Part shown: positions 1 through 39,783 of the stretch, piece by piece
Position numbering within the stretch: position 1 is the stretch's first letter
How the letters are laid out: each line of letters opens with the position of its first letter
Translations under genes and position numbers: made by a program
The notes under the pieces: model-generated
What the model saw: the letters and a program-made list of their open reading frames with translations, nothing else
What the model was told of the DNA's origin: nothing
Databases searched by the model: none
Source: Candidatus Moraniibacteriota bacterium
GTDB taxonomy: Bacteria > Patescibacteriota > Minisyncoccia > Moranbacterales > DUUL01
Direction of reading: 5' to 3'
Assembly (NCBI GenBank): GCA_012841575.1
Contig: DUUL01000030.1
Span: 1-39,783 of the forward strand
Length of the DNA: 39,783 nt

Positions 1-950
1 TCCTCACCTTCAATTGGATAAAAACTAGCATACACCATCGGCTTAACTTCCTTATATCCAGCTAATGGCTTAATTTGATTAACTGACTGACTTAACTCTG
101 GAGTTAAAAAATGAGAATTAAAAATTGTAATTGTATCCCCCACTCGACACTCCTTTACGCTCTTTAGACCTGTAGCAATGTAACCAATGTCGCCTGTTTT
201 AAGTTTTTCAGATTTAACTAGTTGTGGCTTAAATCTTCCCACCTCAATCACATGCGCCTTTCCCTTAGTTGCCATAAAAAAAATATCATCCTCTCCTACT
301 AATTCTCCATCTACAATTCGCACATAAGCCAAAACGCCCTTGTAGGTGTCATATTTACTATCAAAAATTAAAGCCCGTAAAGGTTTGTTTTTCCCTCCCT
401 GGGGAGCCGGCACCTTATTAACAATTGCTTCTAAAACACTATCTACTCCCGTCCCAGTTTTTCCAGAGGCACACAAAATCTCTTCCTCTTTACATCCCAA
501 GATATTAATTAATTCTCTTTTAGTCTTAGGTAAATCACTGTTGGGTAAATCAATTTTATTGGCTACTGGAATAATTTCCAACCCTTGTTCAATCGCCTGG
601 TACAAATTTGCCAATGTTTGCGCTTGCACTCCTTGGGTTGAATCTACTAATAAAATTGCTCCCTCTACTGCCGCTAAACTTCTTGATACTTCATAACCAA
701 AATCAACATGTCCTGGCGTATCGATTAAGTTTAGCTCATACTCTTGTCCATCTTTTGCCTCATAATGCATTGTTGCTGGCTGAAGCTTAATTGTAATCCC
801 ACGCTCTTGTTCTAACTCCATCATATCTGTCATTTGCTCAGTTACCTTCCGTTTCTCAACTGCTCCTGTCATCTCTAAAAGCCGATCCGACAAGGTGGAT
901 TTTCCATGATCAATATGGGCAATAATACAAAAATTACGAATGTTTTTCAT
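1..950 (-). CDS. lepA: Elongation factor 4 (LepA), N-terminal part, cut by the left window edge
   Basis: Translational GTPase that binds ribosomes and is thought to act on stalled or mis-translocated complexes. About 316 residues are visible of a family length near 600, so the C-terminal half lies outside the window. The protein starts MKNIRNFCIIAHIDHGKST, which contains the P-loop; the switch-II DTPGHVD, the NKID guanine-binding motif and a CASGKTGTGVD stretch follow, and then the start of domain II. The order and the AHIDHGKST form are characteristic of LepA rather than EF-G or TypA. The ATG at 948-950 is the family start and is preceded by an A/T-rich leader without a Shine-Dalgarno sequence. 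No gene overlaps it; plus-strand reading frames here are shadows. Confidence 0.97.
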   Translation of the reverse strand, partial: MKNIRNFCIIAHIDHGKSTLSDRLLEMTGAVEKRKVTEQMTDMMELEQERGITIKLQPATMHYEAKDGQEYELNLIDTPGHVDFGYEVSRSLAAVEGAILLVDSTQGVQAQTLANLYQAIEQGLEIIPVANKIDLPNSDLPKTKRELINILGCKEEEILCASGKTGTGVDSVLEAIVNKVPAPQGGKNKPLRALIFDSKYDTYKGVLAYVRIVDGELVGEDDIFFMATKGKAHVIEVGRFKPQLVKSEKLKTGDIGYIATGLKSVKECRVGDTITIFNSHFLTPELSQSVNQIKPLAGYKEVKPMVYASFYPIEGE

Positions 951-1309
951 GTTAAAAAGTATAGCCAAGAAAATACATTAAAGCAACATCTAACAACACT
1001 CCATCCACTCATTTATACATTGCTTCATATTAAAATTTATGTTTCTATAAAATAGCGTTGGTCTTTCTCAAAATTAACAGTGGGATGAAAAATAAAGAAA
1101 AAAGAGAAGAAAAATTGTATTAAGGAAGATTTCTTCTGCCGAATTTGCGGAGGGAGAGAGTATCGAAGCAAAATTAATTCCAATGAGATATGCGCTTTTT
1201 TTATTCAAAAGCATTATCTTCTCTTAATTAACCAGCTTATTAAAAACAGCCTGTATTTAGAGATACAGACTGTTAATTAAAAGATTGAACAGACTTAACC
1301 TAACTCTCT
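951..1309. other. Gene-free stretch between lepA and the 280-aa gene
   Basis: This is 359 bases without a credible reading frame on either strand. It holds the hairpin terminator at 1241-1274 and must contain the lepA promoter on the minus strand. I could not find a well-spaced -35/-10 pair there. Nothing else is recognisable. Confidence 0.6.
1241..1274 (-). terminator. Rho-independent terminator after the 280-aa gene
   Basis: A 12-bp inverted repeat (1245-1256 with 1263-1274, one G-U pair on the minus transcript, 6-nt loop) is followed on the minus strand by a T run (complement of 1241-1245). It lies just after the stop at 1310 and so closes the transcript of the two upstream minus-strand genes. 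Confidence 0.75.
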
Positions 1310-2152
1310 CTACTCCTGTCTAGCTTTTTTTACAATCCCTTCTGCAACCCTTCCCGTTCCCTTGGGTTGCTCATCTTTATTAAAATTAAAACTAAAACTT
1401 GGTGGATCGATTGTTCTCCTCTCTCCACTCACTTCTTTTTTGGCAAAAATTTGCTCTTCAGTTTTCGGCAAAACTTCTCGCTCTCCTGCTCCTTCACCCT
1501 CCTCTTGCTTAATCGCTCCAGCTGCCATTACTTCAAACAAACTTGATTCAACTAGCCACTTCAAGTCGACCCCCTCTCGCCTCATCATATCAATGACCGC
1601 ATTAACCTCTGCAGCAGGAAATCTACGACCGTCACTGGCATCTAATATTCTAAATTTAGAAACAGCTTCTTTTACTTCTGGCCAATCACCTGCCTTCTTC
1701 ATAGCATCATACAAATCGGGACCTTGCTTTCCGCTAAAAATTGATTGTATAGAATCCATAAACCCCTCCCTAAACTGCTCTCTAATTTTCTCTGATTGAC
1801 TTAACTTTGATTCAGTTTTAAGAGATGTGCTCTCAACATTCCCTTCTAGATAATTAAAAAAGTTCCTTTTAGCACTATCAAAACTAATTCTTCCGTGATG
1901 CTCTACTAAGTCAAGAAGGCCCAGTAAATGCCTTTCATTGTAAACAGCTCCACTAGAACCAACCAATTCTCCTTTACTTTGAATATAGTTTTTTACATCA
2001 TCATAACTCTCTGCTTTTTTTAAAACCGAAGTTAATTCATCTTCATTCCCAAGAAAAACATCCCTTAAATCACTTTCAATCATTTCTCTTGCGGTTTTCG
2101 GTTTTTCTCTCTTATTTTTATTCTCACCAGGCACCTCAAAACGAAACTGCAT
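1310..2152 (-). CDS. Uncharacterised 280-aa protein with an internal tandem duplication
   Basis: I do not recognise this family. The protein is soluble with no signal peptide or membrane segment. Two regions, about residues 24-87 and 132-194, align with each other: an acidic helix with (D/G)xxxLxxxxKKAxxxxxVK, then a variable loop, then a helix ending in LxxxxxxxG. It therefore looks like a duplicated domain of about 65 residues joined by a linker. The C-terminal 70 residues are charged, Glu/Lys/Pro-rich and probably disordered. The gene starts 16 bases after the stop of the O-antigen-ligase-like gene and is followed by a terminator, so the two are probably cotranscribed. The leader is AT-rich with no Shine-Dalgarno sequence. 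Confidence 0.8.
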   Translation of the reverse strand: MQFRFEVPGENKNKREKPKTAREMIESDLRDVFLGNEDELTSVLKKAESYDDVKNYIQSKGELVGSSGAVYNERHLLGLLDLVEHHGRISFDSAKRNFFNYLEGNVESTSLKTESKLSQSEKIREQFREGFMDSIQSIFSGKQGPDLYDAMKKAGDWPEVKEAVSKFRILDASDGRRFPAAEVNAVIDMMRREGVDLKWLVESSLFEVMAAGAIKQEEGEGAGEREVLPKTEEQIFAKKEVSGERRTIDPPSFSFNFNKDEQPKGTGRVAEGIVKKARQE

Positions 2153-2168
2153 AATTTTATTAATTTAA

Positions 2169-4928
2169 CTAGTTATTATTTTCCTCACTGTCTTCTTCAG
2201 ATGATTCTGTTGATACATTACCTTCTAATTGTTCTTGAGATGGAGTGGCTTCCTCTGGAATTTGCTGTCGTTCAAAGTCAGGGTTAATCATCAGTTGATC
2301 TTGAGAAGTACTCTCATCTGACACTGAAGGCTGCTCTTCATCTAACTCTTTTTCATTCTGACTTCTTATTGGCTGCTCCATATTAGCACTCTGTTGCAAC
2401 CCATCCAGTGCCTTCCTGCCGCTCTCTAAGTTAGTAATTATCTTCTTAACCTCTTCATTGTCGGGATTAAGTTCGGCAATTTTTTTGAACTGCTCTATTG
2501 CCCCCTGTCGACTACCTTCTTCGTCTAAAATCAAGCCTAGGAAATAGCGCGCATTAGAGTAGTTATTATCTAAAACTAAAGCACTTTCAAATTCCTTTTT
2601 AGCCTCACTCATATCTTTATCTCGATAATAGATCAGGCCCAAACGAAATGGGATTAGTGGATCATTAAAGAATATTTGCTTATTCCTTTTTTCCTCTTCA
2701 ATTGCTTGTGCTATCTCACCTCTTCGCTCATAAATTCCCACAATCAAGAAGCGAGCTGGTGAAAAATCGGGCTTAATTGATAAGGCTTTTTCCGCCTGCT
2801 CTTTAGCTAATGCCAGATTCTTATTCGCCTCTTCAGAAAGCTGAGGCTTTCCCTCTCCTGCACCACTTGCTTGATTTTTTGCAATCTCCACATCTGCCAT
2901 TGTCAGATAAATATTGGCCAACCTTTGATACAAAACTGCATTAAATGGATCGTATTTTAAGGCATTTTGATAAAATTCTATTGCTTTTTGATCAGCATCA
3001 TCCATGGTTAAAAGCACCCCCTCATAAACCTGAGCAGTGGCAACTTGATTATCAGCATTAGTTAAATCAAGAAGGCGCGCTTGATCAACTGCTTGCTTAG
3101 CTCCAATAATCATATTGCTTACAAAGGCAGAATCGTCTGCACTCAAGTCCTGTCCCTTTTCTACTACCCGTTGGTTAGCAATGGCAAATAAAACATTAGA
3201 CATATTGCGATAATAAACATCTCGATTGGGATCAATCTGAATTGCTTGTTCAATCTTGCCGGCTAATTCCTCTAATTTATTGCTATCACTAATTTGCATC
3301 GTCAATGCTTGGTTGAACTTAATCGCAGCAACAAATTTTTGGCTTTGTAGATATATTGCTGCCACCAAACCAATAATTGCTAAAACAAACACAAAAGATA
3401 AGACTAAAGATGATTTTGGAGTAGCTGAGTTAGTAACAAACTCTTTGGCTGCTTCATCAGAATTAAAAGATGACAATACTAAAAAGAGGGCAAGACTAAA
3501 CCACCACAACATCAATAAAGTAATGTTTGCAGGATAAAAGAATAAAACCAAGGTTAAGAAAAACCAAGTTAGCCCAACTCCCAAGAAAATATACCCGCCA
3601 TCAGTTCGATTTTCATGACGTGTTGCAATGGTTCGCACGACCTCTCGAAAAAAATAAACCGTACCGGAGCCAACCAGAAACAAAAAGGCTAACGCTCCCA
3701 AAATTCCAGTTGTTGAAACTAGGGTCAGAAAATAACTTGCTCCTGTAGAATAATTATCAATCCAATACTCCACTCCCTTGTTTATCGGCCGACCAAGCTT
3801 ATAAGCATGATCATAGTTAGCTGGGCCAAATCCCAAAAGCGGTTTCTGTTTAATTGATTTTAGTGCGATAGAAAAAGACGCCCCCTGTGCCAACACGGGC
3901 TCTCCTTGCAAGTTGGTCTTAATAATTGGCACTTTAAGTAAAGTTAGTAAGGCGAATATAACTAAAAAAACCATTGGTAAAATCTTGCCACGATTCTGTT
4001 CTACCCTACCTCGAGCAATTGTGATTCCCAAAAGAACTATCAAACAAATAATCAGTCCCAAATAAGTCAATTTCAAATTAATCACTACTAAAACATAGGC
4101 AAATAAAATAGAAAAAATGAAAGATGCCGCTCTTACAAAACCAGAAGTTTTACTTAAAAACATTCCTTGCGCCAGCAAAAATAAGGCCGCCGCATAAAAA
4201 CTAAAAGCATACACTGAGCCCACCGTTATCACAAAATAGAAACCGCTAAATCCATAAATTGACATCAGTCCCAAAATTGATGCTACTGCACCTCCTATTA
4301 ACAAAGTAAAAGCCAATAGAAAAGATTCTTTTTTGCCTTGAATATTATTAAAAATTAATAAAAATCCTGCTACAAAAAACAGCAGAGTGACAAAAGCTTC
4401 TCCCTCACCACCAAAATAACCCCAAAGACTTTGTTCCCGGTAGGCAGAAAAAATAGTACTTAAGGCATAAATACCCAACCAAACTACTACTGGTATTAAA
4501 ATAAAGTTATTGCGAAAACGAATTTCATTGCGCCAAGCCATCTGTCCCACCCAAGCTAAAAAGCCTACCCCAATAATCACTGAAAGTAAAAGCTGTTTAC
4601 TGATTCCAAAAACACTGGGCACATTCAATAAGAAAAACAAGGGCAATAGAAAAGCAGTTAGATAAATTGATAACTTTACAACCCAATCAACTATTTTCAA
4701 AGCTGGATTTTTGGGGGCTAGTTTTTGGTTATTCGTCGACCTAGTCGCCGCACGATTAATCGGGCCCGTTGGTCTGCCTTGAACATTTGGCTTAAGAGGA
4801 ATCCTAGTTGCTCTACTTTGAGCACTTGTAGTATTATTTAAAGTGGAAGAACTCTGAGGAGAGAAGACTTTTTTGCTAAAAAAATCATTGACTGATCTTT
4901 TTTTGTCGTCAGGGTGGAAGCTTTTCAT
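2169..4928 (-). CDS. O-antigen-ligase-like polytopic membrane protein with C-terminal TPR repeats
   Basis: Probable envelope glycan or protein-glycan ligase of the Wzy/WaaL/PglL superfamily. Residues 1-78 are a low-complexity cytoplasmic head. From about 80 to 487 there are roughly a dozen hydrophobic segments. The large extracytoplasmic loop contains KQKPLLGFGPANYDHAYK (360-377), the typical ligase loop motif with G-x-G-x-x-x-x. A further membrane segment lies at 507-527. TPR-like helical repeats follow (about 555-835; for example residues 770-835 with pattern A-x-x-x-(F/Y)-x-x-A-(L/I)-x-x-(D/N)-P/N), then an acidic disordered tail. The fusion of ligase and TPR suggests a scaffold or acceptor-binding role, but the substrate is unknown. 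It is the first gene of a unit with the 280-aa gene. Confidence 0.85.
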   Translation of the reverse strand: MKSFHPDDKKRSVNDFFSKKVFSPQSSSTLNNTTSAQSRATRIPLKPNVQGRPTGPINRAATRSTNNQKLAPKNPALKIVDWVVKLSIYLTAFLLPLFFLLNVPSVFGISKQLLLSVIIGVGFLAWVGQMAWRNEIRFRNNFILIPVVVWLGIYALSTIFSAYREQSLWGYFGGEGEAFVTLLFFVAGFLLIFNNIQGKKESFLLAFTLLIGGAVASILGLMSIYGFSGFYFVITVGSVYAFSFYAAALFLLAQGMFLSKTSGFVRAASFIFSILFAYVLVVINLKLTYLGLIICLIVLLGITIARGRVEQNRGKILPMVFLVIFALLTLLKVPIIKTNLQGEPVLAQGASFSIALKSIKQKPLLGFGPANYDHAYKLGRPINKGVEYWIDNYSTGASYFLTLVSTTGILGALAFLFLVGSGTVYFFREVVRTIATRHENRTDGGYIFLGVGLTWFFLTLVLFFYPANITLLMLWWFSLALFLVLSSFNSDEAAKEFVTNSATPKSSLVLSFVFVLAIIGLVAAIYLQSQKFVAAIKFNQALTMQISDSNKLEELAGKIEQAIQIDPNRDVYYRNMSNVLFAIANQRVVEKGQDLSADDSAFVSNMIIGAKQAVDQARLLDLTNADNQVATAQVYEGVLLTMDDADQKAIEFYQNALKYDPFNAVLYQRLANIYLTMADVEIAKNQASGAGEGKPQLSEEANKNLALAKEQAEKALSIKPDFSPARFLIVGIYERRGEIAQAIEEEKRNKQIFFNDPLIPFRLGLIYYRDKDMSEAKKEFESALVLDNNYSNARYFLGLILDEEGSRQGAIEQFKKIAELNPDNEEVKKIITNLESGRKALDGLQQSANMEQPIRSQNEKELDEEQPSVSDESTSQDQLMINPDFERQQIPEEATPSQEQLEGNVSTESSEEDSEENNN

Positions 4929-4963
4929 TATTTTTTATTTTATATGTATTTAATAATTAAAAT

Positions 4964-4992
4964 TTGATACAAATACGAAATAATTATATAAT
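4964..4992 (+). promoter_or_regulatory. Sigma70-type promoter for the PAP2-related gene
   Basis: TTGATA (4964-4969), 17-bp spacer, TATAAT (4987-4992), about 50 bases before the ATG at 5045. Confidence 0.7.
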
Positions 4993-5010
4993 AAAAGTAT
5001 AATTAAATAA

Positions 5011-5038
5011 ATTATAACAAATTTAAAAAATTAAGCAA
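5011..5038 (-). promoter_or_regulatory. Divergent promoter for the O-antigen-ligase-like gene
   Basis: On the minus strand TTGCTT (complement of 5033-5038), 16-bp spacer, TATAAT (complement of 5011-5016). The leader to the start at 4928 is about 75 nt. It overlaps the leader of the divergent plus-strand gene. Confidence 0.6.
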
Positions 5039-5044
5039 ATCAAA

Positions 5045-5482
5045 ATGGATATTTTACTCATCGTTTATATTCCAATTCTGGTGGGAGTCATCACTCAACT
5101 AACTAAATTTATTATCTTCTCCATTAAACATGGTATTAAATGGAACTACCTTTTCACTCATGGACATATGCCATCAATGCATAGTGCATTAGTTACCTCA
5201 CTAACGATTGTCATCGGTTACTTAGAAGGAATGAATAGCGGCATTTTTGCCTTTTCTTTAGTCTTTGCCCTAATCATCTTAGATGACGCTTTGAGAATAA
5301 GAATGCATTTGGGCGATCAGGGCCGCTATCTCAATATGTTAGTGCAAACTTTAAATTTAGACGATAAAAAGTATCCTCGCCTCAAGGAAAGAGTAGGCCA
5401 TCGTTGGCAAGAAGTTTTAGTGGGAGTTATCTATGGTGCTACACTCACTATTCTTTTAATTTATCTGACTAAATTTGTTTAG
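5045..5482 (+). CDS. Divergent PAP2 family membrane protein (DUF212/YuiD-like)
   Basis: A 145-aa integral membrane protein of the divergent PAP2 (acid phosphatase-related) family, whose members are usually 140-160 aa. Hydrophobic segments lie near residues 1-25, 47-80 and 120-142. The family motifs are present: HGHMPSMHSA (39-48, the PAP2-like P-S-x-H core), DDALRIR (80-86) and GHRWQEVLVGVIYG (118-131). The conserved histidines are compatible with lipid-phosphate chemistry, but the substrate is unknown. It is a monocistronic gene with its own consensus promoter and a hairpin terminator shared with the convergent neighbour. The start codon follows an A-rich leader without a Shine-Dalgarno sequence. 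Confidence 0.88.
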   Translation: MDILLIVYIPILVGVITQLTKFIIFSIKHGIKWNYLFTHGHMPSMHSALVTSLTIVIGYLEGMNSGIFAFSLVFALIILDDALRIRMHLGDQGRYLNMLVQTLNLDDKKYPRLKERVGHRWQEVLVGVIYGATLTILLIYLTKFV

Positions 5483-5520
5483 TTAAAGATTCCTATTTTA
5501 AGATTTGAAAGCTTAAAACA

Positions 5521-5548
5521 AAAGACCCGCTACCAAGCGGATCTTTTT
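5521..5548. terminator. Bidirectional hairpin terminator
   Basis: Stem of 11 bp with one mismatch (5521-5531 with 5536-5546, 4-nt loop) flanked by A and T runs, between the convergent genes ending at 5482 and 5577. Confidence 0.75.
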
Positions 5549-5576
5549 GAAAACATCTAAACTAGCTCAGCAAAGA

Positions 5577-5867
5577 CTAGCGTCTTTTTTTCTTTTTACT
5601 TCCACCTTTGCCCTTTCCCTTTCCGAGCATCACTCCTGCCACAGCTCCTAATGCCGCAGCAATCCCAGCACTAATCATAGTAGCTTTCTCTGGATTCTTC
5701 TTAACATAATTCTTGGCTTCTTTGTAATACTTTTCCATCTGACTTTTCACTTGTTCCATTTCCTTCTCCGCTGAATCTTTGACTTTGTTAATCTGATCAG
5801 TGGCCTTTTTTTGAGCCTCTTTAGCCACTTTTTTAGTCTTAGCGACCACTTTGTTTTTTTTCATCAA
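5577..5867 (-). CDS. YqjD/ElaB-like (DUF883-type) small membrane-anchored coiled-coil protein
   Basis: A 96-aa basic protein. Residues 1-57 are a Lys/Glu-rich amphipathic helix. Next is NPEKATMISAGIAAALGAVA (59-78) and a Gly-rich hydrophobic segment, and then a basic tail of Gly-Lys repeats and KKKKRR. This layout (long helix, then a glycine-zipper membrane anchor near the C-terminus) is that of the YqjD/ElaB or YtxH families; YqjD of E. coli binds ribosomes in stationary phase. It follows a YqjE-like gene by 28 bases, as in the enterobacterial yqjCDE cluster. The family call rests on architecture and context, not on diagnostic residues. A lysine-rich tail could bind nucleic acid or ribosomes. 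Confidence 0.7.
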   Translation of the reverse strand: MMKKNKVVAKTKKVAKEAQKKATDQINKVKDSAEKEMEQVKSQMEKYYKEAKNYVKKNPEKATMISAGIAAALGAVAGVMLGKGKGKGGSKKKKRR

Positions 5868-5895
5868 TAGTTTTATTAAATATTAATTAAATAGA

Positions 5896-6249
5896 TTAAC
5901 TGTTTATTTTCTTATTTGCAAAACTGAATAAAAACGCAACTAATAAAAAGAAAACTCCTAAAATCAAAAACCCTGTGCCAGGAAAATTAAAAACACTTTC
6001 TAAAATCAGAGCCAAGCCTATCAAGGAAAAGATAACTCCAGTCATAACAAGAAAGGATGTCGCAATTAGTTGCTTAACTCTGATAATCGTTTCATCAATT
6101 TTTGATTGCGTTTCTTCTTTTACCTGCTCAATAAAATTAGCCAAAAAACTACTTGTGAACTTGCTAGCGACCTCTCTAACGAAGAGCATTAGTCCGTCCT
6201 TAAAGGAATCTTCTTTCTTCTTAGCTTTTGATTTAGTTTTTCCCGCCAT
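5896..6249 (-). CDS. YqjE-like (holin superfamily III/DUF1469-type) membrane protein
   Basis: A 117-aa protein with a basic N-terminus, an amphipathic helix (about 15-60) and two adjacent transmembrane segments (about 64-83 and 92-113) ending in FANKKINS. This is the architecture of the YqjE/putative phage-holin superfamily III proteins, which despite the name are common cell-envelope proteins. It is the first gene of a two-gene unit with the YqjD-like gene and has its own near-consensus promoter at 6282-6310. Its function is unknown, but the pairing supports a shared membrane role. Confidence 0.72.
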   Translation of the reverse strand: MAGKTKSKAKKKEDSFKDGLMLFVREVASKFTSSFLANFIEQVKEETQSKIDETIIRVKQLIATSFLVMTGVIFSLIGLALILESVFNFPGTGFLILGVFFLLVAFLFSFANKKINS

Positions 6250-6281
6250 TTTATTTTTATTATTTAATTAGCTGTTTTTTA

Positions 6282-6310
6282 ATTATAGCATATTTTTAAA
6301 AAATAAGCAA
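6282..6310 (-). promoter_or_regulatory. Promoter for the YqjE/YqjD-like unit
   Basis: Minus strand TTGCTT (complement of 6305-6310), 17-bp spacer, TATAAT (complement of 6282-6287), about 30 bases before the start at 6249. Confidence 0.72.
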
Positions 6311-6332
6311 CCTAATTATTCAAAAATTATCT

Positions 6333-6360
6333 TTGCTTATTTTTGTTTTTAAGTTATAAT
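6333..6360 (+). promoter_or_regulatory. Promoter for the 1038-aa gene
   Basis: TTGCTT (6333-6338), 16-bp spacer, TATAAT (6355-6360), about 45 bases before the ATG at 6407. It lies back to back with the minus-strand promoter at 6282-6310. Confidence 0.7.
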
Positions 6361-6406
6361 ATCCTAAGCTATGGTGCATAGTCTTAGTATTTGTTTTTAG
6401 ACCTTT

Positions 6407-9400
6407 ATGTCTACTTCAAATAATTCACCCAAATCAAACACAAAAATTAAACCGAATTCAGAGCAAAAGCTAGAAGCAGAACTTTTTGCTACTGTTTGTG
6501 CTGATCGCAAAGATGAACCCTTCATTGGGGCTTTTGCACATAATGAGAAAAATATTTCTAAGCAAAAAAATGGACAACTATTCGGAATTGTTCAAGTTAC
6601 TGATCGTTCTGACAACTCTTCCTATCTGCCAAACTTGCTAATTCAGGTAATTAAAAAAGAATTTTATCGCTCACGTTATCGCAGTTTAGAGGAAAACTTT
6701 GAAGCAGCTTTACGTAAAGCCAATATCGACTTAGCTGACTTAGTAGAAAAAGAAATTGCACAATGGGTTGGACATCTAAATGTCGCGCTGGGTGCTCTTA
6801 AAAAAGATCAGTTCATTTTTACTATTTCTGGCGACGCCAAAATATTTCTAGCTCGCAATCAGCGCCTGGTTGACATCGGAAAAGATCTTAATGATGAAGA
6901 AAGCCTTAACCCAATTAAAACTTTTAATAATGTCTCTAGTGGCCAACTACAAGCAGGAGATAAAATAATCCTCCTGCCTGCCTCTGCCCTTAAAATCATT
7001 TCTACGGAAAATCTTCGCCGCCACCTAAGAACTCTTCCCTCTGATGAATTTGACAATTTATTAAAATCAACCATTGAGGCTGAGGGTAGCTATGAGTCAT
7101 TAGCAATTGTTAACCTACAAGATAAAACGAAAGAGCAACCTTTTCTTACAGAAATTACCAACAAACCAATGGGTAATTATTTTGGTGCACAAACTGAAGA
7201 GTCAGTTGTCGCTCTACCAGAAGAAGAATTGTCTGCTAGACTTTCTGAAAACCCCTTAATACCCTCCCTCGAAGACAAAGAGCCCGAAACCTCTCCATCT
7301 ACTGAAGAAAAAAATAACGACCTACTAACCCCGACCACTGCACTATTTAGTGATCAAACAGCGGCTGATCAATTATCAATAAATAAGACTACTGATCTTG
7401 ATTCAGAAAATACTTACGTTGATCAAGAAGAAACCTCTTTTGAAAGTGACACTTCAACTGCACATGAAAAAGAGAAATTTGACACAAAAGAACAGTTATC
7501 ACCATTTGAAGAACAACCAGAAATTTTTATCAGTGAAGATGATCATTTTGAAATAACACCTCCTCTTGAAAAAAGAAAAAAGACTAAAGAAAAGCTAGGA
7601 GGATTTCTAAAAAAGGCAAGTTTACTAAAAAGCTCTCTTACTGGCTTGCAAGAAAAGTTTATTGGGAAAAAAATAACATCAGAGGAAGAAAAAAAGCCAG
7701 ACGAAAGCCCGATTATTTCAAAAGAAAAAGGGGTGGACAATACTAAAGCATCTTTAAAGAAAAAGCCTTTAGCTAAAAAGGAAATCTCTACTTCTTCAAC
7801 TTCAACTAACTTAGAGCCTAAAAGCACTCTGGACTTTTTAACAGCTCTTAAGGCTGCTCAAATAAAAATTAAATCAGGAAGCTCTATTGTTACCACATCA
7901 GCAATTGCCTTTAGTAAAAAGGCTATTGATCAAGGCAAGATCATTGGCGGAAAAACAATTTCCCATCTAGACACTAGTACGAAAAACCTTACCGCCTGGA
8001 GCAAAAAAACGATTTCACAAACCAACAAGGCTGTAAAAAATAAGGAGCTTTGGAGGTCAGAAAAAAAGAAAAAGCTTTTGATTCAAGAAGTTTCTCGTCA
8101 GGAAGATGTTACTGAGGTAGTTTCAAGTCCAGAAAATATTGAAGAGGTTGTTTTAAATAATGGCACTAATCTAATCCTTGAATCTTCCCAAAAACTCCCT
8201 AAAAAAGAAAAGCCCAGTCATACTAAAGCAGTCGTGAGCAAACCAGAACCTGTCTTAATGGACGGCCTTCAGAGAAAACCAAGTCCTAAAAAACGATCTC
8301 GAAAATCAAAAAAAATTACTCACCTAGAGTCACCTATCCCAGAAGAAATTGACAACTTTGATGAATTTTTCGGAGAACTTAGTGCGGAAATTAAAGCCAA
8401 GGAAGAGAGAATGAAAAAGAAATTTGACAGCTTCTGGGAAGATGAATTGGAAAATACCAATGACTTCTTTAAAAAAGAGGCTGAGGAAGAATTAAAGCTT
8501 CCAAAAAAATCATCCTCTCAAGAGGAAAATAGTACGATCAAATCATCTCAAAAATCTGCCGCAATAAAAACACTTAAATACATTCTCCCTTTGTTGCTAA
8601 TTGGAGCAATCGCTGGTGGAACAATTTATTTCTGGCCTCAATTTAAAAAGCTAAATGAAAAAGTATCGACTAAAGAAACCTCAATAAAAGAAGAGCCAGT
8701 TAGTGTGCAACCAATAGAACCTTCGGAAGTAATAGAAAATAATTTAGAAAATGATTTAGGGGAAATAAGTAATGCACTAACTATTGGTCAAGCAAAAAAC
8801 TCAATTACTGCTTTGGGGCTTGCCGATGAGGTTGCCTTTGCAATAACGGATAACGGGGACTCGTTAATAGAGTTTAAAAATGATCAAGAAGTTGAAGTCT
8901 ATCCTCTCAGCAAAACTAATTCAACTACCAATGATTTAGTTTATTTAAATTCTCTAAAATTAATTATTATTCTAGGAGAAGATAATAAAGCTTTTCAGTC
9001 ATTCAGTCCAATTACAAAAAAAACAGAAAGTCAAAAAATTACTCTGCCAAACAATTTCAAGTTAGCTGGAGTTGGTTCATATTTAGACTACATTTATCTG
9101 CTGGATAAAAACACAGGGCAAATTTATCGTTACCCAAGAGCTGAGGGTGGATTTGGAGAAAGCAAGCAATGGCTTAAAAGTCCACTCCTAGATAAAGAAA
9201 TATTCGATATGGCAGTAGATGAAAAAATCCGCCTAATTCTTGCAGACGGCTCAATTGAAACTTTTGCTAATGGTAAAAGTGAAGACAAAACAATTATTAA
9301 AGATCTTTCTCCCAATAAAATTTTCACCCACAATGACTTGAAGTATTACTATTTGCTAGATAAAGCACAGGGCAAAATTGCACAGCTAGATAAATCTAAT

Positions 9401-9523
9401 AATCAGGTTTTAAAAGAGGTTACTGATTCAAAACTGAAAATCGCAACTGATTTTGTTATCAATAAAGACGAAACGGAGATAATATTCTCCGTTGAAAAAG
9501 AGCTTCTCAAGTTGACTTTCTAA
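6407..9523 (+). CDS. Membrane-anchored protein: degenerate PP2C-like domain, disordered linker, TM, propeller-like C-terminus
   Basis: A 1038-aa protein of unknown function. Residues 25-240 resemble a PP2C phosphatase fold: GHLNVALGA (122-130), then FTISGDAKIFLARNQ (138-152) and GDKIILLPAS (184-193), which corresponds to the GDxxLLxSDG strand. The metal-binding DGxGG and D-G aspartates are missing, so it is probably not an active phosphatase. Residues 245-720 are Ser/Glu/Lys-rich and probably disordered, with basic helical patches. One transmembrane segment lies near 725-745. The extracytoplasmic part (about 790-1038) is made of repeated beta-strand units and is likely a propeller. A signalling or scaffolding role across the membrane is only an inference. 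It has its own promoter; no clear terminator was seen after it. Confidence 0.75.
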   Translation: MSTSNNSPKSNTKIKPNSEQKLEAELFATVCADRKDEPFIGAFAHNEKNISKQKNGQLFGIVQVTDRSDNSSYLPNLLIQVIKKEFYRSRYRSLEENFEAALRKANIDLADLVEKEIAQWVGHLNVALGALKKDQFIFTISGDAKIFLARNQRLVDIGKDLNDEESLNPIKTFNNVSSGQLQAGDKIILLPASALKIISTENLRRHLRTLPSDEFDNLLKSTIEAEGSYESLAIVNLQDKTKEQPFLTEITNKPMGNYFGAQTEESVVALPEEELSARLSENPLIPSLEDKEPETSPSTEEKNNDLLTPTTALFSDQTAADQLSINKTTDLDSENTYVDQEETSFESDTSTAHEKEKFDTKEQLSPFEEQPEIFISEDDHFEITPPLEKRKKTKEKLGGFLKKASLLKSSLTGLQEKFIGKKITSEEEKKPDESPIISKEKGVDNTKASLKKKPLAKKEISTSSTSTNLEPKSTLDFLTALKAAQIKIKSGSSIVTTSAIAFSKKAIDQGKIIGGKTISHLDTSTKNLTAWSKKTISQTNKAVKNKELWRSEKKKKLLIQEVSRQEDVTEVVSSPENIEEVVLNNGTNLILESSQKLPKKEKPSHTKAVVSKPEPVLMDGLQRKPSPKKRSRKSKKITHLESPIPEEIDNFDEFFGELSAEIKAKEERMKKKFDSFWEDELENTNDFFKKEAEEELKLPKKSSSQEENSTIKSSQKSAAIKTLKYILPLLLIGAIAGGTIYFWPQFKKLNEKVSTKETSIKEEPVSVQPIEPSEVIENNLENDLGEISNALTIGQAKNSITALGLADEVAFAITDNGDSLIEFKNDQEVEVYPLSKTNSTTNDLVYLNSLKLIIILGEDNKAFQSFSPITKKTESQKITLPNNFKLAGVGSYLDYIYLLDKNTGQIYRYPRAEGGFGESKQWLKSPLLDKEIFDMAVDEKIRLILADGSIETFANGKSEDKTIIKDLSPNKIFTHNDLKYYYLLDKAQGKIAQLDKSNNQVLKEVTDSKLKIATDFVINKDETEIIFSVEKELLKLTF

Positions 9524-9570
9524 AAAAATACTCCTTACTAGTAATCACTAAGATTCGATAAGATTCGAGA

Positions 9571-9846
9571 TCATTCCTGACTTTTTCGCTGCAGTTTCTT
9601 GGCTAGATTACGAACACCTTGCTTGGCTTCAGGAGAAAGTTGTTTTCTATTTTCACTACTCAAAAAAGCACCTGCCTCTCCAATCAGGTTGTCAGCAAAA
9701 TCCTCTAGATTATTATTTTTTTGTTTTTTAACATCTACTTCCGGCTGCACAACAACCTCACCATTTTCACGTCGAATAGACTCTCCACTCTTTTTTCTTA
9801 TAATAGTAACCTTTTCTTTAGAAGATCCTGGTTTAAAGCTTTCCAT
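9571..9846 (-). CDS. Uncharacterised 91-aa protein, last gene of the por-rmuC unit
   Basis: A short hydrophilic protein I do not recognise. It has a charged N-terminus with a KVTIIRKKSGESI strand-like segment, then LEDFADNLIGEAGAFLSSEN and a basic C-terminal helix (NLAKKLQRK). It begins 18 bases after the rmuC stop and ends in TGA. The tight spacing and the A/T-rich leader typical of this window support it as a real gene. No function can be proposed. Confidence 0.6.
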   Translation of the reverse strand: MESFKPGSSKEKVTIIRKKSGESIRRENGEVVVQPEVDVKKQKNNNLEDFADNLIGEAGAFLSSENRKQLSPEAKQGVRNLAKKLQRKSQE

Positions 9847-9864
9847 TGATTAATTTTTTAAAAA

Positions 9865-11037
9865 TTAAATTTCTAATGCAGGGCGTTTCAATTCCTCTGT
9901 TTCTAGCTCTAATCCCTTCTCTGAGCCAGTTATCTTAATTACATCCTTATCTACTTTGCCCAATTCCTTGTGAGAATTATTGTAATGCCCTACTACAGTA
10001 GACAAGCTCTTACCCAATCTAGAATGATAGTCTTCGTATTTTTTTAAATGAACTCCTAATTGCTCTACTCTTTTTTGAATTTCCTTAGCAGATTCTTCAA
10101 TTTTCAGTGCTCGTAAGCCTTGTAGTACTGTTTGCAAATAAGCCAAAAAAGAAGTCGGGGAAACAATAATTACATGCTTATCTCGAAAAGCATATTCAAT
10201 TAAATCACGTGAAGAAACACCAGAAGAAACAGTTGAGGAGAGCAAGTCATAATAGAGCGACTCAGAAGGAATAAACATGAAAGCAAAGTCGACTGTATTT
10301 TCTTTGGGACGGACATATTTAGCTGTTTCGTCGATTCGATTTTTTAAGTCTAATTTGAGTTTTTTTTGCAATTCTTTTCTTAAGTCTCCATCATTACAAT
10401 TCAAAATCTTTTCATAGGTTTCCAATGAGAACTTGGAGTCAATTGGTATAATTTTTTTGTCGACAAATACTACTGCATCAACCGCCTCACCATTTTTAAA
10501 CCGATACTGCATTTGGTAGCTATTCGGCGGCAAAACATTTTTCAAGGATTCCTCTAGATAGTATTCTCCCAACACTCCTCGTTGTTTTGGGTTTTTCAAA
10601 ATATCCTGCAAACTTTTTAGTTGTTCGGAAAAACCAACTACTTGCCGATTAGTCTCCTCCAAGCGAGTTATCTTTTCGGTTACCTCTTTAATCGACACTT
10701 GTGAATACTGACTCATTTCATTAAATTGCTTTGTCACATTATCCAACAACACCCGACTTTCCTTTGAAACATCACTCATAAAACGATTACTCTCTTGAAA
10801 CTGACCTTGAGTAATTTTGTTGGTTTCAGATAATTTGCTGTCAAGTATTTTTGAATTTTCAGACAACTTATACTCTAGAGTTTGAGACAAATGATTTAGT
10901 TGCTCCTGCAACAACAACACAGACCTATCATCTGTTTGTGTTTTTTCTAATTGTGTAATTTTCTGATTAATTAGAGCGTAAATAACAATCACTCCAATAA
11001 TAATTACTCCAATAATAATTATTACTTCTAAACTCAT
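9865..11037 (-). CDS. rmuC: DNA recombination protein RmuC
   Basis: RmuC limits DNA inversions and is linked to a restriction-endonuclease-like fold. The 390-aa protein has an N-terminal membrane segment (about 3-21), a long coiled coil (about 25-145) and the conserved RmuC core beginning with NPKQRGVLGEYYLEESLKNV. The family signatures are all present: DAVVFVDKKIIPIDSKFSLE, FMFIPSESLYYDLL and the VSPTSFLAYLQTV helix. Length is normal for the short members of the family. It sits 22 bases after porB in the same direction, so it is probably cotranscribed with the ferredoxin oxidoreductase genes, although no functional link is known. Confidence 0.93.
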   Translation of the reverse strand: MSLEVIIIIGVIIIGVIVIYALINQKITQLEKTQTDDRSVLLLQEQLNHLSQTLEYKLSENSKILDSKLSETNKITQGQFQESNRFMSDVSKESRVLLDNVTKQFNEMSQYSQVSIKEVTEKITRLEETNRQVVGFSEQLKSLQDILKNPKQRGVLGEYYLEESLKNVLPPNSYQMQYRFKNGEAVDAVVFVDKKIIPIDSKFSLETYEKILNCNDGDLRKELQKKLKLDLKNRIDETAKYVRPKENTVDFAFMFIPSESLYYDLLSSTVSSGVSSRDLIEYAFRDKHVIIVSPTSFLAYLQTVLQGLRALKIEESAKEIQKRVEQLGVHLKKYEDYHSRLGKSLSTVVGHYNNSHKELGKVDKDVIKITGSEKGLELETEELKRPALEI

Positions 11038-11059
11038 GATCTTTTTAATTTTTATTAAA

Positions 11060-11971
11060 TTAACCTTGTGCTAAGCGACTCAAACGATCCCATTCTGCGT
11101 CAGTTTCTTGTTGAATTTTAGCAATTATATCAGTACCATCTGGCCTTTTAAAAATATGCTTAAATCGACCTTGTGTCTGCAAAAATTCCTCCACAGAGAC
11201 TTTTTGCTTGGGATTATAGCTTATTTTATACTGACTATTTTCTACTTCATATAGTGGCCAAAAATTAGTCTCTGTTGCAAGCTTAGCAACGTCAATTGTT
11301 ACACTAGTGGAAATTTTCCAAACCAGTACACAAGGAGAGAAGACTAGTAAAAATTTTGGACCTTTGATGGAAAAAGCTTTTTTAACCTTTGCCTCAAAGT
11401 CATTTAAAAAGCCTATATTAGCTGTTGCTGCATAGGGAATTTTATGCCCCACTACAATATCCATAATATTCTTCCGCCCAGCTATTTTCCCAATAGATTT
11501 TTTCCCAGCTGGTGTTGTTTCTGTCGTGCTAGCATAAGGGGTGCCTCCACTGCGCTGTCCACCTGTATTCATATAGGCACCGTTATCATAGCAAACAAAC
11601 AAGAAATCATGTCCTCGCTCTAAAGCACCGCTCAATGCCTGCAGTCCAATATCATAAGTTCCACCATCACCAGCAAAAGCCACAATCTTCAAATTATCTT
11701 CACTAATCTTACCTTTTTTTAAAAGTGCTTTTTTAGCAGTTTCAATCCCAGAGACAGTAGCGCCCGCATTAGCAAAGGCACTGTGAATATAAGGAACTTT
11801 CCAGGAGGTATTTGGATAAACAGTTGTTGTTACTTCCATGCAACCAGTGGCATTTGTTACCACAACTGGATCCTCAGTTGCGTTCAAAACTGTTCGCGTC
11901 ACAATTCCGATCGGACAACCAGCGCAAGTAGTAGTTGGTGTAAATTTTTGTTCTTCAAAATGATTTTGCAT
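11060..11971 (-). CDS. porB: Pyruvate/2-oxoacid:ferredoxin oxidoreductase, beta subunit (TPP-binding)
   Basis: Catalytic subunit that binds thiamine diphosphate and one 4Fe-4S cluster. It takes part in CoA-dependent oxidative decarboxylation of pyruvate or a related 2-oxoacid, with electrons going to ferredoxin. The 303-aa length is normal. Cluster cysteines fit C16, C19, C44 and C214 (CAGCP at 16-20). The TPP motif is GDGGTYDIG (101-109) with DNGAYMNTG (129-137). It is the last of the four por genes, 21 bases after porA. Pyruvate is the likeliest substrate from the overall likeness, but substrate choice among 2-oxoacids cannot be proved from sequence. Confidence 0.93.
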   Translation of the reverse strand: MQNHFEEQKFTPTTTCAGCPIGIVTRTVLNATEDPVVVTNATGCMEVTTTVYPNTSWKVPYIHSAFANAGATVSGIETAKKALLKKGKISEDNLKIVAFAGDGGTYDIGLQALSGALERGHDFLFVCYDNGAYMNTGGQRSGGTPYASTTETTPAGKKSIGKIAGRKNIMDIVVGHKIPYAATANIGFLNDFEAKVKKAFSIKGPKFLLVFSPCVLVWKISTSVTIDVAKLATETNFWPLYEVENSQYKISYNPKQKVSVEEFLQTQGRFKHIFKRPDGTDIIAKIQQETDAEWDRLSRLAQG

Positions 11972-11992
11972 ATAATTATTTGCACTTAGTTT

Positions 11993-13117
11993 TTAAATCA
12001 AAAAGCTTCTTACTTCTCCTGTAAAAATTTTTTCAACCTCCTCTTCACTAATTTCTCGTCCACCTAAACCATACACCACTGAATTAATCGGTCTTTTTAG
12101 AGCAATCTCAACATTTCCAGCTAGAACTTGACTCGTTCCAAAAGATAAATTTTTGTCCAAAACAAACACCTGTTCAACATCTTTCAACGCCTGATAAACT
12201 GCTTCAACTGGCCAGGGGCGAAAAAGACGAATTTTTAACAAACCAACTTTCTGACCTCTTCCTCTCAATTTATCTACCGTTGCTTTAATCGTACCACAGG
12301 TTGATCCCATTGCTACAATTACTTTCTCTGCATCATCTAGCTGGTAAGACTCCACTAAATCATATTTTCTACCCGAAATCTTTTCGAAATCACTTACTAT
12401 CTCCAAAAACTTACTTTCTGCTTCTTGCATCGCATCATAAACCTGCTTGCGAAAATTAAAATAACTCTCTGGCAATGCAATTGCTCCAAAAGTTTTTGGC
12501 TCATTAAAGTCAAACAAAGTTTGTGTTGGCTGATACTCACCAACAAATTCCTTAACTGCTTGATCAGTCATAATTTCTACATTTTCCACACTGTGCGAAG
12601 TAATAAATCCGTCCATATTAGGTGCAACTGGAAGTAAAGCTTTTTCTGCTAATTTGGTTCCAATAATCAAATTGTCATAGGCTTCCTGCACGCTTTCTGC
12701 AAATAGTTGAATCCAACCAAAATCACGCATTGCCATTGCGTCAGAATGATCGCCGTGAATATTAAGTGGACCAGAAATTGCACGAGTGGAAACTGCCATT
12801 ACAATCGGTAAGCGCATTGCACTAGCAATTGGCAACATTTCCATCATATACATAATCCCTTGACTAGAGGAAGCCGTCATCGAGCGAGCTCCGGCTGCAG
12901 CCGATCCAATACAGGCACTCATTGCACTGTGCTCTGATTCTACTGGAATGATTTCCGTATATGCATTACCATCAGCCACTTCCTGCGCAAAATATTCCAC
13001 AATCGGCGTTTGCGGAGTAATTGGATACACTGCCATAACATCTGGATTGATTTGTCGAATCGCCTCACCCACCGCAAATCCTCCAGTAATTGCTTTTTTA
13101 ATTTGTTTATTTTTCAT
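11993..13117 (-). CDS. porA: Pyruvate/2-oxoacid:ferredoxin oxidoreductase, alpha subunit
   Basis: A 374-aa alpha subunit that with PorB forms the TPP site. It opens with KAITGGFAVGEAIR and MAVYPITPQTPIVEYFA, followed by the ESEHSAMSACIGSAAAGAR segment, the hallmark of the POR alpha pyrimidine-binding domain. The C-terminal domain has the conserved VIVAMGSTCGT and LLKIRLFRPWP stretches of domain II. It lies between porD and porB with 27- and 21-base gaps, consistent with one transcript. Confidence 0.94.
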   Translation of the reverse strand: MKNKQIKKAITGGFAVGEAIRQINPDVMAVYPITPQTPIVEYFAQEVADGNAYTEIIPVESEHSAMSACIGSAAAGARSMTASSSQGIMYMMEMLPIASAMRLPIVMAVSTRAISGPLNIHGDHSDAMAMRDFGWIQLFAESVQEAYDNLIIGTKLAEKALLPVAPNMDGFITSHSVENVEIMTDQAVKEFVGEYQPTQTLFDFNEPKTFGAIALPESYFNFRKQVYDAMQEAESKFLEIVSDFEKISGRKYDLVESYQLDDAEKVIVAMGSTCGTIKATVDKLRGRGQKVGLLKIRLFRPWPVEAVYQALKDVEQVFVLDKNLSFGTSQVLAGNVEIALKRPINSVVYGLGGREISEEEVEKIFTGEVRSFLI

Positions 13118-13144
13118 GATAATATCGTTCTAAAAAATTTATCT

Positions 13145-13453
13145 TTATTTTTTCCGCATCTGAATCGCTTTTGTTGGACAAACTGTCGGACAGATTCCAC
13201 AGCCCTTACACCATTCTAAATCTGCCACTGCTTTTTTCCCTTTAGGAGTTTTAATTAATTTAATTGCTCCTTCTGGACAATGTTTGACACAAATCCCACA
13301 ACCAATACACTTATCATGATCATAGACTGGAAACTCCGTTTTCCATTCACCTACTTTTGGATAGAACTCAATTTCATTTTTGATTACCGCGCCCAACTCA
13401 AGATCATCATTTCCTTTTTCATCTAAATTATTATTCTCTTGATTATTTTTCAT
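13145..13453 (-). CDS. porD: Pyruvate/2-oxoacid:ferredoxin oxidoreductase, delta (2x4Fe-4S ferredoxin) subunit
   Basis: A 102-aa ferredoxin-type subunit carrying two complete CxxCxxCxxxCP motifs: C49, C52, C55, C59 and C82, C85, C88, C92. The N-terminal 45 residues contain an acidic, Asn-rich extension and the EFYPKVGEWKTEFPV strand typical of PorD. It passes electrons from the catalytic core to external ferredoxin. Gene order porG-porD-porA-porB matches four-subunit enzymes of archaea and anaerobic bacteria. Confidence 0.93.
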   Translation of the reverse strand: MKNNQENNNLDEKGNDDLELGAVIKNEIEFYPKVGEWKTEFPVYDHDKCIGCGICVKHCPEGAIKLIKTPKGKKAVADLEWCKGCGICPTVCPTKAIQMRKK

Positions 13454-13484
13454 TTAATTTAAAAGGTTATTTAAAAAAATAAAG

Positions 13485-14063
13485 TTACACCTCTTCACTC
13501 AATGCACTCTGTCGAATAGCTTCAATATTTTTTTCAGTCTTATCCTCTCCTATTTTAGGTAAATATTTACTTCTAAAGACAGTCATAATATCCTCCGCGT
13601 CCACAATCTTAGTTGTCTGAGCAAATTTTCCCAAAATAACCACATTTGGTCTTGACTCGCCAACAATCTTCTCCGCTAAACCAGTAGCATCAACCACAAT
13701 CACTTCTAATTTTCCTGAAAACTTGCTTTTTATTTCCTGCTTTGTTTTCTTGCTATTTACCACCATTACTCCCCTCTCTAAAAAATAATCTGATAAGTCG
13801 CTTTTCAATTTATCTGTCTCTAATAGCGTTTCATCCAGAACCAAGATACAATCTGCCTCTTGCACTGACTGATGTGTTTTTATTGGCTCCTCTGCAATTC
13901 GAACAAAAGCTCGAACCGGTGCCCCAGATCGCTCCGGACCAAATTCTGGGAAAGATTGAACGTATTTTTCTTTTAACGCAGCCGCCTGAGTAATTAATTC
14001 CGCTGTAGTTTTTCCTCCCTGACCACCCCGTCCATAAACAATAATTTCATAATTTTTTTTCAT
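13485..14063 (-). CDS. porG: Pyruvate/2-oxoacid:ferredoxin oxidoreductase, gamma subunit
   Basis: A 192-aa gamma subunit. Family hallmarks are the N-terminal IIVYGRGGQGGKTTAELI glycine-rich loop, SFPEFGPERSGAPVRAFVRI, and the VLDETLLE and VILGKFAQTTKIV segments. In POR this subunit contributes to CoA binding and to assembly of the four-subunit enzyme. It is the first gene of the por unit. The ATG at 14061-14063 has an A-rich leader without a Shine-Dalgarno sequence. A long-loop hairpin lies about 75-105 bases upstream. Confidence 0.93.
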   Translation of the reverse strand: MKKNYEIIVYGRGGQGGKTTAELITQAAALKEKYVQSFPEFGPERSGAPVRAFVRIAEEPIKTHQSVQEADCILVLDETLLETDKLKSDLSDYFLERGVMVVNSKKTKQEIKSKFSGKLEVIVVDATGLAEKIVGESRPNVVILGKFAQTTKIVDAEDIMTVFRSKYLPKIGEDKTEKNIEAIRQSALSEEV

Positions 14064-14136
14064 CTTTTTTTGTTTTATTTCTTAGGGAAAATAATCTTAC
14101 TTCGTTCTGAAAGTATTAATTGTGACTAAACTAGAA

Positions 14137-14167
14137 CCGAGTGTTGTTTAAACCTGAATACACTCGG
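14137..14167 (-). terminator. Inverted repeat between the dual-thioredoxin gene and porG
   Basis: Perfect 8-bp arms CCGAGTGT (14137-14144) and ACACTCGG (14160-14167) around a 15-nt loop that itself contains GTTTAAAC. It could terminate the gene ending at 14208, but the T run after it on the minus strand is poor. A regulatory site upstream of the por unit is equally possible. Confidence 0.4.
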
Positions 14168-14207
14168 CTCCTAATTAACCAAAATTAGCAAGAATTCTTA
14201 AAAATCA

Positions 14208-15338
14208 CTATTTTTCTAACTGCAGCTGGATCATTTCCTTAATTTTCTCCTTGGTTACGACCCCTCCAGCAAAATTATCACCAATGAAACTTGCAGGCGT
14301 ACCAGAAACTCCATACGCTCTTGCTTCTGTAACATCCTCTTGAATTTCTTTAAGATATTTATCGTCTTCCATGCACTGATCATATTTAGCAAGGTCTAAA
14401 CCAACCTGACGAGCATAGCTTTTAAAGGCTTCTTTTCCAGTGCTACTCTCCCAATCCTTCTGCTTCGCGTAAAGCACCTCACTTAAATTCCAAAACTTAT
14501 CTGACCCTTGCTCATTAGCACAACGTGCTGCTAAGGCAGCATTCATTGCTTGCGGATGAAAATCCAAAGGAAAATCCTTGTAAGTAAGTGCTACTTGATC
14601 TTTAAATTCTTTGGCAACAGCCACAATTTCTTCAAAGTACTTAGAACAAAACGGGCATTGGTAGTCAGAGTAGACAATTAGCTTGACTTCAGCCTCTCGA
14701 TTACCAATAACAGGATCGGTCTCTCTAATCTCCGGCATACTTAGATATTTCCCCACTGGGGCACCCATCCCGACTATATCTAAAACATACTTATCAGCTT
14801 GCTCCTGAAACAATATCTTCGCCTCTTCTTTGTAAAAGCTAGTTTGATCAATTTCCTTCGCAAAAACTAAACTCGGAACCACTGTCAAATTATGCTTTTT
14901 AATTAGCTGTTTTCCCTCCTGAGAATCAGCTGTGACTGTTTTCACTACCATTGTAGGTAAAAAGCGCTTAATCCACTTCGCCACTTCTGTCGCATCACAA
15001 TTCGGACACTCCTTTGCCTCCTCTTCGCTTACTGTTAGAGCAGTAACTTCAATCACTGGATCAGGATAGGCAACCCAAGTCTTGTTATTTTTCTCATCCT
15101 GAAAAACTTCCATATTCTTAAGAGCTTTTTGGGAATAACCTCGACCAGCAAAAAATTGTGCAATGTCAACAAAAAAACTACCCACAACAATCCCTCCCAA
15201 AAGAATAGTCAGTGCTAATAGATTTTTAAACCTTTCTTGTTGTTCTTTTTTTTCTTCTGATTCCTCAAAAGTTACCCTGCTTTCCTCTTGAGAATTCTCC
15301 CCCCAATCTTTTTCCTCTTTTTTTTCTTCCAACATCAC
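14208..15338 (-). CDS. Membrane-anchored protein with two thioredoxin folds (CPNC domain plus DsbA-like CPFC domain)
   Basis: Probable extracytoplasmic thiol-disulfide oxidoreductase of 376 aa. After a charged cytoplasmic head it has one transmembrane anchor (about 38-58). The first thioredoxin-like domain (about 92-190) has CPNC at 111-114 and a likely cis-proline in TVVPSLVF (P155). The second is a full DsbA/DSBA-oxidoreductase domain (about 195-376) with YSDYQCPFCSKYFE (CPFC at 228-231), an inserted helical part with extra cysteines C273 and C322, and the cis-proline motif VSGTPASFI (P348). Most family members have one domain, so this is a tandem redox protein. It could act as a self-coupled electron relay, which is inference. 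A second DsbA-like protein lies at 20803. Confidence 0.87.
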   Translation of the reverse strand: MMLEEKKEEKDWGENSQEESRVTFEESEEKKEQQERFKNLLALTILLGGIVVGSFFVDIAQFFAGRGYSQKALKNMEVFQDEKNNKTWVAYPDPVIEVTALTVSEEEAKECPNCDATEVAKWIKRFLPTMVVKTVTADSQEGKQLIKKHNLTVVPSLVFAKEIDQTSFYKEEAKILFQEQADKYVLDIVGMGAPVGKYLSMPEIRETDPVIGNREAEVKLIVYSDYQCPFCSKYFEEIVAVAKEFKDQVALTYKDFPLDFHPQAMNAALAARCANEQGSDKFWNLSEVLYAKQKDWESSTGKEAFKSYARQVGLDLAKYDQCMEDDKYLKEIQEDVTEARAYGVSGTPASFIGDNFAGGVVTKEKIKEMIQLQLEK

Positions 15339-15400
15339 TTTAAAAAATTAATTTTAATGAGTTAGCTTTTAAACCAACCCTCCCTCCTTTTTTAATAATA

Positions 15401-15670
15401 TTATTCAGCAATTTCCTCTAAAACAGCTTCTGAGTCAAGCATTTCCTCTGAAGCAAAAAAATCTAAATCACTCTTAAATTGAATTTCTTTGTAATCCTCG
15501 GCTCCAATTGTCCAACCAGCTTCAGCAGCATAATTTTTCGCTAAAATTCCTAAGCCAACTCCAATCAAAAAAATGACTACTCCGATTGCTAAGCTTTTAT
15601 TGCTGACCATTTTAGAAACTCCCTCCCTCTTAAAGTCATTGCCCTCCCCTCCTAAAAGATTATTTTCCAT
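15401..15670 (-). CDS. Small single-pass membrane protein, unknown
   Basis: An 89-aa protein with one hydrophobic segment (about 27-46, LAIGVVIFLIGVGLGILA) and an acidic extracytoplasmic tail. I recognise no family. An internal ATG at residue 21 (15608-15610) is preceded by GAGGGAGGGAG, one of the few purine-rich runs before a start in this window. The true protein may therefore be 69 aa. It lies 62 bases before the dual-thioredoxin gene and could be cotranscribed with it. Confidence 0.55.
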   Translation of the reverse strand: MENNLLGGEGNDFKREGVSKMVSNKSLAIGVVIFLIGVGLGILAKNYAAEAGWTIGAEDYKEIQFKSDLDFFASEEMLDSEAVLEEIAE

Positions 15671-15852
15671 ATTTCTACAATCTTTAAAAATTAACTAGAA
15701 ACTTAAGAGATTAAACTAGCCTTAACAAATCATTCGACTCTCCTTCAATACACTCTAACATACCCAAGCAGCACTGACAACCTTGACAAATCAAATTATT
15801 CTTACTTAAGTAAAAATTAAATTATATAGTTTTTGATTGTTAAAAATGGTAG

Positions 15853-15880
15853 TTGTAAAATATTTTTTTTCCGTTATACT
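15853..15880 (+). promoter_or_regulatory. Promoter for the PEGA-domain gene
   Basis: TTGTAA (15853-15858), 16-bp spacer, TATACT (15875-15880), 32 bases before the ATG at 15913. Confidence 0.6.
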
Positions 15881-15912
15881 TCTATCAAAGTCAATTTAAT
15901 CTTCAATTAGTC

Positions 15913-17496
15913 ATGACTAAGCCTAAACGACAACTTTTTTTTCTTCTCTTTTTTCTTCTCTTCATTATCACCGCTCCGATTGTGATCCTTCGTGCACGAG
16001 GCTATTTGTTTGATTGGAATAATAACATTTTTGTTTTTAGCGGCTCAGTTTCAGTCAAAAGTTGGCCACGCAACATTGATATCTACCTCGATGGAGAAAA
16101 ACAAAAATATCGTGATTTAAATATCATTAATCACACCATGAGCATCAATGCAATTCGACCAGGACAATACCACTTGCGTTGCGAAAAACCCGGCTATACT
16201 TCTTGGCAAAAAAATATTAATGTTCACTCAGGAATCTCCACAGAGTTTTGGAATGTTACTCTCTTTCCCCTGGAAAATATGAAAAAGGAGACCTTCTCAA
16301 CTCCCTCCATTGAACAGTTCTTCATCTCCCCAAGAACTAAAGAAGAGCTAGTTTATTTTTCTCGTGACAAAGATGATTTTGTCGTCTCACTCCTTAATAC
16401 AAAAACTAATCGCTCAGAAGAAATTTATCGATCTGCCGAATTCGAATTTGTCGAATCAGAAAAAAAGGAGAATGTTGAATGGAGTAGTGACAACAAAAGT
16501 CTCCTAATTCCAGTAATAAATAAAACAACTAAGGAAAAAGATTACTTAGTTGCACCAATTCGTCGAACTCGATTAGGAAAAATAATCAAGGTTTCCGATT
16601 TATTTGCTGAACAAAAAACTGTTCTTGCTGACCAAATCAATCAGGCTGAAAAAGAATCAGATTCAATTGCAGCTGTCATAGAAAAAGATCAAGAGAATTT
16701 AAAGCCTTTCAAAATAAATCAAGTACGCTGGATGTTCAACCAAAATAAGGAAATTGTGGTTTTGACAGAAAGGCAACAACTTTTTTACGTTAATATTGAA
16801 AAGCCTAATAATAAGATTTTACTTGATGAGGCAGTTAGCGGATTCAACTTTGCAGGCAATCGCATCTACTATTCAAAACTGCCCAATAATCTGATCTGGG
16901 AAATAAAAAATAATGATATAACCACCAAAAGACAAATTACCTTCAGTGATATCCCTACTCCTGAAAACTCGTTTGTTTCTCTAAACACTTTTGATCAATA
17001 TCGAATTGCGACCATCACTTCAAATAAAGAATTGTTTTTGCACAATGAAGAAAAAGAAAAGGGTGAACGTTTTTTCGGAAAAATTGACGACGGTGTTTCT
17101 GGAATCCAATTCAGTAACGATGGTGAAAAAATGCTCTATTGGAAAGATAATGAAGTATTCGCTATTATGTTGCGGGATTGGGAGGCTCAGCCTGTTCGAA
17201 AAAAGGGAGACAAGATTTTCATCACTCGCTTTAGCTCTCCTATTAAAAATACCCAGTGGCTAGAAGACTATGAAAATATTCTATTCTCCAGTGATAGCAC
17301 TGTAAAAGTAGCGGAGCTGGATAATCGTGACCATATCAATATCGTTGATGTTCTTAATTTTAACGACTACTCTTTAGCTGATCGAGATTTAATTTATGAT
17401 AAATCTAATCAACTACTTTACGCTCGCTCCAATAAAGAAGGTTCTTTTCAATTAGAGTCATTCTTATTAATTGACAAAGAAACTCTAATTTTCTAA
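15913..17496 (+). CDS. PEGA-domain membrane-anchored protein with propeller-like repeats
   Basis: A 527-aa protein with an N-terminal transmembrane anchor (about 7-28). A PEGA-type surface domain follows (about 43-115): DIYLDGEK, then IRPGQYHLRCEKPGYTSWQK and a closing strand. The rest (about 130-525) consists of repeated beta-strand units with WSSDNKSLLIP and IQFSNDGEKMLYW elements, which resemble TolB/WD40-type propeller blades. PEGA domains are found on bacterial and archaeal surface proteins. The architecture suggests a binding protein on the outer face of the membrane with unknown ligand. It is monocistronic with its own promoter and a terminator shared with groES. Confidence 0.82.
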   Translation: MTKPKRQLFFLLFFLLFIITAPIVILRARGYLFDWNNNIFVFSGSVSVKSWPRNIDIYLDGEKQKYRDLNIINHTMSINAIRPGQYHLRCEKPGYTSWQKNINVHSGISTEFWNVTLFPLENMKKETFSTPSIEQFFISPRTKEELVYFSRDKDDFVVSLLNTKTNRSEEIYRSAEFEFVESEKKENVEWSSDNKSLLIPVINKTTKEKDYLVAPIRRTRLGKIIKVSDLFAEQKTVLADQINQAEKESDSIAAVIEKDQENLKPFKINQVRWMFNQNKEIVVLTERQQLFYVNIEKPNNKILLDEAVSGFNFAGNRIYYSKLPNNLIWEIKNNDITTKRQITFSDIPTPENSFVSLNTFDQYRIATITSNKELFLHNEEKEKGERFFGKIDDGVSGIQFSNDGEKMLYWKDNEVFAIMLRDWEAQPVRKKGDKIFITRFSSPIKNTQWLEDYENILFSSDSTVKVAELDNRDHINIVDVLNFNDYSLADRDLIYDKSNQLLYARSNKEGSFQLESFLLIDKETLIF

Positions 17497-17522
17497 AAAA
17501 TCTTAATTGATTGATAGAGCAA

Positions 17523-17552
17523 TTTAAAGACAACCTTTCGGTTGTCTTTAAA
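17523..17552. terminator. Bidirectional hairpin terminator between the PEGA gene and groES
   Basis: Perfect 13-bp stem (17523-17535 with 17540-17552) with a TTTC loop; the core is AAAGACAACC/GGTTGTCTTT. The T runs on both sides are short and part of the stem. It lies between two convergent genes. Confidence 0.7.
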
Positions 17553-17575
17553 AATTCAAAATTATTTTGACTGCA

Positions 17576-17857
17576 CTACTCTTCGATTATTCCCAAGATG
17601 TCCTCCTTTGCATTCAATATAATCATTTCTTTGCCATCAACCTTTATCTCATCGCCACCATATTTCTTGAACAATACTTTTACTCCTTTTTTAATTGACT
17701 CAGGAATTTTAGAAGAATCTCCGACTGCAACCACCTTGCCTTCTTGTGGTTTTTCTTTATCTGCCGTATCAGGCAATACAATTCCTCCACTTGTCTTTTC
17801 TTCTTTAGCAATTAATTCAACTAAAACATTTTTACCTAAAGGTTTAATCTTTTTCAT
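17576..17857 (-). CDS. groES: Co-chaperonin GroES (Hsp10)
   Basis: The 93-aa protein is a full-length GroES, the lid of the GroEL folding chamber. It begins KKIKPLGKNVLVELIAKEEKTSGGIVLPD, containing the mobile loop with its SGGIVLP hydrophobic tripeptide that docks to GroEL. GKVVAVGDS and VLFKKYGGDEIKVDGKEMIILNAKEDILGII follow. groEL is not adjacent and not in the window, unlike the usual groESL operon. No CIRCE inverted repeat was seen upstream. Confidence 0.97.
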   Translation of the reverse strand: MKKIKPLGKNVLVELIAKEEKTSGGIVLPDTADKEKPQEGKVVAVGDSSKIPESIKKGVKVLFKKYGGDEIKVDGKEMIILNAKEDILGIIEE

Positions 17858-17981
17858 TCTTTTGAAAATTAATTATTAACTTTTAACCTCTATAGTTATT
17901 TAAATTGACTCACAAGTAGTCATAAGCAAACTATTTTCCTGATTTTATCCAAAGTTCTTTTTATTGTCAAATTAACTAATG

Positions 17982-18368
17982 CTATCTGTTATCAGCATTC
18001 TTATTTATGCAACGCCCTTTCCGACAAGCACAATCCCTCTCTTCATAGGCCGCTGCCGGATTAAAATTTAACATACACTCATCGGGTTTTTTAAAGTCAT
18101 ATTCAAACCTCTTATTAATACATTCTGTTGGATGACAGCTAGGTAGAGGAATGCAATCTTCTTGCACTTGACACAATTGACGCTCCGCCAAAAAACCGTC
18201 CGTCTCAACCTCTTCATTCAAAGTTACTTCTTTTCCTAAAAGTTTCCCCTTCACAACCGCCCACTCTTCTTCACTTAAAAACAGATAGATTGTACCCAAA
18301 AAAACCAATAGCATAAAAATCAGTAAAATAAAAAAAGGAATAATAGTTTTATTTTTCTCTCGCACCAC
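17982..18368 (-). CDS. Membrane-anchored eight-cysteine protein, unknown
   Basis: A 128-aa protein with an N-terminal transmembrane anchor (about 9-31) and a small extracytoplasmic domain. That domain holds exactly eight cysteines (66, 72, 78, 83, 98, 113, 115, 120) in the pattern C-x5-C-x5-C-x4-C-x14-C-x14-C-x-C-x4-C. All cysteines lie outside the membrane, so a disulfide-stabilised or metal-binding domain is likely. The start is a GTG, and the next codon is also GTG, so the start is uncertain by one residue. I cannot name the function. Disulfides would need the DsbA-like proteins encoded at 14208 and 20803. Confidence 0.72.
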   Translation of the reverse strand: MVREKNKTIIPFFILLIFMLLVFLGTIYLFLSEEEWAVVKGKLLGKEVTLNEEVETDGFLAERQLCQVQEDCIPLPSCHPTECINKRFEYDFKKPDECMLNFNPAAAYEERDCACRKGRCINKNADNR

Positions 18369-18452
18369 TTTAAAGTTATTTTAATTTAAAAAGTGTCAAC
18401 ATTAAGTTGACTAAACCAAACTTAGTTTAGCAAATTTAATTAAAAAAACAAA

Positions 18453-19739
18453 TCAAAACCTAACTTTCAATAACTGCCCTCTTTTAATTGCTCTTTTTGT
18501 CTCAGTCGTAAGCAAGTGATAATATTCACTCCGTCCCGTCACTCTTTGCCCATCTATCTTCTCTATAACAATTTTTGCCACCTTTCCTCGCATGCTATCT
18601 AAATAGGACTGCTCCAGCCGCTCACTAACTTTTCTCAACTGATAAGCTCTTTGTTTTTTAGACTCTAGATCAACTTGGTTAGAAAATCGACTGGCCAAGG
18701 ATTTCTCATGAGAGGAAAAAGAAAAAACATGCACCTTAGCAAAACCAACCTTTTCAATAAATTCAATCGTCTCCTGAAAATCCTGCTCCGTTTCTCCAGG
18801 AAAACCAACAATCACATCTGTTGTTAAAGCAATTTCAGGAATCATTTTTTTAATTTTACTTACTCGCAACAAAAAATCTCTCTTGGTATACGGTCTGCGC
18901 ATTAACTTCAAAATCTTATCACTTCCTGACTGCAAAGAGATGTGCAAATGGGAACAAATTTTTTCTGATTTCTGCATCAATCCAATTAGCTCATCACTAA
19001 CCTCATTGACTTCAATTGAACTTAAGCGAATTCGACCCAAGCCTTTAATTTTTATCAACTGCTTTAAAAGCCTTGCCAAATCCTCTCCATCACCAATTCC
19101 GTTTCCGCCAGTTTTTAAGCTAAAACGTCCCAAGTGAATTCCACATAAAATAATTTCTTGATAGCCTACTTTTATCGCCTCTTTTAATTCTTGAACAATC
19201 TCATCTTCTGACTTACTAATCATCTTATCGCGTGCGTATGGAATTACACAGTAAGAGCAAAATTGATTACAGCCATCTTGAATCTTCAAATAATAGCGTG
19301 CTCGTCCGCCTCTAAAAGGAGGGCTAATTTTAAATTCACTGCCATTTTTTTTCTGACTTCCTGGCAGTTGCTTATTATCCCTCAGGACCGTTCTTTTTAT
19401 TTCACTAACACTAAGCGAGATTTCATCTGCACCTAAAATCATTTTTTTGTCTAGTTTTTGTTGCTTTGACACGACACCTTTTTGAAGATAAACTCTTGGG
19501 TAGCAACCAGTTAATATTATTTTAGCATTAACATTGTTCTTCTTTAATCGAGTAATCAGCTTTCTAGTTTTACTAATTGCTGTCATAGTCACCGAACAAG
19601 AATTAACAATAATCAAATTTACTTTTTGATTTTTGCTAGCTTCTTGCCAGCCATTTTCAATTAAAAAGTTTTTCAATTCTCTTGAATCAACTTGGTTAAC
19701 CTTGCAACCTAAAGTATAGATTTTAAAAAAATTCACCAA
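18453..19739 (-). CDS. mtaB: tRNA (N6-threonylcarbamoyladenosine) methylthiotransferase MtaB
   Basis: Radical SAM enzyme that adds a methylthio group to t6A37 of tRNAs reading ANN codons. The 428-aa protein has the three expected parts. The N-terminal UPF0004 domain has cluster cysteines C12 (LGCKVNQ), C48 (NSCSV) and C79 (TGCYP). The radical SAM core has C157, C161 and C164 (CNQFCSYC). The C-terminal TRAM domain begins near MRGKVAKIVIE. The GCKVNQ form separates MtaB from MiaB (GCQMN) and RimO. It ends in TGA. A strong promoter lies at 19768-19795, and the gene is divergent from the tRNA genes, including an ANN-decoding tRNA-Ile. Confidence 0.93.
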   Translation of the reverse strand: MVNFFKIYTLGCKVNQVDSRELKNFLIENGWQEASKNQKVNLIIVNSCSVTMTAISKTRKLITRLKKNNVNAKIILTGCYPRVYLQKGVVSKQQKLDKKMILGADEISLSVSEIKRTVLRDNKQLPGSQKKNGSEFKISPPFRGGRARYYLKIQDGCNQFCSYCVIPYARDKMISKSEDEIVQELKEAIKVGYQEIILCGIHLGRFSLKTGGNGIGDGEDLARLLKQLIKIKGLGRIRLSSIEVNEVSDELIGLMQKSEKICSHLHISLQSGSDKILKLMRRPYTKRDFLLRVSKIKKMIPEIALTTDVIVGFPGETEQDFQETIEFIEKVGFAKVHVFSFSSHEKSLASRFSNQVDLESKKQRAYQLRKVSERLEQSYLDSMRGKVAKIVIEKIDGQRVTGRSEYYHLLTTETKRAIKRGQLLKVRF

Positions 19740-19767
19740 TTTTTATTATTTAAATTAAAGCTTTTTG

Positions 19768-19795
19768 ATTATAGTTTGCTTAATTTTGATGTCAA
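19768..19795 (-). promoter_or_regulatory. Promoter for mtaB
   Basis: Minus strand TTGACA (complement of 19790-19795), 16-bp spacer, TATAAT (complement of 19768-19773): perfect consensus hexamers 29 bases before the start at 19739. Confidence 0.8.
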
Positions 19796-19817
19796 ACTTT
19801 TCTCTCATCAAAATCTC

Positions 19818-19845
19818 TGGACAACTTAAATTATTTTGCTATACT
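19818..19845 (+). promoter_or_regulatory. Promoter for the tRNA-Ala/tRNA-Ile unit
   Basis: TGGACA (19818-19823), 16-bp spacer, TATACT (19840-19845), 13 bases before the 5' end of tRNA-Ala. It is divergent from the mtaB promoter. Confidence 0.7.
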
Positions 19846-19858
19846 GAAAAGGTTATTT

Positions 19859-19931
19859 GGGCCGGTAGCTCACCTGGTAGAGCGCCTCGTTTGCACCGAG
19901 GAGGTAGCGGGTTCAAGTCCTGTCCGGTCCA
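19859..19931 (+). tRNA. tRNA-Ala (anticodon TGC)
   Basis: A 73-nt tRNA with a complete cloverleaf. The acceptor arms are GGGCCGG and CCGGTCC, and they contain the G3-U70 pair that is the alanine identity element. The anticodon arm is CCTCG-TTTGCAC-CGAGG, and the T loop TTCAAGT is flanked by a GC-rich stem. The discriminator is A. No CCA is encoded, so 3'-end addition is needed. Confidence 0.96.
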
Positions 19932-19935
19932 CAGA

Positions 19936-20009
19936 GGGCGATTAGCTCAGGTGGTTAGAGCGCGTCACTGATAATGACGAGGTCCCAGGTTCAAGTCCTG
20001 GATCGCCCA
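19936..20009 (+). tRNA. tRNA-Ile (anticodon GAT)
   Basis: A 74-nt tRNA, 4 bases after tRNA-Ala. The acceptor arms GGGCGAT and ATCGCCC pair perfectly, and the anticodon arm is CGTCA-CTGATAA-TGACG. The T arm is CCAGG-TTCAAGT-CCTGG and the discriminator is A. CCA is not encoded. Its 3' half is repeated exactly 111 bases downstream. Confidence 0.96.
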
Positions 20010-20026
20010 CAAAAAAAGGTTGCAAA
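19968..20026 (+). repeat. 59-bp exact direct repeat, copy 1 (3' half of tRNA-Ile plus 17 nt of flank)
   Basis: Begins at the first base of the anticodon loop, covers the rest of tRNA-Ile and continues through CAAAAAAAGGTTGCAAA. It is identical over 59 bases to 20079-20137. Confidence 0.97.
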
Positions 20027-20030
20027 ATAT

Positions 20031-20120
20031 TGAAGCGCTCTAAACAGGGTTAGAGCGGATGAAAGCACTGCTTTCATCCTGATAATGACGAGGTCCCAGG
20101 TTCAAGTCCTGGATCGCCCA
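20031..20120 (+). pseudogene. Defective tRNA-Ile-like element
   Basis: A diverged relative of the tRNA-Ile gene. It keeps a D-arm-like hairpin (CGCTCTAA 20036-20043 with TTAGAGCG 20050-20057), including the GGTTAGAGCG also found in tRNA-Ile at 19953-19962. The intact T arm and 3' acceptor strand ATCGCCCA are also kept. It lacks the matching 5' acceptor strand. In place of the 5' anticodon-stem strand CGTCA it has 21 nt that form a second strong hairpin (GGATGAAAGC 20057-20066 with GCTTTCATCC 20070-20079). It cannot fold as a normal tRNA. It may be a decayed duplicate, a recombination scar, or a structured RNA. Confidence 0.7.
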
Positions 20121-20137
20121 CAAAAAAAGGTTGCAAA
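20079..20137 (+). repeat. 59-bp exact direct repeat, copy 2
   Basis: Identical to 19968-20026 and lies 111 bases downstream. Only 52 bp separate the copies, too little to hold a mobile element now. Confidence 0.97.
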
Positions 20138-20294
20138 CAAAAAAATTCTTATCATCAAGAGTCTTGGCCAGCAAATAAAGGTCATTACCAAAGACAGGTA
20201 ACCTCGACATACAGGCAAGCTCGATTCAATAAAGAAAGATTTAGAAAAATATTTCTGAACCTGCATTTCATCTCACTTAACTTAATTAAAATAA
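20138..20294. other. Gene-free stretch between the tRNA-like element and the rpmE promoter
   Basis: No credible reading frame and no second tRNA fold. A weak imperfect inverted repeat around 20179-20207 is the only structure I saw. Confidence 0.5.
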
Positions 20295-20323
20295 TTGACA
20301 AATTTCTGCTTAAGCTCTACCAT
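20295..20323 (+). promoter_or_regulatory. Promoter for rpmE and the following DsbA-like gene
   Basis: TTGACA (20295-20300), 17-bp spacer, TACCAT (20318-20323), 54 bases before the ATG at 20378. Confidence 0.6.
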
Positions 20324-20377
20324 TAGAAACTAGCTCTAGTTTTAGGGTTTTGGTTTATTTTATCAATTAAATTTATT

Positions 20378-20761
20378 ATGAAGAAAAAAATTCACCCCAA
20401 ATATTATCAAGAGGCAACTATTAATTGTGCTTGTGGCAATGTTTTTAATACTGGTGCCACTCAAGAGAAAATGGAAGTAGAAATCTGTAGCGCCTGCCAC
20501 CCTTTTTATACTGGCAAAAAAAAGTTGGTTGACTCTGCTGGACAGGTTGATCGTTTCAAGAAAATAATGGAGAAAACTGAAGCGCTAAAGAAAGAAGCTA
20601 CTGCTCGAAAGAAGGCAAAGAAAAATAAACTTGCACCTAAAAAGAAGAAATCCTCTCAAGAGATCACTAAAGTTGCAGAAAAAAAATCTAAAACTACTCC
20701 TGAGAAAAAAACTCCAGAAAAAAAGAAAAAATTAGCAACTAAACTAGCTAACAAAAAGTAA
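20378..20761 (+). CDS. rpmE: 50S ribosomal protein L31 with a long lysine-rich C-terminal extension
   Basis: Residues 1-65 are a canonical zinc-type L31: [10 protein letters not shown], then INCACGN with two cysteines (C18 and C20) and [20 protein letters not shown] with two more (C37 and C40), then GQVDRFKK. The protein is 127 aa, whereas L31 is normally about 65-90. The extra 50-60 residues are Lys/Ala/Pro-rich, like a histone-H1 tail, and probably disordered. The four cysteines point to the zinc-binding paralog rather than the zinc-free one. It is followed after 41 bases by a DsbA-like gene and probably shares its transcript. Confidence 0.93.
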
Positions 20762-20802
20762 TTTACTAAAATTATTTATAACAATTAAATCAATTTATAA
20801 AA

Positions 20803-21624
20803 ATGACAGAGGAGCAAGAAAAAAAAGAGCCAGAAAAAAAGATGAATCGAGACAACAGCATTAACATCATCCTGGCAATTATTTTAGCTGCCTTAATTAT
20901 CGGAGGATCAATCGTTTACTCCACTAGCAAGGGTGGTGGTCTTTTCGGAAAAGCTGAGACTGAAGAGGAATTTGACATAAAAGTTGCTGCGTCAATTGAA
21001 AGATATATTGCAAAGCAAGAAGAAGAAATGATGAAGGCTCAAGAGGAAGCCAGTAAACCAGAGAAGGTGGAAGGTGTTTCTGCTGACGATGATGCGGTAA
21101 TGGGCGATAAAAACGCACCTGTTACTATCATCGAATTTTCTGATTATGAATGTCCCTTCTGCAAAAGAAGTTTTGAGCAAGTTTTCCCTGAAATCAAAAA
21201 AAATTACATCGATACCGGAAAAGCTAGGTATATCTTCCGCGATATGCCTCTAAGTTTTCATGATCCACTAGCAACCCAAGAAGCAATTGCGGCAGAATGT
21301 GCTAAAGAACAAGGCGGAGATGAAGCTTACTACAAATATCATCACTTAATTTTCACCAATACTAAATCCAATGGCAATGGTCTGCAAAAAAATGACTTAT
21401 ACCGATTTGCCACTGAAATTGGATTGAACGCAGGAGAGTTCAAGACCTGCTTAGATACTGAGAGATTTGCTGAAGAAGTGAAAAAAGACATGAAAGATGG
21501 TCAAGAATATGGAGTTCAAGGCACACCTGGATTTTTCATTAACGGCTGGTTTATTAAAGGTGCTTATCCCTATGAAACCTTTGAAGAAATCATTGAACAA
21601 GAGCTAGCAGCAGCCACAAAATAA
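20803..21624 (+). CDS. DsbA-like membrane-anchored thiol-disulfide oxidoreductase
   Basis: A 273-aa protein with a charged N-terminus, a transmembrane anchor (about 19-39), a linker helix and a DSBA-like thioredoxin fold (about 95-273). The active site is EFSDYECPFCKRSFEQ (CPFC at 117-120), and the cis-proline motif is VQGTPGFFING (P242). FRDMPLSFHDPLATQEA is also typical. It probably forms disulfides in secreted proteins; a partner such as VKOR or DsbB is not in the window. It follows rpmE in the same direction and ends at a strong bidirectional terminator. Confidence 0.9.
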   Translation: MTEEQEKKEPEKKMNRDNSINIILAIILAALIIGGSIVYSTSKGGGLFGKAETEEEFDIKVAASIERYIAKQEEEMMKAQEEASKPEKVEGVSADDDAVMGDKNAPVTIIEFSDYECPFCKRSFEQVFPEIKKNYIDTGKARYIFRDMPLSFHDPLATQEAIAAECAKEQGGDEAYYKYHHLIFTNTKSNGNGLQKNDLYRFATEIGLNAGEFKTCLDTERFAEEVKKDMKDGQEYGVQGTPGFFINGWFIKGAYPYETFEEIIEQELAAATK

Positions 21625-21640
21625 TTTCATCATCTAATAT

Positions 21641-21670
21641 AAAAAGACACGGGCGATCCGTGTCTTTTTT
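21641..21670. terminator. Bidirectional hairpin terminator
   Basis: Perfect 12-bp stem AAAAAGACACGG (21641-21652) with its complement (21658-21669), 5-nt loop, flanked by A and T runs. It lies between convergent genes ending at 21624 and 21692. Confidence 0.88.
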
Positions 21671-21691
21671 ATCTTTCATCCTTAAATCGAA

Positions 21692-21940
21692 TTAGCTGAT
21701 TACTGCTGAAATCTTTTTGCCCAAAAGACTAGTTAGGTAGCGCTTGTTTAAATCCTTATCCCCAATAATCTTTAACTTCACTAAATCAACTAATACTGAT
21801 AAAATTTCTGGGTCATTTTCCACTTCAATTTTAACTTTTTCTATCAGAACTGAATCTTGCTTGCTAAGCACTTTTTGAAAAAGAATCTTGTCTTCATCTA
21901 AAATATTTGCCTTCGCCAAAAGATCGTCAAATTTTTTCAT
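21692..21940 (-). CDS. Uncharacterised 82-aa protein, last gene of the ATPase unit
   Basis: A small soluble, helix-rich protein that I cannot assign. It has the segments LLAKANILDEDKILFQKVL and a C-terminal KRYLTSLLGKKISAVIS. It starts 38 bases after the 685-aa gene and ends just before the shared terminator, so it fits as the fourth gene of the unit led by the TraD/VirD4-like ATPase. Confidence 0.6.
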   Translation of the reverse strand: MKKFDDLLAKANILDEDKILFQKVLSKQDSVLIEKVKIEVENDPEILSVLVDLVKLKIIGDKDLNKRYLTSLLGKKISAVIS

Positions 21941-21978
21941 TTAGCTTAAATTAGTTTTTATTTAAGAAGACTCTCCAA

Positions 21979-24036
21979 CTAATTACTTTCATCCTCACTT
22001 GATTCATTTTCAGTTAAGAGTTCTTTGGGAATTTCAAAAATCTCTAATCCGGGCTTGTAATCCTTATTTTCTCCTTTAACTTCACCTTCAGCTGTAAAAG
22101 TATTCTTAGAATTTAGTGATTCATTTGTATCCTGAAAAGCCTTTCTGATTAATTCTTTTTCATTTTGATTAAGACTAGCCCAATCACCAGTCAACTTCTC
22201 TTCTGATAAACCTGTTAGTTCTAAGTTGTATAGTAATCTTTTTAGGGCAACTGTTTCATTCTCTCCAGCACCCGCCTCCTTGGGAAGAATCATATCCACT
22301 GCTATTGCACCGCCAACTGCACTACCGATCCTTCCTCCAAGTTTAAACAACTGAAGTAATTTGGATCCACTCCCAGCAAATTTAGCTAAATTAACTTTTG
22401 GTATTCTCTCAACTACTTTAACTAGCCCTTGAGCGGAAAGCCTTCTACCCGAAAACTCAACTGACCATCTTATAGACTCTCTAAGTCCTTTTGTTGCCAC
22501 TTTGTCATAAATAAATTTTCCTCCTTTGAAAGTAACGATTGCTGGCTTTTCAATTCCAGTTTTAGCCCAACCAAAAGATTTTATTAGACTACCAGAAATT
22601 CCCTTCGCGATTGATTTATGTTTCCAGGTTTCTGTCACAAAAAACAAAGGGGTATATTTGGGTGCTTCTTTGACATAGGCAAACAGTTTAGGTCCTAAAT
22701 CATGTAAAAAATTAGGGTCATCAGCTGAACCAGTATATTTAGCCTCAACAACCCTCTTCACTCCACCAAAATACTGAAGCATTAACCATTCTCTAAAATC
22801 ATACAGCCTACCAAAAGAATCTGTTAAAAATGGAATTCCCACTTCATCTAAAAAAACCATGGCTTCATTTCCCGCTAAAGCCCCGATTAGATTTGCAAGA
22901 TTCTGCTCCGACTGATTTTCAATAAAATTTTTAGCATCTCTTCTGGTGTCTTCTGAGACCTCTAATTTTTCTGGACTCGAAAGCTCTCTTCCTAAATCTT
23001 TCTCTGTTTCTTTCGACGAACCATCAGCAGTTGAAACTTGCTCATTTTCACCGCCAACCACCTTTTCTTCTACTTCTTCAACGCCTAGCAAATTTTCTAC
23101 TGTCTGCCCTGCAACTCTCCCTAGGGGAGTACTCCCAACCACATCTTTGCCCCTATCAACAGCATCCCTGACCTTATCAACAGCATCCTCTACAGCTTTC
23201 TTTTTATCAAGAATCTCCTTCATCCATTCTGCCCCTGGAATATCTTTGATAAAAGGCATTAAAAATAATAAGGCTTTTTCCACGTTTCCCTCTCCGAATA
23301 TTTGATCAACTCCTTTTTCAAAAACGCCTTTGAGTGCCTGCACTGCCTCCTTTCCTCTGCCAGTTGGGTCTTCAATTATATCATTTAATTTTTGAGCAAA
23401 AAGTTTTTTTGCCCCCTCGGTTTTACCAAACATTTCTAAGCCAAAATAAGTCGCAACTCCACTAAGTGCAAGTCCACTCACCCACTCACCCACACTTTTA
23501 TCCTTCCTAGCCAAAACCAACATCCCTGCTAAACCAGCAATTGCGCAAGCAGCTGCCATTTCAGGATTTTTTTCAATTTGCCCAAGTAATTTTCCAGCTG
23601 GACCGCCAATCTCCATTGTTCCATACTTTTTTGCCCGCTCTCCCCGCTGAGCCATGGAATGAGCAACCTCTGCCTGCTCCCTGGACTCACTTCTTAAGTC
23701 AAAAACTTCTTTTGCAAAATTAGGATTTGCTTTTATTGCACTAGCTATTTCTGGGTCATCACTATTTTCCAAGATATCTCTTATTTCTTCCATCGTAAGC
23801 TCACCCTCCTCTAAACCCTTTTTATCTTTTACAGATTCAATCGCCCTAAGAGCGACTCCAATTTTTTGATATTCTTCGATCTTTCTTTCTGATCTGGATA
23901 GCCTTTCCTGGCCTGCCTCTCCCAGCCCTATAGCTGCCTCAACTTGCTCCACCCTCTTCCGCTCTCCAGCACTATCAAGCGGAGATTCTTGTTTCCCCCC
24001 TTCAAAGTGTGAACCTTTCGATTTTTGATTACTCAT
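21979..24036 (-). CDS. Uncharacterised 685-aa protein in the TraD/VirD4-like ATPase unit
   Basis: I do not recognise this protein. Residues 1-140 are charged and helical. Two hydrophobic segments lie at about 158-176 and 185-203. A charged helical region follows (205-300), then a Glu/Ser-rich linker (320-370). A mixed domain with aromatic patches (about 375-560) and a Gly/Ala-rich helix (RIGSAVGGAIAVDMIL, 569-584) come next, and the C-terminus is acidic. The pattern fits a membrane-associated protein. It lies 27 bases after the 188-aa gene. Its position behind a secretion-type ATPase suggests a shared process, but no direct evidence is visible. Confidence 0.72.
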   Translation of the reverse strand: MSNQKSKGSHFEGGKQESPLDSAGERKRVEQVEAAIGLGEAGQERLSRSERKIEEYQKIGVALRAIESVKDKKGLEEGELTMEEIRDILENSDDPEIASAIKANPNFAKEVFDLRSESREQAEVAHSMAQRGERAKKYGTMEIGGPAGKLLGQIEKNPEMAAACAIAGLAGMLVLARKDKSVGEWVSGLALSGVATYFGLEMFGKTEGAKKLFAQKLNDIIEDPTGRGKEAVQALKGVFEKGVDQIFGEGNVEKALLFLMPFIKDIPGAEWMKEILDKKKAVEDAVDKVRDAVDRGKDVVGSTPLGRVAGQTVENLLGVEEVEEKVVGGENEQVSTADGSSKETEKDLGRELSSPEKLEVSEDTRRDAKNFIENQSEQNLANLIGALAGNEAMVFLDEVGIPFLTDSFGRLYDFREWLMLQYFGGVKRVVEAKYTGSADDPNFLHDLGPKLFAYVKEAPKYTPLFFVTETWKHKSIAKGISGSLIKSFGWAKTGIEKPAIVTFKGGKFIYDKVATKGLRESIRWSVEFSGRRLSAQGLVKVVERIPKVNLAKFAGSGSKLLQLFKLGGRIGSAVGGAIAVDMILPKEAGAGENETVALKRLLYNLELTGLSEEKLTGDWASLNQNEKELIRKAFQDTNESLNSKNTFTAEGEVKGENKDYKPGLEIFEIPKELLTENESSEDESN

Positions 24037-24063
24037 TATTTTAAAATTACTTTTTTACTTAAA

Positions 24064-24630
24064 TTATTCTCCTCCTTTTTTCTTATCTGTTTTGTCCGCT
24101 TCTCTCTCAGCAGTAGCCCTATTAAAAGCTTCTTTAATTTTATCAACCACTTCTTTTTGTTCAACTGTTGTTTTTGGCTTCTCAGCATCTGAGCTATCAG
24201 AAATCTTATCTATCCGCTCCCTTAAATCTCTAATGCCGGCTTCTTCCGCCAATGCCCGCCCAATGCCCGCTTCATTGTCCTTTTCATTGCCCTTCTCCTT
24301 CTCCTCTTTTTTCTCTTTACCTTTTTCTCCCTCTTCTATTTTCGATTCCAAATCCTCTAATTGTCTAGCAGAAAGAGCCTTTCTCCCTCTTTCAAATCCA
24401 TCTAAGCTAAACTGTCTAGCTCTCTCAAAAACTCCTGGCATTTTTTTCATAAACTTGTCTAGTTCTGGAAATTTTTCCTGAATATAGCGAAATAAATTAT
24501 TCATTAGAAACGCTCTGTCACCCTCTTTTCCTTGTTCAGTTTTTTTACTCACCTGATCTGTCTCAACTTGATTTTCTTCATCCTCCAAATCTTTTCTCCC
24601 TCGCTTTAATGGGTCGTCCAATTTCGACAT
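24064..24630 (-). CDS. Uncharacterised 188-aa highly charged protein
   Basis: Hydrophilic protein rich in Glu and Lys. Only residues 40-75 (FLMNNLFRYIQEKFPELDKF, followed by a short helix) look folded. The stretch at about 95-125 is a Glu-Lys-Gly repeat that is probably a disordered linker. No known family was recognised. It starts 20 bases after the ATPase stop and is followed after 27 bases by the 685-aa gene, so it is cotranscribed with both. Confidence 0.65.
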   Translation of the reverse strand: MSKLDDPLKRGRKDLEDEENQVETDQVSKKTEQGKEGDRAFLMNNLFRYIQEKFPELDKFMKKMPGVFERARQFSLDGFERGRKALSARQLEDLESKIEEGEKGKEKKEEKEKGNEKDNEAGIGRALAEEAGIRDLRERIDKISDSSDAEKPKTTVEQKEVVDKIKEAFNRATAEREADKTDKKKGGE

Positions 24631-24650
24631 TTTAAAAATTTAATTATTAA

Positions 24651-27257
24651 TTAATCTAGTGAAAATTCAATGTCATCATTCTTATTGTTGTTGAGTACTG
24701 CATTCTTCGCTCTTTCCGGAATAATTCCCTCTTCACCAACACCATCCACCGCCTCTACTTTTTCCTGATAGGAAGCAAAACGCTCTTCAATCTCATCTTC
24801 GACCACCTCACGTGCACGTCCTAATTTAAAACGAGAAAGTTGCTTAATCGAATCACGTAATTCTGGATCGCCTTCTGATGGCGGATAAGTTTTCATATCA
24901 AATGCATCAGAAGATTCATTGTTAATCAAAACTTTTGTGTAACAATTAAAGTTGTCTAAATTAATCAAATCATTCATATCAAAAACTGGAGCAAATTGCT
25001 TTTGTAAAAGTTCAGCATCCTCTGCTCCTACTCGAAAAGAGGCCATTGATCCAACGTTACCAAAAACCGCCTTGGAAATATCTTCACTCAATTGGCCAAT
25101 GAATTGGTGAGCAATGGTTAAACAAAGTCGATACTTTCTTGCCTCAGAAAGAATTTGAGCAATCGAATCAGTGGTGAAATTCTGAAACTCATCAATGTAT
25201 AAATAAAAATCCTTGCGTTCTTTTTCTGGGATGTCTACCCTGCCTAAAGCTGCCATCAAAAGCTTACCGACAATTACCATTCCAAGAAGATGAGAGTTAA
25301 TTTCTCCAATTTTACCCTTTGATAAATTAACCATCAAAATCTTTCCTTGATCCATTACTTCACGAAAGTTGATAGTGCTTTTTTGTTGAGCAATAATTGG
25401 TCGCATCATGTCATTAGAAATAAAAGTCGTCAGCTTGGAGTTAATGTAGGGAGTAATATTTTCTAAAGATGCCTCACCACCTGCCTTCTCTGCTTCTTTG
25501 CGCCAAAAATCAACCACAGTTATATCTTTGCATCGTCGTAATTTTTCTGCACGGAACTCTGGATCTCGAAAAACCCTCGGAACTTCCATTAAAGTTGACC
25601 CGATTTCTGGTGAATCCATCACTAACAACATTGCATTTCTCATATATTGCTCAAACATCGGTCCCCCAGTTTGCTTTAAGTCGTATAGTTTATCAAAAAT
25701 AGCAATCATCTCATTGATCACAAAAGTTCTCTGTTCTGGGTGATCTTCTTCATACTCCATCATATTTAAACCAAATGGTCGCTCAATGTCAGATGGATCA
25801 AAGTACACGACATCCTCCGCTCTCTCAGAGGGAATTGATCCTAAAATATTATCAATTAAATCTCCGTGTGGATCGATCACGCAAAGACCGCTTTTTTGAC
25901 AATCTTGCTTAGCCATCTCCTCAATAAAAGTTGACTTTCCTACTCCAGTTTGCCCAATAATATATAAGTGGCGCCTTCGATCATTTGCAGAAAGCTTAAT
26001 GTCTGTTTTAGTGCCTCGATAGTTGCTGTAGCCCAACAGTAGTCCATCTGGAGGAATGTTAACCGGCGGTGGCGCTGACTTTGCTCTCAACCAATTGATT
26101 TTTGGCGTCTCTGTGGTAGAAATTGGAAAATGAAAAATACTGGCCATTTCTTCTGTACTTAAAACAACGCTTTCATCCCAATCAAAATTACGAAAAATAA
26201 AATCGTAAGCAAGCGACTTGGCAGCTCTTTTTTCTCTCCTAATAGGAGCAAATTGATTTAAGTTGTAATCATCAAACTGAACAAAAGCATTCTCAATCTC
26301 AGAAACAATTTCGTCTGCCCGCTCTTGTGTTTTAGCGGAAGATAAAATTCTAACATTAACTCTAAAACGAGCTTTATTATCTTTTGCCTCAAGCTGCTTC
26401 ACCACTTCTTGTTCTTCCGGCGTCAATTGAAAAGGACGATCTGGTCGATCTTTCTCTAATGATTCTTGCTGATCTTCTTTTTTTACTCCAGTTATGGTAT
26501 TTAACACTTCATTACCAAAAACAAGCGCCATTTCTCCTAAAATATTATTACTAGCCGCTCGCTCTAAACGTATACCTTGTTGCATTCGTTGTGCCACTCG
26601 CCCACTATTACGCCACCACTTACGACTTGCCTTTTTAAATACTAGCTGAATTGCTGCACCCTCTTCAAAATTATTTAATTTGGATAAAGAGTTGGTTATG
26701 TTGTGCAAAGGATCAAATTCAAGGTGTTGATAAGTTCGAATCGGAAAAAAACTCTTCCGCTTTAGTTTCATGTAGCTAGCAGCCGTAAAGTTTCCTTTTT
26801 TAAAAATACTATAGTCATCTGTTCTTTCAATATTTGAATTTGGGAAAAAGCTATGGATTTGTTTCTCCACCACTCCCTCAAACTTCTTCGGAAAAGAGAC
26901 AAAAAAGCTAATCTGCTCACTATCAGAAGGAACTGCCATCTCAAAAGTTAATTGAGGCGAACCATACATCATTCGATGGAAAATATTCTTATGCTTAGGA
27001 AGTCTTGAAAGAGAAGTTAATAGCTGCTCCATCTTGGAAATTTCCTCCTTCTCCATCGCCTGAATCCCTTCTCTTGTTTTATTACTGTCATCTCTTTTTT
27101 CCTTAATCACCTTAATCACATTCAAAGAACTGTTCAAAGAAACTGTCATTTTAAAACGAGTAAACAAAAAAACTTGCGCCAAAAGCCAAGTCCCACTCAT
27201 TAAGGTTATTATTCCAAAAAAAATCATCAAGCCAACTAACAACACTGACCCAGTCAT
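24651..27257 (-). CDS. TraD/VirD4/HerA-like membrane-anchored ATPase (type IV secretion coupling-protein-like)
   Basis: An 868-aa ATPase with an N-terminal transmembrane hairpin (about 4-33), a 400-residue N-terminal region of alpha/beta units, and a RecA-type motor. Motor motifs are Walker A GQTGVGKST (435-443), CVIDPHGDLIDNIL just after it, and Walker B FYLYIDEFQNF (DE at 689-690). AHQFIGQLSEDISKAVFGNVG, the arginine/sensor region typical of TraD/TrwB-like proteins, follows. Such proteins pump DNA or protein across membranes. No relaxase, VirB4 or pilus genes are in the window. It heads a four-gene unit. Comparable orphan ATPases are known in Patescibacteria genomes, so this may be a general envelope or DNA-uptake motor; that is inference. 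Confidence 0.88.
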   Translation of the reverse strand: MTGSVLLVGLMIFFGIITLMSGTWLLAQVFLFTRFKMTVSLNSSLNVIKVIKEKRDDSNKTREGIQAMEKEEISKMEQLLTSLSRLPKHKNIFHRMMYGSPQLTFEMAVPSDSEQISFFVSFPKKFEGVVEKQIHSFFPNSNIERTDDYSIFKKGNFTAASYMKLKRKSFFPIRTYQHLEFDPLHNITNSLSKLNNFEEGAAIQLVFKKASRKWWRNSGRVAQRMQQGIRLERAASNNILGEMALVFGNEVLNTITGVKKEDQQESLEKDRPDRPFQLTPEEQEVVKQLEAKDNKARFRVNVRILSSAKTQERADEIVSEIENAFVQFDDYNLNQFAPIRREKRAAKSLAYDFIFRNFDWDESVVLSTEEMASIFHFPISTTETPKINWLRAKSAPPPVNIPPDGLLLGYSNYRGTKTDIKLSANDRRRHLYIIGQTGVGKSTFIEEMAKQDCQKSGLCVIDPHGDLIDNILGSIPSERAEDVVYFDPSDIERPFGLNMMEYEEDHPEQRTFVINEMIAIFDKLYDLKQTGGPMFEQYMRNAMLLVMDSPEIGSTLMEVPRVFRDPEFRAEKLRRCKDITVVDFWRKEAEKAGGEASLENITPYINSKLTTFISNDMMRPIIAQQKSTINFREVMDQGKILMVNLSKGKIGEINSHLLGMVIVGKLLMAALGRVDIPEKERKDFYLYIDEFQNFTTDSIAQILSEARKYRLCLTIAHQFIGQLSEDISKAVFGNVGSMASFRVGAEDAELLQKQFAPVFDMNDLINLDNFNCYTKVLINNESSDAFDMKTYPPSEGDPELRDSIKQLSRFKLGRAREVVEDEIEERFASYQEKVEAVDGVGEEGIIPERAKNAVLNNNKNDDIEFSLD

Positions 27258-27378
27258 TGTTTTTTATTTTAATTTATTTAACTTTCCTCTTCTGACATAA
27301 TAGCATAAAAAAAGCTAAAGTGGAATCGTCTTGCTAAATTTATTGAAATTAACTTGGCTACTTTTATTTCGACACAAA

Positions 27379-27621
27379 TTAGTTGTATTTACAAGAAGAG
27401 ATTATCTTCTTGCTAGATAATTCTTTGGCTTTTGAAGTATCAACTTCCACATAGCCTAGTGTTGCCAAAATAGCCTTAGCTTTATTCACGTCCCCCTCAA
27501 AAGAAATCTCACCAGATTGAAGCTCAACTCTTACATTCTTCATGCCCGCACCAAAAAGTTCCGCTATTATCTTAGCCTCACCCCCACCACACCTTAAATT
27601 AACTACTTTAATAGTATTCAT
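27379..27621 (-). CDS. Degenerate heavy-metal-associated (HMA)-like ferredoxin-fold protein
   Basis: An 80-aa protein with a beta-alpha-beta-beta-alpha-beta pattern like HMA/CopZ domains: TIKVVNLRCGGGEAKIIAEL, then VRVELQSGEISFEG, then AKAILATLGY. The metal-binding MxCxxC is reduced to one cysteine followed by glycines (LRCGGGE), so classical copper binding is unlikely. A second cysteine sits near the C-terminus (SSCKYN). The gene follows the ABC ATPase gene by 45 bases and may be cotranscribed. Confidence 0.65.
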   Translation of the reverse strand: MNTIKVVNLRCGGGEAKIIAELFGAGMKNVRVELQSGEISFEGDVNKAKAILATLGYVEVDTSKAKELSSKKIISSCKYN

Positions 27622-27666
27622 TACTTGAACTTATTGATTATTATTGCATTTGGTATAACCTAGGTC

Positions 27667-28656
27667 TTATTGATTTTTATTTTCTACTCCCTGGAAAATA
27701 TTTCTAATTACTCGGTCAATTCCCATTTCATCAATCTGAAAATCATCTGTGGGTAAATTGGTCGACAACAATTTCTTTACCACTTCCTTGGCCTCTTTTC
27801 GATCTACTTTTAACCTAGCTCTCACTCCCTCAAATTCAATTATCTTCCCAAATTCTACTAAATCATTCTTGTTAACTGGCTGACTAAAAGTAACCGTAAT
27901 AATTTTACTATCAGCATAATTGTCAATTAATTTGCTTAATAAACCATCATAGAAGATTTTTTGATTAATAATCACCACTCGCTTGCACAATTTCTGAATG
28001 TCCTCCATATAATGAGAGGTTAAAATGATAGTAGTATTTTTCTCTCGATTATACTTCAAGAGAAAATCTCGAATATTTTTTTGTGCCACCACATCCAAAC
28101 CAATTGTCGGTTCGTCTAGAAATAAAACTTTTGGACTGTGCAGAAGTGCACTAACCAATTCACACTTCATCCGCTCGCCTAAAGATAAGTTTCTCACAGG
28201 AATATTTAGGTTATCACCAATCCCCAAAAGAGCCACTAATTCATCTAATGTCTTTTTGAACTGACCTTTCTCTATTTCATAAATTTTCTGATTCAACAAA
28301 AAACTTTCCATCGCTGGTAAGTCCCACCAGAGTTGATTTTTCTGACCCATTAAAAGAGCAAATTGTCGCTTGTAAGCATTTTGATGTTGCCAAGGGTCAA
28401 AGCCTAAAACTCTGATCTTACCCCTAGTTGGTTGCACAATTCCTGAGAGCATTTTCAGCGTTGTCGTCTTTCCTGCTCCATTTGGACCTAAAAAACCAAT
28501 AAATTCTCCTTGTTTAACTGAAAAGCTAATTTCTTGAACTGCTTTTTTCTCAATTATTTCCGGAGAAAATAAGTTTTTAATCCCCATCCAAACACCAGGT
28601 GATTTTTTATTGGAGAAATAAGACTTACTCAAATTTTTCACTTCAATGGTTGCCAT
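27667..28656 (-). CDS. ABC-2 type exporter, ATP-binding subunit
   Basis: A 329-aa ATPase of the multidrug/polysaccharide ABC-2 class. Motifs in order are Walker A GPNGAGKTTT (57-66), Q-loop Q105, signature NLSLGERMK (156-164), Walker B VLFLDEPT (177-184), D-loop GLD (186-188) and switch histidine H215 in TSH. The C-terminal 80 residues form the extra regulatory domain seen in NatA-like proteins. Two ABC-2 permease genes lie immediately upstream on the same strand. The likely substrate is unknown. The gene starts after a 169-base gap that holds three GTTATGT direct repeats, so it may have its own promoter. Confidence 0.94.
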   Translation of the reverse strand: MATIEVKNLSKSYFSNKKSPGVWMGIKNLFSPEIIEKKAVQEISFSVKQGEFIGFLGPNGAGKTTTLKMLSGIVQPTRGKIRVLGFDPWQHQNAYKRQFALLMGQKNQLWWDLPAMESFLLNQKIYEIEKGQFKKTLDELVALLGIGDNLNIPVRNLSLGERMKCELVSALLHSPKVLFLDEPTIGLDVVAQKNIRDFLLKYNREKNTTIILTSHYMEDIQKLCKRVVIINQKIFYDGLLSKLIDNYADSKIITVTFSQPVNKNDLVEFGKIIEFEGVRARLKVDRKEAKEVVKKLLSTNLPTDDFQIDEMGIDRVIRNIFQGVENKNQ

Positions 28657-28825
28657 AAAAAAATATTATAATTTGTTATGTTATGTCTCAGTTATGTTGT
28701 ACTTTATATGTCTGAATTTAGCAGATCACTTTCATTTTAGCTATTCTTCATTAAACATCAAACCTTCTTTTTCTTTAAAATTAAATTATTAAAAAATTAA
28801 GTGAGCGTTAAAAGGCTATCTCTTA

Positions 28826-29641
28826 TTAACTCGATGCGCTAGCGTAGCGATCAAGTCCCTTTCTCCAGATTAACCGACTGAGCCCTAAAAAAATCAGTGC
28901 TATTGAGGTTGAACCTAAAACCAGCCAAAGATTAAAACCTCCAAAGAAAATCTTAGCAGGAACTGTTCCGACAAAAGCAATGGGAAGAACAGAGGCTAGA
29001 ATTAGCTGAAAAACTTTTCCCTTAAAAATATCTGTTGGGTATTGTCCTGCTCTTAAAATTGAGTTAACTAAATATTGACTCGTACCAGATTCAATCGTCC
29101 AAAAAGCAATCGTATTTAAAATCATACTAATAGAGCAAATAATTACTAGTGCATTGAATAAGGTGATTGAATAACCAACCACACCTAAAAACAAGCCCAA
29201 GCCGGTCAAATCTGTATGCCAAGCAGCAAAAATAATTACTCCCAATCCCAAAAAAGTATCTACAAAATTTTCAAGGTCTCCTCGATAGATTAACTCTAAA
29301 AATTGCCCGTCAATTGGCTTAATCAAAATTCCATCTAATTGTCCTTGCCGAATATGCTTACGTAAAGCATTAAAAAATCCAAAAAAAGTCCAACAGATCC
29401 CCTCTAAAAACCAAACTGTTCCAGCAATCATCAAAACCTGATGATACTCCCAATCATTAATTTTTTCCACCCAACTAAAAATTACATTAAAAAAAACTAG
29501 ATTTAAAGTAATCTGCACCCCCGCTCCAAACATCAGCCATAAAAGATTAAACCGATAAGCTAATCGCTCCAAAAAATTAACTTTTTTGAAGTAAATAAAA
29601 ATTCCCCAATATTTTTTAATTCTATGCACCAAAACCTTCAT
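28826..29641 (-). CDS. ABC-2 type permease (second)
   Basis: Integral membrane protein of the ABC-2 superfamily (ABC2_membrane_6/DUF990-like) with about six transmembrane segments. I chose the ATG at 29639-29641, giving 271 aa beginning MKVLVHRIKKYW. An upstream ATG would overlap the preceding permease by 71 bases, whereas this start overlaps it by only 20. A 20-base overlap suggests translational coupling. RQGQLDGILIKPIDGQF resembles the conserved cytoplasmic (R/E)G(Q/E)LDxxLxxP signature of this permease family. It pairs with the permease at 29622 and the ATPase at 27667. Confidence 0.85.
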   Translation of the reverse strand: MKVLVHRIKKYWGIFIYFKKVNFLERLAYRFNLLWLMFGAGVQITLNLVFFNVIFSWVEKINDWEYHQVLMIAGTVWFLEGICWTFFGFFNALRKHIRQGQLDGILIKPIDGQFLELIYRGDLENFVDTFLGLGVIIFAAWHTDLTGLGLFLGVVGYSITLFNALVIICSISMILNTIAFWTIESGTSQYLVNSILRAGQYPTDIFKGKVFQLILASVLPIAFVGTVPAKIFFGGFNLWLVLGSTSIALIFLGLSRLIWRKGLDRYASASS

Positions 29642-30416
29642 ATTTTTCAATCCCCTTTTTAAAAATAAATCTTGATAGAAAATAAAGCCCAATAAGCCAA
29701 ATTAGTCCTGGCAAAAAAATTGTCCACTCTAATTCAATAGCTCTTTGAAAAACTTGAATCGGCATCCAAACAATGTGCTTAAATGGCAACCAATTAACTA
29801 ATCGCTCTATAAAATCTGGAAACAAATTGAGGGGAATTATATTGCCAGCAAAGAAAAACATAATCATTCTCATAGAAAAATTTAAGCCCTGCACTAGTCC
29901 CAACCAAAAAGTCAAAATTCCCACTAGGAAAAAAATAAAAAAATTAATCCCTAGGGCTAATAGAATCGCTATTAGAAAAAAACCATTCCGCTCCCAGTCA
30001 GTTACGCCCAACCAAACTAAATCAAATTTAAATAGAGCAAAAAACAAAAGTAGCCCTACCATCAAACTGAGATTAAAAACTGTTTTTCCTAAAATAACAC
30101 TAAAAGTTCTCCCAATGTAGTTAATTGGTTGCAATAACAACCCAGTAACCACTCCAGAGCTTACCTCATCTCCCACTTTCCACGCCACATCTGGCCCTTG
30201 AATTGTAAAACCAATAAAGGTTGAAATTAGATAGTAAACAACTAGACTGTCTAAAGAATATTCACCCACTACTCCTCCTTGTTCATAAATTGCCCACCAA
30301 AGAAAAATATAAATTCCCAATGATGTCAATTGCGAAAAAAACAAGAAAAAAATATTTGCTCGATAAATCAAAGACTCTGTAACTGAATTCTTAAAAAATA
30401 GAAAATATTTACTCAT
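29622..30416 (-). CDS. ABC-2 type permease (first)
   Basis: Partner permease of 264 aa, counting from the ATG at 30414-30416 (MSKYFLFFKN); a TTG four codons upstream is possible but less likely. About six hydrophobic segments are present. The segment DEVSSGVVTGLLLQPINYIG is the same family signature seen in the second permease. It overlaps the next permease gene by 20 bases. The two permeases probably form a heterodimer with the ATPase at 27667. Confidence 0.86.
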   Translation of the reverse strand: MSKYFLFFKNSVTESLIYRANIFFLFFSQLTSLGIYIFLWWAIYEQGGVVGEYSLDSLVVYYLISTFIGFTIQGPDVAWKVGDEVSSGVVTGLLLQPINYIGRTFSVILGKTVFNLSLMVGLLLFFALFKFDLVWLGVTDWERNGFFLIAILLALGINFFIFFLVGILTFWLGLVQGLNFSMRMIMFFFAGNIIPLNLFPDFIERLVNWLPFKHIVWMPIQVFQRAIELEWTIFLPGLIWLIGLYFLSRFIFKKGIEKYEGFGA

Positions 30417-30483
30417 AAAACGAACCAACAGAAAAATATTAAAGGTAACTTAGCTTAATTAATATCACACTTAACTCTAAAAA

Positions 30484-30513
30484 AACAAGCCCCTTTGACA
30501 AAGGACTTGTTTG
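30484..30513 (-). terminator. Rho-independent terminator after the DUF4870-like gene
   Basis: On the minus strand a hairpin with a 7-bp lower stem (AAACAAG/CTTGTTT), a small internal loop and a 5-bp upper stem (CCTTT/AAAGG) is followed by a T run (complement of 30481-30486). It separates the DUF4870-like gene from the ABC permease genes. Confidence 0.8.
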
Positions 30514-30538
30514 AAGAATTTTTACCTTGTCGGAAAAT

Positions 30539-30904
30539 TTATTTGATTAGTTTTATTTTACCAATCAATGGCAACTCCTTCATTTTACCACCCGACGCAT
30601 TAATCACTCCCATCACAGCCATCACTATCAAGAAAATCGTTCCTAAAGGCAAAATGAAAAACAAACTCAAAAGATCTGGTAGAATAGCATTCATAAAATA
30701 AACAGCAATAAGTACAAGCAACAGACTCAACTGCTGATTAGAGTGAAACTTGGCAAATGGACTATCTTTCGCATCGGTTACCAACGGAATAAAGAACAAA
30801 ACTGGGATGATGTAGCCAATGATCGCCATTGCCTTATTTTGTTCTGCATCTTTTGAATCAGCTACAACTTCTGCTGACTCAGCTACCTTCTTTTCTTCTG
30901 CCAT
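30539..30904 (-). CDS. DUF4870/Tic20-like small membrane protein
   Basis: A 121-aa protein with an acidic N-terminal head (1-22) and three transmembrane segments (about 26-42, 57-72 and 77-101). KAMAIIGYIIPVLFFIP, then FAKFHSNQQLSLLL and a short GxxKELPLIGKIKL tail match the DUF4870 family, which is distantly related to the chloroplast import component Tic20. Its function is unknown. It is monocistronic, with a clear terminator immediately after the stop and a gap of 72 bases to dxs. Confidence 0.82.
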   Translation of the reverse strand: MAEEKKVAESAEVVADSKDAEQNKAMAIIGYIIPVLFFIPLVTDAKDSPFAKFHSNQQLSLLLVLIAVYFMNAILPDLLSLFFILPLGTIFLIVMAVMGVINASGGKMKELPLIGKIKLIK

Positions 30905-30976
30905 AGTTTTAAAATAATTAGTTAAACTTTAGTTAATTATACCACATTCTAGGAGATGTCAAGTCTTCTTTTTTCC

Positions 30977-32827
30977 TTATCTCAAAAAATCCCTTCTTAA
31001 TTCCTCTTGTCCTCCATGGGGGACAAAAATATCATCTAATCCAATAATTTTTACAGAAGCTTTAACGTCTCTCTTAGCTAAAACTTCTAAAATCGAACTC
31101 CCTAATCCACCAGTCTTGACGTTCTCCTCTAAAATTGTCACTTGCGCAACTCCGTTTAAAGAATTAATCATTCTCTCATCTAAGGGCTTTACAAACCGCG
31201 CGTTCCAAAGTGCACAATTTCTTTTATTGTTTGCTATTTTTCTTGCTATTTTTTCTAGCGGACCGGTAAAAATTACAACTTCCTCATTCCCTTCCTGCAA
31301 AATTTCCGCTTCGCCTAACCTAACCACTTGTCGTATTTCTTCTCTTTCTCTATTCACTTCTGCAATTCCTCTTGGATACCTAAGTGCAACTGGTCCTTCT
31401 TGTTTCAATGCAAATTCCAGCATCATTTCTAGCTCTATTCCGTCACACGGTGCCATCAAAGTTAAATTAGGAATAATTCTTAGATAGCTTAAATCAAAAA
31501 CCCCATGATGAGTGGCTCCATCATTTCCTACCAACCCCGCTCGATCAATTGCAAAGATCACCGGAAGGTTTTGCAAACAGACATCGTGAATAACTTGATC
31601 AAAGGCTCGTTGCAAAAAAGTGCTGTAAAGCGCTACTATTGGTCGAAAACCTTTCTTAGCTAGACCCGCTGCAAATGCCACTGCATGCTGCTCACAAATT
31701 CCCACATCAAAAAACTGCTCTGGCCTTTCATTGGCTAACCTGTAAAGCCCAGTTCCATCAGCCATAGCAGCAGTTATGCCAATAATTTGGGGATTTTTCT
31801 TAGCAAGTTCTAGTGTTTTTTCACCAAAAACATCAGTAAAAGTTTTCTCTTCTAACTTCCGCCTACTTTGTCCATTGCTAATAATAAAGGGGCTCACTCC
31901 ATGAAATCTTTCCGCTCGTTTTTCTGCTGGAGAATAACCCATCCCCTTAATAGTGCGAGTATGAATTAACACTGGTCCATATTTTCTAGCCTTACTTTCT
32001 GCAAATCTCAATGTTCTTACCAAGTCTTTAATTGAGTGCCCGTCCACTGGTCCAAGGTAGTGAATTCCTAGTTTTTCAAAAAGCAAACCAGGTGTTCCAA
32101 CTTCCTTAAAAGCTTTTTTTAGAAAATGTAAATCTTTCAAGCACCGCCCCTTATCATCTTCACAATTCTTCACTAATTTGGTCATCCTCTCTCTTACAAC
32201 TTGATAAATTTCAGTTTTCTCAATCCGCTTAGTATATTCACTTAACGCCCCCACATTCTCTGCAATTGACATCCGATTGTCATTAAGCACAATAATCACT
32301 GGAGTTCCTAGATAGCCAATTTGATTAATGGCTTCAAGCGCCACTCCACCCGTGAAGGCTCCGTCTCCAATCACCACCACCGTTCTTCGACTGCTTTGTT
32401 TTCTTCTCTCTGCTTCAGCTAGCCCCATTGCAGTTGAAATTGAAACACTTGCATGACCAGTCTTGAATAAATCAAACGGACTCTCAGCGGGATCAGGAAA
32501 ACCACTCAAACCACCACGCATTCTTAATTTTCCAAATTTATTTTTTCGCCCAGTCAAAATTTTGTGCGGGTAACATTGGTGCCCCACATCAAAAACTAAA
32601 TTGTCTTCGGGCAAATCTAAAAATCGATGAATGGCTAAAGTGACTTCTACCACACCTAAATTACTAGCTAAGTGCCCGCCAGTTCTTGAAACTTTCTTAA
32701 CTAAAAATGCTCTCATCTCGTCCGCTAACTGATCTAATTGTCGAAAAGAAAGTTTTTTTAGATCGCTAGAAGATTTAATTTTTTCTAAAACGCTCCCCGA
32801 CTTTCTATTTTTAAGTTGTTTTTTCAT
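30977..32827 (-). CDS. dxs: 1-deoxy-D-xylulose-5-phosphate synthase
   Basis: First enzyme of the MEP isoprenoid pathway: condenses pyruvate and glyceraldehyde-3-phosphate with thiamine diphosphate. The 616-aa protein is full length. Visible motifs are GGHLASNLGVVE (50-61), GHQCYPHK (82-89), the TPP site GDGAFTGG (154-161) with LNDNRMSI (181-188), and GPVDGHS (259-265). The catalytic glutamate lies in DVGICEQHAVAFAAGLA (E379). No frameshift is seen. No other MEP gene is in the window, so whether the pathway is complete cannot be told. An 18-bp palindrome at 32901-32918 lies upstream. Confidence 0.96.
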   Translation of the reverse strand: MKKQLKNRKSGSVLEKIKSSSDLKKLSFRQLDQLADEMRAFLVKKVSRTGGHLASNLGVVEVTLAIHRFLDLPEDNLVFDVGHQCYPHKILTGRKNKFGKLRMRGGLSGFPDPAESPFDLFKTGHASVSISTAMGLAEAERRKQSSRRTVVVIGDGAFTGGVALEAINQIGYLGTPVIIVLNDNRMSIAENVGALSEYTKRIEKTEIYQVVRERMTKLVKNCEDDKGRCLKDLHFLKKAFKEVGTPGLLFEKLGIHYLGPVDGHSIKDLVRTLRFAESKARKYGPVLIHTRTIKGMGYSPAEKRAERFHGVSPFIISNGQSRRKLEEKTFTDVFGEKTLELAKKNPQIIGITAAMADGTGLYRLANERPEQFFDVGICEQHAVAFAAGLAKKGFRPIVALYSTFLQRAFDQVIHDVCLQNLPVIFAIDRAGLVGNDGATHHGVFDLSYLRIIPNLTLMAPCDGIELEMMLEFALKQEGPVALRYPRGIAEVNREREEIRQVVRLGEAEILQEGNEEVVIFTGPLEKIARKIANNKRNCALWNARFVKPLDERMINSLNGVAQVTILEENVKTGGLGSSILEVLAKRDVKASVKIIGLDDIFVPHGGQEELRRDFLR

Positions 32828-32900
32828 TGATTACTTTATTCTTCACTCAGCTCAAAGTCAGTTGATGCCTCAAAACTTACTCCCGATAATAAGTTATCAT

Positions 32901-32918
32901 TCTTTAAGCGCTTAAAGA
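32901..32918. promoter_or_regulatory. 18-bp perfect palindrome upstream of dxs
   Basis: TCTTTAAGCGCTTAAAGA is a perfect 18-bp palindrome 73 bases before the dxs start and after the pheT stop. It is flanked by a small GATAA/TTATC hairpin (32885-32898). It could be an operator for a dimeric regulator or part of a terminator; there is no T run, so an operator seems likelier. Confidence 0.45.
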
Positions 32919-32947
32919 TCAGCATAGCAAATACTTCTGTGCTACCT

Positions 32948-35854
32948 TTAGTTAACCCTTACTTTTAAATTTTTTCTTTCTAATGAAACAATAATTTCCC
33001 TCATCAATTCATCTACTTCTTCTCCTGTCATTGTACGCTCATCTTGTCCAAAACTTAAATGAAAGGCTAGTGATTTTTGTTTAGTTTTTTGGTTTAAAAA
33101 AACATCAAACAGTTCAAGCTTTTTTAATGAATCGCCCGCAACTTGTCTTATAGATTTCTGCACAGACTCAACTGAGGTAAATTCTGGTGCAAATAACGAG
33201 ATGTCTCTTAAAACCCAGGGAAATTTAGGCAATGGCTGATAGATTTTACCTTTCTTCCCCAAAAACTCAAGTAGCAATTCAAAATCCAAATCTAAAAATA
33301 CTACTGGTTTTTTAATAGAATACTCAACAGCAAGTTTTGGTTCGATAATTCCCAAACGAGCTATTTCTTTTTTATTAATAACAATCACCGCCTCTCTGCC
33401 AGCCTGAAAAATATTTCTACTTTTTACCACTTCTTTAAATTCAAATTTCTCCACTGAAAGATTTTCTAATATGTTTTCTAGTGCACCTTTCATCTGATAA
33501 AACAACTTTTCTGCAGAAAGATTTTTATTAAAAATAACTGCTGCAAGTTTCAACTTTTCTATTGGCTCACCCATTTTGTTTTTCTCACAAATCCGAGCTA
33601 ATTCAAATATCCTGAACTCATCAAAATAGCGTGCATTATCGCCAGTCTTACGCAACATCATTGGCGCTAAGCTCAAACGCATTAAAGCCAGATCCTCACT
33701 ACTTGGTGCAATAATCTGCCAATGACTTTCTTCATCTAGACCAAAAATTTCTGCGTCTTTTTTGCTATAAAAAGAATAATTACGCAATTCATCAAAGCCC
33801 TGAGCTAACATCAAGTCCTTAATTTTCCACTCCAGATCTCTTCGTTGATTTACTGTGGGAACTTCTACTGAAGTAATTACTTCTCGAGCCTTTACTTTTT
33901 CGTAGCCTATTATCCGTCCAATTTCCTCAATTAAGTCATTTACTCCCTCAATGTCCAATCTCCATTCAGGCACTCTTACTTTTAATTTATCTTGCTCACC
34001 TTTTTGCACTGAAAAACCTAAGTTTCCCAAAATCGCTTTTCCTTCAATGAACTTTATTTTTTCTCCTAATAATTTTTCTGCTTTTTCTAGATTTAAAATA
34101 AGATTCTGTTTTTTAGACTGATGATAATTTTTATCCACCACTTCCAACAATTTTGCCCCAGCATACCTTTCCAAAAGCTCAATCGCTCTAAACATCGCCT
34201 GTTCAGCCAAAGTAGGAGAAAGTTCTTTTTCAAAACGTGCCTGTGATTCTGTGAGTAAAGAATGTCGCTGTCGACTCTTACGAACCCCAAAACCACTGAA
34301 GTGAGCTGATTCCAAAACAATTTTTGTTGTTTTTTCAGAAACTCCACTTTTCAAACCTCCTTTTATTCCAGCTAATGCCAGTGGCTTCTCTCCACTTGCA
34401 ATCAATAAATCACTTTCATCTAAAACTATTTTTTTCCCGTCTAACAACTCTAAATTTTCCTTTTTCTTTGCTTGTCGAATAACAATCTTCACTGCTTCCT
34501 TATCATCTTTAATTTTTTCTAAATCAAATGCATGAAGTGGATTTCCTACCTCCAACATTACATAGTTAGTAATGTCCACCACATTATTTATCGGCTCCAT
34601 CCCTGCCACTAACAATCTTTTTTGCATCCATCCTGGAGAGGGCTTAATTTTGATATTTTCTAAAACCGCCCCCATATATCGCGTGCACCCTTTCTTATTT
34701 TCCACATTAATTGTCAAGATTTTTGGTTTTCTAGTCGTAGTCCTTGCTTTTGTTTTTTTCAACTTTAATTTCCTCCCCTCCATTGCACAAATCTCCCTTG
34801 CTAAGCCAATGTGGCTTAAGCAATCGTGTGCTCGATTCGGCAAAATCGAAAATTCTAATATTTCATCATTAAACCCTAATGCCTTGGTTAATTCCATCCC
34901 CGGCCTTAACTTATCCACCTTCACTAAAGAATTTTTTTCACCTCCCCGTTCTAAAATTAAAATCCCTTCATGATTTTTTCCTAACATCAGCTCATCTTCC
35001 GCACACAACATTCCTTGAGATTTTACTCCTCTTATTTCTGTCGCTTCAATCTTCATTCTACTCTTGGGCACAATTGCTCCCACACACGCCACTGACACCC
35101 AATCATCTGTTTGAATATTTTTTGCTCCACAAACGACTTGCAATAAACCATTTCCACTGTTTTTACCATTCAAATAAGCCCAGTCTATTCTATCCTTACT
35201 TTTCAGCCTATTCTTAAGTTGACTAGCTTTAAATTTTTTTATAAAACGCTTACTCAAAACTAAAGCCCTTACTCCATTCAACTCTCTCTCCTTCTTCTCA
35301 AAATCATCTAGAGTTAGACCAAAATCTCCAGTAAAAAATCCCAAGTCAATTTCGATCTTAGCTTCATCTTGATAAGTCGCATTAGACAACTTATCGGTTA
35401 ATTTATTTTTTCCTATTTTTTTAAAACCCAGTTCTTCTAATAATTTATCTAACTTTTTAAACTGCTCTTTGTTTTTAACAATCAAATCTAAGTCACTATG
35501 TTCTCTGTAAACTATCCCTACATGAAAAGCACAAGCAAGACCACCGAGCAGCCAAGTTTTTATGCCCTTCTTTTCAGCTTCCTCTCTTATTTTTTTTAAC
35601 GAAGATAAAGTTAAATCTGTTTTCTTAAATGAAGATTTTCTATTTCCAATGTCTACCTTTACCACCTGCAGTCGATCAGCATTAGGATGTGGTTTGATTT
35701 CTAAAATCCTCCCTACACAAAAATCAACATACTGATCTTTTATTTCTTCACCTCCCTCAAACTCAAAACCTTTCAATCCCACCATTTCTGCCAATTTCCT
35801 GACAGTTTTCTTTGTCCCTGACAACTCCTTTAGCCATTGATAAGAATATTTCAT
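32948..35854 (-). CDS. pheT: Phenylalanyl-tRNA synthetase beta subunit with an inserted nucleotidyltransferase domain
   Basis: Beta subunit of the alpha2-beta2 PheRS. It starts MKYSYQWLKELSGTK, followed by the tRNA-binding OB fold GRILEIKPHPNADRLQVVKVD (48-68). The fold is then interrupted after about residue 71 and resumes near 235 with LLQVVCGAKN, VACVGAIVPKSRMKIEATEI and GVKSQGMLCAEDEL. The B3/B4 domain follows (NVVDITNYVMLEVGNPLHAFDL), then B5, the catalytic-like core and the C-terminal FDX-ACB domain (FPWVLRDISLF onward). The total is 968 aa, whereas PheT is usually about 790-810. Removing the insertion gives about 805. pheS is not adjacent or in the window. The start is preceded by AAAAGG. 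Confidence 0.95.
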   Translation of the reverse strand: MKYSYQWLKELSGTKKTVRKLAEMVGLKGFEFEGGEEIKDQYVDFCVGRILEIKPHPNADRLQVVKVDIGNRKSSFKKTDLTLSSLKKIREEAEKKGIKTWLLGGLACAFHVGIVYREHSDLDLIVKNKEQFKKLDKLLEELGFKKIGKNKLTDKLSNATYQDEAKIEIDLGFFTGDFGLTLDDFEKKERELNGVRALVLSKRFIKKFKASQLKNRLKSKDRIDWAYLNGKNSGNGLLQVVCGAKNIQTDDWVSVACVGAIVPKSRMKIEATEIRGVKSQGMLCAEDELMLGKNHEGILILERGGEKNSLVKVDKLRPGMELTKALGFNDEILEFSILPNRAHDCLSHIGLAREICAMEGRKLKLKKTKARTTTRKPKILTINVENKKGCTRYMGAVLENIKIKPSPGWMQKRLLVAGMEPINNVVDITNYVMLEVGNPLHAFDLEKIKDDKEAVKIVIRQAKKKENLELLDGKKIVLDESDLLIASGEKPLALAGIKGGLKSGVSEKTTKIVLESAHFSGFGVRKSRQRHSLLTESQARFEKELSPTLAEQAMFRAIELLERYAGAKLLEVVDKNYHQSKKQNLILNLEKAEKLLGEKIKFIEGKAILGNLGFSVQKGEQDKLKVRVPEWRLDIEGVNDLIEEIGRIIGYEKVKAREVITSVEVPTVNQRRDLEWKIKDLMLAQGFDELRNYSFYSKKDAEIFGLDEESHWQIIAPSSEDLALMRLSLAPMMLRKTGDNARYFDEFRIFELARICEKNKMGEPIEKLKLAAVIFNKNLSAEKLFYQMKGALENILENLSVEKFEFKEVVKSRNIFQAGREAVIVINKKEIARLGIIEPKLAVEYSIKKPVVFLDLDFELLLEFLGKKGKIYQPLPKFPWVLRDISLFAPEFTSVESVQKSIRQVAGDSLKKLELFDVFLNQKTKQKSLAFHLSFGQDERTMTGEEVDELMREIIVSLERKNLKVRVN
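35153..35641 (-). other. Inserted LnuA/ANT-like nucleotidyltransferase domain inside PheT (residues 72-234)
   Basis: In-frame insertion between two beta strands of the tRNA-binding OB fold. Motifs in order are WLLGG (101-105), REHSDLDL (117-124, catalytic D121 and D123), LEELGFKK (139-146) and IEIDLGFF (168-175, third acidic residue D170). A C-terminal helix SKRFIKKFKASQLKNRLKSK with IDWAYLN follows. The order G-G...H-x-D-x-D...D and the length (about 155-160 aa) match single-domain lincosamide/aminoglycoside nucleotidyltransferases such as LnuA. The catalytic triad is intact. Confidence 0.85.
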
Positions 35855-35924
35855 CCTTTTAATTTAACTGCTTATTAAAATCAAACAAAGACTTAGCCTC
35901 TAAGCTTAAAAATTACTTCTTGAC

Positions 35925-37511
35925 TTATTTCTGCTTCCAACCCTTAAAAACAAACTTCCGCTCTTTCAAATTGTTAACCACGCCAGCTAACATCCAAAAA
36001 ACAATTGCTGCTGGACCAAATAGCAAAACATTTGAGGTAAAGCCTAATAAAATAAATTGAGAAAAAATAGACAAAACTACAATTAACCAAATCCTCTGCC
36101 AACCATCAGACCTAATGTAAACCGCCCTAGTTTCCCAGAAATATATCAATAAAGTTAAAATAAATAGCAATAATCCAATTAGTCCAGCGTTCTCCCAGAT
36201 GAAAAGATAGGAGTTAAAAATTCTCTCATTAGCAGGAGCAAATGGTTCATTAATCGGCACTAAGCCTTTACCCAAAACGTAATTCTCCTTGATTCTTTCA
36301 TAGCCCGCTACCCAACTTTGAAAATTAGCTTCTGATTCAGAGGATAGTGAAGATTGAAATCCAGGAAAAATAAGTGCTAAAATAATAATCAACGTGGCAG
36401 CAAAAGATAATAGGGATTTGGAGCGCAAAAGAGTGCCCATAATAAATATCCCTGTTACTAAAATAATTAAAATGGTATGCGAAAAGGTTAAAATCAAAGC
36501 TAAGATTTGGATTAATAGGAGTAATATCAAAAAAATTCGACTATTGAAAATACTTTCGTCGTATTCTCTTTTCCAATTCTTTTTGCTACTTAAATCAACA
36601 ATCCTCTTCTTAATCGCCACTCCTGTTCTCGTTAAATAAACCGAATCCATTAACTGCTTTTTCTTGGATTTTTGAATAGCCCTCTGATCTACCCCCTTAG
36701 CTGCTAAAAAGGCTTCCTCTTCTTCCTTTTTTTCAGAAAATAAAGTTGGTTGTTTACTTTTTTCCACCAAAATAATTATCAACCCTAAAGTTACAGTAAT
36801 GGTAATCAATAATAAAGGCGCTAAAGCATTCGAACCTAGCCAGGAGTAATAACTATCTGATAAAAATCCGTTGATTTCGAAGTTAACGTCCCGAAAAATC
36901 ATAGTCTCCTTTTTAATTGGCGTCACTCCCATTCCCAGAGAATTTTGCCAGCTAAGCCAAAAAGAAGCTAAGCCAAAAACAGAGTGCAGAGAGCCAATTA
37001 CTACTAGCACTAAAAAGAAACGTTTAATTCTTTTTTGAGTTTGAAAAAAATGAGAAAGTGCTATTTGCAAAGAAAAATAAATTAAGACCGTAAAAGACAA
37101 AATTTTAAGTTCATTGCTGGATTTCACCTGAGGAGAAAGGCTGATAAATAAAAGCAACCCGAGATAAAGAATCATCCCCAAGAAATACAGTCCGGTCCTG
37201 CCCCACCAGATCTTTTCTCTTCCAAAAGAAACTGCCATAATCCCCACAATTCCCAAAATAATAAAAAATGAATTGTGAATCCAAAGCTCTGTTTGTGCCA
37301 ATTTAATTGGCGGTAAAAGCAATGCCATTCCCAATAGAAAAAGCCATCCTCGAGAAAAACTTTGAGCCAAAACTGATAAAAAAATAAACAAAACTAAGAT
37401 GACCAGCGCAGCAAACAAGTCAAGTGTAATTGCTAAAGTTAGCGCAAAGGCAACCACCCCAACAATTAGAGTGGCAGCGGAATCTAATGCCATTTTTTTG
37501 AAAAAATCCAT
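35925..37511 (-). CDS. O-antigen-ligase-like polytopic membrane protein (second)
   Basis: A 528-aa protein with about ten or more hydrophobic segments. The late extracytoplasmic loop carries GYERIKENYVLGKGLVPINE and ERIFNSYLFIWENAGLIGLL, the typical region of O-antigen ligase/polymerase (Wzy/WaaL) proteins. A charged cytoplasmic loop near the middle (about 250-310) contains many Lys and Glu residues. It lacks the TPR tail found on the protein at 2169. It probably joins or polymerises surface glycans, with substrate unknown. It lies about 70 bases upstream of pheT on the same strand. Confidence 0.82.
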   Translation of the reverse strand: MDFFKKMALDSAATLIVGVVAFALTLAITLDLFAALVILVLFIFLSVLAQSFSRGWLFLLGMALLLPPIKLAQTELWIHNSFFIILGIVGIMAVSFGREKIWWGRTGLYFLGMILYLGLLLFISLSPQVKSSNELKILSFTVLIYFSLQIALSHFFQTQKRIKRFFLVLVVIGSLHSVFGLASFWLSWQNSLGMGVTPIKKETMIFRDVNFEINGFLSDSYYSWLGSNALAPLLLITITVTLGLIIILVEKSKQPTLFSEKKEEEEAFLAAKGVDQRAIQKSKKKQLMDSVYLTRTGVAIKKRIVDLSSKKNWKREYDESIFNSRIFLILLLLIQILALILTFSHTILIILVTGIFIMGTLLRSKSLLSFAATLIIILALIFPGFQSSLSSESEANFQSWVAGYERIKENYVLGKGLVPINEPFAPANERIFNSYLFIWENAGLIGLLLFILTLLIYFWETRAVYIRSDGWQRIWLIVVLSIFSQFILLGFTSNVLLFGPAAIVFWMLAGVVNNLKERKFVFKGWKQK

Positions 37512-37674
37512 CTTTTTGTAGTTTTTACAATAGACTTTAATCTTCTTAAATATAGCATAAAAAAAACAAACTTCAACTCTTTTCTGAACTCCAGTTAGTT
37601 ATCCCAAGAAGCTATTGAGAAACTAGAAAAAATTAAATAATAATAATTAGTTGACTTTTTATTTGATTTAATTA

Positions 37675-37703
37675 TTGCTTTAAATTTTTAACAATGTTAA
37701 AAT
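37675..37703 (+). promoter_or_regulatory. Promoter for the FtsA-like gene
   Basis: TTGCTT (37675-37680), 17-bp spacer, TAAAAT (37698-37703), 48 bases before the ATG at 37752. Confidence 0.65.
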
Positions 37704-37751
37704 GTAGTTAACTTTCGGGAAAGAATTAAATACACAAAAATATAAACAAAA

Positions 37752-39026
37752 ATGAGGTTGGTGAAAAATATTTTTAGTCTACCTTCCAAAAGGCAAACTT
37801 ATTTGCTTTCTTTAGATATTGGCACTGAATTAACCAAGGTTCTCTTGCTTAAAATTGATTTGAAACAAAAAAGAGCTTTGGTTATTGGACAATCTATGGT
37901 TAGGCAGCGTCTGGGTCACATGAGTTCTGGTGCAGTCAGTGATATTGCTGGAGTTATTGAAACTTGCCAGCAAGGAATCGCGGAAGTAAAAAAACAAACA
38001 GGCATTAAAAATGTTTCTCAGGTAATTATGGGTATCGCTGGTGAGTTAGTTAAAGGCACCACTACTACAGTTCACTATCAGCGCGCACGCCCCGAAATCA
38101 GAATTGATTTGCCAGAAATTAAAAGCATCATCCAAAAAGTTCAATGGAAGGCTTTTGATCGTATTAGAAAGCAACTTGCCTGGGAAACCGGACAAGATCA
38201 AATTGATGTCAAACTAATCAACGCTGCAATTGTTAGTGTTAAAATCGACGGCTACCGCATTGCCAACCCAATGGGCTTTCAAGGGAGAGATGTTTCTATC
38301 GGTGTCTTCAATGCTTATGCACCCATGATTCATCTAGGCGCCTTACAAAAAGTAGCTGATGAATTAGCCTTAGATCTATTAGCTATTGCTGCAGAGCCCT
38401 ATGCTATTACTCAGTCAATCAATACTTATAACCAACCAGAATTTGGTGCAATTATCTTAGACATTGGCGGAGGAACTACTGATGTTGCTCTAGTAAGAAA
38501 CGGCGGACTAGAAGGAACAGTTATGTTTGCTCTAGGTGGCCAAGCCTTTACCAAGCGCTTATCAAATATCTTTAACATAAGTTTTCCTGAAGCAGAAAGT
38601 CTAAAGCTCAAATACTCTACTGGCCAAACAGATCCTAAGCTAACCGAACAAATTCAAAGAATTTTTGCTGATGATCTGAAAGTTTGGCTCAGTGGTTTGA
38701 AAATATCTCTGGAAAGTTTCGTTAGCTCTGATGTTCTTCCCTTTAATATTCTTTTATGCGGTGGTGGCAGTGGCCTTCCAGGACTAAAACAAGTTCTTGA
38801 ACAGGGTAACTGGGAGGGTAGCCTTCCCATCCCAGAAGGTCTTAGAGTTAGTTACTTGCAACCAAGAGATATTGTTGGAGTGGTTGATAAAACAGGCAAC
38901 CTGCGCTCACCTCAGGCAGTTGCTCCAATGGCATTAGGTAATTTGGCTTTAGATATTCTTCAGGGACAAGATGCTAATATGCTTTCAGAAGCTTTAGGTA
39001 AGGCTGTTAAGAATATTCAGGGTTAG
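37752..39026 (+). CDS. FtsA/PilM-family actin-like ATPase
   Basis: A 424-aa actin-fold ATPase. Visible motifs are phosphate-1 LSLDIGTELTKV (19-30), phosphate-2 LDIGGGTTDVALV (236-248) and the adenosine loop LLCGGGSGLPGL (about 334-345). An FtsA-type 1C/SHS2 domain lies between them (VIMGIAGELVKG, then VKIDGYRIANPMGFQGRDVS). That domain favours FtsA over PilM, but no ftsZ or ftsQ is nearby and the C-terminal membrane-targeting helix of FtsA is not obvious. The N-terminus MRLVKNIFSLPSK could be amphipathic. The next gene, 60 bases downstream, is gp47/baseplate-J-like. Either a divisome or an envelope-assembly role fits. Confidence 0.8.
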   Translation: MRLVKNIFSLPSKRQTYLLSLDIGTELTKVLLLKIDLKQKRALVIGQSMVRQRLGHMSSGAVSDIAGVIETCQQGIAEVKKQTGIKNVSQVIMGIAGELVKGTTTTVHYQRARPEIRIDLPEIKSIIQKVQWKAFDRIRKQLAWETGQDQIDVKLINAAIVSVKIDGYRIANPMGFQGRDVSIGVFNAYAPMIHLGALQKVADELALDLLAIAAEPYAITQSINTYNQPEFGAIILDIGGGTTDVALVRNGGLEGTVMFALGGQAFTKRLSNIFNISFPEAESLKLKYSTGQTDPKLTEQIQRIFADDLKVWLSGLKISLESFVSSDVLPFNILLCGGGSGLPGLKQVLEQGNWEGSLPIPEGLRVSYLQPRDIVGVVDKTGNLRSPQAVAPMALGNLALDILQGQDANMLSEALGKAVKNIQG

Positions 39027-39086
39027 CTTTCTACTAACTTTTACCGATAAACTTTAAACTTTATAATTATTTATCATCTGCTTAAG

Positions 39087-39783
39087 ATGCAAAAAAATAT
39101 CTACATTGATGTTGATGAGGAAATTACTAGTATTTTAGATAGAATCCGCCAAGAAACAGCTAATCAAATAATTTTAGTGGTCCCACAAAAAGCCTTAATT
39201 GCTCAAGGTGTTATTAACTTGAAAATATTGAAAAGAGAAGCTGAGCAAATGAACAAACAGCTGATTATTTCAACTACAGACCAACAAGCCAGAAGAGTAA
39301 TTGAAAGAATTGGCTTAAAACTAGCTCCCATTCCCAGACCAACCACTGCTACAAGAAGTAATGTCTCAAATGAAATTAATGTAGACAATTTTTCCCGAGA
39401 TGCCTCTAAGGAAGTTATGCAAAAAATAGCCCCTTCCACTCCCCCGCCGCAAAAAACAAAAACTGTTGGAAGTGACTCTTTTTACTCAGACTACTCAAAA
39501 GACCATTCGGTGTCGCCAGACCTTAACCAGCCTAATCAAATGGTGGGAATGGAGTCAAAGCTACCGCCCCAAAATACTCAACCCAAACCCAGTCAATCTC
39601 CCTCCAAAGACTCAGATATTTATGCGATCAAGCCTGACTCCTACTATTCTTCAAGTCGTAATAAAAACAAAATTGGGCTAGAAGAAGAGTCTGAATTTGA
39701 CAGTGAAGAAAAAGGCCCTTTTATCTTTCGTAAAAAATTTCAAATAATTTTTGCCCTACTACTTTTAATCGTCATTGGTGGAA
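39087..39783 (+). CDS. gp47/baseplate-J-like protein of Patescibacteria type, N-terminal part, cut by the right window edge
   Basis: The 232 residues visible run off the right edge. It begins MQKNIYIDVDEEITSILDRI and QIILVVPQKALIAQGVINLK, followed by LIISTTDQQARRVIERIGL. This N-terminal alpha/beta domain is, to my knowledge, common on Patescibacteria proteins annotated as baseplate J/gp47-like. Residues 90-210 are a Pro/Ser/Asn-rich linker, and a transmembrane segment begins at about 219 (IIFALLLLIVIGG). The diagnostic C-terminal domain is outside the window, so the name is tentative. The start is the ATG at 39087-39089. It follows the FtsA-like gene and is probably cotranscribed. Confidence 0.6.
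   Translation, partial: MQKNIYIDVDEEITSILDRIRQETANQIILVVPQKALIAQGVINLKILKREAEQMNKQLIISTTDQQARRVIERIGLKLAPIPRPTTATRSNVSNEINVDNFSRDASKEVMQKIAPSTPPPQKTKTVGSDSFYSDYSKDHSVSPDLNQPNQMVGMESKLPPQNTQPKPSQSPSKDSDIYAIKPDSYYSSSRNKNKIGLEEESEFDSEEKGPFIFRKKFQIIFALLLLIVIGG

Follow-up and report, generated by a model that had tools for sequence, protein, structure and literature searches.

A coupling-protein-type ATPase and its changing neighbours in a Candidatus Moraniibacteriota genome

The window analyzed here, i.e., a stretch of 39,783 nucleotides from a Candidatus Moraniibacteriota bacterium (contig DUUL01000030.1), contains a gene for a membrane-anchored translocation ATPase followed on the same strand by three genes whose products had not been assigned to any family. 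An earlier note, made from the sequence alone, suggested that the four genes could form a dedicated DNA or protein transport machine of this lineage, with the three downstream proteins as new components. The locus thus raises two questions, what kind of motor this is and which of its neighbours, if any, belong to it. As described below, the motor is found nearly everywhere in the phylum, the three genes that follow it are local, and a different set of neighbours, located upstream, is conserved in relatives.

The motor and its relatives

The ATPase has 868 amino acids (positions 24651 to 27257, reverse strand) and consists of an N-terminal membrane helix, an extra N-domain (ca. residues 60 to 395, positions 26073 to 27080) and a hexamer-type motor (ca. 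residues 398 to 830). Its description as membrane anchored, with intact Walker A and B motifs, was confirmed. Judged from the sequence, it has the N-terminal anchor that characterizes type IV coupling proteins, a single predicted helix at residues 1 to 32 (positions 27162 to 27257) in the hydropathy scan that corresponds to a helix at residues 2 to 41 in the structural model. A second hydrophobic segment (residues 653 to 671) lies within the motor fold, according to the hydropathy scan and the model. Walker A (GQTGVGKS, residues 435 to 442) is encoded at positions 25932 to 25955 and Walker B (YLYIDE, residues 685 to 690) at positions 25188 to 25205, all on the reverse strand. The alignment of 50 orthologues showed G435, G438, G440 and K441 of the former, and D689 and E690 of the latter, to be invariant.

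Both DUF87 and TrwB_AAD_bind were detected above the Pfam cutoffs, and PF10412 scored 29.9 bits (cutoff, 20.5). The AlphaFold model (mean pLDDT of 86) places the motor close to VirB4 (4ag5; Z of 28.8, rmsd of 3.0, 336 residues aligned) and TrwB (1e9s; Z of 27.7, rmsd of 3.7, 368 residues aligned), with HerA folds at Z values of ca. 20 to 25. With TrwB/VirD4 of R388, the protein shares the motor fold, both Walker motifs, the TrwB_AAD_bind profile and an all-alpha domain inserted within the motor (ca. residues 508 to 636 of the model), another hallmark of coupling proteins. However, the sequence match to TrwB/VirD4 is short (residues 420 to 470), identity over the fold is only ca. 13%, and the ATPase differs in having an extra N-domain and no relaxase gene beside it. 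When the whole protein was used as the Foldseek query, the best full-length alignments were to TrwK/VirB4, but they were loose (rmsd of 14 to 19), probably owing to a different placement of the domains. The protein has the motor fold in common with VirB4 but not its profiles: PF19044 and PF03135 are missing from its list of Pfam matches (E values up to 1), whereas the VirB4 of the same genome matches them, and neither the N-domain profile nor the motor profile matches that VirB4. Likewise, it shares DUF87 similarity and the fold with HerA translocases but differs from them by its membrane helix, and no NurA, SIR2 or DUF4297 partner was seen. The HerA equivalog NF040819 gave 12.8 bits against a cutoff of 970. 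Scores for the named coupling-protein subfamilies of NCBIfam (such as SXT TraD, CD1115 and CedD) were also far below all cutoffs, the best NCBIfam match being TIGR03743 (31.6 bits against 366). Over most of its length, the protein matches PHROG 5156, a family of unknown function.

Orthologues were present in all 55 relatives, mostly at 54 to 68% identity, and the family was found in 191 of 193 genomes drawn from across the Patescibacteria. A second paralogue exists in the phylum, with the same N-domain and motor families but a different neighbourhood. In most cases its N-half and its motor are separate genes, located beside a protein with Sigma70_r4 and HARE-HTH domains, and the clade of the window ATPase is separate from it with support values of 98/97. 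At five of the second-paralogue loci (L126, L134, L138, L139 and L140), the split genes are preceded by a protein of ca. 360 amino acids; both examples scanned carry the Sigma70_r4 and HARE-HTH domains.

Outside the phylum, tblastn recovered plasmid- and phage-encoded relatives that match most of the protein. The one from an Embleya plasmid (OG928_RS01290) comes after PrgI (PF12666) and VirB4 (PF19044) and before Replic_Relax (PF13814), while on Bacillus subtilis and Peribacillus plasmids a "DUF87 domain-containing protein" precedes Replic_Relax and conjugal transfer genes. On a haloarchaeal plasmid, the relative is split in two. The N-domain profile matches the Gram-positive plasmid coupling proteins, a separate haloarchaeal protein, phage proteins and the split second paralogue. 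Both the N-domain and the motor profiles match the plasmid coupling proteins, and the Embleya protein also has one membrane helix. Since both profiles match these plasmid relatives, we assign the ATPase, by sequence comparison, to a lineage of coupling proteins that carry an additional N-terminal domain. The difference lies in the context: the Gram-positive proteins occur within conjugation clusters that include VirB4 and Replic_Relax, whereas the window ATPase stands alone with other companions. The kinship of the motor with coupling proteins encoded next to Replic_Relax genes hints at its origin. Among phages, the relative in Bacillus phage G (gp156, L178:2189-6331) adjoins gp155, annotated as VirB-like, and phage TP-84 also encodes one, a few genes away from RecB-like and annealing proteins.

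Three local genes downstream of the ATPase

Behind the ATPase, and on the same reverse strand, are genes for a charged protein of 188 amino acids (positions 24064 to 24630), a protein of 685 amino acids (positions 21979 to 24036) and an 82-amino-acid ORF (positions 21692 to 21940), separated by gaps of 20, 27 and 38 bases, in agreement with the spacing first reported. There are no terminator-like sites in these gaps, but a strong one is located downstream of the last gene, a 13-bp stem with flanking runs of A and T (positions 21641 to 21669) between the convergent ends of the unit and a DsbA-like gene, so the four genes are probably transcribed together. Codon-position GC was coding-like for the ATPase, the 188-amino-acid and the 685-amino-acid ORFs. 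The 82-amino-acid ORF, with low GC and no relative found, has the weakest coding evidence of the four. Elsewhere in the window, a tRNA-Ala(TGC) and tRNA-Ile(GAT) pair is found at positions 19859 to 20010, an arrangement typical of rRNA operons; no rRNA was detected in the window by Rfam.

As had been noted, none of the three downstream proteins has a recognizable family, i.e., no Pfam family above the cutoff. Matches of the small proteins to GrpE, FH2 and Erp_C (Pfam/NCBIfam) were weak, below the cutoffs, and were discarded. The hydrophobic segments of the 685-amino-acid protein were recovered at ca. residues 156 to 179 and 182 to 200, with weaker ones later in the sequence. Its structural model, built from a two-sequence alignment, was unusable (pLDDT of 36).

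The comparison with other genomes did not support the idea that these proteins are conserved new components of a machine, nor was the linkage of the four genes found to be conserved. The only relative of the 685-amino-acid protein in 129 genomes of the order was a protein of 703 amino acids in genome G004, so that the family is restricted to two genomes. No relatives of the 188- and 82-amino-acid proteins appeared in any of the loci retrieved. The three genes are local, fast-changing and lineage-specific companions of the ATPase. The G004 protein is encoded 26 bases behind the ATPase and is 26% identical to the 685-amino-acid protein over the full length; its matching place, together with codon-position GC, supports the reading frame in the window. 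That two diverged genomes have the gene at this place, immediately after the ATPase, speaks for an association of the 685-amino-acid family with the ATPase.

A conserved neighbourhood upstream in relatives

What is conserved in the relatives is a different neighbourhood, located upstream of the ATPase. Its most constant member, which we call A1, is a helical protein of ca. 145 amino acids with a C-terminal signature around Y-x-L-D-x-x-H-D. It was found in 53 of the 55 relatives, and in all 53 it immediately precedes the ATPase on the same strand. In the phylum sample, A1 was detected in 12 of the 193 genomes, adjoining the ATPase in 10 of the 12. The usual order is a giant variable protein, a DUF5663 protein, A1 and the ATPase. 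The giant proteins mostly range from ca. 480 to 2,030 amino acids, with hydrophobic segments that are often ca. 100 residues apart. The giant module was detected in 33 of the 55 genomes, in most of them adjoining the ATPase, and was undetected in the other 22. A C-terminal [ST]-hydrophobic-x-x-[WYF]-x-x-[RK] pattern occurs in 12 of 29 giants and should be taken as a lead only, as the regular expression was chosen after looking at the sequences.

Several loci deserve separate mention. At L064:9773-12244, the A1 domain (residues 3 to 55) and the ATPase share one reading frame, and the membrane helix region of the latter is missing; in this single MAG, the fusion could be natural or result from a deletion during assembly. 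In many genomes of the order (L124, L125, L141, L142, L144 and others), a protein of 750 to 900 amino acids with one hydrophobic segment is encoded downstream on the opposite strand, convergent with the ATPase.

A1 was not found in two genomes, G001 and G000, the latter being that of the window. The G000 giant protein is spread across two other contigs, C21 (L171:3-4301) and C61 (L132:10672-11875), whose ends match over 41 codons. It has two hydrophobic segments, and next to it come genes for a DUF5663 protein, a penicillin-binding protein and FtsK, in this order. With A1 missing and the giant-DUF5663 pair located elsewhere, the usual arrangement has probably been broken up in the window genome. 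At the place that A1 occupies in relatives, the window has a gene for an 80-amino-acid protein (positions 27379 to 27621) with a weak match, below the cutoff, to a heavy-metal-associated domain.

We considered whether the downstream genes of the window might be displaced versions of these neighbours. One genome (G013) has, besides the usual upstream pair, a second giant-DUF5663 pair directly behind the ATPase (L159:4648-9564), a layout that the 685- and 82-amino-acid genes of the window would mirror, but the sequence tests did not support kinship. Comparison of the 685-amino-acid protein with the giant membrane module by hhalign gave a probability of 0.4% (E value of 0.14, 16 columns). Against the DUF5663 profile, 536 of 2,000 shuffled sequences scored as high as the 82-amino-acid ORF, and against the A1 profile 268 of 2,000 scored as high as the 188-amino-acid protein. 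If any of the three acts as a local substitute, position points to the 685-amino-acid protein.

Our search found no paper on DUF5663, and neither the A1-ATPase linkage nor the giant-DUF5663 module was described in the literature searched. This conserved linkage and its module are the more useful result of the analysis.

Separation from the secretion genes and possible roles

No relaxase, VirB4 or pilin gene was detected among the proteins examined in the region of the ATPase, in keeping with its first description as an orphan. The same genome, however, has a VirB4-PrgI cluster with a polytopic VirB6-like protein of 702 amino acids on contig C94. The earlier note had named two observations that would speak against a dedicated machine, a lack of conserved linkage in related genomes and a standard type IV secretion cluster elsewhere with its own components, and both were largely made. 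VirB4 is present in 52 of the 55 relatives. It was not found in G050, a genome that is 99% complete and keeps the whole ATPase operon, so coupling to the secretion system may not be obligatory. The separation itself is already published for the Patescibacteria: only 148 of 5,713 VirD4 homologues in 2,918 genomes were near virB4, and in Southlakia the coupling-protein homologue is dispensable while other type IV secretion genes are essential (PMC12102498). Being an orphan is therefore a recognized and general feature of these proteins in the phylum and no peculiarity of the window. Of the proposed dedicated transport unit, the part that stands is a conserved TraD/VirD4-like motor located apart from the secretion genes; a place in it for the three downstream proteins as conserved components is not supported.

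A coupling-protein role for this ATPase is likely. We favour, with moderate confidence as a whole, the reading that it represents, in this genome, the type IV coupling protein found throughout the Patescibacteria and serves transport as follows. The first helix would anchor the protein in the cytoplasmic membrane, and the motor and N-domain would form a hexamer on the cytoplasmic side. Driven by ATP, it would hand over a substrate, DNA or protein, to the secretion channel encoded on the other contig, or perhaps transport it alone. In the relatives, A1 would serve the motor as adaptor or regulator, and the giant, accompanied by DUF5663, might be a substrate or a component of the envelope. In the window genome, the motor would be accompanied by the cotranscribed 188-, 685- and 82-amino-acid proteins, the second of which perhaps acts as a local substitute.

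A machine for transport or envelope functions that works independently of the secretion system, made of the ATPase, A1, DUF5663 and the giant protein, with the three downstream genes as its local version, is in our view a serious though less likely rival. The constancy of the A1 linkage wherever A1 occurs, the giant module adjoining the ATPase in most of the genomes that have it, the regular spacing of hydrophobic segments in many giants and the second pair of G013, laid out like the genes of the window, are all consistent with it, as are the operon retained in G050 and the dispensable coupling protein of a species in which other secretion genes are essential. However, the giant protein changes fast and is undetected in 22 genomes, A1 was detected in only a small part of the sample from a phylum in which the ATPase is nearly universal, and the kin of the motor are coupling proteins within conjugation clusters. 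This kinship and the membrane helix also argue against an intracellular motor of the HerA/FtsK type involved in chromosome or plasmid maintenance without export, which we consider very unlikely. The DUF87 similarity, the structural matches to HerA, the recombination-type neighbours of the TP-84 homologue and the ParA/ParB-like genes adjoining the second paralogue on contig C122 would fit such a motor, but no nuclease partner was seen beside the ATPase and the genome encodes an FtsK-like protein of its own, which has several membrane helices.

A further alternative concerns only the companions. The genes for the 685-amino-acid protein and its two small neighbours could have nothing to do with the ATPase and have simply landed behind it, e.g., as part of a mobile element, as might be expected of charged sequences with no domain or recognizable family and no conservation beyond G004. 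We give this about one chance in four in its own right, as the G004 relative, at the matching position and so diverged in sequence, argues for a long-standing linkage; an unsystematic look beside the 685-amino-acid gene revealed no integrase or repeat.

A more specific version of the transport unit can also be put forward as a distinctly improbable conjecture, in which Patescibacteria of the order would share a separate system made of the motor, the helical adaptor A1, DUF5663 and the giant, and the lineage of the window would have swapped the cargo or envelope part for the 685-amino-acid protein. If this were true, the motor would deliver the giant and 685-amino-acid proteins as host-facing substrates or as components of the surface. 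A life on other cells is common among the Patescibacteria, and their type IV secretion system proved essential in the only species in which this was tested, although its coupling protein is encoded separately. Through their conserved linkage with the ATPase, A1, DUF5663 and the variable giant become specific candidates for the adaptors and substrates of this motor.

Follow-up and report, generated by a model that had tools for sequence, protein, structure and literature searches.

A predicted nucleotidyltransferase nested in the OB fold of a patescibacterial phenylalanyl-tRNA synthetase, and the recurrent nesting of enzymes in aminoacyl-tRNA synthetases

Why does the beta subunit of phenylalanine--tRNA ligase (PheT), an essential enzyme of translation, carry what appears to be a second, complete enzyme within its tRNA-binding OB fold, and how could that enzyme have come to lie there? 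The locus is found on a contig of 39,783 nucleotides from Candidatus Moraniibacteriota bacterium (DUUL01000030.1), which was analysed as a whole and is called the window here; it is the entire contig C19 of genome G000, an assembly of ~1 Mb in 131 contigs with ~4% contamination. The pheT gene (32948..35854, minus strand, as are all features of the gene given below) encodes 968 amino acids in a frame that runs uninterrupted from 35854 to 32948. It is present as a single copy, with one B5 and one B3/4 match in the whole genome. The protein matched TIGR00472 of NCBIfam with 694 bits against a cut-off of 402.65 (E = 2.5e-208), and Pfam detected the B3/4, B5, FDX-ACB and CLM domains, the B3/4 editing domain (34157..34687) being intact. 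The genes next to pheT resemble DXS and an O-antigen-ligase-like membrane protein, judged from sequence alone.

The Pfam match to the OB fold (tRNA_bind/EMAPII-like) was interrupted. Its first part, residues 43-71 (35642..35728, an approximate boundary), ends in VDIGN, and its second part, residues 235-302 (34949..35152), includes LLQVVCGAKN and is the best stretch of the Pfam match, starting at position 27 of the 96 in the profile. Between them, in frame and at a beta-turn of the fold, lie the insert proper, residues 72-231 (35162..35641), delimited by Pfam, AlphaFold, Foldseek and homologues, and a linker, NSGNG (residues 232-236, 35147..35161), which leads to the next OB strand and was recognised from the sequence and from alignment with PheT proteins in which the site is empty. 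PheT of related genomes is uninterrupted at this point, the alignment showing a loop of ~5-7 residues (for example, VKVGLGKGKETQIVCG and AKVDLGRYGRDIQVVCG). An earlier reading of the letters, referred to here as the sequence-only reading, had described a PheT of 968 amino acids in whose OB fold an in-frame domain sits at a beta-turn, with canonical sequence intact on either side; the uninterrupted frame, the split tRNA_bind match and the resumption of the fold at residues 235-302 bear this description out. Its coordinates for the insert (35153-35641) also hold, with the qualification that its count of 163 residues takes in the first residues of the linker. As the host strands are intact on both sides, PheT in all likelihood folds and functions as usual.

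We then asked what the insert is. Searched alone against Pfam, it matched NTP_transf_5 (4e-9) and Aminoglyc_resit (2.3e-7), both over the cut-offs, with scores against the gathering scores of PF10706 and PF14907 of 31.5 versus 21 bits and 36.9 versus 31.2 bits, respectively. A profile sequence search likewise retrieved ANT(2'') and Lnu proteins. An AlphaFold2 model of the insert, with nine natural copies in the alignment, reached a pLDDT of 91.3 and a pTM of 0.85, and a Foldseek search of the PDB with this model placed LnuA first (4fo1, E = 6.4e-7), followed by ANT(2'')-Ia (query TM up to 0.73) and MenT1 (TM 0.62-0.67). When residues 1-330 of PheT were modelled as a fusion, pLDDT was mostly >90 in the inserted part; the OB part was poor and the alignment shallow. 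The GG motif of the nucleotidyltransferase fold is represented by WLLGG (residues 101-105, 35540..35554), the metal-binding DxD by D121 and D123 in REHSDLDL (residues 117-124, 35483..35506), and the third Asp by D170 in IEIDLGFF (residues 167-174, 35333..35356); we take D121, D123 and D170 to be the catalytic carboxylates. Taken together, the profile matches and the model identify the insert as a predicted minimal nucleotidyltransferase (NTase) of the LnuA/ANT(2'') type. Both the family and the motif triad had been assigned correctly from the letters, and the Pfam and structure searches that had been suggested as a check returned this fold.

Narrower assignments were rejected. The insert is not an Lnu(A/C/D/P) or ANT(2'')-Ia resistance protein proper, scoring at most 22.9 bits against NCBIfam cut-offs of 300-350. 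Kinship with the MenT toxins, which had also been raised, holds as a structural likeness to MenT1 and not as membership of the MenT/AbiEii toxins, since the insert gave no Pfam AbiEii match and no antitoxin gene adjoins it; PADLOC reported an AbiEii match (7e-4) in one of the nine NTase copies. Nor is the insert an intein, as Pfam found no HINT domain and the junction residues vary among copies.

Is the nesting peculiar to this contig? A search of 10 genomes of the same family revealed a copy, 52-54% identical, in a genome of another genus (G003, WGDO01000025.1), again within PheT and this time in the B5 domain, after SKSRTDADLTLTNAEDVN and before LDYIIPTRRRDL. The search for the insertion in PheT of other Patescibacteria, which had been suggested as a check, thus found it in the same host and at a different site. 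A class-wide search detected an NTase copy within leucyl-tRNA synthetase (LeuRS), and a profile search of 131 genomes of the order returned seven strong matches, every one nested in a synthetase frame of 958-1102 amino acids. Two of these are the PheT copies and five are in LeuRS, the latter in five other families and all at a single site in CP1; identity of the LeuRS-nested homologues is 46-54%. A distant copy from another class is nested in UvrC, where it splits the RNase H domain (L119:1010-3349, plus strand). The sole free-standing member of the subfamily that was found, of 152 amino acids, is encoded on a contig of a Nanoarchaeota MAG (L019:5124-5582, plus strand) and covers precisely the core that is nested elsewhere; its neighbours are archaeal genes for ribosomal protein and RNA polymerase. 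The nine subfamily copies formed one clade in a tree (100/99), separate from other free-standing NTases, with weak inner branching and a long UvrC row; one letter of an outgroup row (L006) was altered in the input of this tree, with no bearing on the nested copies. Weaker matches elsewhere were free-standing genes of a different subfamily. The NTase is thus nested at four sites, distributed over three host genes. The 131 genomes of the order yielded no free-standing copy, and the presence of the NTase in only seven of them indicates that it is dispensable.

In viral contigs, neither a single-sequence search nor a three-row profile found a relative; in genome contigs the single-sequence search found none, and the three-row profile did retrieve relatives. 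In plasmids there was a single match, weak and partial, and in phages and PHROGs there was none. The searches covered publicly deposited assemblies, of which many are probably MAGs, and the genome of the window is fragmented (131 contigs, ~4% contamination), which could favor an assembly or binning chimera. We consider this extremely improbable, because the insert is complete, in frame and of a base composition near that of its host gene, and homologous nested copies, one of them in PheT too, occur in independent assemblies. The sequence-only reading knew of no description of such an architecture, and a search of the open-access literature also found none for a nested NTase, an agreement that does not by itself prove novelty.

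The nine copies also allowed us to ask whether the nested domain is likely to be an enzyme. In the alignment, whose conserved core is ~155-160 amino acids long, GG and DxD are present in nine of nine copies and the third Asp in eight of nine, and residues K139, D151 and D154 (alignment numbering) are invariant as well, at an overall identity of ~50%. Such conservation suggests that the NTase itself is under selection, because the host reading frame bars stop codons but not the loss of motifs, and at the level of sequence it argues that NTase activity has been selected. In G003 the nested copy has Val in place of the third Asp and may therefore be inactive. This replacement, along with the low frequency of the NTase in the order, would fit a decayed domain or a non-catalytic structural spacer, a reading that the motifs and invariant residues retained at such divergence render very unlikely.

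Other enzymes are nested in the synthetases of these genomes, and LeuRS in the family of the window is likewise unusually long on account of guests other than the NTase. LeuRS of G000 itself (L045, G000:C36:22800-26900) contains an RBBP9-like serine hydrolase (PF06821, 7e-14) at residues 496-647, adjoining the zinc-ribbon region. Most relatives likewise have a LeuRS in which Pfam detected a nested PF06821 hydrolase, and several have one with a Nudix domain. In the order as a whole, 18 of the 20 above-cut-off PF06821 matches in frames >600 amino acids lay in synthetases, in 14 genomes, with 14 in LeuRS, two in ValRS and two in IleRS. Weak hydrolase scores, or the identity of the frame as the synthetase, underlie the IleRS matches and two of the 14 in LeuRS; low-scoring frames >850 amino acids that look secreted by eye (G395:C12, G440 and G462) are left out of the count. 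Many free-standing copies exist besides. The hydrolase is also found as a guest outside the synthetases, between the halves of a group-1 glycosyltransferase (L128:1353-3248, minus strand). An IleRS of 1408 amino acids (L129:2351-6574, plus strand) carries a nested histidine phosphatase (PF00300, 3e-33), and one LeuRS (L134:878-4501, plus strand) carries both a PD-(D/E)XK domain (PF13366, 1.9e-31) and a serine hydrolase, at separate sites. The bias of the hosts towards synthetases is real in this sample, and a pure passenger model does not explain it.

With an insert-free LeuRS as the reference, the insertions map to three sites (residue 257, residues 382-398 and residue 469), of which the second holds the NTase, Nudix or the serine hydrolase depending on the lineage; the Nudix domain in CP1 of LeuRS from L046, L047 and L048 (Pfam) and from L054 lies where other families have the NTase. 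In the LeuRS tree the NTase-bearing proteins are not grouped in a single clade, so that the NTase either is old and was later replaced in some lineages or entered more than once. The LeuRS of L015, which also bears the NTase, has a 133-residue ASCH-like insert after residue 469 (18.0 versus 21.2 bits, under the Pfam cut-off). In LeuRS of G094 (L005), the first insertion loop, before EVYTTRLDT, holds VIASEAKQSRTEESNSEIAASPSAPRND, which resembles a translated short palindromic repeat, and short in-frame repeats occupy LeuRS loops in other genomes.

Does the preference for synthetases mean that the NTase acts on tRNA? A transferase that extends, repairs or silences the 3' ends of synthetase-bound tRNA or aminoacyl-tRNA, or that serves in quality control, would provide a reason for the placement. 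The hosts are indeed mostly synthetases, the NTase being housed at two sites of PheT and in LeuRS, and the hydrolase in LeuRS, IleRS and ValRS. The LeuRS site of the NTase lies within the CP1 editing domain, and MenT1, which the insert resembles in structure, is reported to be a tRNA 3'-end NTase toxin (PMC10435456), as is MenT3 (PMC11541572). However, the more distant member resides in UvrC, a DNA-repair nuclease, the two sites within PheT are unrelated to each other, and the small-molecule NTases LnuA and ANT(2'') are closer to the insert by both structure and Pfam. Further, Nudix and the serine hydrolase, with chemistry unlike that of an NTase, occupy the same LeuRS sites. The logic of a transferase held beside bound tRNA-Phe, put forward in the sequence-only reading, is therefore not supported as a general explanation; given UvrC and the unrelated sites, a tRNA-directed role is possible and not supported, and we consider it unlikely. 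A broader proposal, which we judge distinctly unlikely as a joint claim, would have the synthetases serve as a docking chassis, a few fixed loops of LeuRS, IleRS, ValRS and PheT being ports that, over evolution, exchange unrelated enzymes acting on tRNA, aminoacyl-tRNA or aminoacyl-adenylate, and the captured NTase, Nudix and serine hydrolase being lineage-specific quality-control or tRNA-silencing modules.

The junctions were inspected for traces of the mode of entry. Direct repeats at the junctions, as a target duplication would leave, were not above the background given by random positions in the same gene, and the repeat TGGAAAT at the NTase junctions in the window was not significant. Pfam found no transposase, endonuclease or splicing domain in the insert. 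A transposable or homing element was rejected, there being neither direct terminal repeats nor target duplication above background, and no mobility enzyme. A related short in-frame repeat, GCAGACTTAACGCAGACTAACGCGGAAGA, occurs at the NTase junction of G003 pheT (L118, ~4100) and in the LeuRS insertion loop of G002 (L053, ~2150, minus strand); this 29-base repeat has two mismatches to the motif at the N-terminal junction of G003 and one in G002, and none was found in a shuffled control. The shared repeat may mark permissive loops or repeat-mediated recombination, two sites being too few to tell.

Could the nested NTase be a selfish or dedicated mobile cassette, one that travels among essential genes and is kept since its precise removal is unlikely? 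The same repeat would fit, as would the four sites of nesting, spread over three host genes, and the lack of a free-standing copy in the genomes of the order. Such a cassette would be at odds with the lack of mobility or splicing domains and of terminal repeats or target duplication above background, with the absence of relatives from the viral contigs and phages searched and the single weak match in plasmids, and with the presence of several unrelated enzymes at the same sites. In addition, the LeuRS copies of G094 and G409 pair in both the LeuRS and the NTase trees, suggesting vertical descent. We therefore regard the cassette as quite improbable.

The explanation that we consider probable is the in-frame capture of a whole NTase gene in the OB turn of PheT, as one case of a recurrent process in which the chemistry of the guest is kept. 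A compact NTase gene, stripped of its start and stop, would have entered the surface beta-turn, and if the ends of the guest lie near each other, the insertion could be accommodated with the host still folding. The NTase would then fold as an autonomous, tethered enzyme and retain nucleotidyl transfer; by analogy with LnuA and ANT(2''), its substrate would be a small molecule or a nucleotide. The same few insertion-tolerant loops would take in the NTase, the RBBP9-like serine hydrolase, Nudix, histidine phosphatase and PD-(D/E)XK domains, the recipients being large housekeeping proteins, chiefly the class Ia aminoacyl-tRNA synthetases. A guest nested in an essential gene that is always expressed may gain constant expression and a shield from deletion as the genome shrinks.

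Apparently active, whole enzymes are thus repeatedly embedded in essential translation enzymes, in the same few loops, and are swapped among relatives. If the pattern holds, it offers a natural data set on where large enzymes tolerate the insertion of domains, suggests how accessory functions may persist in reduced genomes, and makes it possible to test whether nested enzymes cooperate with the synthetase or merely ride on it. It also carries a warning that length outliers among the core proteins of Patescibacteria, which are common phylogenetic markers, may hold foreign domains.

Among known systems, LnuA and ANT(2'')-Ia (PF10706, PF14907) share with the insert the fold (TM 0.67-0.73), a similar length, GG, DxD and the third Asp. 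Unlike them, the insert is nested in PheT rather than free-standing, and it falls far under the NCBIfam Lnu and ANT cut-offs (22.9 versus 325 and 19.2 versus 350 bits). MenT1 has the superfamily fold in common with the insert, which differs in having neither a Pfam AbiEii match nor an antitoxin gene and in being embedded in an essential enzyme. Accessory domains of synthetases, such as the CP1 editing domain, are likewise in-frame domains, and the editing domain of LeuRS has itself been described as an insertion-exclusive module (PMC13114784); the guests described here, in contrast, are whole unrelated enzymes, interchangeable at one site and present in part of the lineage only. Inteins are also in-frame protein inserts in housekeeping genes, but the insert has no HINT domain, its copies have no splice-junction pattern in common, and its core is an NTase. 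Rickettsia palindromic elements are short, non-enzymatic DNA segments that lie in frame in the surface loops of many proteins. The insert differs from these in being a complete, conserved enzyme, although in some genomes the LeuRS loops used for insertion do hold short repeats.
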